From Minisyncoccota bacterium (lineage in GTDB: Bacteria; Patescibacteriota; Minisyncoccia; Phycocordibacterales; UBA9973): a stretch of 55,475 nt of DNA. Below are positions 1 through 55,475 of this stretch, piece after piece. The stretch is from contig JAGOTH010000004.1 of NCBI GenBank assembly GCA_018061865.1, positions 1 to 55,475 of the forward strand, in the 5' to 3' direction. How positions within the stretch are numbered: position 1 is the stretch's first letter; each line of letters starts with the position of its first letter. A program made the translations under genes and the position numbers. The notes beneath the pieces were generated by a model, which saw nothing but the letters and a program-made list of their open reading frames with translations, did no database searches and was not told the DNA's origin.

Positions 1-126
1 TTCACGAAGCCAGAACACTAACCAGAGAATAGACGGAACAATTCCGGCAATAATTGCGAAAATTATTGTAATCGGATCTTGATCTACTTTGCTTGTAGCT
101 GTTTCTAGTTGGTTTAAGAAATCCAT
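1..126 (-). CDS. PrsW-like membrane protein, N-terminal fragment
   Basis: Minus-strand reading frame that starts at ATG 126 and runs off the window after 42 codons. The visible peptide has a short polar N-terminus, then a hydrophobic helix with IIFAIIAGIVPSILWL followed by VFWLRE. That hydrophobic stretch ending in W-x-x-x-F/Y-x-x-R-E resembles the first membrane segment of PrsW-type intramembrane metalloproteases, but the catalytic motifs lie outside the window. Its first six bases, ATGGAT, form one copy of the direct repeat flanking the 127-243 element, so the native promoter (TATAAT at 262-257, minus) is now separated from the gene by that insertion. PrsW is an inference from one segment; 'membrane protein' is safer. 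Confidence 0.5.
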   Translation of the reverse strand, partial: MDFLNQLETATSKVDQDPITIIFAIIAGIVPSILWLVFWLRE

Positions 127-243
127 CACGTATGAAATAGGACGCGGACAATTTTGTCTTTGACTCTATTTAAATTATTTGTAATTTTGAAAATAAAATC
201 ATGTATTTGCAGTGCTGTTGTGTCGTCCGCTATTTCATACGTG
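127..243 (-). mobile_element. 117-bp MITE-like element, copy 1, with 6-bp target duplication
   Basis: The ends are inverted repeats: CACGTATGAAATAG at 127-140 and its reverse complement CTATTTCATACGTG at 230-243. The repeats are flanked by ATCCAT at 121-126 and again at 244-249. Read on the minus strand the flank is ATGGAT, the first six bases of the PrsW-like gene. Subterminal GGACGCGGAC and GTCGTCCG blocks also pair, so single-stranded DNA or RNA could form a long hairpin. No open reading frame is credible inside. Relative to the gene, the order is TATAAT, 7 nt, ATGGAT, element, ATGGAT, gene body. The 33064-33181 copy has the same ends and size. Confidence 0.8.
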
Positions 244-256
244 ATCCATTCTCTTT

Positions 257-262
257 ATTATA
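257..262 (-). promoter_or_regulatory. -10 box of the interrupted PrsW-like gene
   Basis: TATAAT on the minus strand, overlapping the valS stop codon. It lies exactly 7 nt before the outer ATGGAT copy of the target duplication, so the gene was probably leaderless before the 117-bp element entered. No good -35 hexamer is visible. Confidence 0.55.
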
Positions 263-2408
263 CCTTAGGCCACGATGTGGTCATAAGTAATCCGTCAAAG
301 CCAGATGTAGACCAGAGCTCTTCTGTAACAAAAGGCATGAAAGAGTGTAGTACCTTTAAGGTGTCTCGGTATGTTGTTCTTAGGAATACTTTTCTAGAAT
401 TTTTTGCGCTTTCGTCTTCTCCTTGGAAAATATTCTTACTCTCCTCTAGTATTTCGGAAGCGAAACGATTCCAGATATAAGCGTATATTTTTTCGGCGCT
501 GACATGATACAGATATTCATCCATTTCTTTTGAAATTTCTTTTACAAAATTATCAAACTCTTCACGGAGAAGTTTGTCCGCGTCATTCATTTCACCATCA
601 ATATTTTCTTTTTCGGTATTAGAGAGAACAAATCTTCCAATGTTCCAAACTTTGTTGGCGAAGTTTCTTTGACCTTTTATTTTGTCGTCGCTTATTCTAG
701 AGTCAATTCCTGGGGCTGATCCGAATACAAGAGCCATACGTCCAGCATCTGCGCCAAATTTATCTGCAACTTCTACTGGATCTATTCCATTACCAAGAGA
801 CTTACTCATCTTGCGTCCTTGTCCATCACGAACAGTTCCGTTTAGGTAAACTGTGTGGAAGGGAATAGTGTTGAGTGTGTATCCTGTCATCATGATCATA
901 CGAGCAACCCAGAAGAAAAGGATCTCATATCCAGTCTCTAGAACATCTGTCGGATGATAAATTTCTAGATCTTTTGTTTTTTCAGGCCATCCGAGAGTTG
1001 AGAAAGTCCACATACCAGAAGAGAACCATGTGTCTAGTGTGTCTTCGTCCTGAATCCATTCTTCACCTGGTGAATTTTCTCCAACAAATATTTCTTCCCC
1101 TTTATACCAAACAGGCACTCTGTGTCCGTACCAGATTTGTCTTGATATACACCAGTCACGAAGGTTGTCGATCCAGTTGAAATATGTCTTGTCGAAATAA
1201 TCTGGGATTATTTTTACACCACCACCTGCGACTGCTTCACGCATGATTTCTTTTAGTGTTTTATTTTCTCGTGTTGGGATGGGTTTGTTTACATTTATAA
1301 ACCATTGAAGTTTTGGTAGTGGTTCTACAACTCCACCAGTTCGCTCTGCTGTTCCGATATTTTGGTTTACATCTTCTTCTTTTTCTAGAAGATTATTTTC
1401 TCGGAGCCAAGTAACTACTATTTCGCGCGCTTCGGCAACTTTCTTGCCATTTAGAAGTTCACTTTCAGTTACCATTTTCGCGTATTCATTTATAACTTGC
1501 GGGCGAGGTAGGTCGTGGCGATCGGCTATTTCCCAGTCGATCATAGAGTGAGCAGGGGTTACTCCGAGTGCTCCAGTTCCAAAATCTTTTTCTACAGATT
1601 CATCTGCAATAACTTTTATATTTATTTTTGCTCCACAAAATTCTATGTTCTCGAAAGTTTTTCCAACATAGTCTTTGTATCTATCATCACTTGGGTGTAC
1701 AGCAACAGCAACATCTCCAACTTTTGTTTCTGGTCGAGTTGTAGATATCGCAATAGGGAAGTCGGGAGAATATTTGAAAGTATAGAGCTTTCCTTTTCGT
1801 TCCTCATAAACTATTTCATCGTCGGCGATTGTTGTTTGACCTTTTGGATCCCAGTTTACTATTCTGTGTCCACGATAAATAAGTCCGTCATCATACATCA
1901 TTTTGAAAACAGTATTTACGGCACGGTTGCGTGTTTCGTCGAGTGTAAAAGCTTCTCGTGACCAGTCACAAGAGGAACCCATCTTTCTAACTTGGGAAAC
2001 TATAGTGTCGTGAGAATCTTGTGCAAATTCGCGAACTCTTTTTAATAATTCTTCTCGTCCTAGATCGTGACGGGAGAGTCCTTCTTTTTTCTTGATTTCA
2101 TTTTCTACTTTTGATTGTGTTGCAATAGCTGCGTGATCAGTTCCAGGAATCCAGAGAGTTCTAAATCCGTTCATTCTTTTGTAACGGATCATAATATCTT
2201 GAACTGTAAGCATGAGTCCGTGACCCATATGAAGAACTCCTGTAACGTTCGGTGGAGGCATAACGATTGTGAAAGGTTTGGCGTCGGGAGAGGTGAGGCC
2301 TGCTTCTACCATTTTGTCAGGGTTAAAGAACCCGCTTTCTTCCCAGGTTTTGTATATTCTCGCCTCAGTCTCCTTGTGCTCGTATGGTTTCAGTAATTTC
2401 TCGTCCAT
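258..2408 (-). CDS. valS: Valine--tRNA ligase
   Basis: Class I aminoacyl-tRNA synthetase that charges tRNA-Val in the cytoplasm. The HIGH-type motif appears as PPPNVTGVLHMGH near residues 51-63 and the KMSKS motif as GRKMSKSLGNG near residue 523. The CP1 editing region lies between them, with TTRPET at about 224-229. At 716 aa it is shorter than the usual 850-950 aa: the helical anticodon domain is present up to ELW...TTSWPKV, but the C-terminal coiled-coil arm is missing, a typical economy in CPR bacteria. The start is ATG 2408, 9 nt after an extended -10 (TGATATAAT, minus strand), which implies an almost leaderless message. A tRNA-Val(GAC) gene lies at 12647. Confidence 0.97.
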   Translation of the reverse strand: MDEKLLKPYEHKETEARIYKTWEESGFFNPDKMVEAGLTSPDAKPFTIVMPPPNVTGVLHMGHGLMLTVQDIMIRYKRMNGFRTLWIPGTDHAAIATQSKVENEIKKKEGLSRHDLGREELLKRVREFAQDSHDTIVSQVRKMGSSCDWSREAFTLDETRNRAVNTVFKMMYDDGLIYRGHRIVNWDPKGQTTIADDEIVYEERKGKLYTFKYSPDFPIAISTTRPETKVGDVAVAVHPSDDRYKDYVGKTFENIEFCGAKINIKVIADESVEKDFGTGALGVTPAHSMIDWEIADRHDLPRPQVINEYAKMVTESELLNGKKVAEAREIVVTWLRENNLLEKEEDVNQNIGTAERTGGVVEPLPKLQWFINVNKPIPTRENKTLKEIMREAVAGGGVKIIPDYFDKTYFNWIDNLRDWCISRQIWYGHRVPVWYKGEEIFVGENSPGEEWIQDEDTLDTWFSSGMWTFSTLGWPEKTKDLEIYHPTDVLETGYEILFFWVARMIMMTGYTLNTIPFHTVYLNGTVRDGQGRKMSKSLGNGIDPVEVADKFGADAGRMALVFGSAPGIDSRISDDKIKGQRNFANKVWNIGRFVLSNTEKENIDGEMNDADKLLREEFDNFVKEISKEMDEYLYHVSAEKIYAYIWNRFASEILEESKNIFQGEDESAKNSRKVFLRTTYRDTLKVLHSFMPFVTEELWSTSGFDGLLMTTSWPKV

Positions 2409-2462
2409 GTGAAAAAGATTATATCATTTTGGGCTTGTTTTTTAAAGGTATTAATCAGGTAG

Positions 2463-2492
2463 TTGACATTCTACATATTTATGTGGCATAAT
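2463..2492 (+). promoter_or_regulatory. Sigma70-type promoter upstream of 2665 gene
   Basis: TTGACA at 2463-2468 and CATAAT at 2487-2492 with an 18-nt spacer. The predicted start is near 2499, which gives an unusually long leader of about 165 nt before the ATG at 2665. Confidence 0.7.
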
Positions 2493-2498
2493 ATAAGT

Positions 2499-2664
2499 AC
2501 TTCATTTGGTTGAAGTTATACGGCAATGACAATGTCGTGAATGCACATGATGTGAATCAAATAATCCATCTTTTTTCGTTGTGGTGGTTACGACGAAATA
2601 GTCCTTTATGGTGCTTGGACGATAAAGCTAGATATCTAAAAATATCTAGTACGCACAGATAATT
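2499..2664 (+). other. Hairpin-rich leader RNA, function unknown
   Basis: The region between the promoter and the 2665 start codon contains several successive inverted repeats. They are ACTTC/GAAGT (2499-2516), CACAT/ATGTG, TTTCGTTGT paired with ACGACGAAA (9 bp with one G-T), GTCC/GGAC, and CTAGATAT/ATATCTAG just before the gene. There is no terminator T-run and no recognisable riboswitch consensus. It could be a structured 5' UTR or a small RNA. Confidence 0.4.
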
Positions 2665-3156
2665 ATGGTTCTTTCAAATATTATGGTCACCAATGATGTG
2701 ATCATTGTGCCAGCATGGTACCTCCTTTTATTAATTGGGATTTGGTTGTTTCGTCGTCCTGTAACAAGGGTCATTGAAGAACTAAAAACAAAAAAGAGAC
2801 GCAAAAAACACAGTGCTCAAAAAGAAGAAAAAAAGATCTTACCTACTGATGTTTATGATGTCGATCCCGAGGATTCAAACTTATTAATTTCAAAAGCAAA
2901 TCCGAAAATCAAAATCCGGATTATCAGCAGGGGAAAAGATGAGGCAACCATGGGTGTTATTTTCCCACATCTTTTTTCAGAAGAAGATGAAGAAGAAATA
3001 AAGAAAGAAGTGCCAGAAGTTGTGCATATGTTTACTCAGACTTATTCACACGATCTGCCAATTATAAAATCTTTTTCGTCAAACTGGGAAGATATCCATC
3101 AAAGAATTATTGATTTTGTTTTTAAAAAACTTGAGGGAAAATATCCTGTAGAGTGA
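2665..3156 (+). CDS. Hypothetical single-pass membrane protein
   Basis: 163-aa protein of no family I recognise. Residues about 12-29 (VIIVPAWYLLLLIGIWLF) form one transmembrane helix. A very basic stretch follows (KTKKRRKKHSAQKEEKK), then a soluble domain of about 100 residues rich in acidic residues. By the positive-inside rule the soluble part should be cytoplasmic. It has its own promoter at 2463 and a long structured leader, unlike its neighbours. A second in-frame ATG at 2683 is possible. No operon partner is evident. Confidence 0.7.
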   Translation: MVLSNIMVTNDVIIVPAWYLLLLIGIWLFRRPVTRVIEELKTKKRRKKHSAQKEEKKILPTDVYDVDPEDSNLLISKANPKIKIRIISRGKDEATMGVIFPHLFSEEDEEEIKKEVPEVVHMFTQTYSHDLPIIKSFSSNWEDIHQRIIDFVFKKLEGKYPVE

Positions 3157-3270
3157 GCGATTAAGGTTTTAGTTAAGTTTTAAATTATTATCTGCAACAA
3201 GTGTAAACAAGTTGCAGATTTTTTATTTGATTTTTTGTGATTTTGTGATAAATTTATAAAAAAAATTTAA

Positions 3271-3843
3271 ATGAAAAAAGTAAACATGATAATTGGCCTA
3301 GTTGGAACAAACGGCGCTGGAAAAGGTGCGGTTGTTGAAATCCTTCAGGGTTTTGGATTCAATCACTTTTCGGCTTCAGATTATATAAATGAAGTTATTT
3401 TACAAAAAGGTTTAGAAATTAATCGTGATAATCAGCGACTTGTGGCGAACCAGTTGAGAAAAGGGTATTTCCCAGATGTGATAGCCAGAGAGTTGCTTAA
3501 AAAAGCCTTGGCCAAAGGTGGTCCGGCTGTTATTGAGGCCTGGCGTTGTCCTGGAGAAGTGGAATCACTTTTAAAACAAGGTGTGTATGTCGTAGGTGTC
3601 GACGCTCCAAAAGAATTACGATACGAAAGAATAAGTAGTCGTGGGTCTGAGAAAGACAATATTTCTTTCGAAAAGTTTTTGGAACAAGAAGCCAAAGAAA
3701 GTTCGGGCACAAGCCCGTGGGATATGAATATTCCCAAGTGCATAAAAATGGCCAACTTTGTGTTTCAGAATATCCACGACAAGAAACAACTCCAGGTAGA
3801 TGTTTCTAATTATTTAAAAAAGTTTTCAGCACCTTTTGGTTGA
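3271..3843 (+). CDS. P-loop nucleoside kinase-like protein (dephospho-CoA/dNMP kinase-like)
   Basis: 190-aa cytoplasmic P-loop protein. Walker A is GLVGTNGAGKGAVVE (residues 9-23). A DYINEV segment follows near residue 37, and an EAWRCPGEVE patch near 89-98 sits where NMP kinases bind substrate. The layout fits the dephospho-CoA kinase/deoxynucleoside monophosphate kinase superfamily, but the substrate cannot be told from sequence. The stop TGA (3841-3843) directly touches the stop of convergent tsaD, leaving no intergenic base, and its terminator lies inside the tsaD coding region. Two more small P-loop kinases follow at 5117 and 5843. Confidence 0.75.
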   Translation: MKKVNMIIGLVGTNGAGKGAVVEILQGFGFNHFSASDYINEVILQKGLEINRDNQRLVANQLRKGYFPDVIARELLKKALAKGGPAVIEAWRCPGEVESLLKQGVYVVGVDAPKELRYERISSRGSEKDNISFEKFLEQEAKESSGTSPWDMNIPKCIKMANFVFQNIHDKKQLQVDVSNYLKKFSAPFG

Positions 3844-5043
3844 TTATAAACTCAAATTTCCCTCCGCTTTAATTTTTGAAGCGGATTTTTTATTTGATTT
3901 TTTGTATTTCATAAATCCTGCAAGTGCAATCATCAGAGAGTTGTCGGTCGACAAGTCAGGTTCGGGAAATAGAATTTCAACTTCTAGAAATTTTTTCTTA
4001 ACTTCATTTCTCAGAACTTTTTCCAAATGTTTGTTTCGGGCAACACCTCCTCCAACAAGGATTGTTTTCACTTTCTCTTCTTCAATCGCTCTCAGCGTTT
4101 TGTGTACCAATACTTCGATTGCGGCTTCTTCGAATTCTCGAGCCACCATCTTCTTGTCGTCTTCTGTTATTTTAGTTATTTTCTGAAGCATATAGAGCAC
4201 GGCAGTTTTCAGTCCCGAATAAGAAAAGTCATAATCCTTGGAATGAATCATTGGGCGCGGTAGTTTGTAACTTTCGTTCTTAAGTCCACAACTTCGAGCT
4301 TCTTCTGCCAGACGAGAGATCTGGGGTCCGCCGGGGTAAGGAAGTCCGAGCAGACGAGCGACTTTGTCAAAAGCTTCTCCGACTGCGTCATCACGAGTTT
4401 TTCCAAGCTTTTTTATGTTATGAAAATCTTTTAGTTTAAGAATTTCAGTGTGTCCACCGGAAACGAGTAGAGCGATAGCTGGGAAAGATATTTTTCTGAT
4501 TTTTACATTTCCATTTTTTTGAACTTTTTCAGCAATGCTTGAGACTGTGTGTCCGAGCATATGGTTTACAGAAACAATCGGAATCTTTTCTCCTTCCCAA
4601 GCGACAGACAGAGCTCGGGCGAAATTGACCCCAACCCAAAGTGCCGGTTCGAGCCCTGGGCCTGTTGTTACGGCAATAAGATCTATTTTTGGTTTTTTAA
4701 TTTTTGAAACTAGAGGAATAAATTGCTCACATAATTCACTTTCTCTTTCTAATAACTTTTTTATTTTATTTTCTCTTGTTTTTTTAAGAGAAGTAGATAA
4801 TTTGTTTTTTGGAAGGGGAGAATATAGTTTTGATTTTTTTAGAGATTTTTCGAATATTGGTATTAGATTCTTGGCGTGCTCACGCTTTGCCATCATGGGA
4901 AAAACTCCACCGTATTGAGCGTGCAATTCGATCTGAGAAGAGACAATGTTCGATAGAACTTTCACTTCTTTCAGGTCGCCTTTTATTTCTACAATTGAAA
5001 CAGCTGTTTCGTCGCAGGATGTTTCGATAGATAGGATTTTCAT
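3844..5043 (-). CDS. tsaD: tRNA threonylcarbamoyladenosine synthase, TsaD subunit
   Basis: ASKHA-fold enzyme that transfers the threonylcarbamoyl group to A37 of ANN-decoding tRNAs, working with TsaB/TsaE/TsaC, which are not in this window. It begins MKILSIETSCDETAVSIVE. It shows the metal-binding NHMLGH motif near residue 162, LVSGGHTEIL near 196, and GGGVARNKHLE near 329. At 399 aa it is longer than the usual 335-345. The extra length is a basic insertion at about residues 69-105 (from KKSKLYSP to SELCEQ). The start ATG at 5043 lies 6 nt after TATTCT on the minus strand, so it is probably leaderless. The promoter region is shared divergently with the 5117 gene. Confidence 0.96.
   Translation of the reverse strand: MKILSIETSCDETAVSIVEIKGDLKEVKVLSNIVSSQIELHAQYGGVFPMMAKREHAKNLIPIFEKSLKKSKLYSPLPKNKLSTSLKKTRENKIKKLLERESELCEQFIPLVSKIKKPKIDLIAVTTGPGLEPALWVGVNFARALSVAWEGEKIPIVSVNHMLGHTVSSIAEKVQKNGNVKIRKISFPAIALLVSGGHTEILKLKDFHNIKKLGKTRDDAVGEAFDKVARLLGLPYPGGPQISRLAEEARSCGLKNESYKLPRPMIHSKDYDFSYSGLKTAVLYMLQKITKITEDDKKMVAREFEEAAIEVLVHKTLRAIEEEKVKTILVGGGVARNKHLEKVLRNEVKKKFLEVEILFPEPDLSTDNSLMIALAGFMKYKKSNKKSASKIKAEGNLSL
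3864..3894 (+). terminator. Intrinsic terminator inside tsaD 3' end
   Basis: The stem CCGCTT/AAGCGG is followed by ATTTTTTATTTG. It ends the plus-strand kinase transcript but lies wholly within the last codons of the convergent tsaD gene. Confidence 0.75.
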
Positions 5044-5070
5044 TCTTGCAGAATAGCATAAAACGGTTAA

Positions 5071-5099
5071 TTGACAATCCGGCTTTTTTCGTGCAGAAT
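5071..5099 (+). promoter_or_regulatory. Promoter of adenylate-kinase-like gene
   Basis: TTGACA at 5071-5076, a 17-nt spacer, and CAGAAT at 5094-5099 preceded by TG. The predicted start is near 5106, about 11 nt before the ATG at 5117. It is divergent from the tsaD promoter. Confidence 0.6.
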
Positions 5100-5116
5100 C
5101 AGGAAAATTTTGTACT

Positions 5117-5740
5117 ATGAGAATTATTTTTATAACAGGTCAATCTGGTTCTGGTAAAGACACGCAGGCAAATAAAATAATTTCTTTTCTTGAAAATTCA
5201 GGGAAGAAAGTTTTGTCTTTAAACAATGGAGTTTGTATTCGTGGTTGGGATAGTGGAAGCTGGCTCTCTGAATTAATAAAAGAAAATAACAAACTTGGAG
5301 AGCTTGCTCCTGAGGTTGTGGTGGCATATCACGCCATAAGATTGATGGAAGAATACAAAGAGAAGCCGGATTTTATTATTTGGAATGGATCACCAAGAAC
5401 TACGTCAGAGCTCCGGAATCTCAAAGGTTTTATAAAAGCTCTTCAGGTTGGATTTAATAACCCCGATTTCAAAGCTCATGTTTTGGTTTTGGAAGTTTCA
5501 GATCAAATCTGTATTCAAAGAATAAAAAAGAGAAACGAAGTGGAAAATAGGCCGGAAACAAATACCCCAGAGGCCCTAAGAGCCAAGATTTGGTTTTATA
5601 ATAAATTTACACTGGGGGCCATTTCTTTAATTAGAACTGAAAGAGATGACTACCGGAATTATTTTAAGATTAGTACGGTTTCCGGAGATAATCCGGAGGA
5701 CATCGTATTCCAAGGAATTTTAAATAGACTTAATTTATAG
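5117..5740 (+). CDS. Adenylate kinase-like nucleoside monophosphate kinase
   Basis: 207-aa P-loop kinase. Walker A is GQSGSGKDTQA (residues 8-18), the adenylate-kinase style GxxGxGKxTQ with D for G. WNGSPRT (about 94-100) corresponds to the substrate-binding D/NGFPRT motif, and RPETNTPEALRAKIWFYN (about 148-165) to the lid/core R-x-D-D-x-P-E-x-L-x-x-R-L-x-x-Y region. Substitutions at these sites suggest a divergent paralogue or the genome's altered adenylate kinase; I cannot tell which from one window. It has its own promoter at 5071 and a terminator at 5758. Confidence 0.75.
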   Translation: MRIIFITGQSGSGKDTQANKIISFLENSGKKVLSLNNGVCIRGWDSGSWLSELIKENNKLGELAPEVVVAYHAIRLMEEYKEKPDFIIWNGSPRTTSELRNLKGFIKALQVGFNNPDFKAHVLVLEVSDQICIQRIKKRNEVENRPETNTPEALRAKIWFYNKFTLGAISLIRTERDDYRNYFKISTVSGDNPEDIVFQGILNRLNL

Positions 5741-5757
5741 CCCGCTTGCGGGCATAT

Positions 5758-5792
5758 CCCCGCATCAATATGTTTTGGTGTGGGGATTTTTT
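5758..5792 (+). terminator. Intrinsic terminator after 5117 gene
   Basis: The stem CCCCGCATCAA/TTGGTGTGGGG is followed by ATTTTTTATTTTT. The loop-proximal part CATCAATAT..TTTTGGTGTG and the preceding GCGGGCAT recur in the terminator at 11524-11559 (minus strand). Confidence 0.85.
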
Positions 5793-5796
5793 ATTT

Positions 5797-5825
5797 TTGA
5801 CAATAAATTTTAATTATGGTATTTT
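5797..5825 (+). promoter_or_regulatory. gmk promoter
   Basis: TTGACA at 5797-5802, 17-nt spacer, TGG-TATTTT with -10 at 5820-5825. The start site would be near 5832, about 11 nt before the TTG start of gmk. It is embedded directly after the upstream terminator's T-run. Confidence 0.65.
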
Positions 5826-5842
5826 TTTGAAAATTTAGAAAA

Positions 5843-6436
5843 TTGAAAAAGAAAGCACTTATTCTTTCGGCTCCGTCTGGGGCAGGGAAGACAACTTTGG
5901 CACATATGCTCAAGGACGAAAATCCAGAGTTTGTTTTTACAATCTCGGCCACAACTCGTGAAATCCGCGAGGGAGAAACTGACGGGGTTAATTATTACTT
6001 TTTGTCGGTTGAAGAATTCAAAATAAAAATTGAAGCTGGCGAATTCTTTGAATGGGAAGAGGTTTACCCGGGGAAGTTTTACGGAACCCTGTGGAGTGAG
6101 ATTGACCGCATAAACAAAAACGATCAGATCCCTCTTCTTGATATTGATATCAAAGGAGGATTAACTTTCAAAGAAAAAATGGGGGATGATGCAGTTCTGG
6201 TTTTTGTTTCGGTTCCTGAGCCGAAGATGGACATATTGAGAGAACGTTTATTTAAAAGGAGTCAGACAACTTTTGAGCCAATTGTCGACATGAAGATTAG
6301 ACTTCAGAAGGCTTCTCAAGAATTTGATTTGATGGACAAGGCTGACTATATTCTTGTTAACCAAGAACTAGAATCCACTTATCAGGATTTGAAAAATCTT
6401 GTGGAAATTGAATTTCCAGATGATATTATTTTTTGA
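5843..6436 (+). CDS. gmk: Guanylate kinase
   Basis: 197-aa cytoplasmic enzyme that phosphorylates GMP to GDP. The P-loop is SAPSGAGKTTLA (residues 9-20). The GMP-binding segment is visible as TTREIREGETDGVNYYFL followed by FEWEEVYPGKFYGT. The length matches bacterial Gmk. The start is TTG at 5843; there is no ATG in frame before the conserved P-loop, and the predicted transcription start is about 11 nt upstream. No omega subunit gene follows, unlike in many bacteria. The downstream neighbour is convergent across the terminator at 6445. Confidence 0.95.
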   Translation: MKKKALILSAPSGAGKTTLAHMLKDENPEFVFTISATTREIREGETDGVNYYFLSVEEFKIKIEAGEFFEWEEVYPGKFYGTLWSEIDRINKNDQIPLLDIDIKGGLTFKEKMGDDAVLVFVSVPEPKMDILRERLFKRSQTTFEPIVDMKIRLQKASQEFDLMDKADYILVNQELESTYQDLKNLVEIEFPDDIIF

Positions 6437-6444
6437 AAATATGG

Positions 6445-6471
6445 ATCCCGACTACGGTCGGGATTTTTTAT
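6445..6471 (+). terminator. Intrinsic terminator after gmk
   Basis: The perfect stem ATCCCGAC/GTCGGGAT with a TACG tetraloop is followed by a T6 run. Its T-run overlaps the stop codon of the convergent SET-domain gene. Confidence 0.9.
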
Positions 6472-6932
6472 TTTCCGGCATCAATGAGCCACTGTGAGAT
6501 AAATCCTTTGTATTTTTTGCGTGTAGCTGGGGGCATATTTTTATAATTTCCAATTATTCCTCTACAGCTTGGAGTTTTACATCGGCACTTCATTTTCCAC
6601 TTCGGGTTTGATTCTGTCATTTCATAGTCCCAAGTTAATTCTTCATCTTTTTTTATATCTCGCATTGCGACAATGTCGAAAAGGTTCTTGACCCCACAGT
6701 TTGGCTCACATGAGTGATTTATATATCGAGCAATGCCGTTGGAATATCTCCATCTATTTTTTGCAAATTGAATACAGTGATCTCTAAGTTCGTCATTCCA
6801 TCGGCTCTTGTCTGTGTATATTGGCCCGTCAAAAGAGGCGATTGTTTCGCCTTTTTTGACCAATCTTTTGGCGAATAATCCCTTGCCTCTATTGCCGGCT
6901 TTCCTTAGTTCTACTTTCTTGTTGTCTTTCAC
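6468..6932 (-). CDS. SET-domain lysine methyltransferase
   Basis: 154-aa protein made of little more than a SET domain. It has an N-terminal RGKGLFAKRLVKKGETI segment (G-x-G SAM loop, about residues 15-31), the pseudoknot motif ARYINHSCEPNCG (about 68-80), and ELTWDYE (about 98-104). A post-SET-like cysteine cluster follows, CRCKTPSCRGIIG, with C-x-C-x4-C. SET proteins methylate lysines using S-adenosylmethionine; bacterial substrates are mostly unknown. The start is GTG at 6932, 9 nt after TATAAT on the minus strand. It is monocistronic and convergent with gmk. Confidence 0.93.
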   Translation of the reverse strand: MKDNKKVELRKAGNRGKGLFAKRLVKKGETIASFDGPIYTDKSRWNDELRDHCIQFAKNRWRYSNGIARYINHSCEPNCGVKNLFDIVAMRDIKKDEELTWDYEMTESNPKWKMKCRCKTPSCRGIIGNYKNMPPATRKKYKGFISQWLIDAGK

Positions 6933-6970
6933 GTAGGAATTATTATATCAATAAAGTTAATTTTTTTATT

Positions 6971-6999
6971 TTGACAGTAAGACTTAATAATGGTAATTT
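6971..6999 (+). promoter_or_regulatory. Promoter of 7019 gene
   Basis: TTGACA at 6971-6976, 17-nt spacer, extended -10 TGG-TAATTT at 6994-6999. It resembles the gmk promoter, including the ATTATGGTA-like stretch before the -10. Confidence 0.65.
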
Positions 7000-7018
7000 G
7001 CCTTAAATTATATGTACT

Positions 7019-7525
7019 ATGGAAAATCAAAATTTTTTCCCATTTGGGAAGTTCCTGCTTGTTCTTAAGAAAAAGAGAAGGGTGGCAATAATGCAAAGAT
7101 ATAAAACCCTTGAAAAAGAAAAGTATGCCGAATCTTTTGAAGACATAAAAAAACACGTTTTTCAAATAGGTGGTATCTCTTTAAACAAATGTTACGCCCT
7201 GTTCATTGGAGGCCCAGAAGAAGTTTTCGGCTTTTTTCCAAAGGATGAAACCCCAGACAAAAAGGAAGATGTGTTTTTTTGGGCTTGCGGTAGATGGTTT
7301 ATTATAGAAGTTGTTTCTTCTTTGGATAATGTTTTGAAAAAGGCAGTTTGTCCAAAACTTTTTCTTGTTTTTGATAAGGAAAAAGGTCCTTATTATTTCA
7401 GACTTCAGGCTTGGGCTCCTGTGTTAGAAGGGGACGCAACCAAAGAAGAGATTATGAATATAAAGAAATTTGAAAAAGGTCTGGGGGTTATCTATGACTC
7501 AGTCAGATTGAAAGTTGTTAAATAA
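7019..7525 (+). CDS. Hypothetical soluble protein
   Basis: 168-aa protein with no motif I recognise. It is probably cytoplasmic: there is no signal peptide or membrane helix. The N-terminus is basic (VLKKKRRVAIMQRYK), and the centre contains aromatic-rich segments such as VFFWACGRWFIIEVVSS and GPYYFRLQAWAPVLEGD. The ATG at 7019 lies about 13 nt after the predicted transcription start. The TAA stop is followed immediately by its own terminator at 7525-7546, so it is monocistronic. Confidence 0.7.
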   Translation: MENQNFFPFGKFLLVLKKKRRVAIMQRYKTLEKEKYAESFEDIKKHVFQIGGISLNKCYALFIGGPEEVFGFFPKDETPDKKEDVFFWACGRWFIIEVVSSLDNVLKKAVCPKLFLVFDKEKGPYYFRLQAWAPVLEGDATKEEIMNIKKFEKGLGVIYDSVRLKVVK

Positions 7526-7546
7526 GGCCTCATTGAGGCTTTTTTG
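7525..7546 (+). terminator. Intrinsic terminator after 7019 gene
   Basis: The stem GCCTC/GAGGC with an ATT loop is followed by TTTTTTG directly after the stop codon. Confidence 0.85.
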
Positions 7547-7559
7547 TTTGCCCAAGTAG

Positions 7560-7587
7560 TTGATTTTTTTAACGGAAATGCTATATT
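7560..7587 (+). promoter_or_regulatory. Promoter upstream of tRNA-Glu
   Basis: TTGATT at 7560-7565, 16-nt spacer, TATATT at 7582-7587. The predicted start near 7594 leaves about 109 nt of transcribed leader before the tRNA. Confidence 0.55.
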
Positions 7588-7593
7588 ATTTTC

Positions 7594-7702
7594 TGTATTT
7601 AGGGATATATTTGTAACCCTAAAAACGCCATTATAAATGGCCCCACCCCTTCTTCGCTGAAAGCTACGAAGGGCACGGCGTCATAAGTTGAGCCATTAAA
7701 AT
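7594..7702 (+). other. Structured leader before tRNA-Glu with duplicated tRNA 5' end
   Basis: The transcribed spacer contains the hairpins TTTAGGG/CCCTAAA, GCCAT/ATGGC and CCCTTC/GAAGGG. The sequence GCCATTATAAATGGCCCCA (near 7632-7650) nearly repeats GCCATTAAAATGGCCCCA at 7692-7709, which includes the first seven bases of the tRNA. The upstream copy is not followed by a tRNA fold, so it looks like a partial duplication of the tRNA 5' end and its flank. No protein is encoded here. Confidence 0.45.
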
Positions 7703-7774
7703 GGCCCCATCGTCTAACGGTTAGGACATCGGGTTTTCAATCCGGTAATCAGAGTTCGATTCTCTGTGGGGTCA
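7703..7774 (+). tRNA. tRNA-Glu (TTC)
   Basis: A 72-nt cloverleaf with acceptor GGCCCCA paired with TGGGGTC (one G-T) and D-loop with AACGGTTAGG. The anticodon loop TTTTCAA gives anticodon TTC, and the T arm has GAGTTCGATTCTC. The discriminator is A. The 3' CCA is not encoded (CAAAA follows), in contrast to tRNA-Val at 12647. Confidence 0.95.
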
Positions 7775-7802
7775 CAAAAGAGAGAGTTAGTTGAAACATA
7801 AT

Positions 7803-8201
7803 ATGAAAAATAATAGTCAAGACAACACATCAGACACACAGGAAAACAATGCTTCAAACAAGTTAGGGATTGATTACAGCAGCTTGGGTGAACTTACAGC
7901 TGATGATCTTAATAACAAGAAAACAGCAGAGATCGTTCTTCATTACTTAGCTTCTCTTGAACAAGATAATGCTGAACTTAAGACCACAAACGAAACACTA
8001 AAAACTTATGGAAACGCATACGGTATACAAAAAAGCCAGGCAAAAACAGGAGCGATACTTTCCGTATTTGCTGTTGTAGCGATTGGTTTCGGTATAAATA
8101 TTTTGACAGATGACATCGCTAGTCTTGGAGGAATAGTGCTTACAGTACTTGGTGTTTTCGTAGAGGTATATGCAATATATCTGTCTAATAAACATAATTA
8201 A
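7803..8201 (+). CDS. Hypothetical two-helix membrane protein
   Basis: 133-aa protein (an upstream TTG at 7791 would add four residues). The first 45 residues are polar and low-complexity (Asn/Ser/Asp/Thr). A short coiled-coil-like stretch follows (LASLEQDNAELKTTNETLK), then two hydrophobic helices, TGAILSVFAVVAIGFGINIL and LGGIVLTVLGVFVEVYAIYL, and a short basic tail. It leads a tight cluster: its TAA stop overlaps the next ATG (TAATG at 8199-8203). The function is unknown. Position next to a tRNA gene and the overlap with a beta-flower-like gene suggest an accessory module. Confidence 0.7.
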   Translation: MKNNSQDNTSDTQENNASNKLGIDYSSLGELTADDLNNKKTAEIVLHYLASLEQDNAELKTTNETLKTYGNAYGIQKSQAKTGAILSVFAVVAIGFGINILTDDIASLGGIVLTVLGVFVEVYAIYLSNKHN

Positions 8202-8509
8202 TGAAATACATTTTTAATACATCAGGTGAATATGTGGCATTTATATCGGGCGACAATCTGTTTGATCCCGATTGTAACTGGATTGGTTTCATTTTAAATG
8301 ACAACGAAGTCTATTCTTCAAGCGATTTATCATTTACTGGATACGTAAGTGATGACGACAGAATTCTTGGAAAAAGAAACGATCTGAGAAAAATTAGGCC
8401 TTTACGTCCACTCAGACCACTCAGGCCTTTACGTCCACTCAGACCACTGCGGAGATTAAGAATGTTGAGAGTGTCTTATCCATGGTACGACGCATTTGAG
8501 AATGAATAA
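8201..8509 (+). CDS. Beta-flower-like small protein with RPL repeat tail
   Basis: 102-aa protein. The N-terminal 55 residues show a repeating pattern of short strands: IFNTSGEYVAFISGD, LFDPDCNWIGFILND, VYSSSDLSFTGYVSDD. This resembles the '4-fold beta flower' family, which also tends to carry an Arg/Pro-rich tail. Here the tail is a run of RPL tripeptides (about residues 66-84), encoded by a 27-bp tandem duplication at 8396-8449. The start ATG overlaps the previous stop by one base and the 3' end overlaps the next gene by 8 nt. The molecular function is unknown; the family match is from pattern only. Confidence 0.55.
   Translation: MKYIFNTSGEYVAFISGDNLFDPDCNWIGFILNDNEVYSSSDLSFTGYVSDDDRILGKRNDLRKIRPLRPLRPLRPLRPLRPLRRLRMLRVSYPWYDAFENE
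8396..8449 (+). repeat. 27-bp tandem repeat, two copies, coding
   Basis: Two copies of a 27-bp unit (8396-8422 and 8423-8449) that differ only at the last base. Each encodes RPLRPLRPL. The unit is itself built from three 9-bp RPL blocks, so it can expand or shrink in frame. Confidence 0.9.
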
Positions 8510-9137
8510 CTCTTTACCTCTCGAGAGGCTTTGTAAAGAAATAAAACAAATAAAAGATTTTAGAATAGTACTAAAAGATATGGAGCCTTATGTTAAAGAC
8601 GGAAATTATCTAATCAAAGGTAGAGAGTTTACGAATTTTTCTTTAAGGCCAAGAGAGGCTTGGGCAAACTGGTTAATCTGTGTTGTTTTAAGAAAATTAC
8701 AAGGAGATGACATAACATTTGCCGAGGATACAGTGGGTGATGGATTTTTAATTGATGAAAAAAATAGTATATATATACCTACTGAACATGTATCTGCACT
8801 AGAAAATCCTCATAATAGGCAGCCTAAAGGGGAAGATCGTATAATAGAGGCAATTAATAAAAAAATAAAGCGAGGACCTAAGTATGCTAAAGGAAAAATT
8901 CTCGTTGTGTTTTTTGATGGAGCAGAGGAATTTTTTAGGAATAAAATAAGAGAAAGTATCAAAGGAAAGCATCAGTTCATATCAATTTTTTGTGTAGGAC
9001 TTTTAACTATCGATAAAAATGGTTACGCATACATTGTTACAGAATTTAAAGAAGAATATGGTGATAAATCTTTATCTTTCAAAGTCCAAATAAATTCTGA
9101 TTTTACAAACTGGGAGATTTCTCAAATTACTGCTTAA
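8502..9137 (+). CDS. Hypothetical protein, possible nuclease-like fold
   Basis: 211-aa soluble protein. I start it at ATG 8502, overlapping the previous stop by 8 nt; TTG 8496 would add two residues. A conserved-looking core runs RPREAWANWLICVVLRKL, DTVGDGFLID, IYIPTEHVSA, then GKILVVFFDGAEEFF and FISIFCVGLLTIDKNGYAYIVTEF. The order (helix with E, acidic G-D-G-x-x-x-D strand, E-H strand) is reminiscent of restriction-endonuclease-like folds, but there is no clear PD-(D/E)XK. Treat function as unknown. Last gene of the 7803-8201-8502 overlap cluster. Confidence 0.65.
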   Translation: MNNSLPLERLCKEIKQIKDFRIVLKDMEPYVKDGNYLIKGREFTNFSLRPREAWANWLICVVLRKLQGDDITFAEDTVGDGFLIDEKNSIYIPTEHVSALENPHNRQPKGEDRIIEAINKKIKRGPKYAKGKILVVFFDGAEEFFRNKIRESIKGKHQFISIFCVGLLTIDKNGYAYIVTEFKEEYGDKSLSFKVQINSDFTNWEISQITA

Positions 9138-9194
9138 TTGGTGTAAGATAAAGTATATCTAGAGCACGAGAAGCGTCCTTGTGGTATTCTAAAA

Positions 9195-9265
9195 AGGCAC
9201 TAATTAGCCTGGGGCAAGGAATCGAAAGGTTCTATCTTGAGAAGGCTCACATTTCGAAACTGCCT
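9195..9265 (+). other. Nested inverted repeats in intergenic region, possible structured RNA
   Basis: Between 9138 and 9288 there is no gene. The segment contains AGGC/GCCT around 9195-9209. A nested fold follows: GGCA (9213-9216) pairs with TGCC (9261-9264) and encloses TCGAAA (9222-9227) paired with TTTCGA (9252-9257), with GAG/CTC inside. No T-run follows, so it is not a terminator. It could be a structured leader of the 9289 gene. Confidence 0.35.
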
Positions 9266-9288
9266 CTCTTATCAGTTAGCATATAAAC

Positions 9289-9855
9289 ATGGCAAAAAGA
9301 TTTTTTAAACTTCTATATGTTATTGCTTTAATAGGTATAGTCGTTTCTCTTCCAGTAGTTATTTTAACCTCGGTACGTTTTGATTGGATTACTGTTACTT
9401 CATATAAGGCAAAATGTAATTCTAACAATGAGTACGTTGTTTTAGAGGGCTCTTCTTTGAATTCACCTTATGTTTTTGATGAAGTGACACTTAATGACAC
9501 AACATTCTCTGATACAAAAAAAGATTTAAATTTTTACTGCCAATACTACGATGAGATTCAGCCTTATATTATTGGTTATGCAGAAAGTGACACAAGAGTA
9601 GAACAAGTACTGACAAATCAGAGATTTTTTAAATTTGAAGAAAGTGTAAGTTCTAATGTTTGGTCTTATCCTCCACAATATACACTTGAAATAGTAAGCA
9701 ATGAAACGAACTGGTATGAACTATGGGGTCCAGTACTCGGATGGTTAATATATGCGACATTGTCTTTTCTTTTCCTGCAGATAATAAGAATTTGTTATAC
9801 ATATGTTGTCTTTGGTAAATTAGTGTGGCACCCATTTAAATCAATTAAAACTTAG
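9289..9855 (+). CDS. Hypothetical membrane protein
   Basis: 188-aa protein with two predicted membrane helices: residues about 9-28 (YVIALIGIVVSLPVVILTSV) and about 148-172 (GPVLGWLIYATLSFLFLQIIRICY). The domain between them, about 120 residues with three cysteines, should be extracytoplasmic. No family is recognised. It is separated from the preceding cluster by a 151-nt region with possible RNA structure and followed by a palindrome at 9903. Confidence 0.65.
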   Translation: MAKRFFKLLYVIALIGIVVSLPVVILTSVRFDWITVTSYKAKCNSNNEYVVLEGSSLNSPYVFDEVTLNDTTFSDTKKDLNFYCQYYDEIQPYIIGYAESDTRVEQVLTNQRFFKFEESVSSNVWSYPPQYTLEIVSNETNWYELWGPVLGWLIYATLSFLFLQIIRICYTYVVFGKLVWHPFKSIKT

Positions 9856-9902
9856 CAATAAGTTGCCAGTTTGCAAGCATGATAGATCAACAAAATAAAA
9901 GT

Positions 9903-9935
9903 TTTCTAGACACATTGAAGTTATGTGTTTAGAAA
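9903..9935. repeat. 13-bp inverted repeat without T-run
   Basis: TTTCTAGACACAT (9903-9915) and ATGTGTTTAGAAA (9923-9935) pair over 13 bp with one G-T and a 7-nt loop. It lies between the 9289 gene and the NUDIX gene. It lacks a U-tract but may act as a weak terminator or RNA-stabilising hairpin. Confidence 0.6.
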
Positions 9936-9985
9936 GCTAGGAAAGCTAAGTTGTTTGGTCACAAATTCGTGTTATCTTTTAAAAT

Positions 9986-10453
9986 ATGAATCCTTATAAA
10001 GGAACAAAAGAACATCCTCATCATATCTCTGTCGGAGTGGTGCTTGTTAATGATAAAAATGAGGTTGCTTGTCATTTTTATGAAGAGCCCGGGATTAGAA
10101 ACTACCCGAAAAATTTCTATACTCTTTTACATGAAAGCCCTGAGGAAAATGAAACTCTCGAACAAACAGCAATGAGAGGTCTTAGAGAGGAATATTCAAT
10201 GACGGGAACTTTTGATCGTTATGCAGGATCTCTGGTTTCGTGGTTTGACCTTGAGGGCGTTAGGGTTGAAAGGACTGTCTTATATTTTTTATACAAACTA
10301 ACCTCGATAGGAGAGCGGGATCTGACTGATCCAGAATCAATAAGCGAGATTAAATGGATGAATATTGATGATCTTGTTGCCATCATGAAAACACAAGGAG
10401 AGGATGACGAGTCGAAGATATTGGAAGATGTTAAAAAGTTTTATTTAGGATAG
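9986..10453 (+). CDS. NUDIX hydrolase-family protein
   Basis: 155-aa protein. The NUDIX helix is visible as ENETLEQTAMRGLREEYSM (about residues 54-72), keeping the R-E-E core; the leading glycine and the final glycine of the canonical box are absent, so activity may be altered. N-terminal strands (HHISVGVVLVNDKNEVACHFY) and a C-terminal EIKWMNIDDLVAIM strand-helix are typical of the fold. NUDIX enzymes hydrolyse nucleoside diphosphate-linked substrates; the substrate is unknown here. The ATG at 9986 lies 7 nt after an extended -10 (TGT-TATCTT), so it is probably leaderless. Confidence 0.85.
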   Translation: MNPYKGTKEHPHHISVGVVLVNDKNEVACHFYEEPGIRNYPKNFYTLLHESPEENETLEQTAMRGLREEYSMTGTFDRYAGSLVSWFDLEGVRVERTVLYFLYKLTSIGERDLTDPESISEIKWMNIDDLVAIMKTQGEDDESKILEDVKKFYLG

Positions 10454-10509
10454 CTTTTGAATGCTTGGTTGCACGTTCACAAGAAGTTGTAGGGTGTTAT
10501 AATTTTATT

Positions 10510-11259
10510 ATGAATGACATAAATGAAAGATATCAGTCAGTTTTAAAAGAATCGACCGAAAATGAGAACATCATAGGCCTTTTTCTTGGAGGGTCACGAG
10601 GTAAGAGTGATGATTTTGTGACAAAAAATTCTGACATAGATGTCTATGTTGTCTTGACTGATTCCGCTCCCGATGAAGTAAGAGAGAAAATGAAGAGCTA
10701 TTTGTCGGACTTTTTTGAAATTAGGGTTATGAGTTTAAGTGAATTAGCTAATCACGCTACTTGGGGAAGTGATTACGAATGGGATAGGTACAATTTTACT
10801 CACAACAAACCATTGATTGATAAAACTGGAGAATTGGTAAAAATAATGGAAGAAAAAGGCTCTTTACCTGAAAATTTTAGAGATAAGGTTATAAAAGATT
10901 CTCTGGATGCTTATATAAATGAAGTTTATCGTTCTGCAAAATATTGGAGAGACGGGAAGGAGGTGGCCGCTTATTTGGATGCTGTAGAATCTTTGCCGTT
11001 TCTTATGACAGCCCTTTACGCACTTGAGGGAAGACTTAAGCCATACAACAAATACTTTGAATGGGAACTTAGAAATTATCCTTTGAAATTTTTACCTTTT
11101 GATACGGATGAGTTCATTGCTGATTATTTAGATATTTCACGAACTGGGAATTTTGAAAAACAGGCAAAAATTTTTAAAGCTATTAAAAAGATTTTTATTG
11201 ACCAAGGATATAAGAATATTTTTGACGAGTGGAAGATATATTATTTTGTTGGAGAGTAA
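10510..11259 (+). CDS. Nucleotidyltransferase-family protein
   Basis: 249-aa protein of the polymerase-beta nucleotidyltransferase superfamily. The active-site motif GGSRGKSDDFVTKNSDIDVY (about residues 26-45) contains the G-S...D-x-D pattern. A helical C-terminal domain follows, as in aminoglycoside/kanamycin-type nucleotidyltransferases. I place the start at ATG 10510; the frame is open back to TTG 10465, but the extra 15 residues look non-homologous. It lies downstream of the NUDIX gene and probably shares its transcript. The substrate, an antibiotic or other small molecule, is not decided by the sequence. Confidence 0.85.
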   Translation: MNDINERYQSVLKESTENENIIGLFLGGSRGKSDDFVTKNSDIDVYVVLTDSAPDEVREKMKSYLSDFFEIRVMSLSELANHATWGSDYEWDRYNFTHNKPLIDKTGELVKIMEEKGSLPENFRDKVIKDSLDAYINEVYRSAKYWRDGKEVAAYLDAVESLPFLMTALYALEGRLKPYNKYFEWELRNYPLKFLPFDTDEFIADYLDISRTGNFEKQAKIFKAIKKIFIDQGYKNIFDEWKIYYFVGE

Positions 11260-11276
11260 TTTATATAAAATAAAAA

Positions 11277-11492
11277 TTATTGCAGTTTAGGCATCTCCGG
11301 GAAAACTAAAGGAGCTTCTTTGTACAAGAAGGCGGGGAACGGTGCATGAGTACAAGGGCTACCAACTGTGTTTCCGGTTACTCTGTTTTTCCATTGAGTT
11401 GGCTGAGTGAGACACATTGTGTTTTTACTAATCAAATAATAAAAAATTATTATAACCAATAACAATACAAATATTTTTAGAAATTTTTTCAT
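11277..11492 (-). CDS. Small exported or membrane-anchored protein
   Basis: 71-aa protein from ATG 11492, which follows TATACA by 8 nt on the minus strand. It has a basic start (MKKFLK), a hydrophobic helix (IFVLLLVIIIFYYLI, residues 7-21), then a 50-residue polar segment with two cysteines and GNTVGSPCTHAPFPA. It could be a signal-anchored surface peptide. No family is known. Its 3' end faces the nucleotidyltransferase gene convergently, 17 nt away. Confidence 0.5.
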   Translation of the reverse strand: MKKFLKIFVLLLVIIIFYYLISKNTMCLTQPTQWKNRVTGNTVGSPCTHAPFPAFLYKEAPLVFPEMPKLQ

Positions 11493-11523
11493 ATGATAAT
11501 TGTATAGCAACCTGAGTCATAAA

Positions 11524-11559
11524 ACAAAAAACCTACACACCAAAATATTGATGTGTAGG
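11524..11559 (-). terminator. Intrinsic terminator after 11593 gene
   Basis: On the minus strand CCTACACATCAA pairs with TTGGTGTGTAGG and is followed by TTTTTTG. It shares CATCAATAT..TTTTGGTGTG and a preceding GCGGGCAT with the terminator at 5758, which suggests a copied terminator cassette. Confidence 0.85.
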
Positions 11560-11592
11560 CATGCCCGCACTTTTGGTGCAGGGGATAGGAGA

Positions 11593-11961
11593 TTATTTAA
11601 TCAATCCAAAAAATTTCCATCTTAATTGCATCACCATTTTTTTAGTTTCTGCGTCGTCGTTAACAAGCTGCTCAATTCGGTAAAAAACCATATTAGCCAT
11701 TGGAGACCCTAGTTTTATGTCCTTGTAGTCAAGGACTTTTTTGATGCATCTTTCGACTGCTTCTTTACGAAGTAAACTTCCAGGCACTGAACTTTCTATT
11801 AATTTTTCCAGCGCTTTCTCATCAAGCTTGTCCAACTCTTCATAATCTATACGCTCGAGGTGTTCATCCACGAAAATTATCGCAGCCGTTTTGCTGGTGA
11901 GGATAGCCTCATATTTTCTTACTTCTTCTCCAAATATGGAGATTTTTGTAGCTGTATTCAT
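11593..11961 (-). CDS. Hypothetical soluble protein
   Basis: 122-aa protein with no recognised domain. It is mainly helical and acidic in the middle (YEELDKLDEKALEKLIE), with a lysine/methionine-rich C-terminus (KKMVMQLRWKFFGLIK). I choose ATG 11961 because a TAAAAT box on the minus strand ends about 20 nt upstream; a GTG at 11976 in the same frame is the alternative and would add five residues. It sits between two terminators, so it is monocistronic. Confidence 0.65.
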   Translation of the reverse strand: MNTATKISIFGEEVRKYEAILTSKTAAIIFVDEHLERIDYEELDKLDEKALEKLIESSVPGSLLRKEAVERCIKKVLDYKDIKLGSPMANMVFYRIEQLVNDDAETKKMVMQLRWKFFGLIK

Positions 11962-11990
11962 AAGATCAAATTTCACTTATTTTAACATAA

Positions 11991-12016
11991 AATAAAAAAC
12001 CCCAAAGTTGGGGCTA
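11991..12016 (-). terminator. Intrinsic terminator of 12014 gene
   Basis: On the minus strand CCCC-AACTTT-GGGG followed by TTTTTTATTTT. The gene's TAG stop touches the stem. Confidence 0.8.
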
Positions 12017-12553
12017 TTGTTCCATCAAAAACAGTCTTTCAAAGTTTGGGTCGTTCTGTGTGACAACCCTTGAGATACCGGGAAGAGCGCTTTTGAAACA
12101 AGTTCCTTCGTCCAGAGGCGTTGCTTTTGTGTGGGCATCTTCTATAATGATTTCCTTCACAAATTTTTTACCAAGAAAAACTTCTTCATCAATAATCATT
12201 TGATCGGCTACTATTTTACCTCTTTTGAGATCTTTGTAGTAGTTCGTCATTATCGAGTTTATCGGCATTACGGAATGCAGGACGTCTCTTCTAATTAGTT
12301 TGTCGGCATACTTATAATCAAGCAGAATAAGTATTGGTTTTTTATCTGCTTTTTTTATAAAAATATCTTCGATTTGCTCCATTCCAAAAGGGTTTTTGTA
12401 TTGTGACCAAAATTCTTCAGTCACATAAAAGATATTTTCCAGTACGTTGTTTTCTTGTCTTAAATAATACAACTCTGCTGGTGTTAAAAAGAAACCTTTT
12501 TCTCCGGTTTCTAATACGGCGATTGATCTTATTATTGCACTCATAAGGGACAT
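12014..12553 (-). CDS. Hypothetical soluble protein
   Basis: 179-aa protein of unknown family. It opens MSLMSAIIRSIAVLETGEKG and later carries KKPILILLDYKYADKLIRRD and an acidic stretch, IIEDAHTKATPLDEGTC. There are no membrane helices or signal peptide. The start could also be the internal ATG at 12544. It is monocistronic, divergent from tRNA-Val, and part of the run of orphan genes between the two tRNAs. Confidence 0.65.
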   Translation of the reverse strand: MSLMSAIIRSIAVLETGEKGFFLTPAELYYLRQENNVLENIFYVTEEFWSQYKNPFGMEQIEDIFIKKADKKPILILLDYKYADKLIRRDVLHSVMPINSIMTNYYKDLKRGKIVADQMIIDEEVFLGKKFVKEIIIEDAHTKATPLDEGTCFKSALPGISRVVTQNDPNFERLFLMEQ

Positions 12554-12594
12554 TTTTTGTGACTATACAATTAATAAGAGAAATAGGCAATAGC

Positions 12595-12623
12595 TTGAAG
12601 ATAGTCCAAACAATCGGTATACT
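12595..12623 (+). promoter_or_regulatory. tRNA-Val promoter
   Basis: TTGAAG at 12595-12600, 17-nt spacer, TATACT at 12618-12623. The start would be near 12630, about 17 nt before the mature tRNA. Confidence 0.7.
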
Positions 12624-12646
12624 TTCTGGTAGTTTAAAAAATATTT

Positions 12647-12722
12647 GCGCGGTTAGCTCAGTTGGTAGAGCGACCCCTTGACGTGGGGTAGGCCAGGGGT
12701 TCGAATCCCTTATCGCGCACCA
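12647..12722 (+). tRNA. tRNA-Val (GAC)
   Basis: A 76-nt cloverleaf with acceptor GCGCGGT paired with ATCGCGC and D arm AGCTCAGTTGGTAGAGC. The anticodon stem is ACCCC/GGGGT with loop TTGACGT (anticodon GAC), and the T arm has GGGTTCGAATCCC. The discriminator is A and CCA is encoded. It has its own sigma70-type promoter. Confidence 0.96.
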
Positions 12723-12724
12723 AA

Positions 12725-12746
12725 ACAAAAAACGCCTATTTAGGCG
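12725..12746 (-). terminator. Intrinsic terminator of 12740 gene
   Basis: On the minus strand CGCCTA-AA-TAGGCG followed by TTTTTTG. The stop codon of the gene lies inside the hairpin. Confidence 0.75.
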
Positions 12747-13210
12747 CCTTCAAGTTCTTTTTGAAATTCTTTAATTATTGCCATCAAGGCAGAAATATTT
12801 TGAAAGTTTTCCAGATTATCTTTCTCAAATCTCATTTTCTTTATTATTTCGAACCAGCATCTTGCGTAGGGTCCGTTACTTTCAAAGGCTCCGCTTTCCA
12901 TCTTTGCGAATCTTTCGTAGGAGCACTCTTCAGGCGAGCGCTCGCCAAGTATTAAAGCAGACGCTTCTTCTGAAGTGTTGTTTTCAATCCCTGTTTTTTC
13001 CACCAAATGTATTAACCAGATATGCTCTTCTGAGTTTTTTAAAAATCCTGGTAAGTCAACCTGGATGGAACAAACCATTATTCCTCCCAGATTCGTTCCT
13101 TCTTCTCCAACCCCATACTTTTCTTTTAAGTACTGGTAGAAAAGTTTTGGCATTTTAAGGATTTCATCGTCTTTCGCAGACAGTAAAATTTCTTTTGATT
13201 TTGTTGTCAT
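12740..13210 (-). CDS. Hypothetical soluble protein
   Basis: 156-aa protein from ATG 13210 with no family recognised. It is predicted to be globular and acidic, with segments such as EHIWLIHLVEKTGIENNTSEEASALILGERSPEE and a C-terminal helical stretch, FQNISALMAIIKEFQKELEG. There is no membrane segment. Upstream lies the convergently ordered methyltransferase gene with a 54-nt gap; a TAAAGT -10-like box is visible 18 nt before the start on the minus strand. Confidence 0.65.
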   Translation of the reverse strand: MTTKSKEILLSAKDDEILKMPKLFYQYLKEKYGVGEEGTNLGGIMVCSIQVDLPGFLKNSEEHIWLIHLVEKTGIENNTSEEASALILGERSPEECSYERFAKMESGAFESNGPYARCWFEIIKKMRFEKDNLENFQNISALMAIIKEFQKELEGA

Positions 13211-13264
13211 AAGTTGCAAGTTTTTCAGACTTTACAACTTTGTTCCTAAAAAGTCAAAATTTCT

Positions 13265-14128
13265 CTATCTTCTAAATCTTGTATAAATCCCAGCTGGGAC
13301 AACTCGTCCGGAAACTTTTTCTTCTATGTGCATCTCGCCGTATTCCATTTGTGGAGCCTCAAAATAGCTCTCTACGAGCTGTTTAAATGATTCTGGTGAA
13401 TATCCCGCAGAGTACCCGTTTAGGAGGAAGAATGAGCCTTTATCGTCCTTCAGAAGTTCTTTTAAAGATTTCATAAGAGGGGAGAGAGATTCTTCAATTT
13501 TCCAAACTTCACCCTTGGCACCACGGCCGAAAGCTGGAGGATCGAGTACTATTCCGTCATACTTTTTTCCACGGCGAACTTCGCGTTTTACGAATACAAG
13601 TGCGTCGTCCAGAATGTAGCGGATTTTATTTTTATCTATTTTTGAAGCATTACGATTTTCCTCAGACCAAGTAATGCTCTGTTTCGAAGCATCAACGTGA
13701 GTGACTTTCGCTCCGGCCTCAGCCATAACGAGAGAAGAAATTCCTGTGTATGCGAAGAGGTTTAGAATTTCTGGTTCTTTCAACTTTGAAACAGATTCTT
13801 TCAGCCAAACCCAGTTAGCTTCTTGTTCAGGGAAAATTCCAAGGTGTTTGAAAGCTGTGAGTTTCAAAATTATAGAAATATTATTCCATTTCATTTGCCA
13901 GCTCTTTCCAAACTCTTTTTTGTGAACCCAAGAACCTTTTCCGGCGGACCATTTGAAGAAAGCTTTCGCATCTTTCCAAACGTCAGGAGTTTTCTTTTCC
14001 CACACGGCTTCTGTTTCTGGACGATAAAGCAAAGTCCCGCCGAATTTCTCCAGCTTCTGGTTTTCTCCGGAATCAATCAGTTCATAATCACTCCAGCCTT
14101 TTGTTTTTATATCAATTCTTTTTGCCAT
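13265..14128 (-). CDS. Class I SAM-dependent methyltransferase (RlmI-like)
   Basis: 287-aa Rossmann methyltransferase. The SAM-binding motif I is LNLFAYTGISSLVMAEAGA (about residues 119-137), motif II is THVDASK, and the catalytic region is VLDPPAFGRG (about 196-205). F-A-Y-T-G and L-D-P-P-A/S-F together are typical of the RlmI/RlmK group that methylates 23S rRNA. The N-terminal PUA domain of RlmI is lacking, and the exact target base is not inferable. The start ATG 14128 is 4 nt from the end of rlmB, indicating co-transcription. Confidence 0.85.
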   Translation of the reverse strand: MAKRIDIKTKGWSDYELIDSGENQKLEKFGGTLLYRPETEAVWEKKTPDVWKDAKAFFKWSAGKGSWVHKKEFGKSWQMKWNNISIILKLTAFKHLGIFPEQEANWVWLKESVSKLKEPEILNLFAYTGISSLVMAEAGAKVTHVDASKQSITWSEENRNASKIDKNKIRYILDDALVFVKREVRRGKKYDGIVLDPPAFGRGAKGEVWKIEESLSPLMKSLKELLKDDKGSFFLLNGYSAGYSPESFKQLVESYFEAPQMEYGEMHIEEKVSGRVVPAGIYTRFRR

Positions 14129-14132
14129 ATTT

Positions 14133-14873
14133 TTATTCTAAAACTTTTCTGTGTTGCTTACTCCATTCATAGAGAAGTGCTCCGACAGAAACAGCTGCGT
14201 TCAATGATTCGCAATTTTTGTTTATTTTTATTGAAACGATTCCGTCACAGAGCTTGCGAACTTTTCCATCCATTCCAACTCCTTCATTTCCAACAACGAA
14301 GACTGAGGGTTTGGAAAAGTTTCCTTTGTGCAGAGAAACATCCCCGTTCATATCTAGTCCATATACCTGAAACCCGAGTTTCTTCATTTCGGTTATTCCA
14401 TCGAAGGCAGTGGTTGCTCGAAGTAGTGGAATCTTGAAAGTCATACCAGCAGAAGAAGAAATAACTCCACTGGTGATACTTGAGACTCCTTTTTCTGGAA
14501 TTAGAACGGCGCTGGCTCCGAAGGCAACAGCTGAACGGATTATTGCTCCAACATTGTGAGGGTCATTTATTCCATCTAGCACAATAATTCCAGTGTCAGG
14601 AGTTATTTTAGTTTTCTTGAAAAAAGTTTCTACACTCTGGAACAATCCGTTCGTATCGATGTTTGCGATAATTCCTTGTTCACTTCTTTTTTCTGCACCT
14701 TGCTTTTCTTTTGTGATTTCATATTGGATGTCGCTTTTTTTCAATAGAGAAAGGATTTCTTTGTTTGCCGGTGTGTCTGTAACATAAACTTTCTTTACAG
14801 ATTTTGGATTAGAAGTAAGCGCTTCAAAAAGAGCGTTTCTTCCATAAATAAATACTTTTCCGCTTTTAATCAT
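14133..14873 (-). CDS. rlmB: 23S rRNA 2'-O-methyltransferase, RlmB/TrmH family
   Basis: 246-aa SPOUT methyltransferase. It has an N-terminal substrate-binding domain beginning VFIYGRNALFEAL. The catalytic knot follows: LDGINDPHNVGAIIRSA (about residues 106-122), then VVGNEGVGM and IKINKNCESLNAAVSVGALLYE. These are the three TrmH-family motifs, with the catalytic Arg in the first and Asn in the last. RlmB modifies G2251 of 23S rRNA; a related TrmH-family target cannot be excluded. It overlaps the upstream membrane gene by 8 nt. Confidence 0.9.
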   Translation of the reverse strand: MIKSGKVFIYGRNALFEALTSNPKSVKKVYVTDTPANKEILSLLKKSDIQYEITKEKQGAEKRSEQGIIANIDTNGLFQSVETFFKKTKITPDTGIIVLDGINDPHNVGAIIRSAVAFGASAVLIPEKGVSSITSGVISSSAGMTFKIPLLRATTAFDGITEMKKLGFQVYGLDMNGDVSLHKGNFSKPSVFVVGNEGVGMDGKVRKLCDGIVSIKINKNCESLNAAVSVGALLYEWSKQHRKVLE

Positions 14874-15546
14874 TTTGGTGAGGATTTTCTCCTACGTGCT
14901 CTTCCCCTGTGTGAACTGGAATTTCTACTGGCTGTGGGGCGACCGCATTAGAGGCAACTTCTGACTTCTTTGAAGTTAGTCTGTCGTATACGAACATGTA
15001 AGAAATTACAGCAAGAGGGTAGGTGATAATGATTCCTATTCCGAAAGCGATTGCGCCTAGAATATTTATCAAAACCAAAACAAAGAAAAGTCCAAACAAT
15101 TCAATCCTGTTATTTTTCATCGCTTCCTTGCTCTGCTTTAGTGCTTCTTTTACTTTAATTCCTTTATCTAGAGACATTATCGGAGCAAAAGCGTAAGTTA
15201 GCAGGAAAATAAATCCTGGAATAATAAGAAGAAGCAATCCTCCAATTATTATAAGTTGGTAAACGATGTAAGTTTTTATGTAAGCCCAAGCGTTCTTGTT
15301 CATATTGAAAAGATAAGACCAAGAAATATCTTCTCCGCGAGTGGCATACATGGCTGCTCTCATCATTGCGATATTGAGCACAACAATAATAAGTAGTCCG
15401 AGAATCTTTAGTAGAAATGGAATCTCTTCTTTATCAACTAACCAGTTTATTATTCCACCAGCAACAGCTAAACCAAGGAAATAAATCGGGTTTTTCCAGA
15501 GAGTTCTCCAGGCAAATTTTAAAGTATCTTTTATTTTTGGAAACAT
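14866..15546 (-). CDS. Polytopic membrane protein of unknown function
   Basis: 226-aa protein with about five hydrophobic segments, including FLGLAVAGGIINWLV, ILGLLIIVVLNIAMM, YQLIIIGGLLLLIIPGFIFLLTYAF and the pair FGLFFVLVLINILGAIAFGIGIII. A soluble C-terminal tail of about 35 residues is rich in Pro/Glu/His. The pattern P-G-F-x-x-x-x-x-x-F-x-x-P followed by EALKQSKEAMKNN resembles DUF975 and glycerophosphodiesterase membrane-domain families. It lies between trxB (3 nt away) and rlmB (8-nt overlap) in one minus-strand operon. Confidence 0.8.
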   Translation of the reverse strand: MFPKIKDTLKFAWRTLWKNPIYFLGLAVAGGIINWLVDKEEIPFLLKILGLLIIVVLNIAMMRAAMYATRGEDISWSYLFNMNKNAWAYIKTYIVYQLIIIGGLLLLIIPGFIFLLTYAFAPIMSLDKGIKVKEALKQSKEAMKNNRIELFGLFFVLVLINILGAIAFGIGIIITYPLAVISYMFVYDRLTSKKSEVASNAVAPQPVEIPVHTGEEHVGENPHQND

Positions 15547-15549
15547 AAA

Positions 15550-16476
15550 TTATTTGTTGGTTTTTAACCAAAGGTAAATATCTTCTAATGCTCGCACACC
15601 CTCGCCGGCTGCGATGTTGTTCTGATGGAACAAAGTGTTCGTACAGTCTCCGGCTGCCCAGAGTCCACCAACACTCGCTCTTCCAGTTCTCGGGTCAACA
15701 CTTATTCGGCCCCATTCGTCTTTCTCTGTCTCAGTTGTAATGAATTTCGTGTTTGGAATATTTCCAATCTCAACGAATATTCCTTCAGCTGACAGGGAAC
15801 TCTCTTCACCTGTCTCGGTGTTTTTAATTCCTAGCTCCGTTACGAATTTGTCTCCTTTTACAAAAGTAGGAATTGTATTTTTCAGAGCTTTCATTTTAGG
15901 GTCTTTTAGTACCGCTTCAACTGTTATCTGGTCTGCTTTGAAATCTCCACGAGATAGAAGTGTAACAGATTTTGCATAAGCTAGAACTTGGGCGGCTGAT
16001 TCGAATCCAGCATTTCCACCTCCGATAACTACAACGTCTTTCCCAGAATAAAGAGGTCCGTCGCAAGATGCGCAATATACAATTCCTTTGCCTTCAAATT
16101 CTTCCGCTCCCGGAACTTCTAGTTTCTTTCTGCTTCCTCCGGTTGTGACGAGAACAGCTTTTGCTTCAAAGTCTTTCCCAGACTCTGTTTTCATTTTCCA
16201 GATTTCACCGTCCTTCTTTAGTTCTGCGATTTTTTCACCATCAAAAACTTCCAAGAAATTCCCGGCGTTCGCTCTAACATGTTGCTCAAAAGATTTCGCA
16301 AGTTCATAACCGCTTATTTCTTTTGTTCCAATCCAGTTGAAAATCATTGGGGAGTCAATAGATTGTCCTCCAAAAGATGTTGTGATTATTGCCGTTTTGA
16401 GTTCTTTTCGGGCTGAATAAACCGCCGCCGCAACTCCTGCTGGGCCTCCACCCAGAATGATTAAGTCGTATGTCAT
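15550..16476 (-). CDS. trxB: Thioredoxin reductase
   Basis: 308-aa flavoenzyme that moves electrons from NADPH through FAD to thioredoxin. The FAD-binding motif is LIILGGGPAGVAAAVYSARKE at the N-terminus. The redox-active centre is VYCASCDGP (about residues 135-143) with C-x-x-C, where the usual CATC is CASC. The NAD(P)-binding motif is VVVIGGGNAGFESA, and a C-terminal GLWAAGDCTN binds FAD. The length is normal. It heads the minus-strand operon with the membrane gene, rlmB and the RlmI-like gene; TATACT lies 9-11 nt before the ATG. No thioredoxin gene is in the window. Confidence 0.95.
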   Translation of the reverse strand: MTYDLIILGGGPAGVAAAVYSARKELKTAIITTSFGGQSIDSPMIFNWIGTKEISGYELAKSFEQHVRANAGNFLEVFDGEKIAELKKDGEIWKMKTESGKDFEAKAVLVTTGGSRKKLEVPGAEEFEGKGIVYCASCDGPLYSGKDVVVIGGGNAGFESAAQVLAYAKSVTLLSRGDFKADQITVEAVLKDPKMKALKNTIPTFVKGDKFVTELGIKNTETGEESSLSAEGIFVEIGNIPNTKFITTETEKDEWGRISVDPRTGRASVGGLWAAGDCTNTLFHQNNIAAGEGVRALEDIYLWLKTNK

Positions 16477-16510
16477 ATGGTTTTTAGTATAACAGGGGAG
16501 AGAGTATAAA

Positions 16511-16549
16511 ACAAAAACCCCACTACCTTGTAACTATTGGTGTGGGGTT
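16511..16549 (-). terminator. Intrinsic terminator of 16569 gene
   Basis: On the minus strand AACCCCAC and GTGGGGTT flank a longer loop, followed by TTTTTG. It sits between the 16569 gene end and the trxB start. Confidence 0.75.
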
Positions 16550-16568
16550 TAAACATGCTTAGGATTAT

Positions 16569-17093
16569 TTATCCTTGTTTCAAATGATCTGTCATTTTTT
16601 GGTTGTATTCTATTTCTGAAATTTTAATTTCATTAATTAGAAATTCAACATCGTGGTGGATGGTTTCTTTTCTTTCTGTCCAGTCATTTTTAATAACAGA
16701 TAGAACAGTTAACAAACACCTGTAGATTTTGTTCTTGTTTTTTGATCGAAGCACAATATCACCAGTTGATTTTTCAGTTTTTAAAATTTCTTTTAAAAAA
16801 ATCGAAGAATCTTCTGGTATCCCATCTCCATCTGGGTCTATTATCAATTCAACAATTCCGCTTCTTCGCAAACGGGCATCGACATTAATTCCAAAATCAT
16901 TTGATAAATCAATGGTTGCCTCAAATGAGAGAATCATCTCGTCCCCCTTCTTTTTTAGAGAAAGAACATCACTGGCAATATCTTCAGACATTGTCGTGTC
17001 TTGCAATGATTGAAGGGTGAATGTTGTAAAGCTGTTAAAAATAGCGGTTAATTCTGCTTTTATAAGCAAATAGTCTACATAGTTAATGTGCAT
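16569..17093 (-). CDS. Hypothetical soluble protein
   Basis: 174-aa protein of unknown family. The N-terminal half is alpha-rich (YVDYLLIKAELTAIFNSF). A beta-rich segment follows with EMILSFEATIDLSNDFGI, a DPDGDGIPEDSS stretch resembling a Ca-binding loop, and a helical C-terminus with Glu/Ile-rich heptads. No signal peptide or membrane segment is seen. It is monocistronic, with a terminator at 16511 and a TATAGT-like box on the minus strand about 20 nt upstream of the ATG. Confidence 0.65.
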   Translation of the reverse strand: MHINYVDYLLIKAELTAIFNSFTTFTLQSLQDTTMSEDIASDVLSLKKKGDEMILSFEATIDLSNDFGINVDARLRRSGIVELIIDPDGDGIPEDSSIFLKEILKTEKSTGDIVLRSKNKNKIYRCLLTVLSVIKNDWTERKETIHHDVEFLINEIKISEIEYNQKMTDHLKQG

Positions 17094-17146
17094 AATTGTC
17101 GTTTTTTGTTAGACTATAACACTTTCCTTAATTTGTCAACATAATC

Positions 17147-17173
17147 AAAAACCCCTCGCGCGAGGGGTTTTTG
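17147..17173 (-). terminator. ftsZ terminator, bidirectional
   Basis: A perfect palindrome of CCCCTCGCG and CGCGAGGGG flanked by AAAAA and TTTTT, directly after the ftsZ stop. Confidence 0.9.
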
Positions 17174-17183
17174 AAAGAAAGAA

Positions 17184-18365
17184 TTATTTCTTAGTTCTTC
17201 TGAGGAAGGCTGGGATATTTCCCCATTCATCTCCATCGTCAGTCCAGATATCTTCTCCTGGTTCTTTGTCTTTCTTTATGAAAGAGCTTTCTAGAGAATT
17301 ATGGATTTCGTTCTTTTCTTCTTTTGGAATAGTTGGTTCGATTTCTTTTATTTTTATTTGAGGAGTTTCGTTACTTTTGCTTCCTTGAAAAAGATTTACC
17401 TTTTGGCTTCCAACAGGAAAGCTTGTGGCAATAACTGTAACTTTAAGTTCACCCTTTTTGAGTCTTTCATCTCTAATTGCTCCAAAGATTATTCGAGCAT
17501 CGCTATCAACGCTTTCTGTGATAACTTTCGCTGCGTGATTAACTTCGAGAATGTTCAAGTCGTCGCCTCCTGAGATTACAAACAGAACTCCACGAGCTCC
17601 ATTGATAGAAACATCGAGTAGGGGAGAATTGATTGCTTGAATTGCTGCTTGCTCTGCTCTGTTTTCTCCAGAAGCTGTTCCAATTCCCATGAGTGCTGTT
17701 CCAGCGTCTGACATAACCGCTTTGATGTCGGCGAAGTCCACGTTAACGATTCCCGGCATTGTGATAAGGTCTGAAATTCCTTGAACGGCTTGTCGAAGGA
17801 TTTCATCACACATTGCAAAGGCGTCTTTGAAAGTAGTGTCTTTAGAAGCAATCATAAGAAGACGATCGTTTGGAATCATAAGTAGAGCGTCTACTTCTTT
17901 TGATAGTTCTTCTATTCCACTGTCAGCTAGTCTCATTCTTTGGTTTCCTTCAAAGCTAAATGGTTTTGTAACAACGGCAACAGTAAGTATTCCTTGTTCT
18001 CTAGCACAACGAGCAACCACTGGAGCTCCTCCAGTTCCTGTTCCTCCTCCCATTCCACATGCGATGAAAACCATTTCAGCGCCTTTTAGTGCGTCTTGAA
18101 TTTCTGATTTAGTTTCTTCAGCTGCTTTTCTTCCAACTTCTGGATTCATTCCAGCTCCGAGACCTTTTGTTAAATTTTTTCCAAGGTGAATTTTCTTCTC
18201 AGCGAGAGATTTGTGTAAATCTTGAGCATCTGTGTTCATTGCGATGAACTCAACGCCTCTAACTTTAGAGTCGATCATGTGATTCACTGCGTTGTTTCCG
18301 GATCCTCCAACTCCGACAACTTTTATTCTAGCGAATGTTTCAATTTCTGGGTTTATCTTTGCCAT
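17184..18365 (-). CDS. ftsZ: Cell division protein FtsZ
   Basis: 393-aa tubulin-like GTPase that forms the division ring under the membrane. It begins [16 protein letters not shown]. The tubulin signature is [12 protein letters not shown] (about residues 100-111), and the T7 synergy loop is [11 protein letters not shown]. The conserved C-terminal peptide [12 protein letters not shown], which binds FtsA and other partners, is intact at the end of a charged linker. I start at ATG 18365; the frame extends to TTG 18377 (MSVL), which is less likely. It lies 93 nt downstream of ftsA on the same strand. Confidence 0.98.
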
Positions 18366-18458
18366 AAGCACACTCAATTGGGCGATTAATAATGCCCGTA
18401 TATTAACAGAAATGATTTTGTTTGGCTATATCTAGACAGAACCAGTTTTCGGGTTGTT

Positions 18459-19613
18459 TTAAGGTTCGAATTGTTTAAAAAAGCTTGAAAATAAAGACTT
18501 TATTCCACTAAAAGAAGATCCTGTGTCTCCTATACCGGAGTCACTTTCCCCCAGAGTTATCCCAAAAGCTCCAAACCAAGCTGGGTCTTTTAGTCTGACA
18601 GGGGAGTCACTGGCTACAGAGGCACTTGGAATTCCGGCTGGAACATTTAGATTGCTTCTTGCGATGTCTTCGATGTTTGCAGTGTGAGAACATCCTCCGA
18701 TAATTATTACTCCAGCAGGAAGGAGTCCACTTCTTTTGTGTTTTTTCAAGAAAGAATCAACTAGCTCCATCATATCGATTAATCTAGCTTCAACTATTTC
18801 GTCTAACTTTCTTTTTGAGATATCTTTTATGAGAGAGCCAAGTTTGATTGACTCCGCTTCTTCGAGAGAAATCTTGAACCCGAGAGCAATGTCGTTGGTG
18901 ATGTCGTTTCCTCCAAGTGCTAGAACTTGGATCGCTTGAAGGTATCCGTCGTCATATAAAGATAGAGTTACCGTTTCCGCTCCAATATTCATAACTAGAC
19001 ATCCGGCAGTTTTTTGTTTTTCTGTGAGGAAAGGGTTGGAGGCAGAGATTCCGACAGGAATAATTTCTTCTATATCAACACCTGTTTCTCCAATCGCGCT
19101 GATGAGGTCGTCAAAGTGTTTTGAATTTACTGTTACGAAAAGATTTCTAACGGAAAGCTTTGTTCCAGACAAACCTTCAGGACGGCCCATTATTTTTTTG
19201 CTATCTAGATGGAATTCTGTTGGGGCGGAAAAAAGTATTTTTTTATTTGCTAAAGTTATTTTTTTTGTGGATTCTTTTATTGCCTTCTCTACATCAAGGA
19301 GAGTCACAACTCCATCTGATCTTGAAGGAATAGAACTTCCTTCACCAAGTTCACTTTCGATACTTGCTCCACCGATTGAAACTCTGACTCGTTTTATTTT
19401 TTTCTTAGATTGTTCACTAGCTAAATCAAGGGCTATTTTTATTTGTTCACTAAGTTCCCGTTTGTTTACGACATAACCTTGGCGCATTCCTCTAGATGGA
19501 GCATTTCCAATTCCCAGAACTCTAGGTAGTCCTGTCTTTTTGTCATATTCAATAACCGCAACTTTTATGCTGTAACTTCCGATGTCTATTCCTACTTGAG
19601 TATCTCGCATCAT
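18459..19613 (-). CDS. ftsA: Cell division protein FtsA
   Basis: 384-aa actin-like ATPase that tethers FtsZ filaments to the membrane. It has phosphate-1 motif VGIDIGSYSIKVAV, a 1C-type insert region, phosphate-2 motif CLVMNIGAETVTLSLY (about residues 204-219), and GGNDITNDIALG followed by ISLEEAESIK. An adenosine-type motif AGVIIIGGCSHTANI is near residue 302. The C-terminus ends in FSSFFKQFEP, a plausible amphipathic membrane-targeting helix. The gene order ftsA-ftsZ supports FtsA over PilM; a second actin-like protein is encoded at 35739. ATG at 19610 is an equally good start. Confidence 0.93.
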   Translation of the reverse strand: MMRDTQVGIDIGSYSIKVAVIEYDKKTGLPRVLGIGNAPSRGMRQGYVVNKRELSEQIKIALDLASEQSKKKIKRVRVSIGGASIESELGEGSSIPSRSDGVVTLLDVEKAIKESTKKITLANKKILFSAPTEFHLDSKKIMGRPEGLSGTKLSVRNLFVTVNSKHFDDLISAIGETGVDIEEIIPVGISASNPFLTEKQKTAGCLVMNIGAETVTLSLYDDGYLQAIQVLALGGNDITNDIALGFKISLEEAESIKLGSLIKDISKRKLDEIVEARLIDMMELVDSFLKKHKRSGLLPAGVIIIGGCSHTANIEDIARSNLNVPAGIPSASVASDSPVRLKDPAWFGAFGITLGESDSGIGDTGSSFSGIKSLFSSFFKQFEP

Positions 19614-19640
19614 CTTAATAGTTTTAAGAAGAAAGTTTAG

Positions 19641-20039
19641 CTAAGATATTTTTATTCCGAATTTTTTTGCTATACGATATTCTTCTTCATCCATTTTAGC
19701 ACTATGTTCGTGCCCCTTCAAATGTAGTAATCCGTGGATAAACAAAAAACCATACATATTTTTTTCTGAGAGGCCAAAAAGTTTTGCTTTTCTGCTAACT
19801 GCTTTTGGTGTGAGAATTATTTCTCCGCTATTTTCATCCAGTGGAAAAGAAAGAATGTCTGGTGTGTAATTTTTGTTTCTATATTTTTTATTTAGTTCTC
19901 TACTTGTCTTCTCTCCAGACACCAAAACAGAGATTTCATATTTTTTTCCTAAAACATAGTTCTTCATATCAAGAAAAGGCAAGCTTGGGAGCTTGCTCTT
20001 TGTCTTGTTATTTATAGAGATTGTCTCTAGTCTAACCAT
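19641..20039 (-). CDS. ybeY: Endoribonuclease YbeY
   Basis: 132-aa single-domain metalloenzyme involved in 16S rRNA 3' maturation and ribosome quality control. The zinc-binding motif HGLLHLKGHEH (about residues 100-110) matches H-G-x-L-H-L-x-G-x-D/E-H. NKKYRNKNYTPDILSFPLD in front matches the conserved N-x-x-Y-R-x-x-D/N-x-x-T-D-V-L-S-F-P segment. The length is slightly below the 150 aa norm. It lies in a minus-strand run between rpsU (8 nt upstream) and ftsA, so these may be co-transcribed. Confidence 0.93.
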   Translation of the reverse strand: MVRLETISINNKTKSKLPSLPFLDMKNYVLGKKYEISVLVSGEKTSRELNKKYRNKNYTPDILSFPLDENSGEIILTPKAVSRKAKLFGLSEKNMYGFLFIHGLLHLKGHEHSAKMDEEEYRIAKKFGIKIS

Positions 20040-20047
20040 TTAGATAT

Positions 20048-20275
20048 TTAGGCGATTTTTCCTAGTTTTCTAAGTCTTGCGTTTACTTTTCTTTTGTCGA
20101 TTCTTTTCATCGCAGCTGACTTTTGAGTTAGTTTTGAAGGTTTTCTTGAAGCGTATCTTTTCTTTTTCAGAGAAGGGACGATTTGAGAATCCTGAACTTT
20201 TCGGGAAAACTTCCTAAGCAGAGTTGCGTTAGTTTCGCTTCCGGACTTCTTTACTTCTATAATTGTTTTTGCCAT
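20048..20275 (-). CDS. rpsU: Small ribosomal subunit protein bS21
   Basis: 75-aa basic protein. NATLLRKFSRKVQDSQIV followed by KKKRYASRKPSKLTQKSAAMKRI matches the S21 core helices, with a basic tail. S21 sits near the 3' end of 16S rRNA beside the anti-Shine-Dalgarno, so its presence is relevant to the many apparently leaderless genes here. Its own ATG is 6 nt after TATATT on the minus strand. Confidence 0.88.
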   Translation of the reverse strand: MAKTIIEVKKSGSETNATLLRKFSRKVQDSQIVPSLKKKRYASRKPSKLTQKSAAMKRIDKRKVNARLRKLGKIA

Positions 20276-20314
20276 AGAGAGAATATAACACGGTATCCTT
20301 TTTTTGCAAGATTT

Positions 20315-22186
20315 TTAGATACTTTTATTAATATAAATCTTGGAGTCACGGCCGGACTGTGAGAGCAACTCTTTTATCTGTTCAGCAATGTTACCGATTT
20401 CATATAGAGAGCTTTTTATTGCGATTACCACCTCTTTTTGAGTAATGGTGAGAGGTCCACCTTTTTTGAAATAGAAATTTATGTCATTTTCATCAAAATT
20501 TTTTGATTTTAGATATTGGGCGAAGCGATTTATTCTGTCGACACCTCCAATAACAGAAATGTGAACGAAGTAAGGTGGGAACATAAAATCATTTCTATCA
20601 GCCAGAGATTCTTTTATCCATTTATTTTTTTTCTTTTCGTCATAAGGTAAAATCAAAAAATCTTTTTCAATTCTTGATTGAACGATGAAAGTTTTCTGGG
20701 TTATATTCCCAATCTCATCAAGAAGAGACATAAGTCTTTCGTCAGAATCAAATGTTGGCATAGAAAGAAGTGAATCGGCAGAAGCAACTATAGATAAGTC
20801 AGTTTTTTCTTTTATTGCTTGAAGTGCCATTTCAGTTCCAATAAGTATTTTGTTTTCTGAGAAAGCTTTTTCAATTGCACGGGAGGCTTTCTCTGGTGAG
20901 TCATAAGATAGGCTGTCTACAATTTCAAGCTTTACATCCGGAATCTCTTCTTTTATGTATTCAGAAACACTATCGGTTCCAATACCAAGAGGAGACAGGT
21001 TCCAACTTCCGCATCTATCACAGACTGTTGTGCTTGGGAATTTATTTCTGCATCCGTAGCAGATAAATGTCCTGTCTCCACCATCCCGTCCAATAAGTAG
21101 AACTAGAGGTCTTCCGCAATTTGGGCAAGAAAGTGTTTTGTGACACTCTCGGCAAATAGTCATCGTAGAAAGTCCTTTCCTGAGAGTATAAATAAATATT
21201 TTTCCATTTTTTTCGAGAGTTTCTTTTATATTTTTTATAGCGGACTCAGAGATGACTCTCCATTTCTTGTGTCTCTTTGGTGCTTCATCTTTGTCGCCAA
21301 GATTTTCATAGACAATCTTTAAGTTTCCTTTTGGGTTTTCAAGTCGTTCCAGTTTTGCCTTTTTCTCCTCAACTTCTTTCATATTAGATAGAGAGGCGAA
21401 AGAATCCCCAGAGTAGAGAGGGATTTCTAAAGTTTTTGCATAGTGGTCGAGAATGATTCGGCCATCAATAAAAGGGGAGAGTCTAGTTTTGTAGAGATTT
21501 TTGTGCTCGTTCTCGATTATTATGCCCCCAAGAGAAGATCCGTTCAAAAAGACATACTGAGGAGTTCCAATAATTAAAGAGCTTTTATTTTTCATTATAT
21601 TCAATACATTCTCTCGGATTGTTTTCTGAGTTAGGCTTGAATGAAGGATAAAACACTTATCTTCAATTCCTTGGCTTATATGCTCATATATTTTTTTTGC
21701 ATCTCGCAATGTTGGAGCTGAGATAAAAATATTTTTGTTTTTTGCAAAAGTAACTCTAATTATATTTTTATAAAAACTCATCCTTTTTTCGAAGCTTCCG
21801 TTTACAATTGTTTTTTTATAGAAATCAATTTTCTTTGTATCTTCTCCTTCTTTCAAATATTTAAAAATTATCTCAGGAAAAATTATTGATTGAACCAGAG
21901 AGATTGGACTTCGATAGTATTCACTTGCGTCTTTCAGTACTTTCAATTCTGCCTTTCCTATTTTTTCTTTTTCAATTTTTGAAATTGGACGGAGTTTGTA
22001 GTTGAGGGTTTTAATGAAAGCCTTGCCTTCTTCGGCGGGGATACAACTCAAAATTATTCCTTGGATATCTTTTTTTCGAAAAGGGATTTTTACAACCTGA
22101 CCTTCGTCAAGCTTTTCACTATAAAAATAGGTAAGAGTGTCTGCGAAGCGGTTTTTCGTTATTGGCAGAATCTCGAAGATATACAT
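20315..22186 (-). CDS. priA: PriA-like primosomal protein N', helicase motifs degenerate
   Basis: 623-aa protein aligned with PriA. The N-terminal 3'-DNA-binding region begins MYIFEILPITKNRFADTLTYF. The eight-cysteine zinc module is complete (CRECHKTLSCPNCGRPL ... CYGCRNKFPSTTVCDRCG, about residues 348-396). The IGTEMALQAI segment corresponds to the G-T-Q-M motif. However, the place of the Walker A loop G-x-T-G-S-G-K-T reads NGSFEKRMSFYKNII, and the DEEH box is IIENEH. ATP hydrolysis is therefore doubtful, and the protein may act as a structural primosome factor. It is divergent from mreB. Confidence 0.85.
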   Translation of the reverse strand: MYIFEILPITKNRFADTLTYFYSEKLDEGQVVKIPFRKKDIQGIILSCIPAEEGKAFIKTLNYKLRPISKIEKEKIGKAELKVLKDASEYYRSPISLVQSIIFPEIIFKYLKEGEDTKKIDFYKKTIVNGSFEKRMSFYKNIIRVTFAKNKNIFISAPTLRDAKKIYEHISQGIEDKCFILHSSLTQKTIRENVLNIMKNKSSLIIGTPQYVFLNGSSLGGIIIENEHKNLYKTRLSPFIDGRIILDHYAKTLEIPLYSGDSFASLSNMKEVEEKKAKLERLENPKGNLKIVYENLGDKDEAPKRHKKWRVISESAIKNIKETLEKNGKIFIYTLRKGLSTMTICRECHKTLSCPNCGRPLVLLIGRDGGDRTFICYGCRNKFPSTTVCDRCGSWNLSPLGIGTDSVSEYIKEEIPDVKLEIVDSLSYDSPEKASRAIEKAFSENKILIGTEMALQAIKEKTDLSIVASADSLLSMPTFDSDERLMSLLDEIGNITQKTFIVQSRIEKDFLILPYDEKKKNKWIKESLADRNDFMFPPYFVHISVIGGVDRINRFAQYLKSKNFDENDINFYFKKGGPLTITQKEVVIAIKSSLYEIGNIAEQIKELLSQSGRDSKIYINKSI

Positions 22187-22258
22187 ATACGAAAATTAAC
22201 ATAATTTAGCCATTTCCGCATAGAAGCTTTTATGTTAAACTCGTTGCATAATTTTCAA

Positions 22259-23278
22259 ATGGGAATCTTCTCAAAAAAACTAGGGATTGATTTGGGAACC
22301 GCTAATACGCTGGTTTTTTTGCCTGGGCAAGGGATAGTTCTAAATGAGCCTTCTGTTGTAGCAATGTCTGAAATAGATCGCAAAGTATTGGCTATTGGGA
22401 TTGAAGCAAAAGAGATGATTGGGCGAACTCCAGAAAACGTTGTTGCGTATCGTCCACTCAAAGATGGAGTAATCGCTGATTATCGCGTGACTGAGGCAAT
22501 GCTTCGTTATTTTATAAAAAAAGCTCTTGGAAAATTTAGTTTAATAAAACCAGAAGTTATGATTTCTGTTCCAGCTGGAATAACTTCAACAGAAAGGCGT
22601 GCTGTTATTGAGGCGGCAATTAGAGCGGGAGCAAGAAGTGCTTATGTTGTGAAAGAACCAATTCTTGCTGCTATCGGAGCTGGAATTCCAATTCAAGAAT
22701 CAAAGGGTCATATGGTTGTAGATATTGGAGGAGGAACAACTGATGTTGCCGTCATCTCTTTGGGAGGAATTGTGGCGTCTACTTCTGTAAAATGCGGAGG
22801 AACAAAGATTGATGCTGCAATTGCTGACTATATAAAGAAGGCGCACAATCTTTCTATTGGAGAAAAAACTGCCGAGTTTGTAAAAATTTCTGTTGGAAGC
22901 GCTTTGCCAATTGAAGAAGAGTTGACTGTGACAATAAAAGGAACAGATCACGTTCAGGGTCTTCCTAGAACGGCGGATATTTCGACAAATCAAATTGTAA
23001 AAGCTATTGATAAAGAACTGAAAGAAGTGATCAAGGCGATTAAGTCTGTTTTGGCTGAGACTCCTCCAGAGTTGTCTGCTGATATTATTGAAGAAGGAAT
23101 AATAATGACTGGAGGTTCGTCTCTTTTGCGTCATTTGCCAGGACTTGTAGAAAGAAGAACTGGGGTTAAGGCTAGTCTTGCTGAAGAACCTCTATATTGT
23201 GTGGTTAAAGGAACCGGGGCCGCTCTTGAGCACCTAGATACTTACAAGCGAAGCGTCATTTCTAAGAGAAAGAAATAA
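22259..23278 (+). CDS. mreB: Rod shape-determining protein MreB
   Basis: 339-aa bacterial actin that guides lateral wall synthesis at the inner membrane face. It has phosphate-1 motif GIDLGTANTLVF (residues 9-20), phosphate-2 motif VDIGGGTTDVAVISLGG (about 157-173), and adenosine motif IIMTGGSSLLRHLPGL. The N-terminal GIFSKKLG is a short amphipathic membrane-binding segment. I choose ATG 22259; an upstream ATG at 22232 overlaps a likely -10 (TGT-TAAACT), so the longer form is improbable. The TAA stop overlaps the next ATG (TAATG). No mreC, mreD or rodA follow. Confidence 0.97.
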   Translation: MGIFSKKLGIDLGTANTLVFLPGQGIVLNEPSVVAMSEIDRKVLAIGIEAKEMIGRTPENVVAYRPLKDGVIADYRVTEAMLRYFIKKALGKFSLIKPEVMISVPAGITSTERRAVIEAAIRAGARSAYVVKEPILAAIGAGIPIQESKGHMVVDIGGGTTDVAVISLGGIVASTSVKCGGTKIDAAIADYIKKAHNLSIGEKTAEFVKISVGSALPIEEELTVTIKGTDHVQGLPRTADISTNQIVKAIDKELKEVIKAIKSVLAETPPELSADIIEEGIIMTGGSSLLRHLPGLVERRTGVKASLAEEPLYCVVKGTGAALEHLDTYKRSVISKRKK

Positions 23279-23910
23279 TGGATGATTTTTTTAAAGATTT
23301 ATTCAGTAATTCATCCCACGCTTTTTTAATTTTTTGTGACGACCTCGAAGGTGTTTCAAAAAATCTTATAGAGTCTTTTGTAAAAGAATCAAAAGAAAAA
23401 AATTTTGTATTTAGACTTTTCTCTCCGGCTGATTCAGGAATTGATGAGGCAAGAGATTTCCGAACAATAACTAGAGAAAAAAGTGGAGAGCTTGAAGGTG
23501 GCACTGTCCACTTGTTCGTAATGCGAAGCCCTTCTTATCAAGTTTTTCATACACTACTCAAAGCAACTGAAGAGCCATCCGAAAATACGAAGTTGGTTTT
23601 TTTGGTGACTGATTTGGCCAAGATTCCAAGCACTTTCTTGTCACGAGTGAAAACTATCAGAATGAAGGGTGAAAAAAATGTAAAAGAACAGAAAAAAGGT
23701 AAATCAAAACTAAAAGAGGACAAAGACTCTGTTTATGGAAAAATATATTCCTCTGTTATGGATGAGATAGGAAATTTTAATAACAAAACTGACAAGTCCG
23801 TTCTTGTCTCAAAGATTAAAGCTCTGTCGTTTTTAAAGCAAAATTCAGCTTCAATAAAAATGATTGGTGAAAATTTGGAAATGAAAGAAGGCTTATCTGA
23901 AATCAAATAA
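23278..23910 (+). CDS. DNA polymerase III delta'-like clamp-loader protein
   Basis: 210-aa protein. The diagnostic part is FHTLLKATEEPSENTKLVFLVTDLAKIPSTFLSRVKTIRM (about residues 86-125), which matches the clamp-loader signature L-L-K-x-x-E-E-P ... sensor-1 region ... I-P-x-T-x-x-S-R. No Walker A is present, as expected for delta' (HolB), which is catalytically inert. The C-terminal collar domain is much reduced and lysine-rich compared with the 330-aa canonical protein. It is translationally coupled to mreB and followed 18 nt later by frr. Confidence 0.75.
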   Translation: MDDFFKDLFSNSSHAFLIFCDDLEGVSKNLIESFVKESKEKNFVFRLFSPADSGIDEARDFRTITREKSGELEGGTVHLFVMRSPSYQVFHTLLKATEEPSENTKLVFLVTDLAKIPSTFLSRVKTIRMKGEKNVKEQKKGKSKLKEDKDSVYGKIYSSVMDEIGNFNNKTDKSVLVSKIKALSFLKQNSASIKMIGENLEMKEGLSEIK

Positions 23911-23928
23911 TCTGATATCATATTTCTT

Positions 23929-24468
23929 ATGCAAATATTAGATGAATTTAAAACAGCTGGGTCTGGTATAAAAGACTGGCTTCAAAAAGAATATAGCTCT
24001 CTCCACACAGGAAGAGCGTCTCCTTCTATATTAGATGGAGTTACTGTTATGGCTTATGGTCAACCTTCCCCAATCCGAAATGTGGCTTCTATTTCTATTG
24101 AAGACGCAAAGACTTTGAGAATTGCTCCGTGGGATACTTCTATTATTAAAGACATAGAAAGAGCTATTCAGGCTGCAAACCTCGGCCCCTCACTTTCTCC
24201 TGATAGCGAAGGAATCAGAGTTATATTTCCGGCGCTAACAGAAGAGAATCGTGAGAAGCTTGTAAAAGTTCTAAAAGAAAAACTTGAAGACGGACGAATA
24301 AGTGTACGAAAAGAAAGAGAAGAAATAATGAACAAGATAAAAGATTCTGGAGTGAGCGAAGACGAATCTAAGCGAGCAAAAGATGAATTGCAAAAACTAG
24401 TTGATAAATTAAACGAAGAACTTGAATCTCTTTTTGAAAAGAAAGCGGAAGAAGTTCGAACAATATAA
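23929..24468 (+). CDS. frr: Ribosome recycling factor
   Basis: 179-aa protein that, with EF-G, splits post-termination ribosomes. GRASPSILDGVTVMAYG (about residues 28-44), ISIEDAKTLRIAPWD and the C-terminal DELQKLVDKLNEELESLFEKKAEEVRTI coiled coil are standard for RRF, and the length is normal. It sits between the delta'-like gene (18 nt) and rseP (6 nt). Confidence 0.97.
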   Translation: MQILDEFKTAGSGIKDWLQKEYSSLHTGRASPSILDGVTVMAYGQPSPIRNVASISIEDAKTLRIAPWDTSIIKDIERAIQAANLGPSLSPDSEGIRVIFPALTEENREKLVKVLKEKLEDGRISVRKEREEIMNKIKDSGVSEDESKRAKDELQKLVDKLNEELESLFEKKAEEVRTI

Positions 24469-24474
24469 TTTTTT

Positions 24475-25572
24475 ATGGGAGCTCTCATCTTTATTTTAAT
24501 ATTGATTGTTCTTGTTTTGGCTCATGAATGGGGTCATTACATTACCGCCATTAAGTATGGTGTAAAAGTTATGGAGTTCGGTTTTGGATTTCCACCAAGA
24601 GCAAAAGTTCTCGGTAAAAAGGGAGATACAGAATTTACTCTAAACTGGATTCCTTTTGGAGGATTCGTTCGAATCTTTGGAGAAGATCCAAATGACAAAC
24701 TCGAAGAAGGGGAAGACAAAAAGCGGGCTTTCTACAATCAGTCACACAAAAGACAGATTATAGTTCTCTCTGCTGGAGTGGCTTGTAACTTCTTGCTTGC
24801 AATACTACTTTTCACTGGAGCTTTTTCTATGGGGGTCCCTGTTGTAAAAGAAAATCTTCCAGCTGGATATGATGCCAAAGAAGAACTGACAATCACAGGG
24901 GTTGAAGGAGAAAGCGTTGCCGAAATTTCTGGTGTTTTAGCGGGCGACAGAATCGTTTCTATTTTTAATGAAAAAACTGGAATCCTTATTTCGGAACCAA
25001 GCACTGAAGAGTTCTTGAGTGTTGTCAGAAGTAGCGAAGACGAAAATCTATCTCTTGGTTTGGAAAGAAAAGGAAAAGAAATGTTCGTAGATGTCACACC
25101 GAAGGTTGGAGAAGAAGGATTGCCGAGAATTGGGGTTTCTCTTGAAGAACTTTCTATTCTAAAACTTCCAGTTCATAAAGCATTTATTTATTCTGTTGGA
25201 AGTTCAATCAGAATTACTGGAGATATAACTTTGGCAATTGCTAATTTAATTGGAGATGCGGTAACTGGAAAAGGAAGTCTGGAAGGGCTTAGTGGTCCTG
25301 TGGGAATTGCCAATGCAACAGGGGAGGCTTCAAGTCTTGGATTCTCTTATATTCTTATTCTGGCGGCGATTCTTTCTTTAAACTTGGCGATTGTAAACCT
25401 ACTTCCTTTCCCAGCTCTTGACGGAGGAAGAATTGTCATTGCCTTGTTCGAAGGAACATTTAGAAAGAAAGCTCATCCAGGTATTGTCCAAACCGCCAAC
25501 ACAGTAGGATTCTTTCTTCTAATTGGACTTATGATTTTGATCACTTGGCACGATATAAAAGTCCTTTTTTAA
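24475..25572 (+). CDS. rseP: Site-2 protease family zinc metalloprotease RseP
   Basis: 365-aa intramembrane protease of family M50. The zinc motif HEWGH is in the first helix (LVLAHEWGHYITAIKYGV, about residues 14-31), and the second metal/active-site motif is NLLPFPALDGGRIV (about 311-324). A PDZ-like domain (about 115-215) with VAEISGVLAGDRIVSI lies between. Four membrane helices are visible. The substrate is unknown: no anti-sigma factor is in the window. It is the last gene of the mreB-delta'-frr-rseP run, followed by a terminator at 25587. Confidence 0.95.
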   Translation: MGALIFILILIVLVLAHEWGHYITAIKYGVKVMEFGFGFPPRAKVLGKKGDTEFTLNWIPFGGFVRIFGEDPNDKLEEGEDKKRAFYNQSHKRQIIVLSAGVACNFLLAILLFTGAFSMGVPVVKENLPAGYDAKEELTITGVEGESVAEISGVLAGDRIVSIFNEKTGILISEPSTEEFLSVVRSSEDENLSLGLERKGKEMFVDVTPKVGEEGLPRIGVSLEELSILKLPVHKAFIYSVGSSIRITGDITLAIANLIGDAVTGKGSLEGLSGPVGIANATGEASSLGFSYILILAAILSLNLAIVNLLPFPALDGGRIVIALFEGTFRKKAHPGIVQTANTVGFFLLIGLMILITWHDIKVLF

Positions 25573-25586
25573 AGACATAAAGCTCA

Positions 25587-25616
25587 AAAAACTCCTTAAA
25601 TTTAAGGGGTTTTTTG
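25587..25616 (+). terminator. Intrinsic terminator after rseP
   Basis: CTCCTTAAA/TTTAAGGGG stem with T6 run. Confidence 0.8.
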
Positions 25617-25617
25617 A

Positions 25618-25646
25618 TTGACAAAAACTAAAATGTGTGATACTAT
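25618..25646 (+). promoter_or_regulatory. Promoter of 25730 gene with structured leader
   Basis: TTGACA at 25618-25623, 17-nt spacer, TGA-TACTAT with -10 at 25641-25646. The leader to 25729 has two hairpins, CTGA/TCAG (near 25657-25670) and GAAGG/CCTTC (near 25681-25697). Confidence 0.75.
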
Positions 25647-25729
25647 AGTAGAGTAGCTGAGTTATTCAGTACCGTATATGAAGGGTCGTAACCTTCAATA
25701 AATGTTTTTAAAAATTAAATATTGTCGTT

Positions 25730-26047
25730 ATGGCATTAAAACTACCGACTCTTCAGAGTCAAATTATTGATGGACCAGCAAAGTTCGATTTTGTTATGAG
25801 CGCAGCTGATGGGAAAATTGTCGAGATCACATTTCAAAACCCGGCATCTTCCTTAAAAGGATCTATGGCATTTAAAATTAATCCAAAAATTAATGTAAGA
25901 TTTTTGGGGTTAAATGCTGAAGATGGGTCACATGATTCGTGGTTTGGAGAATTCCTTGTAATTGCGGGTAAAGGTTACGAAACCGAAACTCGTAAGTATT
26001 ATTACAATACAAAAACAAGGAAGGGGCATATTGTCTCAAAATTTTAA
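25730..26047 (+). CDS. Hypothetical small beta-rich protein
   Basis: 105-aa protein without a recognised family. The alternating pattern (FDFVMSAADGKIVEITF, GSMAFKINPKINVRFLG, WFGEFLVIAGKGYETETRKYYYN) predicts a single beta-domain. There is no signal peptide. Its strong promoter, roughly 75-nt leader with two hairpins and dedicated terminator suggest a well-expressed single gene. It lies between rseP and the sigma-like gene. Confidence 0.7.
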   Translation: MALKLPTLQSQIIDGPAKFDFVMSAADGKIVEITFQNPASSLKGSMAFKINPKINVRFLGLNAEDGSHDSWFGEFLVIAGKGYETETRKYYYNTKTRKGHIVSKF

Positions 26048-26067
26048 TTTTTTATCATTTGTTGTAT

Positions 26068-26098
26068 AAGCCCGGGATTTAATTCCGGGCTTTTTTTA
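26068..26098 (+). terminator. Intrinsic terminator after 25730 gene
   Basis: AAGCCCGGGA/TCCGGGCTT stem with T7 run. Confidence 0.92.
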
Positions 26099-26153
26099 TT
26101 TTTCATAAAAAACTCCTTGTCCTGAGTTTCGTTATTTTCTTATAAAAAATCCT

Positions 26154-26243
26154 TCCTCACTCTTTAAAAACCTAGGGAGGCTGACGAGCCGAGCTCGAGG
26201 AATTCGTTGGTGGACGAATATTCGTGTTTTTAAAGAGTGAGGA
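26154..26243. repeat. 90-bp element with 18-bp perfect inverted repeat and two inner hairpins
   Basis: TCCTCACTCTTTAAAAAC at 26154-26171 is exactly complementary to 26226-26243. The 54-bp interior can form CGAG/CTCG and ATTCGT/ACGAAT hairpins, giving a three-way-junction shape. An outer 7-bp pair, TGAGTTT/AAACTCA, brackets it (26123-26129 and 26246-26252). It fills the 319-bp gene-free gap 26048-26366 together with the promoter at 26256. It is more GC-rich than its surroundings inside the loop. It may be a structured RNA, a mobile palindrome or a protein-binding cruciform. Confidence 0.75.
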
Positions 26244-26255
26244 TAAAACTCACAT

Positions 26256-26283
26256 TTGACAAATAAATTAAGTCTGATATGCT
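26256..26283 (+). promoter_or_regulatory. Promoter of sigma/HARE-HTH gene
   Basis: TTGACA at 26256-26261, 16-nt spacer, TGA-TATGCT with -10 at 26278-26283. The leader of about 75 nt contains CTCGCGCGGGAG, a partial hairpin, and a repeated TCGCGC. Confidence 0.7.
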
Positions 26284-26366
26284 GTATCTTAAGGAAATAA
26301 CAATCTTTTTTCTCGCGCGGGAGAACTTAAAGATTCAAAATAGTAATCGCGCAAAAGTCGACAAAT

Positions 26367-27398
26367 ATGTCAGTTAAAACAAGTCAAAAACCAAAACAAG
26401 TTACGAAGAAGATACTTTCTCCTTTACAAGACAGAGCTTTTGAAGTTGTTGTTTGTAGATTCGGTTTGGGAGAGAAAGAGGAAAGAGAAACACTAGAATC
26501 TATTGGAGAGAGATATGGAATAACTAGAGAGCGAGTTCGACAAATCGAAAACGCGGCTCTTCAGTCAATCAGAAAATCAGACGAATTCAAGAGTTTCGAA
26601 TCTTTCTTTGAAGAGATTAAGAATGTAATCAGAGGACTTGGAAGTGTTATCACTGAAGATGAACTTCTAGAAGAACTTGCAAAAGATAAGTCTTCACAAA
26701 ACCACTTTCTATTTTATTTAGTTCTTTCTGACTTGTTCAACAAGGAAAAAGAAGATGAACATTTTCGATCTCGTTGGCATGTAGATTCTGATGTTTACAG
26801 CAAAGTTCACAACGGACTTTCAAAGTTCTACGATTCTCTTGGAGATGATGAACTAATTCCAGAAGCTGAATTTGTTGATAAGTTCCTTACACACCTAAAA
26901 GATTTAAACCAAGACTTGAAAGACCGAGAGGTTGTAAAGAGATGGCTTAATATTTCAAAAAAGATTGGACAAAATCCACTTAAAGAATACGGAAAAGCTG
27001 ATACTTCAGGTGTTAAGGTTAGAGGAGTAAAGGACTATGCTTTTCTTGTTATGAGAAAGCACGGAAACCCAATGCATTTTCGTGAAGTAGCAAAGTCTGT
27101 TGCAGATATATTCGGAAAGAAGGCTCATGTTGCAACTATCCACAATGAACTAATAAAAGACAGCCGATTTGTTTTGGTTGGAAGAGGTTATTACGCCCTA
27201 AAAGAATGGGGATACGAACCAGGAGCTGCAAGAGAGGTTATAAAAAAGATTCTTAAACTCTCAGGACCACTATCAAAAGAAGAAGTTGTTGAGAAAGTTA
27301 TGAAAGAAAGATTTTTGAAGAAAAATACAATTCTAGTAAATCTTCAAAACGCAAAATACTTCAAGAAAAATAAACAAGGTCTATATACACCAGTATAA
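26367..27398 (+). CDS. Sigma-70 region 4-like / HARE-HTH fusion protein
   Basis: 343-aa DNA-binding protein. Residues about 15-75 carry a sigma-70 region 4 helix-turn-helix: VVCRFGLGEKEERETLESIGERYGITRERVRQIENAAL, the -35-recognition fold with its RERVRQIE helix. There is no region 2. A charged helical middle follows, then DYAFLVMRKHGNPMHFREVA...GRGYYALKEWGY (about 220-280), a HARE-HTH domain as in the RNA polymerase delta subunit, and a second weaker winged-helix-like repeat at the C-terminus (about 283-343). It probably acts with RNA polymerase as a transcription factor. It is monocistronic with a strong promoter and terminator. Confidence 0.8.
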   Translation: MSVKTSQKPKQVTKKILSPLQDRAFEVVVCRFGLGEKEERETLESIGERYGITRERVRQIENAALQSIRKSDEFKSFESFFEEIKNVIRGLGSVITEDELLEELAKDKSSQNHFLFYLVLSDLFNKEKEDEHFRSRWHVDSDVYSKVHNGLSKFYDSLGDDELIPEAEFVDKFLTHLKDLNQDLKDREVVKRWLNISKKIGQNPLKEYGKADTSGVKVRGVKDYAFLVMRKHGNPMHFREVAKSVADIFGKKAHVATIHNELIKDSRFVLVGRGYYALKEWGYEPGAAREVIKKILKLSGPLSKEEVVEKVMKERFLKKNTILVNLQNAKYFKKNKQGLYTPV

Positions 27399-27406
27399 AT
27401 AAAAGA

Positions 27407-27430
27407 ACCCCCGAAAGGGGGTATTTTATT
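27407..27430 (+). terminator. Intrinsic terminator after sigma/HARE gene
   Basis: CCCCC-GAAA-GGGGG with TATTTTATTTT following. Confidence 0.85.
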
Positions 27431-27444
27431 TTCTGTCTTCTTGG

Positions 27445-27450
27445 TATAAT
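27445..27450 (+). promoter_or_regulatory. Extended -10 box before the GIY-YIG element
   Basis: TGG-TATAAT, 7 nt before ATGGAT (27458-27463), the outer copy of the target duplication. It would originally have driven the 27738 gene as a leaderless message and now also drives the inserted GIY-YIG gene. Confidence 0.7.
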
Positions 27451-27463
27451 TTATGTGATGGAT

Positions 27464-27737
27464 CACGTATGAAATCACTCATGTTTTACACATACATTTT
27501 AAAAAGTCTTAGAGATGGTAAACTGTATATAGGATACACGAATGACTTACGGAAACGTTTTAAACAGCACAACGAAGGACTATCGACTTATACAAAAGGA
27601 CGTGGACCATGGGAAATCATTTATTACGAAGCTTGTCTTAATGAAGACGATGCAAGGTCGAGAGAATTATACTTAAAAACAGGAGTAGGAAGACGATATA
27701 TAAACTCACGTTTAAAACGTTTTCTATTTCATACGTG
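27464..27737 (+). mobile_element. 274-bp GIY-YIG-encoding element with inverted repeats and 6-bp target duplication
   Basis: It is bounded by CACGTATGAAAT (27464-27475) and its exact reverse complement ATTTCATACGTG (27726-27737). Flanking direct repeats are ATGGAT at 27458-27463 and 27738-27743, the latter being the start of the next gene. Nothing but the GIY-YIG gene is inside. The termini match those of the two non-coding copies at 127-243 and 33064-33181, which suggests that this is the coding member of the family. No transposase of a known class is present. Confidence 0.8.
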
Positions 27738-27738
27738 A
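27469..27738 (+). CDS. Small GIY-YIG nuclease domain protein
   Basis: 89 aa (85 if ATG 27481 is used). GIY-YIG core: FYTYILKSLRDGKLYIGYTNDLRKRFKQHN (about residues 6-35) with Y-T-Y and Y-I-G-Y-T for GIY and YIG, the catalytic Arg in LRKRF, then EIIYYEACLNEDDARSRELYLKTG with the metal-binding Glu. It is related to the UPF0213/YhbQ-type single-domain proteins that are abundant in CPR genomes. Translation appears linked at both ends: a 4-codon ORF from ATG 27458 ends in TGA overlapping ATG 27469 (ATGA), and its own TGA overlaps ATG 27738 (TGATG). It fills the element 27464-27737. Confidence 0.92.
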   Translation: MKSLMFYTYILKSLRDGKLYIGYTNDLRKRFKQHNEGLSTYTKGRGPWEIIYYEACLNEDDARSRELYLKTGVGRRYINSRLKRFLFHT

Positions 27739-28226
27739 TGGATTTAAAGAAAGTTCCAATTATAATTTTTGCCGGATTCGGGTTTCTTTTTGCCTTTATC
27801 TTGTTATCTCTTTATGTGTTCAATCTAGGACCTACTGATGTAGACAAGCCAGAGGCAACAAATTATTTCGGAGGAATCTCTCCTTCACCTCTTGGGATTT
27901 GCGGGGTTAAAATGGATACACCAAAATCCGGCGCTGAAGTTGTTTTCCCAATTATCATTGCTGGATATGTTGGAGATTGTGGATGGGATGTTGACGGTGG
28001 TTACGCTGGGAGTTTCCAAATAATTGATGAATCAGGGCGAACAATAACTGGAGAGATTGCACTTAAGGTTGTTTCAGCCGGATTTGGAAAATTTAACTTC
28101 TCATTTGCTGTTACTCCACACCTGCTTCCTTCTGGGGATGAGGGATATATTCTTTTTAGAGATGCTGACATTGGAAATGGAGACAAGGAAGACAGAGAAT
28201 TTATTGTGCCTATAAAATTTAAATAA
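27738..28226 (+). CDS. Exported single-anchor protein with Ig-like/Gmad2-like domain
   Basis: 162 aa from ATG 27738. The N-terminal helix VPIIIFAGFGFLFAFILLSLYVF (residues 6-28) is a membrane anchor. A Pro/Ser linker follows, then a beta-sandwich-like domain with VKMDTPKSGAEVVFPIIIAGYVG, FQIIDESGRTITGEIAL and a strand pattern ending EFIVPIKF. This layout resembles Gmad2/immunoglobulin-like surface domains. The first six bases ATGGAT are the inner copy of the target duplication of the GIY-YIG element. Confidence 0.75.
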   Translation: MDLKKVPIIIFAGFGFLFAFILLSLYVFNLGPTDVDKPEATNYFGGISPSPLGICGVKMDTPKSGAEVVFPIIIAGYVGDCGWDVDGGYAGSFQIIDESGRTITGEIALKVVSAGFGKFNFSFAVTPHLLPSGDEGYILFRDADIGNGDKEDREFIVPIKFK

Positions 28227-28248
28227 TAAGATACAATATACATACGTG

Positions 28249-29487
28249 ATGGAAATATTTAATACTATAATTTTACTTCTGATAAATGTTTTAATAAAAA
28301 CTGCGCCGATTTGGGTACCGGTTGTTTTGACTGCCGTTGCATTTTCTTTTTGGGTCAAATACATAAGAAAAAATTTCATAAACAGTATCAAGTGGACCCT
28401 GCTTGAAATAAGAATTCCAAAAGAGATTATGAAGTCTCCAGCTGCGATGGAGTTGGCTCTAATTAATGCTTTTCAACAATCAGGAGGAGTTGGAACTTGG
28501 ATGGCCAAATGGTGGCTGGGAAAAGTGTTACTTTGGTTTTCTCTTGAACTTGTTTCAACGGGAGGAAATGTAAAATTTTTTGTGAGAATTCCATCTCAAT
28601 TTAAGGATATTGTTGAGACAAATATTTATGCTCAATATCCTACTGTAGAAATTGTTCCTCACGAAGTTGATTATGTGGACCAAATCCCTCCTTTTGAAAA
28701 AAATAATAATTGGAATTTGTGGGGATGTAATTTTGTTCTAACAAAAGATGATCCATTGCCAATTAAAACTTATATAGACTTTGGCCTAGATAAAGCAGTT
28801 GGATCTGAAGAAGAAGAAAAGATTGACCCAATGTCGTCCATTATTGAGACTCTAGCCTCTATGAAAGCAGGAGAGCATATGTGGATACAAATAATGATTC
28901 GGTCTGTCCCAGAGCGATACACGGCCCCAGGACACTGGTTTAAGAAGAGAAGCTGGCAAGATCTCGGAAAAGAAATGGTTAAGAAAATAATTGAAGATAA
29001 CGGGGGTAAAGATGGAACAGGGAAAGCTTTGAAAGATTATTCAAAACTAACAGATGGACAAAAGGATATAGTAAAAGCTATTGAGAGAAGCATTTCAAAG
29101 CCTGGATTTGATGCTGGAATTAGGGTTCTATATCTTGGAGAGGGAGAAGCTTTTAAGGGTATGAACATAACAACAATAACCGGACTTTATAAATCTTTTG
29201 GAATTGGACATTTGAATGGTTTCAAGCCGACAAATATCCCTGCTTTTGATTATGATTGGCAAGATTATACGAAGAATCGAGCTTTTAATAGAAAGAAAGA
29301 CTTGTTCCAAGCTTACAAGTTGAGATCTTACTTTTACCCACCATATGATGAGAAAAATAAACCTTTTGTTCTAAACAGTGAAGAGCTTGCTACGATCTAT
29401 CACTTCCCAGGAAGAGTTGTCTCAGCTCCATCTTTTGAGAGAATCGATTCAACCAAGTCTCAGCCTCCAGCAAATCTGCCAATATAA
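28249..29487 (+). CDS. Conserved membrane protein of unknown function
   Basis: 412 aa from ATG 28249. One or two N-terminal helices (NTIILLLINVLIKTAPIWVPVVLTAVAFSFWV, residues 4-35) are followed by a large cytoplasmic domain with KWTLLEIRIPKEIMKSPAAMELALINAF. It ends with PFVLNSEELATIYHFPGRVVSAPSFER. A terminal N-x-E-E-L-A-T-L/I-x-H-F-P motif is familiar from proteins linked to VirB4/TraC-like ATPases in CPR genomes, so a role in a secretion or pilus system is possible but unproven. CATACGTGATGGA around its start matches the end of the mobile-element repeat and may be a footprint. Confidence 0.7.
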   Translation: MEIFNTIILLLINVLIKTAPIWVPVVLTAVAFSFWVKYIRKNFINSIKWTLLEIRIPKEIMKSPAAMELALINAFQQSGGVGTWMAKWWLGKVLLWFSLELVSTGGNVKFFVRIPSQFKDIVETNIYAQYPTVEIVPHEVDYVDQIPPFEKNNNWNLWGCNFVLTKDDPLPIKTYIDFGLDKAVGSEEEEKIDPMSSIIETLASMKAGEHMWIQIMIRSVPERYTAPGHWFKKRSWQDLGKEMVKKIIEDNGGKDGTGKALKDYSKLTDGQKDIVKAIERSISKPGFDAGIRVLYLGEGEAFKGMNITTITGLYKSFGIGHLNGFKPTNIPAFDYDWQDYTKNRAFNRKKDLFQAYKLRSYFYPPYDEKNKPFVLNSEELATIYHFPGRVVSAPSFERIDSTKSQPPANLPI

Positions 29488-29490
29488 AAT

Positions 29491-30504
29491 ATGTTAGAAA
29501 ATCTTAATGATTTAAAAGAAAAAAATATAGACGACAGAGAAATCTACAATCTAAGAAAATCTTCTTCACCAAAACGAAGGAAGTTTTTTCTTTTTATTTT
29601 AGGAATTTTATTTATTTTTGCAGTTTTTTATTTTAGCACTCCTAAGATTACAAAATATCCAATCTCTGTTTCCTTTGAGTCTGGAGATAATTTGCGAGAC
29701 TTATCAGAGGAAATGGAGGCAAAGGGTGTGGTTCGTTCGGGAGAGGTGTTTGAAATAATGATTCACCTTGTTGGTAATGAAGAAAAAATTCAAGCGGGAG
29801 AGTATTATTTTGATCGTCCACATCTTTTGAGTGAGGTTTTGGATAGAGTAACATCTGGGAATTTTGGTGTTCCAATTTACAAAACAACTTTTCCGGAAGG
29901 ATTTAATCACTTTGAAATGAGTGAGATTATTTCAAATAAATTTGGAAGTGAAGTTGGTATGGAATTCTTGGATCTTTCAAAAGATAAAGAAGGGTATCTT
30001 TTTCCTGATACATATTTCATTCCTCAGAATTCTTCAGCTTCTTCTACAATAGAAAAAATGGAAAATAATTTTTCCAAAAAAACAGCAAAATTAAAACAAG
30101 ATGCGGAAAACTTAGGTTTTGATTGGGAGGAGATAATAGTTTTGGCTTCAATAATCGAAGAAGAGGCTAGTGGAAAAGGAGACAGGGAAATGATCTCAGG
30201 TATTCTACAAGAAAGACTTGATCGAGGAATAAAGCTTCAGGCTGACGCAACGGTTTTATATGGACTGACTTTGGCTGGAGAAGCTGGAGGATTTGATAGT
30301 AGTTTCAAGAGCGAATATAATACTTATCTAAATTATGGGCTTCCTCCGAAGCCAATAACGAATCCTGGAATTTTATCAATAGAGGCTGCAATTAGACCAA
30401 AAGATTCTGATTACCTCTATTATCTGCACGATAAGGATGGAAATGTTTATTATGCGAAAACGTATGATGAGCACAGGAGGAATATAGATTTATACTTAAA
30501 ATAG
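29491..30504 (+). CDS. mltG: Endolytic transglycosylase MltG
   Basis: 337-aa inner-membrane enzyme that cuts nascent glycan strands. Cytoplasmic N-terminus of about 30 residues, transmembrane helix FFLFILGILFIFAVFYF (about 31-47), then a LysM-like subdomain (SVSFESGDNLRDLSEEMEAKGV) and the YceG catalytic domain. The catalytic Glu is in VLASIIEEEA (about 222-231). LQADATVLYGL and NTYLNYGLPPKPITNPG are family hallmarks. It lies 3 nt after the preceding membrane gene. Confidence 0.96.
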   Translation: MLENLNDLKEKNIDDREIYNLRKSSSPKRRKFFLFILGILFIFAVFYFSTPKITKYPISVSFESGDNLRDLSEEMEAKGVVRSGEVFEIMIHLVGNEEKIQAGEYYFDRPHLLSEVLDRVTSGNFGVPIYKTTFPEGFNHFEMSEIISNKFGSEVGMEFLDLSKDKEGYLFPDTYFIPQNSSASSTIEKMENNFSKKTAKLKQDAENLGFDWEEIIVLASIIEEEASGKGDREMISGILQERLDRGIKLQADATVLYGLTLAGEAGGFDSSFKSEYNTYLNYGLPPKPITNPGILSIEAAIRPKDSDYLYYLHDKDGNVYYAKTYDEHRRNIDLYLK

Positions 30505-30511
30505 TTACGGG

Positions 30512-31066
30512 ATGAATGAACAAAAATTAGCTTTTATAGACGTTGAAACAACTGGGCTTGATATTACTCGACACGAAATAATTCAGATCGGGGCTGTTAT
30601 TGTTTCTCAAGATGGTGAAATCGACGACAAATTCAAATTCACAGTTTTAGAAGAGCTCGAGCTTAAAGTAAAACCGGAGAGAATTGAAGATGCGGACAAA
30701 ACGGCTTTGCGAGTAAATGGTTATTCTCCGGATGATTGGGTTTTTGCTTACACACTTCCTGAGGCGATGAAAATGTTTGCCGAGAAAACGGAAGGATGTA
30801 TTATGGTTGCTCACAATATGGCTTTTGATTTTGCTTTTATAACAAAGGCATTTTCTGATACAAAAGTAGAAAATAAAATGCACTTCCATAAACTAGACAC
30901 AATCTCAATTGCCTATGCAAAAGCTCAAAGAAAAGAAGACATAAACCGGTTCTCTCTTCGTTCTTTGTGTGAGTTCTTTGGAATTGAGAACAAGAACGCT
31001 CACACTGCACTTTCTGACTGTCGAGCGACACTCGCGGTGTTTGAGAAACTAGTGAATCTAAAATAA
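30512..31066 (+). CDS. DEDDh 3'-5' exonuclease, DnaQ-like
   Basis: 184-aa exonuclease. Exo I FIDVETTGLD (residues 8-17), Exo II VAHNMAFDFAFI (about 98-109) and Exo IIIepsilon HTALSDCRA (about 169-177) supply the D-E-D-D-H residues. It could be the polymerase III epsilon proofreading subunit or a separate RNase T/DnaQ-type nuclease; no clamp-binding motif is evident. It lies 7 nt downstream of mltG in the same operon and is followed by a terminator. Confidence 0.9.
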   Translation: MNEQKLAFIDVETTGLDITRHEIIQIGAVIVSQDGEIDDKFKFTVLEELELKVKPERIEDADKTALRVNGYSPDDWVFAYTLPEAMKMFAEKTEGCIMVAHNMAFDFAFITKAFSDTKVENKMHFHKLDTISIAYAKAQRKEDINRFSLRSLCEFFGIENKNAHTALSDCRATLAVFEKLVNLK

Positions 31067-31067
31067 A

Positions 31068-31095
31068 AAAACCACCTGGCTCGGGTGGTTTTTCG
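31068..31095 (+). terminator. Intrinsic terminator after exonuclease gene
   Basis: AACCACC/GGGTGGTT stem with TTTTT. Confidence 0.85.
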
Positions 31096-31187
31096 ATTGG
31101 ATTTATATAACCCAATCTAAGTACGTACTTATCATATCCGTACTTTTTAAAAGATTAATAGAAATTTGAAGGCTTGTCAATCGTCCA

Positions 31188-31216
31188 TTGACTAATCCTT
31201 GTTTTTTCTGTATTTT
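31188..31216 (+). promoter_or_regulatory. Promoter of 31235 gene
   Basis: TTGACT at 31188-31193, 17-nt spacer, TATTTT at 31211-31216. The start would be near 31223, 12 nt before the ATG. Confidence 0.6.
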
Positions 31217-31234
31217 GATTACAAAACAAGTGTT

Positions 31235-31927
31235 ATGGAATTAACAAAAAAATACATAGAAGATTTTGAGTATAATCGTTTGGAGGCTTTTGCTTTAGTT
31301 CTGCAGTATAGGCTAAGGAAGATGCCCTTTTTTGATCACAGATATAACCACCTTAAGTTATACAGAAGTGGTAGAGAGCTAATTTTTGAGGTTTCTATGT
31401 CAAGGCATTGTTTTTTGAAATATATTTTTTCATTTTCAAAAAATGGTTTGGATGGAAAAGATTGGATAATGAGAAAAAGAGGACTTGATATCTTCGTTTC
31501 TTTGTCCCAAAGGTTAGGAGATTTTTCAGACAGATTAATAAATGTAATTCTTTATTCAGAGATTTCTCACTGGCTAAGAGGGCACAATGTAGAGAGAAGG
31601 GTTATTTTGTTAATAGAGAATTATATTAATAAAGAATATAAAAAGGATGTTTATTTAGGGATCCAAAATAAATATAAAGATTATGTTTTAAAGTATGATC
31701 TCGAGATTATTTCAAGACATAATTCTTTCAACCCTATTTTTATTGATGTTAAGTCTTCTGTTTCAACAAAAGAAAAAGCAGAAAACCAAATAATAAACGG
31801 AGAGAGAGGAAAAAAAGCAAAAGTCCACATATTGCACGTGGACGACTCCGATAGTGACGATAGAGTCATCTTCAAATTTGAAGAGATAAAGAGAAGCCAT
31901 TTGAACGGCCATCTTGTCTCAGTCTAA
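31235..31927 (+). CDS. Hypothetical soluble protein
   Basis: 230 aa from ATG 31235; the frame is open upstream to 31199, but that start would overlap the -10 box. No known domain is visible. The N-terminal half is basic and aromatic (RLEAFALVLQYRLRKMPFFDHRYNHLKLY), and the C-terminal part is charged with HVDDSDSDD. No membrane segments are seen. It is monocistronic between terminators at 31068 and 31929. Confidence 0.7.
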   Translation: MELTKKYIEDFEYNRLEAFALVLQYRLRKMPFFDHRYNHLKLYRSGRELIFEVSMSRHCFLKYIFSFSKNGLDGKDWIMRKRGLDIFVSLSQRLGDFSDRLINVILYSEISHWLRGHNVERRVILLIENYINKEYKKDVYLGIQNKYKDYVLKYDLEIISRHNSFNPIFIDVKSSVSTKEKAENQIINGERGKKAKVHILHVDDSDSDDRVIFKFEEIKRSHLNGHLVSV

Positions 31928-31928
31928 T

Positions 31929-31955
31929 CCGCCTTAAGGGCGGTTTTTGTTTTTA
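31929..31955 (+). terminator. Intrinsic terminator after 31235 gene
   Basis: CCGCC-TTAAG-GGCGG followed by TTTTTGTTTTT. Confidence 0.85.
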
Positions 31956-31980
31956 TTTATTTTTTATGTAATATGACGAA

Positions 31981-33048
31981 GTGAATCGTAAGAATAACAA
32001 AAGGGTTTATGTTGGAGTCTCTGGCGGAGTGGACAGCTCTGTTGCTCTTTATCTACTCAAAAAACAAGGATATGATGTTACTGGTGTTTTTATAAAAACT
32101 TGGCATCCTGATTGGTTGCCCTGCACTGAACCCGAAGATAGGCTCAGTGCAATAAAGGTTTGTGCAGAACTTGAAGTTCCATTTCTAGAACTTGACGCAA
32201 AGGAAGAATACAAAAGGGGTGTGGCCGACAGAATGATTGCTGATTACAAAGCGGGAAGAACTCCGAACCCAGATGTTCTCTGTAACAGGGAAGTTAAGTT
32301 TGGAATTTTTTATAAATGGGCGAAAGAACAAGGTGCGGACTTCGTTGCGACGGGTCACTACGCAAGAAGCGAGGACGGAAAACTTTTGATGGGAAAAGAT
32401 TCTTCAAAAGATCAGTCATATTTTCTTTGGATGATTGATACAGATATTTTACCGAATGTCTTATTTCCAATTGGAAATCTTGAAAAGAAAGGAGTCAGAA
32501 AGATTGCAGAGCGCGCTGGACTTCATACCTTTAAAAGAAAAGATAGCCAAGGGGTTTGTTTCCTTGGAGACATAGATATAAAAGATTTTCTTTCTCACTA
32601 TATTGAAAAGAAAACAGGGAATGTCATTGTGGAAGGTGGTCAAGTCGTGGGTGAACACGATGGAATAAATTTTTATACAGTAGGGGAGAGACACGGATTT
32701 AGAATTCTGCCGGAATACAACACCGGAGAGCCTTTTTATATTACAAAAAAAGATGTGGCAAATAATGTCCTATATGTCTCAAAACAAAATCCTCTAATAT
32801 CGAGTGATAATAAATTAAGCGCCTTTTATTTAGAAGAGGTCAACTTTTTCTCGAAAAATCTACCAGATAAGTTTGAGGGATTGTGTAGAGTGAGGCATTT
32901 AGGGGAATTGCACAAAGCAACTGTTACAAAAGAAGGAGATAAATTTAAAGTCGAACTTAAGGATTCAGAGTCTATTTCTCCCGGTCAGTCCGCTGTTATC
33001 TACATGGGAGACGAATTAATCCTTGGAGGAATCATCTCTTCGTTATAA
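31981..33048 (+). CDS. mnmA: tRNA-specific 2-thiouridylase MnmA
   Basis: 355-aa enzyme that thiolates U34 of tRNA-Lys, -Glu and -Gln. PP-loop VGVSGGVDSSVAL (about residues 11-23). The two catalytic cysteines lie in NPDVLCNREVKF (about 97) and DSQGVCFLGD (about 190), and ATGHYAR is present. The start is GTG at 31981, 6 nt after TAATAT, so it is probably leaderless. The substrate tRNA-Glu(TTC) is encoded at 7703. The TAA stop lies inside the TATAAA box that precedes the mgtC-like gene. Confidence 0.96.
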   Translation: MNRKNNKRVYVGVSGGVDSSVALYLLKKQGYDVTGVFIKTWHPDWLPCTEPEDRLSAIKVCAELEVPFLELDAKEEYKRGVADRMIADYKAGRTPNPDVLCNREVKFGIFYKWAKEQGADFVATGHYARSEDGKLLMGKDSSKDQSYFLWMIDTDILPNVLFPIGNLEKKGVRKIAERAGLHTFKRKDSQGVCFLGDIDIKDFLSHYIEKKTGNVIVEGGQVVGEHDGINFYTVGERHGFRILPEYNTGEPFYITKKDVANNVLYVSKQNPLISSDNKLSAFYLEEVNFFSKNLPDKFEGLCRVRHLGELHKATVTKEGDKFKVELKDSESISPGQSAVIYMGDELILGGIISSL

Positions 33049-33049
33049 A
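33044..33049 (+). promoter_or_regulatory. -10 box of the interrupted mgtC-like gene
   Basis: TATAAA, 8 nt before ATGAAT (33058-33063), the outer copy of the target duplication. It overlaps the mnmA stop codon. Confidence 0.5.
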
Positions 33050-33063
33050 ATTACGGGATGAAT

Positions 33064-33181
33064 CCCGTACGAAATAGCGGACGACGGGATTAGTAAAAAG
33101 TTTATTTAAATAGACTTTATTAATATTAATTTATATCAGGATTTTGGACTTAGTTATTGTCCGCGTCCTATTTCATACTGG
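33064..33181 (+). mobile_element. 118-bp MITE-like element, copy 2, with 6-bp target duplication
   Basis: The left end is CCCGTACGAAATAG and the right end is CTATTTCATACTGG, each a slightly diverged form of the family end. Subterminal CGGACGAC and GTCCGCGTC blocks match copy 1 at 127-243 when that copy is read on the minus strand. It is flanked by ATGAAT at 33058-33063 and 33182-33187 (8-bp match if GG is included). The inner flank is the start of the mgtC-like gene. The interior is AT-rich, shares TTTAAATAGA with copy 1, and codes for nothing visible. Confidence 0.8.
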
Positions 33182-33652
33182 ATGAATGAACAAATTTTTT
33201 TAAATCTAACAATTTTAGATGTTTTTATTAGACTTTTTTTGGCAATAATCTTGGGGATGCTTCTTGGAATTGAAAGAAACGTTGCTCACAAGACTGTTGG
33301 GCTCCGAACATATGCACTTCTTTCTTTCGGTTCAGCTCTTTTTATAATAATTTCAGAAATGATAAGAATTGAGAATTTTGGTAGCGCTATTGTTGATCCA
33401 ACTCGTATTGCCGCTCAAATAATCACAGGGGTAGGCTTCATTGGAACCGGACTTATTATTTGGAAGGAAAAAGAGGGGATGCTCGTGGGGCTAACAACAG
33501 CAACCGGCTTCTGGGTTGCCACAGGAATTGGAATGGCTTGTGGTTTCGGATATTTTTCTCTTGCAATAATTGCCACATTGATGATGTTGTTTGTTTTGAC
33601 TATTTTGTGGTTTGTGGAAGACCGAGTTAAAAAGGTGATTGACAACGTTTAG
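33182..33652 (+). CDS. MgtC/SapB-family membrane protein
   Basis: 156-aa protein with five hydrophobic helices. The family motifs are LFLAIILGMLLGIERNVAHKTVGLRTYALLSFGSAL (about residues 18-53), DPTRIAAQIITGVGFIGTGLI (about 72-92) and GLTTATGFWVATGIGMACGFG. The C-terminal ACT-like domain of full MgtC is missing, as in SapB-type short forms. Function in bacteria is linked to Mg stress and envelope homeostasis. The start ATGAAT is the target site of the 33064-33181 element. Confidence 0.93.
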   Translation: MNEQIFLNLTILDVFIRLFLAIILGMLLGIERNVAHKTVGLRTYALLSFGSALFIIISEMIRIENFGSAIVDPTRIAAQIITGVGFIGTGLIIWKEKEGMLVGLTTATGFWVATGIGMACGFGYFSLAIIATLMMLFVLTILWFVEDRVKKVIDNV

Positions 33653-33667
33653 TCTCTCTGGTATAGT
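33639..33667 (+). promoter_or_regulatory. Strong promoter of candidate small RNA
   Basis: A consensus TTGACA (33639-33644), 17-nt spacer and TGG-TATAGT (-10 at 33662-33667), partly inside the end of the mgtC-like gene. The start is near 33674. Confidence 0.85.
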
Positions 33668-33673
33668 CTCCTC

Positions 33674-33936
33674 GGATTAGTTATTTTCCGTTTTGCCCAA
33701 ACACGTAAAGTTTGTAAAACCCTAACGTTATTAAAGACACACAGCCGTAAGGACTGAGATACTTAAGTTGATTCAGATTGAAGAGCTCAAATCTGGAAAA
33801 ATACCCAAAAACCCTCCTCCTTCAAACGTGTAAAACAATTTTAAAAACGTCAATTACAAACCCTCCTACTTGTCCGCAAGACATAACCAAAACAACTGAT
33901 TTCAAGCCCGTTCCTGAAAAGACGGGCTTTTTTCTT
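33674..33936 (+). ncRNA. Candidate small RNA with two CCCTCCT motifs
   Basis: About 260 nt bounded by the promoter at 33639 and a strong terminator at 33904, with no credible ORF in the 312-bp gap between the mgtC-like gene and alaS. Two CCCTCCT motifs (33813-33819 and 33861-33867) lie in A-rich, probably single-stranded context; CCTCCT is the anti-Shine-Dalgarno core. Possible pairings include CGGA/TCCG near the 5' end, AACACGT with ACGTGT, and CAGATT with AATCTG around an AGAGCTCA loop. No T-box core, RNase P, SRP or tmRNA signature is present. alaS has its own -10 downstream. Confidence 0.6.
33904..33936 (+). terminator. Intrinsic terminator of candidate small RNA
   Basis: AAGCCCGT/ACGGGCTT stem with TTTTTTC. 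It precedes the alaS -10 box. Confidence 0.9.
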
Positions 33937-33950
33937 TTTACTTTTTAGGC

Positions 33951-33956
33951 TAATAT
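33951..33956 (+). promoter_or_regulatory. alaS -10 box
   Basis: TAATAT, 8 nt before the alaS ATG, which suggests a leaderless or nearly leaderless transcript. Confidence 0.5.
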
Positions 33957-33964
33957 CAATAAAT

Positions 33965-35707
33965 ATGAATTCCAGCGAAATAAGAAAAAGATTCTTAGAT
34001 TTTTTTGAGAAAAGAGGACACTCTATTGTTCCTTCGGCACCACTCGTACCACAGAACGATCCTTCTGTGCTTTTCAATACTGCCGGTATGCAACCTCTTG
34101 TGCCATATCTAATGGGAGAGAGGCATCCACTTGGCTCTCGTATTGCAGACATCCAAAAATGCGTAAGAACTGGAGACTTGGAAGATATTGGAGACAATCG
34201 ACACTTTTCATTTTTTGAAATGATGGGAAATTGGTCTCTGGGAGATTATTTCAAAGATGAAGCAATAAAATGGAGTTATGAATTTCTAACTTCAAAAGAA
34301 GAAGGATTGGGGCTCGATCCAAATCTTCTCTATGTAACTATTTTTGAGGGTGATGAGAATGCTCCGCTTGATGAAGAGTCTAAAAATATTTGGATGAGTC
34401 TTGGTATACCTGAGAATCGCATTTATGCGTTACCTGCAGAAGATAACTGGTGGAGCCCTGGAGATAATGGCCCTTGTGGTCCATGTAGTGAAATGTTCTA
34501 CGATATGACAGGTGGGTCTGTGGGAGATTTGAACAAAGAGTCTTTTATTCAGTCTGTAAAAGACGAGCGAGTTATAGAAATCTGGAATGATGTTTTCATG
34601 GAATATGAAAAGAAAGAAGGAAAAGTTGTCGGTAAACTTGCTCAGAAAAATGTAGACACAGGTGCTGGGCTAGAGCGCATGACAGCGGTGATGAAAGGAA
34701 AAAATACTGCTTATGATACTGATATTTTTGAAAATATTATGGTTCACGCAAAAACTCTTTCGCCAGAAATTTCTTCACAGAGGGTTATTGCTGATCATAT
34801 GAGAACTGCAGTGTTTATGATTGCAGACGGTGTCATTCCTTCAAATACAAAACAAGGCTATGTTCTAAGAAGACTTATTCGTAGAGCAGTTCTGAAATCT
34901 GAAAACAAAGACATAGGTAGCGGGAAAATATCAGTTATTGTAGATTCCGTTGTAAGTTTTTACGAAGAATTTTATCCAGAAATAAAACAAAAGACAGAAA
35001 TCATAAAGACAGAGATTGAAAAAGAAGTTTCAAAGTTTAAAGAAACACTGCAATCAGGACTTAAAGAATTTGAAAAAGGAACAGACCCATTTATTTTGGC
35101 GACAACATATGGTTTTCCTATTGAAGTGACCCTCGAACTTGCACTAGAAAAAGGAACAAAGATTGATGTTGAAGATTTCAATCGAAAGATGGAAGAGCAT
35201 CAGAAACTATCACAAACTTCTTCCGCAGGTATGTTCAAAGGAGGTCTTGCGAATCACAACGAGCAAACTATTAAGCTCCACACTGCGCACCACTTACTAC
35301 TTTCTGCACTTCAACAAGTTCTGGGTTCTGAAGTAAAACAACGAGGTTCAAACATAACTGAAGAGAGGCTTCGAATGGATTTCGCATTCGATAGAAAAAT
35401 GACTGATGAAGAAAAAGTAAAAGTTGAAGAAATTGTAAACGAATATATTTCCCGTGGACTCAACGTCGTTCGTCGCGAAATGCCACTTACAGAGGCTGAA
35501 AAACTTGGAGCAGAAATGGAATTTGGAGCTAAGTATCCTGAAACAGTATCTGTTTATTTCGTCGAAGATGAAAACGGTGACGCCATATCAAAAGAGTTCT
35601 GCGGAGGTCCACACGTGGAAAATACTTCAGTTCTTGGGGCATTTAAAATTCAGAAAGAAGAAGCTTCTTCTGCAGGTATTCGACGCATAAAAGCAGTATT
35701 GTCTTAA
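33965..35707 (+). CDS. alaS: Alanine--tRNA ligase, short form
   Basis: 580-aa class II synthetase. Catalytic domain: IRKRFLDFFEKRGHSIVPSAPLVP, LFNTAGMQPLVPYLMG, HFSFFEMMGNWSLGDYF, and GAGLERM. The editing domain carries HTAHHLL (about residues 439-445) and CGGPHVENT (about 547-555), the zinc ligands. The protein stops right after the editing domain, so the oligomerisation/C-Ala region of the 870-aa canonical enzyme is absent, as is common in Patescibacteria. The start ATG is preceded by TAATAT. Confidence 0.97.
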   Translation: MNSSEIRKRFLDFFEKRGHSIVPSAPLVPQNDPSVLFNTAGMQPLVPYLMGERHPLGSRIADIQKCVRTGDLEDIGDNRHFSFFEMMGNWSLGDYFKDEAIKWSYEFLTSKEEGLGLDPNLLYVTIFEGDENAPLDEESKNIWMSLGIPENRIYALPAEDNWWSPGDNGPCGPCSEMFYDMTGGSVGDLNKESFIQSVKDERVIEIWNDVFMEYEKKEGKVVGKLAQKNVDTGAGLERMTAVMKGKNTAYDTDIFENIMVHAKTLSPEISSQRVIADHMRTAVFMIADGVIPSNTKQGYVLRRLIRRAVLKSENKDIGSGKISVIVDSVVSFYEEFYPEIKQKTEIIKTEIEKEVSKFKETLQSGLKEFEKGTDPFILATTYGFPIEVTLELALEKGTKIDVEDFNRKMEEHQKLSQTSSAGMFKGGLANHNEQTIKLHTAHHLLLSALQQVLGSEVKQRGSNITEERLRMDFAFDRKMTDEEKVKVEEIVNEYISRGLNVVRREMPLTEAEKLGAEMEFGAKYPETVSVYFVEDENGDAISKEFCGGPHVENTSVLGAFKIQKEEASSAGIRRIKAVLS

Positions 35708-35725
35708 TTTACTTTTTTATCGTGA

Positions 35726-35731
35726 TATAAT
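35726..35731 (+). promoter_or_regulatory. Extended -10 of PilM/FtsA-like gene
   Basis: TGA-TATAAT, 7 nt before ATG 35739, consistent with leaderless transcription. Confidence 0.65.
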
Positions 35732-35738
35732 TAACACA

Positions 35739-36902
35739 ATGTTTTTTTCACGAAAGAGAAAAAAAATTGAGAGAGTGCTAGTTGTAGATATTGGTTCTGG
35801 AAGTGTCGGAGTTGCAATCGCTACAACTTTCAACAGCGACTCAAAAATCCCAGCTCTTGTTGAGGCTGTTTTTCGTTCCCCAATACAATTCAGCGGAGAG
35901 TTTGATTTTGCAAAGTTTTTAAGCTCAGCCGAGAGCGCTCTTGAAAAATGTTTAAAAAATCTACACGACGCCAAAGCCAAAAGGCCAGATACCGCATTAC
36001 TTGTTTTCGCTTCTCCTTGGTATAACGCGTCTCCGAGAGTCGCCTCAATTTCCAAAGGGGTAAACTTTGTGTTTTCTGAAAAAGAAATGCAGACGATCTT
36101 AAAAAATGAAAAAGACTTACTTGTGCGGGATATTTCTAAAAATAATTCTAATGATATTGATAATTTTGTGATCTTGGATGAAGTAATCCACTCTGTGAAT
36201 CTAAATGGCTATCCACAAGACAATCCAATAGGTAAAACAACAAAGAGCGCTTCAATAAAAATGTTCATGACAATTACAGAGAAGATTGTTTTTGAAAAAA
36301 TAAAATCAAAAGTAAAAAACTTTTTCCCACACATACACATTGTAGCCTCGTCTTTTATGAACGCATTGTTTGTTTCTCTTCGAGATATTAAAATGATTGA
36401 AGATGACACCGTTTTGATTGATATAGGTGGGGAAATGACAGAGATTGTTAAGGTCTCTCATGGTACAATTAACTCCGTAGCATCTTTTCCTTCTGGAAGA
36501 ATGAAAATAATCCGGAAGATGCAAGAGAGGGGCGTGAATGAGAACATTCTCAGAATGTATGAGAAGGGAGAATTAACTCCCGCGGAGGTCCAAAATCTCG
36601 ATAAAACCATAGCTGTAGTTATGGAAGACTGGAAAGAGGAAATAAAAAACACTCTTATGAAGTTTGATGGCGGATTTTTAAGGGCCAAGAAAGTCTGTAT
36701 CACTCTTGATGAAGATGTAATAAAGATATTTTACTCTCCAGTTATTGATGTTTTGAATGGGTTAGTTCCCGTGAATCCCCCTGAAGTGGTGATTGTCCGT
36801 CCAGATAGGATTGAGCCACACATAAAATTCGCAGACAAGGTTCCAAGAGATGAATTTCTGATGATTGAGACAATTTTTGCAAGAAGAAAAATTTTTGAAT
36901 AA
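35739..36902 (+). CDS. Actin-like ATPase, PilM/FtsA-like
   Basis: 387-aa protein with an ASKHA fold. Phosphate-1-like motif VLVVDIGSGSVGVAIA (residues 13-28), phosphate-2 motif VLIDIGGEMTEIVKV (about 228-242) and a divergent C-terminal half without a clear adenosine GG motif. It resembles PilM/FtsA but is distinct from the ftsA at 18459. It lies 7 nt upstream of a membrane-anchored baseplate-J-like gene, so the pair may form a cytoplasmic ATPase plus envelope-spanning partner, analogous to PilM-PilN. No other pilus genes are adjacent. Confidence 0.7.
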   Translation: MFFSRKRKKIERVLVVDIGSGSVGVAIATTFNSDSKIPALVEAVFRSPIQFSGEFDFAKFLSSAESALEKCLKNLHDAKAKRPDTALLVFASPWYNASPRVASISKGVNFVFSEKEMQTILKNEKDLLVRDISKNNSNDIDNFVILDEVIHSVNLNGYPQDNPIGKTTKSASIKMFMTITEKIVFEKIKSKVKNFFPHIHIVASSFMNALFVSLRDIKMIEDDTVLIDIGGEMTEIVKVSHGTINSVASFPSGRMKIIRKMQERGVNENILRMYEKGELTPAEVQNLDKTIAVVMEDWKEEIKNTLMKFDGGFLRAKKVCITLDEDVIKIFYSPVIDVLNGLVPVNPPEVVIVRPDRIEPHIKFADKVPRDEFLMIETIFARRKIFE

Positions 36903-36909
36903 ATAAAAC

Positions 36910-38394
36910 ATGGCAAAACAAAACATAAATGAAGATAGTGGAGAAAAGCGAACACCATCGCAATTTTTTCTTGAGCTTTCAAAAACAAAAATGCCTCGAA
37001 TCGATGAGAAAAGAGAAATAAACGATCCTTCTCAAAATCGTATAAATAATATTTCAATAAAAAAAGAAGCACCGGTTCGTTCTTCTGAAAATTCTCTTAG
37101 AATAAAGAACCTGGATTTGACCAGAGACACTGTGGCGACAGATGGCGTTATTCCTGTCAAAAGAGAAAGTATGGTCAATGAATCAAGCTCCGAGCATCTT
37201 GCTGAAGCCAAAAGACCGGCTCCTTCAAACCGAAGACAACAAGAAAGAAGAGGGGGTCATTCCAAAAGAGCTCTGGTTCTGGTGGCCTTCTTTGTTATAG
37301 TTTCAGCCATTTTCGCACTCTCAAAACTATTCACTGGAGCAACTGTCTATGTTGAGCCAAAAGTTTTTTCTAACAACATAGATATTAATCTAAACATGAA
37401 AAGAGACAGTAGCGAGGGGCTCAGTTTCGAAAGAGTTAATCTCTCAGCTTCTTTAGAGAAAACAGTTTCTTCTAGTGGGACTGAGAATGTTGAAACTAAA
37501 TCTACAGGAAGAGCTATTTTGTATAACAACCACAGCACAACACCTCAAAAGCTTCTTATAAATACAAGACTTGAAGATTCAACTGGAAAAATTTATTTCA
37601 CTGATGCAGTCGTAACTATTCCTGGTAGAACAACCAAAGGGGGAGAAACAATTCCTGGATCTGTTGAAGTTGGAATTACAGCTGAAAAGGCAGGGGAGGC
37701 TTACAACGGAGCTCCGAGAGACTTTGTTTTTGTTGGTTTCAAAGGAACACCTAAAGAAAAAACTTTTTATGCCAGAGGAAAGGGTGACACAACTGGCGGA
37801 TTTGTTGGTCTTTCCCCTGTTGTTGGCGAAGAAGATAAGGCTGGAGCTATTGCAATGCTTCAAGAAGAGCTCAAAGCAAAACTTATATCGGACGTATCTC
37901 TCCAAGTTCCAAGCGGTTATATCGTTAGGGATAGTTTGTCCTTCATAAAATTCTCTGAGTCAAAAATAGAAATGAAAGAAGAGTCTGCTGTTATCTCTCT
38001 TTCTGGAACAATAGATGCGTTCATAATACCGGTTGATAAATTTGCAACTGTTATGGCAGAAAAGAACATAACCGACTATAACGGAGAGTCTATAAGAATC
38101 GACAATCTAGATTCTCTTTCCATTTCTCTAAAAGATAAAGACATAATTGAAAACCCTGGAAGCTTAACCTCAACAGACATAACCATCATTGGAGACCCTC
38201 TTTTTGTGTACGGATTTCCGAAAGAAGAGCTCATAAGTGCCCTTGTTGGAAAGAAGAAAAAGGAGTTTCCTTCAGTCGTGTCAATGTATCCAACAATCAA
38301 AAGTGCGAGGGTTGTTCTAAAGCCGTTTTTTAGCACCACATTACCAGAACCAGAAGATATTGTTGTCATAGAATCTCTTCCAACTCAAGAATAG
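36910..38394 (+). CDS. Membrane-anchored baseplate-J-like protein
   Basis: 494 aa. A disordered, charged cytoplasmic N-terminus (about 1-117) is followed by one membrane helix, RALVLVAFFVIVSAIFALSKLF (about 119-139), and then a large extracytoplasmic region. The segment GRAILYNNHSTTPQKLLINTRLEDS...GKIYFT and TIPGRTTKGGETIPGSVEVGITAEKAGEAYN (about 197-265) resembles the baseplate J/gp47-like beta domain found in CPR surface proteins. It is co-transcribed with the actin-like gene, 7 nt upstream. The function is likely structural in the envelope. Confidence 0.7.
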   Translation: MAKQNINEDSGEKRTPSQFFLELSKTKMPRIDEKREINDPSQNRINNISIKKEAPVRSSENSLRIKNLDLTRDTVATDGVIPVKRESMVNESSSEHLAEAKRPAPSNRRQQERRGGHSKRALVLVAFFVIVSAIFALSKLFTGATVYVEPKVFSNNIDINLNMKRDSSEGLSFERVNLSASLEKTVSSSGTENVETKSTGRAILYNNHSTTPQKLLINTRLEDSTGKIYFTDAVVTIPGRTTKGGETIPGSVEVGITAEKAGEAYNGAPRDFVFVGFKGTPKEKTFYARGKGDTTGGFVGLSPVVGEEDKAGAIAMLQEELKAKLISDVSLQVPSGYIVRDSLSFIKFSESKIEMKEESAVISLSGTIDAFIIPVDKFATVMAEKNITDYNGESIRIDNLDSLSISLKDKDIIENPGSLTSTDITIIGDPLFVYGFPKEELISALVGKKKKEFPSVVSMYPTIKSARVVLKPFFSTTLPEPEDIVVIESLPTQE

Positions 38395-38426
38395 GCCTTT
38401 CCCTGGCTATCCCCTGAAAAGAGAGT

Positions 38427-38455
38427 TTGACAATAATAACGCTTTAATATAGTAT
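38427..38455 (+). promoter_or_regulatory. Promoter of the infA-rpsI translation operon
   Basis: TTGACA at 38427-38432 with TATAGT (38448-38453) or TAGTAT (38450-38455) as -10. It starts the run infA to rpsI. Confidence 0.7.
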
Positions 38456-38470
38456 ATACATTACGTGCAA

Positions 38471-38689
38471 ATGAGTGCGGAAGAATCAAAAGAATATGCA
38501 AACGGGGTTGTAACTGAGGCCTTGCCTAATACAATGTTCCGAGTTTTGCTTGATGAATCTAAAAAGGAACTCATTGCGTACCTTGCCGGTAAAATGCGTC
38601 TACACAGGATCCGTGTTCTTGTGGGAGATAAAGTAGAAGTTCTTATCGACCCTTACGGGGGAAAAGGGAGAATAACGAAAAGATTTTAA
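38471..38689 (+). CDS. infA: Translation initiation factor IF-1
   Basis: 72-aa OB-fold protein that binds the 30S A site. [52 protein letters not shown] are the complete family core. I start at ATG 38471; GTG 38465 in frame would add two residues. First gene of the translation operon. Confidence 0.97.
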
Positions 38690-38767
38690 GGTATGCAGAA
38701 CTGTGCGTAACACACGATTTCCCAAGCGAACAAATAAATTAACAGTTCGATTGGTATTATTTTTTTC

Positions 38768-38878
38768 ATGAAAGTACGAGCAAGAGTCAGAAAAATTTGT
38801 GATAAATGTAAAATAGTTCGCCGAAAGCGACATCTTCGGGTTATCTGCGATAATCCTAAGCATAAACAGAAGCAATAA
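38768..38878 (+). CDS. rpmJ: Large ribosomal subunit protein bL36
   Basis: 36-aa protein: [20 protein letters not shown] then [16 protein letters not shown]. It keeps the zinc ligands C11, C14, C27 and H32. It lies in the usual infA-rpmJ-rpsM order, 7 nt before rpsM. The 78-nt gap after infA contains TTAACA and TATTAT, a possible weak internal promoter. Confidence 0.96.
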
Positions 38879-38885
38879 TTAACTT

Positions 38886-39266
38886 ATGAGAATACTTGGA
38901 ATAACAATCCCAAACGAAAAAAGGGTAGATATTGGCCTCACTGTTCTTTTTGGAATAGGAAGACCAATGTCTGTAAAGATTTTAAATGACGCGAAAGTGG
39001 ATGTTAGTAAAAAAGTTTCTGAACTTTCTGACAAAGAAGAAAATGACATCAGAAAGATAGTTGAGGCGATGAACATCGAGGGAAACCTAAAAAGAGAAAT
39101 CTCAGCAAACATAAAAAGACTAAAAGATATCAAGGCATACAGAGGAGTTAGACACTTAAGAAAAATGCCAGTTAGAGGACAAAGAACAAAGACAAACTCA
39201 AGAACAGTCAGAGGAAACGTTCGAAAGACAATGACAAGCGGAAGAAGAAAGACTGAGAAGACATAG
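38886..39266 (+). CDS. rpsM: Small ribosomal subunit protein uS13
   Basis: 126 aa. MRILGITIPNEKRVDIGLTVLFGIGRPMS at the N-terminus and YRGVRHLRKMPVRGQRTKTNSRTVRG at about 84-109 are the uS13 signatures. It lies at the head of the 30S subunit and contacts 23S rRNA and P-site tRNA. Normal length, with a basic tail. Confidence 0.98.
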   Translation: MRILGITIPNEKRVDIGLTVLFGIGRPMSVKILNDAKVDVSKKVSELSDKEENDIRKIVEAMNIEGNLKREISANIKRLKDIKAYRGVRHLRKMPVRGQRTKTNSRTVRGNVRKTMTSGRRKTEKT

Positions 39267-39316
39267 AGCCGGTGATCGAAAGTAAAGAAAAGCAGTAAAA
39301 ATATTAATCTAAAAAA

Positions 39317-39751
39317 ATGGGAAAGAAAAAAATTATAACTAAAGAAGGTGGGGAACAAAACTCAGAGGCGAAGGCTTCTTCTCCAAAGGTATCTTCAAAG
39401 AAGAAAGTTACTTCTGTTGTTTTGCATGTTGAAGCTACTTTCAACAACACAAAAGTTGTTCTTTCTGACAAACAAGGAAACACAATCTTTTGGACTTCAG
39501 CTGGAGCTCTTGGTTTCAAGGGTGCAAAAAAGGGAACACCTTTTGCTGCTTCAAAAGCTGGAGAAGTTCTTGCCGAAAAAGCTGCCAATATAGGAGTAAA
39601 AGACTTTAGTGCTGTAATTAAAGGAGTTGGTTCAGGAAGAGAGGGTGCAATCCGAGCTTTTATGGCAAAAGGATTCGAACTTACAGAAGTAAAAGATGTT
39701 ACTCCTGTTCCTCACAATGGTCCAAAACCTAAGAAACCTAGAAGAGTATAA
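39317..39751 (+). CDS. rpsK: Small ribosomal subunit protein uS11
   Basis: 144 aa. The N-terminal 34 residues are a lysine/serine-rich extension; the core starts at VVLHVEATFNNTKVVLSDKQGN. GAKKGTPFAASKAGEVLAEKA and the C-terminal VTPVPHNGPKPKKPRRV are diagnostic. It lies 2 nt before rpsD. Confidence 0.98.
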   Translation: MGKKKIITKEGGEQNSEAKASSPKVSSKKKVTSVVLHVEATFNNTKVVLSDKQGNTIFWTSAGALGFKGAKKGTPFAASKAGEVLAEKAANIGVKDFSAVIKGVGSGREGAIRAFMAKGFELTEVKDVTPVPHNGPKPKKPRRV

Positions 39752-39753
39752 AT

Positions 39754-40359
39754 ATGAAATCACTACCAAAGTATAAAATTTGTAGAAGACTCGGTCCTGG
39801 AGTTCACGAAAAGTGTCAAACTTCAAAGTTTTCTGCTTTGCCTCCAAGAGGTGGAAAAGGAAGCAAGAGACCAAAGCCTCTTTCAGGTTATGGAGAACAG
39901 CTTCTAGAAAAGCAGAAGATCCGATTTTCTTATGGAATTTCAGAAAGACAATTTGCTGGATATGTTAAGAAAGCAACAGCAAAGAAAGGTTCACACGCAA
40001 AGGATGTTTTGAATGAGCTTCTTGAATGCCGTCTGGATAATGTTATATACCGACTTGCTCTTGCTCCGACACGCCGAGCTGCCCGACAAATGGTTTCCCA
40101 TGGTCATTTCACAGTGAACGGGAAGAGAACAATGGTTCCTTCTCACCAAGTTCACATTGGAGATGTTATTGCTGTCCGCGAGGGTAGCAAAGGAAAAGCT
40201 TTCTTCTCAGAGCTTGAGAATAAGCTTAAGAATTATAAGAACCCTGCATGGCTTAAGTTCGATATCGGTGCTGTTAAGGCGACTGTCGAGTCTCGCCCAG
40301 TATCGCTTCCAGATGAACAGTTTAATTTTAATACCGTTTTAGAGTACTACAGCCGATAG
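39754..40359 (+). CDS. rpsD: Small ribosomal subunit protein uS4
   Basis: 201 aa. The N-terminal region has KYKICRRLG; the S4 RNA-binding domain is ECRLDNVIYRLALAPTRRAARQMVSHGHFTVNG (about residues 90-122). The C-terminus ends PDEQFNFNTVLEYYSR. It is a 16S assembly initiator and often the autoregulator of this operon, but I see no obvious S4-binding pseudoknot in the leader. Confidence 0.98.
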   Translation: MKSLPKYKICRRLGPGVHEKCQTSKFSALPPRGGKGSKRPKPLSGYGEQLLEKQKIRFSYGISERQFAGYVKKATAKKGSHAKDVLNELLECRLDNVIYRLALAPTRRAARQMVSHGHFTVNGKRTMVPSHQVHIGDVIAVREGSKGKAFFSELENKLKNYKNPAWLKFDIGAVKATVESRPVSLPDEQFNFNTVLEYYSR

Positions 40360-40387
40360 TATTTAATGGTTTATTAACACAACACAC

Positions 40388-41380
40388 ATGCGTTTAGAAA
40401 ACAACATTTTACTTCCTTCAAAGCCTCGAGTAGTTACTGAGGACAAGATAAAAGGAACATACGAAATAGATGGTCTATATCCAGGATATGGACATACTCT
40501 AGGGAACAGTCTACGAAGAATAATTCTTTCGTCTCTTCCAGGCGCAGCAATTACAAAAGTTAAAATCTCTGGTGCAGAGCACGAATTTTCAACAATGGAT
40601 GGCATAAAAGAAGATGTCATCACTATTTTAATAAACTTAAAGAAAATTAGATTCAATCTAATAACTGGAGAGTCTCAGACAGTTAAAATAAGCACAAAGG
40701 GTCCAAAGCAAGTTACAGCAGAAGACATAAAGGGTTCTGGACAAGTAGAAATACTAAACGCTGACCAGTACATTTGTGAAATAACAGACAAGACAACAAC
40801 TTTAGATATGGAAATAACAATCGAGCATGGTCTCGGATTTGTTCCAAAAGATGTTCATCATAAAGAAAAAGTAGAGATCGGAGCTATTGCAGTGGATGCA
40901 GTGTTCACTCCAATCAGAAGAGTTTCTTATGATGTTGAAGATATGCGTGTTGGAGACAAGACAAACTACAACAGACTAAAAATGTTCATAGAAACAGATG
41001 GTTCTGTTACACCTCGAGAAGCACTAGAAAGCGCTATCCGAATAATGATTACTCAACTTCAAGCAATTCTTGATTTCAAAGTAGAAGACGAAAGAGCTCC
41101 TGCTCAAGAAGAAAAAGAATCTGCTCCAGAGATTGTAGAATCTGAAGAAGAAAAATCTAACAACAAAGAAGAGATGGTTGATGCCATGAAAACAAGGATT
41201 GACACATTGTCTCTTCCGGCTAGAATAGAAAACGCTCTATCAAATGCAAATATCCGAACAGTTGGAGGAATTGCAAGAAAGAGAGCTGGAGACCTTCTAG
41301 AAATAGAAGGAATCGGAGAAAAAGGAGTTCAAGACATTAAGAAAGCTCTTTTTGAACTAGGTATAACACTTAAAGATTAA
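40388..41380 (+). CDS. rpoA: RNA polymerase alpha subunit
   Basis: 330 aa. Alpha-NTD: GTYEIDGLYPGYGHTLGNSLRRIILSSLPGAAI (about 22-54) and the insert with GLGFVPKDVHHKEKVEIGAIAVDAVFTPIRRVSYDVEDMRVG. An acidic linker (PAQEEKESAPEIVESEEEKS) precedes the alpha-CTD with two HhH segments, LSNANIRTVGGIARKRAGDLLEIEGIGEKGVQDIKKAL. Complete and of normal length. Confidence 0.98.
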   Translation: MRLENNILLPSKPRVVTEDKIKGTYEIDGLYPGYGHTLGNSLRRIILSSLPGAAITKVKISGAEHEFSTMDGIKEDVITILINLKKIRFNLITGESQTVKISTKGPKQVTAEDIKGSGQVEILNADQYICEITDKTTTLDMEITIEHGLGFVPKDVHHKEKVEIGAIAVDAVFTPIRRVSYDVEDMRVGDKTNYNRLKMFIETDGSVTPREALESAIRIMITQLQAILDFKVEDERAPAQEEKESAPEIVESEEEKSNNKEEMVDAMKTRIDTLSLPARIENALSNANIRTVGGIARKRAGDLLEIEGIGEKGVQDIKKALFELGITLKD

Positions 41381-41397
41381 TTTGAATTGAAGATATT

Positions 41398-41751
41398 ATG
41401 AGACACCACAATAAAAACAGAAAATTTGGAAGAAAGAAAAATGGCCGAGTTGCCCTCCTTCGTGGTCTCGTACTTTCTTTGATCAAAAAAGAAAAGATCA
41501 AAACAACAGAAGCTAAAGCAAAGGAAATTAAGTCTGTTATGGAAAAAATCGTTACAAGAGGAAAAGTTGACACTCTTGCAAGCAGAAGACTTATTCTATC
41601 AAAACTTTACAACCAAAACACAGCTGTGAAGAAAGTTTTCGAGGAGATTTCTCCAAGATATAAGGATAGAAAAGGAGGATATATCAGAATAACTAAGCTA
41701 GCTCCAAGAAAAAGCGATGGTGCAAGATTGGCTTACATCGAATTTGTATAA
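41398..41751 (+). CDS. rplQ: Large ribosomal subunit protein bL17
   Basis: 117 aa. MRHHNKNRKFGRKKNGRVALLRGLV at the N-terminus and GGYIRITKLAPRKSDGARLAYIEFV at the C-terminus are typical. It follows rpoA as in most bacteria. Confidence 0.98.
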   Translation: MRHHNKNRKFGRKKNGRVALLRGLVLSLIKKEKIKTTEAKAKEIKSVMEKIVTRGKVDTLASRRLILSKLYNQNTAVKKVFEEISPRYKDRKGGYIRITKLAPRKSDGARLAYIEFV

Positions 41752-41755
41752 AAAT

Positions 41756-42127
41756 ATGAAACCAGTAGTAAAAGAAACAAAAATTGAATACGTGATAAAT
41801 GCTGAAGGAAAAACTCTTGGAAGAGTGGCTTCTGATGCTGCCTCAAAGCTTCTTGGAAAAGCGACAGCTTCTTATGATAGATCAAAAATAAACAACGTTT
41901 TTGTTAAAATCGAAAACGCTGGAAAACTAAAGATAACTCCTAAGAAAATGGCTACTCAAACTTACCTACACTACACAGGTTTTCGTGGAGGACTAAAAGA
42001 AACAACTCTGCCAAAAATGATTGAGAAAGGAGGAATCAGAAGTGTTTTGGAAAAAACAGTTGACGGAATGATCCCACGAAACAAACTCAGAAAGGAAATA
42101 ATGAAAAGATTAACAGTTTCAGAATAA
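41756..42127 (+). CDS. rplM: Large ribosomal subunit protein uL13
   Basis: 123 aa from ATG 41756, 4 nt after the rplQ stop. EGKTLGRVASDAASKLLGK, YLHYTGFRGGLKETTLPKM and VDGMIPRNKLRKEIMKRL match uL13. It is shorter than the usual 142 aa; the trimmed part is the C-terminus. Confidence 0.97.
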   Translation: MKPVVKETKIEYVINAEGKTLGRVASDAASKLLGKATASYDRSKINNVFVKIENAGKLKITPKKMATQTYLHYTGFRGGLKETTLPKMIEKGGIRSVLEKTVDGMIPRNKLRKEIMKRLTVSE

Positions 42128-42131
42128 TTAT

Positions 42132-42536
42132 ATGGAAAAGAAAAGCGCAAAATACATAGAGACAATTGGACGAAGAAAAACTTCAAGCGCGAGAGTGCGA
42201 GTTACTCCTGCTACAAAACTTTCTGTTGTGATTAACGACAAGCCTGTTACTACATATTTTATGACAAAGGAACTGGAAACTATTGTTAAAAGCCCATTCG
42301 GAGAAAGTTCTCTTGGAGACAAATTCGAAGTTACAGCTGTTGTAAAGGGGGGAGGAATCCACTCACAAGCAGAAGCTGTGCGACACGGAATCTCACGAGC
42401 TCTAGTTGAAATGAGTGAGGAAGAGAGAGGAACTCTAAAGAAAGCTGGTTTCCTAAAGAGAGACCCTCGAAGCAAGGAGCGAAGAAAATTCGGACTCAAG
42501 AAAGCGAGAAAATCTCCACAGTGGTCAAAACGTTAA
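42132..42536 (+). CDS. rpsI: Small ribosomal subunit protein uS9
   Basis: 134 aa. IETIGRRKTSSARVRVTPATK at the N-terminus, VKGGGIHSQAEAVRHGISRALVE in the middle, and the C-terminal RKSPQWSKR tail ending in KR that touches P-site tRNA. The end of the operon is marked by the terminator at 42556. Confidence 0.98.
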   Translation: MEKKSAKYIETIGRRKTSSARVRVTPATKLSVVINDKPVTTYFMTKELETIVKSPFGESSLGDKFEVTAVVKGGGIHSQAEAVRHGISRALVEMSEEERGTLKKAGFLKRDPRSKERRKFGLKKARKSPQWSKR

Positions 42537-42555
42537 ACTTTTTATCTCGACAAAA

Positions 42556-42580
42556 TTCCCACCGTCTGGTGGGTTTTTGT
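42556..42580 (+). terminator. Intrinsic terminator of the ribosomal operon
   Basis: CCCACC-GTCT-GGTGGG followed by TTTTTGTTTTTT. Confidence 0.92.
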
Positions 42581-42589
42581 TTTTTCTGA

Positions 42590-42595
42590 GATAAT
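42590..42595 (+). promoter_or_regulatory. -10 box of EamA-like gene
   Basis: TGA-GATAAT, 6 nt before ATG 42602, placed right after the ribosomal-operon terminator; suggests a leaderless transcript. Confidence 0.5.
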
Positions 42596-42601
42596 ACAAA
42601 C

Positions 42602-43015
42602 ATGTGGGTAATATTTGCAATACTTTCAGCAATCTTTGCTTCCCTCGTTGCAATTTTTGCAAAAATTGGACTGCAGGGAATTGATTCTACTTTGGCTACA
42701 GGTATCCGAGCTGTTGTTATGGCCGGATTTTTCCTTACAGCTATTACAATTTTAAATAAATGGAAAGACCTGCCTTCAATTGAAGGAAAACCTCTGCTTT
42801 ATATTATATTCGCCGGAATTGCTGGAGCTCTTTCTTGGTTGTTCTACTTTATGGCACTTAAATCTGGGCCTACAACAGCCGTGGCGGCGCTTGATCGGTC
42901 AAGTATTATCTTTGTATTGATATTTTCTGCTCTTATTCTTGGAGAGGCATTTACTTGGAAAACAATCCTCGGAGCTGTATTCGTTCTGCTTGGCACTTTC
43001 TTCTTTTTAATATGA
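42602..43015 (+). CDS. EamA-family half-size transporter protein
   Basis: 137-aa protein with five hydrophobic segments, one EamA repeat instead of the two found in full DMT transporters. VIFAILSAIFASLVAIFAKIGL at the N-terminus and the C-terminal helix pair SSIIFVLIFSALILGEAFTWKTILGAVFVLLGTFFFLI are typical. As a half unit it should work as a dimer. The substrate is unknown. The ATGA overlap with tag indicates translational coupling. Confidence 0.88.
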   Translation: MWVIFAILSAIFASLVAIFAKIGLQGIDSTLATGIRAVVMAGFFLTAITILNKWKDLPSIEGKPLLYIIFAGIAGALSWLFYFMALKSGPTTAVAALDRSSIIFVLIFSALILGEAFTWKTILGAVFVLLGTFFFLI

Positions 43016-43593
43016 AAGAAAAGACTAGATGCGGATGGTGTTTGTCTGACCAAGCATATATAAAATATCACGATGAAGAGTGGGGGAGAGCTGTTCACAG
43101 TGACCAGATACATTTTGAATTTATAACTTTAGAAGGAGCTCAGGCAGGGCTTTCTTGGTTAACTATTTTGAAAAGAAGAGACGGGTATAGAAAAGCTTTT
43201 AAAAATTTTGATCCCAAGAAGGTTTCCAAAATGACAACGCAGGATGTATCCAGACTAATGAAAGATGCTGGAATAATACGAAATAGACTAAAGATTGAAT
43301 CAACTATTACGAACGCGCAGGCTTTCATAAAAATTCAAAAAGAATTTGGAAGTTTCGATAAGTATATTTGGGGTTTTACCGGTAGAAAAATAATTAACAA
43401 CAGCCCAAAGAATTTGAAAGACTTGAAATCAAGCACTCCTCTATCAGACGAGATAAGTAAAGATTTAAAAAAGAGAGGATTTCGCTTCGTTGGATCAACC
43501 ATTGTCTACGCATATATGCAGGCAACGGGAATAATTGATGACCACCTAACTACCTGTTTTAGAAAGAAACTAGTTTCGGTTAAGAAAGGCTGA
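43012..43593 (+). CDS. tag: DNA-3-methyladenine glycosylase I
   Basis: 193 aa from ATG 43012, overlapping the EamA stop (ATGA). RCGWCLSDQAYIKYHDEEWG (about 6-25) with the zinc cysteine and histidine, FITLEGAQAGLSWLTILKRRDGYRKAF, and GFRFVGSTIVYAYMQATGIIDDH near the C-terminus match Tag, which removes 3-methyladenine from DNA. Its 3' end overlaps the convergent recR gene by 24 nt. Confidence 0.96.
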   Translation: MKEKTRCGWCLSDQAYIKYHDEEWGRAVHSDQIHFEFITLEGAQAGLSWLTILKRRDGYRKAFKNFDPKKVSKMTTQDVSRLMKDAGIIRNRLKIESTITNAQAFIKIQKEFGSFDKYIWGFTGRKIINNSPKNLKDLKSSTPLSDEISKDLKKRGFRFVGSTIVYAYMQATGIIDDHLTTCFRKKLVSVKKG

Positions 43594-44196
43594 TTTTATT
43601 GTATCTCTATCGCAATATTCAAGTTCGCTTCCAGTAGAGAGACCTCGTCCAAGTTTTGTTACTTTGAAATTATATTTTTCGGATAGGGGAGAGAGGATTT
43701 TTGAAATGTATTCTTCAGTGTATTCTCCATTTGTTGTTAGAGAAAAAGCAAGAACCACTTCTTTTAGAGATTTTTCTGAAGACATTTTTTCAACTAGTTT
43801 TAATAATTCTTTACTTCGAACGAAGGAAGGAACATTTTCTTCAATAAGAGGAACTGTTCCTCCAAGAACAAAAAATACTCCATGAAAATCCGGGATTCTC
43901 TCAAGAGGTGTTAAGTCAGCGTCTTTTTCAACCACGATTATAGATTCAGCCTTTTCGTGGAATTTTTCACATCGGTCGCATCTATCTCTTCCGTCATTTC
44001 TTTTTGTAAAAAGTCTGTGGCAAGTTTGGCAAACACTAACTAGGTCGCTGACTTCTTCTATTGCCATTGATAGATTTTTTCTGTAAGCATTTGTTTTCTG
44101 TGCTAGAAAATGAGCAAATCGTCCGGCTTGGCGCTCTCCAATTCCGGGGAAGTCTTTGAATATTTCAGTTAACTCTCGTAGAGGATTTTTTTCCAT
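43570..44196 (-). CDS. recR: Recombination protein RecR
   Basis: 208-aa protein of the RecFOR pathway. HhH: FKDFPGIGERQAGRFAHFL; zinc finger C-x2-C...C-x2-C in CQTCHRLFTKRNDGRDRCDRC (about residues 56-76); Toprim IIVVEKDADLTPLERI (about 86-101), with the usual E-x-x-x-D/D-x-x. The start ATG overlaps the dnaB stop (TAATG on the minus strand). The 3' end overlaps convergent tag by 24 nt. Confidence 0.96.
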   Translation of the reverse strand: MEKNPLRELTEIFKDFPGIGERQAGRFAHFLAQKTNAYRKNLSMAIEEVSDLVSVCQTCHRLFTKRNDGRDRCDRCEKFHEKAESIIVVEKDADLTPLERIPDFHGVFFVLGGTVPLIEENVPSFVRSKELLKLVEKMSSEKSLKEVVLAFSLTTNGEYTEEYISKILSPLSEKYNFKVTKLGRGLSTGSELEYCDRDTIKSAFLNRN

Positions 44197-45608
44197 TAGA
44201 ATAAGTCTGCTTTATTTTTATTTGGATCTTGTTCTTTCTTTGGGGCAATCTCGTCAAAGTTTCCTTTGGCGATTGAAGAGAATGAGCTGTACTTTTCGTC
44301 GAAGTATAAATCGACTTCTCCAGTTGGACCGTTTCTGTGTTTTTCGATTAGGATTTGAGCGATATTTGTTCTTTCATCCTTTTCTTTGTATCTGTCTTCT
44401 CGATGAATAAACATAACCACATCGGCGTCCTGCTCGATAGATCCAGAATCTCTTAGGTCTGACAGTCTAGGACGTCCTCCACGGCTCTCAACGGCACGAG
44501 AGAGCTGGGATAGAGCAAGAACAGGGACATTGAGCTCTCGGGCCAAAGCTTTTAGAGAACGGGAAATCTCAGTTACTTGGTTAACCATAGAATCATAGTT
44601 TTTGTTTGTAGACATCAACTGTAGGTAGTCAACAATAATAAGTCCTAGGTTGTGCTCGTGTTTTAAGCGTCTTGCGAAAGATCTCATCTTTACAATTGAG
44701 TTGCTGGCAGTTTCGTCGATAAATATTTTAGCTTTAGCTAGCCGATCGAGAGATTGAGCAAGAGAAGCAAAGTCATTTTCTGAAGTTAGATTTCCAGTTC
44801 TGAGTTTCCATGCATCAACTCTAGATTCTGCAGCCAAAAGACGACTTGTTAATTGCTGGGCGGACATTTCCAGAGAAAAGATACAAACAGGAATGTCGTG
44901 TTTTGTCGCAGCGTTTCTGGCAATATCAAGAGCTAGAGTTGTTTTTCCCACTGATGGACGAGCAGCAAGAATTATAAGATCAGAATTTTGAAGACCAGAA
45001 AGTTTCAAATCAAGATCATGATAACCAGTTGGCACACCACGAAGTTCACCTTTGTTTTCATGAAGTCTTTCGATATGTTCCCAAACTTCTCCAAGTGTGT
45101 CTTTCAAACTGATGATTCTGTTTGTCTTTGGTGTTTCTGTAACGGCGAAGAGATGCTTTTCGGCGGCATCTAGAATCTCATCTATCTCATCGTCGTTTTC
45201 AGTTACAGCTAAAGAGTTAATTCTATCTGCAACATTAGCCAAAGATCTAAGAGTATATTTCTTTTGAACTATTTCTGCGTAGTGAATTATGTTTGCGGCA
45301 GACGGAACAGCGTGAGCAAGTTCGGCGATATAGCTTCTTCCGCCAACTTGTTCAAGAAGAGCCTTTTCTTCAAGGTAGTGAGTTAGGGAAACTTGATCGA
45401 CTGGTTCATTCTTTCCCCAGAGATCAAGCATTGCTCTAAAAATTATTTGATGTTTATAGATATAGAAAGCTTCAGCACCGATAACCTCAACTACATCAGC
45501 CAAGCTTCCTGGTTTCAAAAGCACAGCGCCCAAAACAGCGACCTCACTTTCAATACTTTGAGGAGGGAGTCTTAGTCTTGTTTCAATTTTTCGCATTTCT
45601 TTTCCCAT
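44196..45608 (-). CDS. dnaB: Replicative DNA helicase DnaB
   Basis: 470-aa hexameric helicase. The N-terminal domain begins LRLPPQSIESEVAVLGAVLL. The RecA-like domain has Walker A AARPSVGKTTLALDIA (about 218-233), IIVDYLQLMS (Walker B, about 327-336), LSQLSRAVESRGGRPRLSDLRDSGSIEQDADVV. No intein. The ATG lies 8 nt after TAAAAT on the minus strand. Coupled to recR. Confidence 0.98.
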   Translation of the reverse strand: MGKEMRKIETRLRLPPQSIESEVAVLGAVLLKPGSLADVVEVIGAEAFYIYKHQIIFRAMLDLWGKNEPVDQVSLTHYLEEKALLEQVGGRSYIAELAHAVPSAANIIHYAEIVQKKYTLRSLANVADRINSLAVTENDDEIDEILDAAEKHLFAVTETPKTNRIISLKDTLGEVWEHIERLHENKGELRGVPTGYHDLDLKLSGLQNSDLIILAARPSVGKTTLALDIARNAATKHDIPVCIFSLEMSAQQLTSRLLAAESRVDAWKLRTGNLTSENDFASLAQSLDRLAKAKIFIDETASNSIVKMRSFARRLKHEHNLGLIIVDYLQLMSTNKNYDSMVNQVTEISRSLKALARELNVPVLALSQLSRAVESRGGRPRLSDLRDSGSIEQDADVVMFIHREDRYKEKDERTNIAQILIEKHRNGPTGEVDLYFDEKYSSFSSIAKGNFDEIAPKKEQDPNKNKADLF

Positions 45609-45716
45609 TTGTATTGATTTTACCAGACTGGAGCTTTTTATCGTAAAGATGCAACTGAGGAAATCCTGTTGATTTCTCTAATAACTTCTATATGTGCCAA
45701 AAACCCTTTGTTTTGA

Positions 45717-45722
45717 TATAAT
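45717..45722 (+). promoter_or_regulatory. Extended -10 of trpS
   Basis: TGA-TATAAT with only 6 nt to ATG 45729, so the transcript probably starts at or next to the A of the start codon. Confidence 0.65.
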
Positions 45723-45728
45723 TTCCAA

Positions 45729-46679
45729 ATGGATAAAAAACGAATGCTCTCAGGTGTCAAACCAACAGGACGCCCTCATATAGGTAACTACTTCGGCGCA
45801 ATGCGTCAGTTTGTTGAATTTGAGAAAGACTATGATAGCTTTTTTATGATTGCAGACTACCATGCGCTCAATGGTATTCAGTCTCGTGAAGAAATGCACG
45901 CGAATATATTAGGTGTCGCTATGGATTATCTTGCTATCGGACTTGATCCGAAGAAATCTGTAATCTTCAAACAATCAGATGTTTCAGCTCATACAGAATG
46001 TGCATGGGTGTTCAATACAATAACAACAATGCCTTTCCTCATGAGAGCCCATGCTTTCAAAGACGCAGAGGCAAAAAATAAAGACATAAATGTTGGAACT
46101 TTTGATTATCCTCTTTTGATGGCGGCAGATATTTTACTTTATGACACTGACGTTGTTCCTGTTGGGCAAGATCAGAAGCAACACGTAGAAATCGCGCGCG
46201 ATACAGCAGAGAAGTTTAACAGAATCTTTGGAGAGACATTCAAGCTTCCAAAAGAAATGATTCTTGAGGGTGTCGCTGTAGTCCCAGGAACTGATGGTCA
46301 AAAAATGTCAAAAAGTTATGGCAACACGATCCCACTTTTTGCAGAAAAAGATGAAATTGTAAAATCCGTGATGAGTATTGTTACTGATTCAAGTGGCGAA
46401 AGACCAGAAAATGTTTACCAAATTCACAAACTATTTAGAGATGAAGCTTCATTAAATGCGCTTTATGAAGAAAAGAAAGGAAAGTATAAAGAATTGAAAG
46501 AAGCTTTGATTGAAGATATTGAAGAATTCATTGCACCAATGCGTGAAAAGAGAAAATATTTCGAACAAAATCCAGAAGAAGTATTAAAAATTCTTGAGGA
46601 CGGAGGAGAAAGAGCCCGTGCTGTTGCCGATGAGAAAATGAAAGACGTTAGAGAAAAGATTGGAGTAAAACTTTACTAA
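45729..46679 (+). CDS. trpS: Tryptophan--tRNA ligase
   Basis: 316-aa class I synthetase. GVKPTGRPHIGNYFGAM holds the HIGH motif (HIGN); KMSKSYGNTI (about residues 191-200) is KMSKS. DQKQHVEIARDTAEKFN (about 146-162) is the Trp-binding signature. Normal size. Followed 7 nt later by the ABC exporter gene. Confidence 0.98.
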   Translation: MDKKRMLSGVKPTGRPHIGNYFGAMRQFVEFEKDYDSFFMIADYHALNGIQSREEMHANILGVAMDYLAIGLDPKKSVIFKQSDVSAHTECAWVFNTITTMPFLMRAHAFKDAEAKNKDINVGTFDYPLLMAADILLYDTDVVPVGQDQKQHVEIARDTAEKFNRIFGETFKLPKEMILEGVAVVPGTDGQKMSKSYGNTIPLFAEKDEIVKSVMSIVTDSSGERPENVYQIHKLFRDEASLNALYEEKKGKYKELKEALIEDIEEFIAPMREKRKYFEQNPEEVLKILEDGGERARAVADEKMKDVREKIGVKLY

Positions 46680-46686
46680 AAATTAG

Positions 46687-48474
46687 ATGACAGGATATAA
46701 AGTTTTTCAAAAATCTGTCGCAACTGGCTGGAAAGCCGATAAAAAATCTTTCTGGATAACTATTGTAAATACAATAGTTGTTTCTTCGTGGTCATTTATC
46801 ACAGTAGCTTCTTTTGCTCAAATTATAAATATTGTCGCAGATTCAGCCAAAACTGGAGTTTTAGATACGCACAAAATCGCGTGGACTATCGTATTTATTA
46901 TATTTGCAAACTTCGTACCAAATATAACTGACTACTATGATCAATACATCGGAGACAAACTGTTTAGAAACATTAGTCTTTATATAACGAAGAAATGGAT
47001 CAATAAAATTTCTTCATTGGATCTTGGAACTGTTGAAGGAAAAAATTTTCAAGACCTGAACCAGAAAGTCAATGACAGAGGGGTAGATTCTATTATTTCA
47101 TTGAATGGATGGTTTTTTAAAAATTTATCTGATTTGATGAGACTTTTGGCAGCCGCACTTATATTTCTAGCATTTGATTATAGGTTAGCAGTTTTAGCTA
47201 TTTTGTCGGTCCTGCCAAGTTACTTTGTAGAAAAAAACGCTGCAAAAAATATTTTTTACCTTTGGAACAAAGAGCTTGAAAAGAAAAAACAAAAGAGGCA
47301 TAAACTTAGCCACTTTTTGGAACCTTTAAAGCTTACAGAATTAAAACTTATTGGTAAAACTTTTTTTTACTCAAGAAAACTTATAGACCTACAGAGAGAC
47401 TTTGATACTGAAAACAACAAAATAAACTTCAGGACATACAAACACAAATTATATGGCGAGTGCTTTTATATCTTTTGTTTTGTGCTTTCTATTCTCCTGA
47501 TAGTAAAACTTGCCATTTCTGGAGAGTTGGCGGTTGGAACTATGTTATTTGTTTATTCTTCTTTTCAAACTTTTCTATATTCATCTGCAAATATATTTAG
47601 ATCTCTAGGAAAAGTAAGAGAGCACATAAACTTTGCACAAGAGTACTTTTCTCTTTTAGCCTTGGAGCCGATATTTTCAGAAAACGAGGGAGCCGAATTT
47701 AAAAACAAAAATTCTATAGAGATTGTGTTTGAAAATGTAAAGTTCAAATATCCAGGAACTGATAAAATTGTTTTGAATAATATAAATATAACAATAAAGT
47801 CAAATGAAAGAGTGGCGATAGTTGGAGAAAATGGGGCAAGTAAGACAACATTTATAAAACTACTATCAAAAATGTATTTACCGACTGAGGGAAAAATACT
47901 TGCAAACAACACAGACTTACAAGGCATAAAAGCTACTGATTGGCAAAAAAATATTTCTTTTATGACTCAGGATTTTTCTACATATGCTGATTCCATACGA
48001 GATCAGATTGCTTACGGTTCAAATAAAAACCCTGATCAAGTTTCACTTCTTCAGATAGAGGAATCTGCAAAAAAAGCTCACGCATATGAGTTCATAGACA
48101 AATTACCAAAAAAGTTTGACCACGTTCTTGGAAGACAATTCAAAGATGGTGTTGAACTGTCAAAAGGTCAAAAGCAAAAAATAGCTTTAGCAAGATTTCT
48201 TCTTCGTGATTCAAAGGTACTCATACTAGACGAACCGACATCTGCAATAGACGCACTTGCAGAATCAAGGATATTTAATCAGCTATTTGAAGAGGAGAGA
48301 GATAGAACTATCATAATAATTTCTCATAGATTCAATACAGTAAAAAGAGCTGACAAGATTATTGTTTTTGATCAAGGAAAAATTATTGAGTCTGGAACAC
48401 ACGAAGAATTGGTTAATAAAAAAGGTAAGTATGCTGAAATGTATAACGCTCAAGCTAAGGAATACCAAGAATAA
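46687..48474 (+). CDS. ABC exporter, fused permease and ATPase
   Basis: 595 aa. The membrane domain (about 1-325) has six helices. The ATPase domain begins IEIVFENVKFKYPGTDKIV. The Walker A reads VGENGASKTTFIKLL (about 380-394): the glycine before the invariant lysine is serine (codon AGT). Signature VELSKGQKQKIALARFLLR, Walker B VLILDEPTSAID and switch histidine (ISHRF) are intact. The substrate is unknown; related proteins export lipids, peptides or drugs as homodimers or heterodimers. Confidence 0.9.
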   Translation: MTGYKVFQKSVATGWKADKKSFWITIVNTIVVSSWSFITVASFAQIINIVADSAKTGVLDTHKIAWTIVFIIFANFVPNITDYYDQYIGDKLFRNISLYITKKWINKISSLDLGTVEGKNFQDLNQKVNDRGVDSIISLNGWFFKNLSDLMRLLAAALIFLAFDYRLAVLAILSVLPSYFVEKNAAKNIFYLWNKELEKKKQKRHKLSHFLEPLKLTELKLIGKTFFYSRKLIDLQRDFDTENNKINFRTYKHKLYGECFYIFCFVLSILLIVKLAISGELAVGTMLFVYSSFQTFLYSSANIFRSLGKVREHINFAQEYFSLLALEPIFSENEGAEFKNKNSIEIVFENVKFKYPGTDKIVLNNINITIKSNERVAIVGENGASKTTFIKLLSKMYLPTEGKILANNTDLQGIKATDWQKNISFMTQDFSTYADSIRDQIAYGSNKNPDQVSLLQIEESAKKAHAYEFIDKLPKKFDHVLGRQFKDGVELSKGQKQKIALARFLLRDSKVLILDEPTSAIDALAESRIFNQLFEEERDRTIIIISHRFNTVKRADKIIVFDQGKIIESGTHEELVNKKGKYAEMYNAQAKEYQE

Positions 48475-48480
48475 AAATAT

Positions 48481-49032
48481 ATGAATCATAAGTTTTCAAT
48501 TGTATCTTATGCAGATAATGAGTTAACTGAAAAAATCAGAACTCTTCAAAAAGAAATATTCAATCTTTCAGGTGCACGAAAAGCCATGGATGAATGGGGT
48601 CCGCACTTAACTCTTGGCTCTGGTCCGATAGTTGAAGATGAGGATATTGAAGAATTTAAAAAATCTTTAGAAGAAATAATTTCAGATGAGAAACCCTTTG
48701 GTGTTGAATTAAAAAATTTTTCATCTTATAGATACACAAAATATAAAGGAGGAGTTATTTTTATAAAAGTAATTTTAAATGAAAAATTGATATCTTTAGT
48801 TGAAAAGATTGAAAATTTAACGAACAAGTATGAAAAATGGTATCAGCTATCTTTACCCTATGATCCACATATAACTTTAGCTTTTCGAGACCTAACAGAT
48901 GAAGGGCTGGAGAAATGTGAAGAATTTTTTAAAGATAAAACTTTCTTAGAAGAGGTTAAAGTTGATCATATTTCAATTGTTGAAAAGGGAGAAGATGGAG
49001 TGGGCAGAGAGTTTGCTAGAATTAATTTTTAG
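48481..49032 (+). CDS. 2H phosphoesterase-like (2'-5' RNA ligase family) protein
   Basis: 183 aa. Two H-x-T-x motifs: PHLTLGSG (about residues 41-48) and PHITLAF (about 123-129), placed as in the LigT/2'-5' RNA ligase superfamily, which act on 2',3'-cyclic or 2'-5' phosphodiesters. The strand-helix pattern between them fits. The substrate is unknown. It lies 6 nt after the ABC gene, and the aspS T-box starts just downstream. Confidence 0.8.
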   Translation: MNHKFSIVSYADNELTEKIRTLQKEIFNLSGARKAMDEWGPHLTLGSGPIVEDEDIEEFKKSLEEIISDEKPFGVELKNFSSYRYTKYKGGVIFIKVILNEKLISLVEKIENLTNKYEKWYQLSLPYDPHITLAFRDLTDEGLEKCEEFFKDKTFLEEVKVDHISIVEKGEDGVGREFARINF

Positions 49033-49051
49033 TTCTATATTATACTTAGTT

Positions 49052-49207
49052 CCTTTGATCCGTCTGACACACGGGGAGGAAAGGAGAAATCCACGGGTTT
49101 GCCCGATATAGCTAAAGAGTCGAAAGTAGGGTGGCACCGCGTTTCAATAAAGAATCGCCCCTGCAAATTATCAAATTAATTGATAGTTCGTGGAGGCGAT
49201 TTTTTGT
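49052..49207 (+). promoter_or_regulatory. T-box riboswitch controlling aspS
   Basis: The T-box core AGGGTGGCACCGCG is at 49128-49141. A very short Stem I (CCTTT/AAAGG outside, CCGT/ACGG inside, 49052-49084) ends in the loop CTGACAC with GAC, an Asp codon, at 49066-49068. A small Stem III is CGGG/CCCG at 49094-49105. The antiterminator pairs AGGG with CCCT and GCG with CGC, leaving a TGGC bulge whose C would match a G discriminator, as in tRNA-Asp. The competing terminator pairs AATCGCC with GGCGATT (49153-49201) followed by TTTTT. Confidence 0.92.
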
Positions 49208-49227
49208 TTCCAAGGCTACCTAAAAAT

Positions 49228-50553
49228 ATGCGTACAATAATTAGCGAGTTGTCATCAAAGAAAGGTGAGGAAGTTATTATAAACGGTTGGATAAACGTTC
49301 GTCGGGATCAAGGAAAATTAATATTCTTGGATTTCAGAGATAGATCTGGAATTGTTCAAGGTGTTATTTTGCCGGGAAGTGAGGCAATGGAAACTGGTAA
49401 AACTCTTCGAAGTGAATGGGTGGTGGAAGTAAAAGGTAAAGTAAACGAAAGACCTGAAAAGAATAAACAAGCTGGAAAACAAAATGGAGATATAGAATTG
49501 GAAATATTACAAATCACAGTTTTATCCCAAGCCCACGAACTTCCTTTTGCAATGGATGCGGATCTAAACTTGGACACACTTCTAGATTACAGACCACTGA
49601 CACTTCGCCGTGAAAAAGAGCAAGCAATATTCAAAGTTCAACACACACTTCTAACAGGATTTCGTGAGTATCTAAATTCACAAGGCTTCACTGAATTTCA
49701 AGCGCCAAAGATAGTAGGGGACGATGCAGAAGGAGGAGCTGGAATATTCAAGATTGAGTATCTTTATGATCAGCCAGCATACTTGGCGACTTCTCCTCAG
49801 TTGTATAAACAAATGATGGTTGGAGTATATGAAAGAGTTTATGCTGCGGGCCCTCAGTTCCGTGCCGAAAAACACGCAACTTCTCGTCACTTGAATGAGA
49901 TATCAATGCTTGATATCGAAATGGGATTCATCAAGGACCACACTGATGTTATGGAGATGATAACGAATACTCTTCGTTATATGACAAAAGAAGTAACAGA
50001 AAAGAATGTGAAAGAATTGGAAATCTTTGGCACTGAAGCTCCTCTTGCTCCAGAAAAATTCCCAGTTATGAAGCTTCGCGAAGTTCAAGAGCTTATCAAA
50101 AAGGAAACTGGTGTAGACAAAACAACAGAACCAGACCTTGATCCGGAAGATGAAAGATGGCTTTGTGAATATTCAAAGAACAATCTCGGAAGTGATTTCA
50201 TCTTTGTCACACACTATCCTGTATCAAAAAGACCATTTTATACAATGGAAGACATGGAAGATCCGGGAATGACAAAAAGCTTCGATCTTCTTTTCCGCGG
50301 AGTTGAAATAATTTCAGGAAGTCAGAGAGTTCATGACTATGATATGTTGATTGAAAAGATAAAATCAAAAGGACTTGATCCAGCAAAGTTTGAATTCTAT
50401 CTTATGGCCTTCAAATACGGACTTCCACCTCACGGAGGAATTGGAATGGGGCTCGAGAGACTAACTCAGAAATTCCTCGGTATAGAGAATGTAAAAGAGG
50501 CGACTCTTTTCCCAAGAGACATAAACAGAATAGACCAGAGACTTTCGAAATAA
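49228..50553 (+). CDS. aspS: Aspartate--tRNA ligase, short archaeal-like (possibly non-discriminating) type
   Basis: 441-aa class IIb synthetase from ATG 49228; an open TTG at 49180 lies inside the T-box terminator and is rejected. OB-fold anticodon domain VIINGWINVRRDQGKLIFLDFRDRSG. Catalytic motifs: FTEFQAPKIV, QLYKQMMVG...VYAAGPQFRAEKHATSRHLNEI (motif 2), and GIGMGLERL (motif 3). It lacks the GAD insertion of the roughly 590-aa bacterial enzyme, so it resembles the archaeal-type AspRS that often also charges tRNA-Asn. Controlled by the T-box. Confidence 0.95.
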   Translation: MRTIISELSSKKGEEVIINGWINVRRDQGKLIFLDFRDRSGIVQGVILPGSEAMETGKTLRSEWVVEVKGKVNERPEKNKQAGKQNGDIELEILQITVLSQAHELPFAMDADLNLDTLLDYRPLTLRREKEQAIFKVQHTLLTGFREYLNSQGFTEFQAPKIVGDDAEGGAGIFKIEYLYDQPAYLATSPQLYKQMMVGVYERVYAAGPQFRAEKHATSRHLNEISMLDIEMGFIKDHTDVMEMITNTLRYMTKEVTEKNVKELEIFGTEAPLAPEKFPVMKLREVQELIKKETGVDKTTEPDLDPEDERWLCEYSKNNLGSDFIFVTHYPVSKRPFYTMEDMEDPGMTKSFDLLFRGVEIISGSQRVHDYDMLIEKIKSKGLDPAKFEFYLMAFKYGLPPHGGIGMGLERLTQKFLGIENVKEATLFPRDINRIDQRLSK

Positions 50554-50564
50554 CAACGAACACA

Positions 50565-50596
50565 AAAGGCTGAGATATAGATCTCGGCCTTTTTGC
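50565..50596 (+). terminator. Intrinsic terminator of aspS
   Basis: AGGCTGAGAT/ATCTCGGCCT stem followed by TTTTTG. Confidence 0.85.
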
Positions 50597-50636
50597 TATT
50601 TTATAAAAATGTGTTATTGTTGTAAAAATTGATCTT

Positions 50637-50942
50637 ATGAAAGAGCATACCACCTTAGATACGGTTCTATTTCTTACGAACATGCTGCCGAGTTTTTTAG
50701 TTATTTTTGTTTTCTTGTTTTTCCACAGAAATAATCTTGGAACAGTAAAATCATTTAAAATATTTTTTTATATCGTTTTATTTTTAGCAATGGTATCGAC
50801 TATAAGCTGTATTTGGCTTATTGTTATAAAATCAGAGAGAGCAAATCCTCCTTTTTTAGAAATCGTCCTCTTGTTCTATGCATATGTCATACACAAAGAG
50901 GTTAATCGTAGGAAAAATGGCAAACCACCGCTTCTATTTTAG
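50637..50942 (+). CDS. Small hypothetical membrane protein
   Basis: 101 aa with three hydrophobic helices: LPSFLVIFVFLFF, FFYIVLFLAMVSTISCIWLIVI and FLEIVLLFYAYVI, and a basic C-terminus (HKEVNRRKNGKP). No family is recognised. The stop codon lies inside a terminator-like hairpin at 50923-50956. Confidence 0.6.
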   Translation: MKEHTTLDTVLFLTNMLPSFLVIFVFLFFHRNNLGTVKSFKIFFYIVLFLAMVSTISCIWLIVIKSERANPPFLEIVLLFYAYVIHKEVNRRKNGKPPLLF

Positions 50943-50956
50943 GGCGGGTTTTTTAT
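50923..50956 (+). terminator. Probable terminator after 50637 gene
   Basis: AACC-CCGC paired with GCGGGTT around a loop containing the stop codon, followed by TTTTTATTTT. One bulged base in the stem. Confidence 0.6.
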
Positions 50957-50988
50957 TTTACAAAAACAAGAGAAAAGTGTATTCTCTT

Positions 50989-51264
50989 ATGAAATTGTTA
51001 ACTATGATAAAAATATGTTTGAAAATTCAAGGTCTTAATCCTGGCGAGTTGCAGGAGATTCACGCCCTTGCAGAAAAACACGGGTTTCAGTCTCCTGTGA
51101 GTACTATATTCCAGAGAGAATTTGAAGACTTTTTCAAAGGAATACACCACATTGTATTAAATGAAGATAGAACCGTTGGCTTCGTTAAGGGGCCAGATGA
51201 TATGCCGATTTCGCTTGAAGAAACAGCAAGATTTATAAAATCTTTTGGTAAAGTGCCCGCCTAA
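50989..51264 (+). CDS. Hypothetical small soluble protein
   Basis: 91 aa from ATG 50989; ATG 51004 is an alternative because a TGTATTCT -10-like box ends only 4 nt before 50989. The frame continues upstream but into the preceding gene and terminator. Content: helix PGELQEIHALAEKHGF, then FQREFEDFFKGIHHIVLNEDRTVGFVKGPDDMPISLEETARFIKSF. No family is known. The stop codon is in the loop of its own terminator. Confidence 0.6.
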   Translation: MKLLTMIKICLKIQGLNPGELQEIHALAEKHGFQSPVSTIFQREFEDFFKGIHHIVLNEDRTVGFVKGPDDMPISLEETARFIKSFGKVPA

Positions 51265-51280
51265 CTGGCGGATTTTTTAT
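51257..51280 (+). terminator. Intrinsic terminator containing the stop codon of 50989 gene
   Basis: CCGCC-TAACT-GGCGG followed by ATTTTTTATTTC; the TAA in the loop is the stop codon. Confidence 0.85.
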
Positions 51281-51283
51281 TTC

Positions 51284-51311
51284 TTGAAAAGGCAAAATCT
51301 CGTGATATACT
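51284..51311 (+). promoter_or_regulatory. Promoter of 51319 gene / grpE
   Basis: TTGAAA at 51284-51289, 16-nt spacer, TGA-TATACT with -10 at 51306-51311. The ATG at 51319 follows by 7 nt, so it is probably leaderless. grpE, 5 nt beyond the small gene, is likely on the same transcript. Confidence 0.7.
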
Positions 51312-51318
51312 AACGGCT

Positions 51319-51564
51319 ATGAAAGACAACGAGAGGGCTGCTAAAAATATCATAGTTATACTAACTCTAATCCTCACTCTGCCGATTATTTTACTGACAT
51401 TATATTTCTCGATGAGACATGTTGCTATTTTTGGTAAAAAGGAGCCAAATTCTTGTTTTGTAAATATTTTTGGACAAAGATACAAGCACATGGTTTCTCC
51501 ATTGTGGGATGGTGAAAGCGGGGGAACTGTTTATAAAAAGGTAAGAAAGGAAGAATGTAATTAA
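51319..51564 (+). CDS. Small hypothetical membrane protein
   Basis: 81 aa. One membrane helix, NIIVILTLILTLPIILLTLYFSM (about residues 10-32), then about 50 residues with a cysteine and a GESGGTVYKKVRKEE tail. No family is known. The stop is 5 nt before grpE, so it leads that operon. Confidence 0.65.
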   Translation: MKDNERAAKNIIVILTLILTLPIILLTLYFSMRHVAIFGKKEPNSCFVNIFGQRYKHMVSPLWDGESGGTVYKKVRKEECN

Positions 51565-51569
51565 TTATT

Positions 51570-52163
51570 ATGAAAGACGAACTAGATAAAAAAGAAGAAG
51601 AAATAGTAGAAAATGAACCTCTCATAGAAGAGGAGGATGACATTGTCGAGTTTGTTTATAATGCCGATGGAGAGGAAGACTTGAAAGCAACACTGAAGAA
51701 AACTCGCAAAGACCTGAAAGAATCCCAAAAAGAAAAACAAGAATATTTAACAAGCTGGCAGAAAGAGCGAGCGGATTTTCAAAATTATAAAAAAGATGAA
51801 GAAACTAGACTATCTCGAGCTAGAAATATTTCAAAAGAAATGTTTGTTGAGGAACTTCTGCCGGTTCTAGACGCTTATGATATGGCCTTTGCCAACCGCG
51901 AAGCTTGGGAGAAGGTTGAGAAAAACTGGAGAATGGGGGTGGAATATATCCACCAACAACTTATAAAAGTTCTATCTGACAATGGCGTTTCTGAAATTTC
52001 TCCAAAAGAAGGGGAGGAGATTGATCCTAATATTCATGAAGCCCTAGAAACTATTGAGAATTCTGATGAATCAAAGAGTGGGAAGATAGCTGAGGTAACT
52101 CAAAAAGGATACAAATCCACCGATCGAATAATCAGACCAGCGAGAGTGAAGGTATATAAATAA
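51570..52163 (+). CDS. grpE: Nucleotide exchange factor GrpE
   Basis: 197-aa DnaK cochaperone. An acidic disordered N-terminus (about 1-45) is followed by a long dimerisation helix with LTSWQKERADFQNYKKDEETRL. The C-terminal beta domain contains DPNIHEALETIENSDESKSGKIAEVTQKGYKSTDRIIRPARVKV, the DnaK-binding part. It is separated from dnaK by two minus-strand genes. dnaJ is not in the window. Confidence 0.96.
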   Translation: MKDELDKKEEEIVENEPLIEEEDDIVEFVYNADGEEDLKATLKKTRKDLKESQKEKQEYLTSWQKERADFQNYKKDEETRLSRARNISKEMFVEELLPVLDAYDMAFANREAWEKVEKNWRMGVEYIHQQLIKVLSDNGVSEISPKEGEEIDPNIHEALETIENSDESKSGKIAEVTQKGYKSTDRIIRPARVKVYK

Positions 52164-52184
52164 AAAAACCGCTCTAGGCGGCTA
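52163..52184 (-). terminator. Terminator after 52174 gene
   Basis: On the minus strand CCGC-CTAGA-GCGG followed by TTTTTTTATTT; the stop codon TAG is in the loop. It lies between grpE and the convergent 52174 gene. Confidence 0.75.
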
Positions 52185-52650
52185 TAAGGTTTTTTTCAAA
52201 AATTGAAATTACGTTTTTAATCTGGTTGGTTATTTCTGGTGTAAATTTTTCTAAATCTATAAAAACAGGATCATTCTCTACTAAATAAACGCCCCTTGTT
52301 AAAGGAGAAAATGCCATTCTGTAGTGATTCATTTTTATTTGAATCTCATTGTTGTTTTCCAAATCTTCTAATATCTTTTTGGAAATAAAACATATTTGAT
52401 CTTCCAGAATTGCAGTCACACTTTCAGAACTTCTTTCATTGGCGTTTTCACTTGCGAAAATTCCGAAAAATTGTTCATCAAAACGACTTAACTCAATCTT
52501 TCCTTTTTGGTCAAGATCTACACCCCAAATTATTAAGCCAGAACTTAATTTATATGCATAAAGGCTAGCTTGTACCACCTTATTTTCACTAACAAGCTTT
52601 TCCCAAAGAGAAATAACCTCTTCGTGCCAAGGTAATAAATTTATTTTCAT
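52174..52650 (-). CDS. Hypothetical soluble protein
   Basis: 158 aa without a recognised family. It opens with MKINLLPWHEEVISLWEKLV and contains ASLYAYKLSSGLIIWGVDLDQKGKIELSRF and GVYLVENDPVFIDLEKFTPE. No membrane segment is seen. It lies 45 nt downstream of the PaaX/Cas2-like gene on the same strand and convergent with grpE. Confidence 0.65.
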   Translation of the reverse strand: MKINLLPWHEEVISLWEKLVSENKVVQASLYAYKLSSGLIIWGVDLDQKGKIELSRFDEQFFGIFASENANERSSESVTAILEDQICFISKKILEDLENNNEIQIKMNHYRMAFSPLTRGVYLVENDPVFIDLEKFTPEITNQIKNVISIFEKNLIAA

Positions 52651-52695
52651 AAAACAGTTTTTTCTCAGAATATCAGAAAAATCTGTTTTGTCAAA

Positions 52696-53238
52696 TTACT
52701 TATTGAAATTTTTGAAGAAGAATTTTTCAGTTTCAGGGTCTAGTGTTTCAGTGGTTAGAATCATCAACTCACTTGTAAGATCTAGATCTGTTTTTATGTT
52801 TGTGAATAGATACTCAAACGGATAAGGAGATATCCACGCGCTATTTTTCAGACAAACAAACCCAGCCTTTTTGAGGAGGTATCGGAGACTCTCGCGTTCA
52901 GCTTTTCGGCTCTCTGGCAGATCAAGGAGAACTATCCGCCATTTGCCGTCCCAAGAAGGGGAAAGGAGGGAGTTTTCAGCTGAGAGTTTCAAGCTGTTAG
53001 CCTTGGCTCGGCCAGACTTTGTAAGGCGGGCGAAGTCATTCTGCCCAGAAGAGACACTTTCCACCAAACCAGCCTCCGAAAGACCCTTCAGAGCCCTCGA
53101 AATGGCGTATTTCTGAGGGTTTTTTGAGCTTTTGCTACCCAAGTCACTCTTGGCCTTTTCTATCAATTCTGGTAGGGAAATAGCCGTTTTTTCGGATAGA
53201 ATTCGCAGTATTTTCCGACTAAAATCAGGTTTATTCAT
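52696..53238 (-). CDS. Winged-helix / PaaX- and Cas2-like regulator
   Basis: 180 aa. The N-terminal half is a winged helix (FSRKILRILSEKTAISLPELIEKAK ... AISRALKGLSEAGLVESV, about 5-62). The C-terminal half has WDGKWRIVLLDLPESRKAERESLRYLLKKAGFVCLKNSAWISPYPFEYL (about 95-143), the ferredoxin-like fold shared by PaaX-type repressors and Cas2. No CRISPR array or cas1 is present, so I prefer a transcription regulator. An imperfect inverted repeat overlaps its upstream region and the dnaK promoter (53252-53299). Confidence 0.75.
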   Translation of the reverse strand: MNKPDFSRKILRILSEKTAISLPELIEKAKSDLGSKSSKNPQKYAISRALKGLSEAGLVESVSSGQNDFARLTKSGRAKANSLKLSAENSLLSPSWDGKWRIVLLDLPESRKAERESLRYLLKKAGFVCLKNSAWISPYPFEYLFTNIKTDLDLTSELMILTTETLDPETEKFFFKNFNK

Positions 53239-53251
53239 AGATTTTTGTCGT

Positions 53252-53299
53252 CCCGTTAGAGGTCACGAGGGCTCGCAGTGTGTTCCCACCTCTAATGGG
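53252..53299. promoter_or_regulatory. Inverted repeat, candidate operator at dnaK promoter
   Basis: CCCGTTAGAGGT (53252-53263) and ACCTCTAATGGG (53288-53299) pair over 12 bp with one G-T, separated by 24 nt. The right arm ends one base before the dnaK -35 hexamer, and the left arm lies 14 nt from the start of the PaaX/Cas2-like gene. It does not match the CIRCE element. A second palindrome, TTCGCGGTCGCGAA, lies in the dnaK leader near 53346-53363. Confidence 0.55.
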
Positions 53300-53300
53300 A

Positions 53301-53330
53301 TTGACATATTTCTAGTCTATCTAATATAAT
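53301..53330 (+). promoter_or_regulatory. dnaK promoter
   Basis: TTGACA at 53301-53306, 18-nt spacer, TATAAT at 53325-53330. The leader is about 50 nt. Confidence 0.85.
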
Positions 53331-53385
53331 AGATTTATACAAGTATTTCGCGGTCGCGAATTATAAGCAAATTTATATAAAAACT

Positions 53386-55293
53386 ATGAGTAAAATAATC
53401 GGAATCGACTTAGGAACTACAAACAGCGCTGTTGCAATCATTGAAGGTGGACAGCCAAAAATAATTGAAAATATTGAAGGAGCTAGAACAACTCCATCTA
53501 TTGTTGCAATCTCAAAGACTGGCGAGCGTCTCGTTGGTCTTCTTGCAAAGCGACAAGCGGTGACAAACCCACAAAACACAGTTTACGGAATCAAAAGATT
53601 CATGGGACACCGCTTTGACGACAAGGAACTAGATAGCGACAAAAGCACGGCGTCATTCAAGATTGGAAAAGGAACAGACGATGGCGTGACTGTGAAAATG
53701 GGAGACAAGGATTACAGACCGGAAGAAGTTTCTGCAATGATCCTCGCAAAGATAAAAGCTGATGTTGAAGCAAAACTCGGAGAGAAAGTAACAGAAGCAG
53801 TTATTACGGTTCCCGCATACTTCAACGACGCGCAAAGAAAAGCAACTAAAGACGCCGGAGCAATTGCCGGACTAGATGTAAAAAGAATAATCAACGAGCC
53901 AACAGCGGCAGCTCTGGCATACGGACTAAACAGCAAGAAGAACGAGAAAATTGTTGTGTTCGACTTCGGAGGAGGAACATTCGATGTTTCAGTTCTTGAA
54001 GTTGGAGATGATGTTATCGAAGTGAAATCAACTGATGGAGATCACCACCTCGGAGGACGAGATATTGATAAGAAAATAATTTCTTGGATTGCAGGCGAAT
54101 TTAAAAAAGAATCTGGAATTGATGTAACAAAGGATCCTCTTGCTCTTCAGAGACTTGATGAGGCAGCTGAAAAAGCAAAGATTGAACTATCAACTACAGC
54201 TGAAACAGAAATAAATATTCCTTTCATAACATCTGACGCTGACGGACCAAAGCACTTGCTACTCAAAATGTCTCGAGCGCAACTGGAAGAAATCGCAAAT
54301 CCTTTCATTGAGAAATCAATCGAAATCACAAAGCGCGCGATGGAAGCTTCACCTTTCAAAATCACAGATATCAATGAAGTGATTCTAGTTGGAGGGCAGA
54401 CAAGAATGCCGAAGATGATTGCCGAAGTAGAAAAATTCTTCGGAAAAGAAGCAAACAGAACTATCAACCCTGATGAAGTTGTGGCTCTCGGAGCTGCGAC
54501 TCAAGGAGGAGTTCTAAAAGGAGAAGTTAGAGACGTTCTACTTCTAGATGTTATTCCTCTATCTTTGGGACTTGAGACTCTGGGAGGAGTTTCAACAAAG
54601 TTAGTTGAGCGAAACACAACAATCCCAGCTTCAAAATCTCAAGTTTTCTCAACTGCAGCTGACAATCAAACTTCTGTAGAAATCCACGTAACTCAAGGAG
54701 ACCGACCGATGGCAAGCGATAACAAGAGCCTTGGAAGATTTATCCTAGACGGAATTCCACCAGCACCACGAGGAATCCCTCAGGTTGAAGTTACATTCGA
54801 CGTGGATGCAAACGGAATCTTGAATGTTAAAGCAAAAGACAAATCTTCTGGAAAAGAACAATCAGTTAGAATCGAAGCTTCTTCAGGTCTTACTGATGCT
54901 GATATAAAAAAGATGCAAGATGACGCAGAAAAGAACGCAGAAGAAGATGCGAAGAAAAAAGATCTTGCTGACGCGCGAAACACTGCAGATATGACAATCT
55001 TCACAGCTGAGAAAGCAATCAAAGATAATGCTGACAAAATTCCGGAAGAAGTGAAGAAAGAAGTTGAAGAAAAAATCACTTCTCTAAAAGAAACAAAAGA
55101 TAAAGAAACAGATAAGAGCGTGATCGAAACAAAGACAGCTGAACTATCCGTTGCAATGCAAAAGATCGGTGAAGCTATGTCTAAAGCAAGCGGAGGAGCA
55201 GAAGCTAACGCAGATGCGCCAAAAGAAGAAGGCGAAACTCCGAAAGCTGAAGGGGATGGGGAAGTCCACGACGCTGAAGCAGAGAAAGCTTAG
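53386..55293 (+). CDS. dnaK: Chaperone protein DnaK
   Basis: 635-aa Hsp70. ATPase domain: [63 protein letters not shown] and VGGQTRMPK. The linker is near [12 protein letters not shown], followed by the substrate-binding domain and a lysine/glutamate-rich lid. The tail ends [10 protein letters not shown]. Full-length. It has its own promoter with an adjacent inverted repeat. Confidence 0.98.
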
Positions 55294-55312
55294 ATAGATA
55301 TATCTGCTATGC

Positions 55313-55341
55313 AAAAACCACTCTTAAAATGAGTGGTTTTT
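55313..55341 (+). terminator. Intrinsic terminator after dnaK
   Basis: AAAAACCACTC-TTAAAAT-GAGTGGTTTTT; nearly symmetric, so it may work in both directions. Confidence 0.9.
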
Positions 55342-55388
55342 GCATATATTATTATTTGTGGTACCGTGAAAGAAATTAAAAAAAGAAT

Positions 55389-55475
55389 ATGAAAACTTTA
55401 GAAATAAGCAAAAGACTAGTTAGTCCAAAACTTAAGAATGATCAAATCAGCATAACGGAAATTCCTCGAATGCTG
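55389..55475 (+). CDS. Unknown protein, N-terminal fragment
   Basis: ATG at 55389 opens a frame of 29 codons that runs off the window. The peptide starts MKTLEISKRLVSPKL and contains ISITEIPRML. It is too short to assign; a DnaJ-like start is not seen. Confidence 0.5.
   Translation, partial: MKTLEISKRLVSPKLKNDQISITEIPRML

Follow-up and report, generated by a model that had tools for sequence, protein, structure and literature searches.

How did a gene for an 89-residue GIY-YIG nuclease, enclosed by inverted repeats, come to lie exactly on the start codon of another gene? In the window (the whole 55,475-nucleotide stretch of DNA analysed here), this nuclease is the sole gene of a small unit, element B, whose terminal inverted repeats (TIRs), direct repeats and surroundings are as follows.

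27408..27421, plus strand: terminator-like hairpin cccccgaaaggggg, 3′ of the upstream gene, with hairpins in the same place in relatives
27445..27450, plus strand: −10-like box TATAAT, 7 nt 5′ of the interrupted ATG, with similar boxes at most empty sites
27459..27462, plus strand: left target-site duplication TGGA, its register backed by the exact 4-bp repeats of related elements (below)
27463..27738, plus strand: element B, a 276-bp GIY-YIG unit in the T...A register, bounded by reference to direct repeats and TIRs across relatives
27463..27475, plus strand: left TIR of element B, TCACGTATGAAAT
27469..27738, plus strand: GIY-YIG nuclease ORF, 89 aa, whose stop TGA overlaps the host ATG (TGATG)
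27726..27738, plus strand: right TIR of element B, ATTTCATACGTGA, whose final base is the A of the host gene ATG
27738..28226, plus strand: 162-aa host gene, with element B at its start codon
27739..27742, plus strand: right target-site duplication TGGA

An initial annotation, made from sequence alone, had described perfect 12-bp inverted repeats around the GIY-YIG gene, ATGGAT flanks of which the right copy opens the next gene, and a TATAAT 7 nt upstream. Each of these statements held: the repeats (CACGTATGAAAT at 27464-27475 and ATTTCATACGTG at 27726-27737) are perfect, ATGGAT is present at 27458-27463 and 27738-27743, and TATAAT lies within the extended −10 TGGTATAAT. Chance can be ruled out as the source of the TIRs, because the 12-mer has only four occurrences in the 614-kb genome, arranged as two convergent pairs, one bounding element B and the other a noncoding element, A (below). 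The proposed 6-bp target duplication failed. Across relatives, the register is ATGNN/T....A/TGNN (slashes mark junctions), in which TGNN is a 4-bp duplication and the terminal A of the element completes the second ATG. The left base just outside CCCG/CACG is nearly always T, and the preceding bases vary and match the right flank as TGNN. ATGGAT is therefore rejected as a general register; the apparent repeat takes in the terminal bases of element B itself and is shifted by one base pair at either end, and the duplication is the 4-bp TGGA found in the register of related elements.

Element B is not the only one of its kind. The window also holds two noncoding elements with the same or related ends, and a fourth copy sits on contig C17 of the same genome.

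1-126, minus strand: host gene of element A, cut by the contig end
122..125, minus strand: target-site duplication of A on the gene side, TGGA on the minus strand
126..244, minus strand: element A, 119 bp, noncoding, with perfect TIRs identical to those of B, at the start codon of a minus-strand gene
245..248, minus strand: target-site duplication of A on the promoter side; TATAAT-N7 precedes its ATGGA
33059..33062, plus strand: left target-site duplication of C, TGAA
33063..33182, plus strand: element C, 120 bp, noncoding, TCCCGTACGAAAT...ATTTCATACTGGA, with TIRs related to those of B, at a start codon
33182..33652, plus strand: MgtC-family host gene of element C (Pfam PF02308, E=1.7e-32)
33183..33186, plus strand: right target-site duplication of C, TGAA

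Elements A and C and their short relatives meet the criteria for MITEs, being short and noncoding, sharing TIRs with an autonomous element, carrying a target duplication and occurring in several copies. Among 98 convergent TIR pairs, 91 span 40-219 bp and seven span 271-282 bp, the size of the GIY-YIG element, making the short elements the commoner kind. A pattern search yielded 17 short elements, every one of them at a start, among these the starts of rplL, rplO and ssb. A second size class of noncoding class-b elements (TIR classes are described below), 186-206 bp and without a long ORF, was also observed (L195, L198, L205, L215, L249-L251, L260-L262).

Is the unit mobile? At the window locus, 20 family loci preserve the order of the upstream and host genes but lack a GIY-YIG gene between them, and most of these empty gaps consist of a terminator, a −10-like box, a short spacer and the ATG. 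Among 30 prgI loci read, six are occupied (five by GIY-YIG elements and one by a short derivative) and 23 have no TIR; one locus could not be parsed, leaving 23 empty of 29, and a further occupied genome (G163, L090) falls outside this count. Copies at different genes in one genome are 87-95% identical. Between two genera (L065 and L067), element DNA is 91% identical, a value that, set against PrgI protein identity of about 60% between such genera, suggests horizontal movement. The same 12-bp TIRs surround GIY-YIG genes (78-84% identity) in two genomes of another genus, again at start codons, and related TIR classes bound many more. The earlier proposal of a one-gene mobile element inserted at a start codon is thus supported by both of the checks suggested with it, the TIR search of relatives and the comparison of empty sites. 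Comparison shows a mobile, TIR-bounded, target-duplicating element that is seated at start codons and carries one nuclease gene.

More broadly, a protein search of 147 family genomes gave matches in 72. We tested 114 distinct GIY-YIG loci, comprising the family loci and loci from other phyla, and found an inverted repeat scoring 11 or more around the gene in 64, compared with none of 114 in the reversed control. The TIRs sort into classes, which we label a-g, and these separate classes all carry the same kind of gene. Classes a and b are located at start codons, as is part of class c. Among the 38 distinct GIY-YIG elements that these three classes comprise, 32 adjoin a start codon directly and four more do so via a stacked short element at ftsE, and those at starts are all oriented in the direction of the host gene. 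The nuclease stop lies −4 to +5 nt from the host ATG (or terminal A) in 37 of 39 rows, one copy being counted twice (L069, L093). Searching by TIR alone gave 59 class-b elements. Of these, 44 carry a perfect 4-bp direct repeat, against a chance expectation of 0.23, and 48 have their end on the start ATG of an ORF (at least 40 aa), as compared with 0/59 on the outer side; about one in five elements is not at a recognisable start. Host genes identified by profile include topA, murG, rpiB, recR, ftsE, rplL, ssb, rplO and an M50 peptidase, the scores for murG, recR and rplO being below curated cut-offs. The same orthologous start has been hit independently by different TIR classes at the M50 gene (L060 versus L073/L082) and at a regulator (L059 versus L066). 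Class-b TIRs were found in 60 of 297 genomes from the order, where a single genome may contain as many as about 25 elements; outside the order they occur in only four of the genomes drawn, and single TIR matches in other relatives were dismissed as chance.

Several observations concern elements with other ends or arrangements. GIY-YIG elements of the CCCCCACACC... class (L113, L115, L117, L121, L143) have flanks TGTGGATAA / TTATCCACA, or part of them, which are DnaA-box-like and indicate a different target preference. Class-d elements (ACCCTGTTAAAT; L110, L123, L125, L126, L128, L130, L134, L142) share similar outer flanks (TATAATTTTC-like, CGAAGCGA), show no visible duplication and lie away from start codons. 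Identical GIY-YIG elements of ~294 bp with TIR CCCCGTTAGAAAT lie on different contigs of one Brumimicrobium (Bacteroidota) genome (L036, L037), and this kind of element extends beyond CPR bacteria. In the window's own genome, a further GIY-YIG gene (L007, C14:2633) is flanked by two tRNA-like repeats, GCTGGGAGATCGTCTAATGGTAG. At ftsE, insertions are stacked (the L062, L063, L064, L072 and L155 group): in four loci a GIY-YIG element precedes a ~110-nt element, and the two lie 5′ of the ATG; L155 has a similar end 5′ of the short element, and in L062 the upstream region recurs beyond a run of N, this time with an empty ftsE site, either a strain variant or a scaffolding artefact. Finally, the 9-mer TACGKGATG, formed by the outer right TIR end plus TG, occurs seven times in the genome, at three element ends and at four start codons without an element end (28243-28251, 30506-30514, 33052-33060 and C14:52171). 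The latter could be scars of lost elements or a shared promoter motif; we do not accept them as proof of scars, given seven genome-wide matches versus four in the control, although every non-element match is at a start.

What draws the element to start codons? The initial annotation took the target to be a leaderless gene. A leaderless promoter is not required, because a good −10 box at that spacing is present at 24 of 67 targets versus 10 of 48 ordinary starts, and one target, prgI, lies inside an operon. The targets are mostly ATGAA or ATGGA, and 20 of the 36 ATGRA sites outside coding interiors in the window are gene starts. Motif and selection may explain part of the start bias, because starts are rich in A/TGAA and A/TGGA and copies landing within a gene would be eliminated. 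The observed proportions at starts nevertheless exceed the ATGRA null, and this probably reflects either some true preference or further selection; which of the two remains undecided. The few insertions elsewhere include ACGAA in L234 and TTATA in L197.

Which enzyme moves the element? The 89-aa ORF matches Pfam PF01541 (E=3.6e-18), and only GIY-YIG/homing-endonuclease matches were returned for this single ORF by Pfam, NCBIfam and PHROGs. In 33 sequences, Y7, Y9, Y20, G22, H34, R65 and E66 are invariant and R30 nearly so; the fold and the catalytic Tyr, Arg and Glu meet the criteria for the GIY-YIG superfamily. The AF2 model (pLDDT 90.9) is nearest in fold to UPF0213, then SLX1, with I-TevI further off. 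A median dN/dS of 0.107 shows strong purifying selection on the nuclease. TIR class changes seven times on the nuclease tree (minimum 6, shuffled mean 41), although the tree rests on a short 80-column alignment and has many unresolved forks. No larger unit with a classical transposase was found, as none of the 98 convergent TIR pairs spans between 300 and 5000 bp, and with only a GIY-YIG ORF and no larger TIR unit the criterion of a DDE, HUH, serine or tyrosine transposase is not met. GIY-YIG genes whose TIRs match are present in several MITE-rich genomes (L265, L266, L269-L271); in a few others, for example G221 and G369, a TIR-matched nuclease is absent among the matches. Characterised GIY-YIG endonucleases leave 2-nt 3′ extensions (PMC2988022), which provide no obvious 4-bp stagger and count against the nuclease as mobiliser. 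To our knowledge, strand transfer by a GIY-YIG nuclease has not been described. That the nuclease drives mobility, as first proposed, thus stays an inference, now backed by the co-variation of TIR and nuclease.

We propose that the unit is probably a minimal autonomous transposon, in which the GIY-YIG nuclease moves itself and noncoding derivatives; the role of the nuclease is inferred, without a biochemical or genetic test. In this model, the nuclease would recognise the TIRs of its own class and a target A/TGNN, preferably A/TGAA or A/TGGA, and insertion would usually duplicate 4 bp (3-5 bp are seen). With A as the last base of the element, the right junction would yield a new ATG; the host gene would keep a start codon, now 3′ of the element, with the original ATG in front. 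The nuclease ORF would run in the direction of the host gene and end near its ATG, an arrangement under which translation of the host gene could be coupled or re-initiated. The same ends bound noncoding elements of 40-220 bp, which would probably be moved in trans, and elements can stack at one start codon. Strand joining might be performed by host repair, the nuclease fold being close to that of structure-specific SLX1. The TIRs, duplications, empty sites, copies at multiple genes, start-codon position, co-orientation, purifying selection and nuclease/TIR co-variation are shown by comparison; cutting of the TIR and/or target by the nuclease, the strand-joining step and translational coupling are all inferred. 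A bolder reading, towards which we lean by a small margin, is that GIY-YIG nucleases are an unrecognised class of DNA transposase, in which a single domain of <90 residues would move a sub-300-bp transposon as well as MITEs in trans, with one branch specific for start codons and equipped with a codon-rebuilding terminal base that permits insertion into essential genes.

The rival that survives best holds that the element is mobile but does not target starts, inserting at A/TGRA anywhere, with selection keeping insertions at starts since the terminal A restores ATG. It is compatible with our preferred explanation and is supported by the ATGAA/ATGGA targets, the share of starts among tolerated ATGRA sites in the window and the few insertions elsewhere. 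The proportions of 48/59, and of 17/17 and 36/38 in the family sets, exceed this null, however, and we judge the rival to be clearly less likely than not. A second rival, which we consider unlikely, assigns the TIRs and short elements to a different, unrecognised transposase and sees in the GIY-YIG gene only a passenger or a regulator carried by one derivative. In its favour, there are more short elements than GIY-YIG elements, GIY-YIG nucleases are not known to catalyse strand transfer and a few MITE-rich genomes have no matched nuclease. Against it stand the absence of TIR pairs of 300-5000 bp, the tracking of the nuclease tree by TIR class, strong purifying selection and the recurrence of the same kind of gene within separate TIR classes.

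A third rival, a free-standing homing endonuclease that spreads by recombination only to the element-less allele of the same locus and reaches no new genes, is very unlikely. The homing-endonuclease profile matches of the domain, occupancy of the same locus in several genomes (prgI, ftsE) and a likeness to T4 seg genes, typically promoter-less intergenic cassettes read with their neighbours (PMC2988022), speak for it. By contrast, copies lie at dozens of unrelated genes without flanking homology, and the criterion of one homologous locus with spread by flank homology is not met among these targets; TIRs and many noncoding derivatives also argue against homing, and non-orthologous sites with exact 4-bp duplications already contradict it. 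Less likely still are host-domesticated regulatory hairpins at start codons, spread by ordinary recombination, for although the short elements fold as long hairpins and sit 5′ of rplL, rplO, ssb, recR and ftsE, a search for conserved RNA structure in them found a TIR stem with little covariation beyond it, their presence is sporadic with empty sites, and the target duplications are exact.

Taking our preferred reading of a minimal transposon, how does the unit compare with known systems? Closest in kind are the T4 seg genes, where an intergenic cassette, expressed together with its neighbours, likewise holds no gene but that of a GIY-YIG nuclease (PMC2988022). Seg genes rely on break repair to enter the same locus, and no TIRs, duplications or noncoding derivatives are described for them in that paper, whereas the present elements have all three and reach new loci. 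Insertion sequences and MITEs share TIRs, short target duplications, autonomous and noncoding elements and several copies, and the classical insertion-sequence criterion of TIRs plus target duplication is met; the present element differs in lacking a DDE, HUH, serine or tyrosine enzyme, in its unit size of 271-282 bp and in the terminal A that restores the start codon. REP/RAYT systems likewise combine a small single-gene unit with related palindromic noncoding elements. RAYT is a Y1 HUH tyrosine enzyme, whereas the present enzyme is a GIY-YIG nuclease and the duplications are 4 bp; the Y1 HUH criterion was not met in Pfam, NCBIfam or PHROGs. In Penelope-like elements, a GIY-YIG nuclease also serves a mobile element, but these are eukaryotic reverse-transcriptase elements (PMC5718144), and the present element has no reverse transcriptase. 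UPF0213 and SLX1, the closest solved folds, are not known as mobile elements; SLX1 acts with a partner, SLX4, and has a further domain. A group I intron core around the ORF is excluded, as the 276-bp element leaves few nucleotides outside the ORF. In a review of transposable elements, GIY-YIG appears solely among homing endonucleases and within Penelope-like elements (PMC5718144), and no description of such an element was found in the open-access literature searched, a scope that leaves out most subscription papers. A family of ~280-base elements that insert at start codons in CPR bacteria appears to be undescribed.

If the nuclease is the mobilising enzyme, it would represent a new catalytic class among DNA transposases, and the elements would be among the smallest autonomous transposons known. 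Many small GIY-YIG genes found here and there in CPR genomes would also be accounted for. Rebuilding of the start codon offers a means for a mobile element to survive in genomes of about 90% coding density, allowing entry into topA, murG, rplL, ssb and ftsE, essential genes included, with the reading frame kept intact, and it constitutes a natural route for placing DNA at gene starts. The annotation of gene starts and 5′ regions in these genomes should change.
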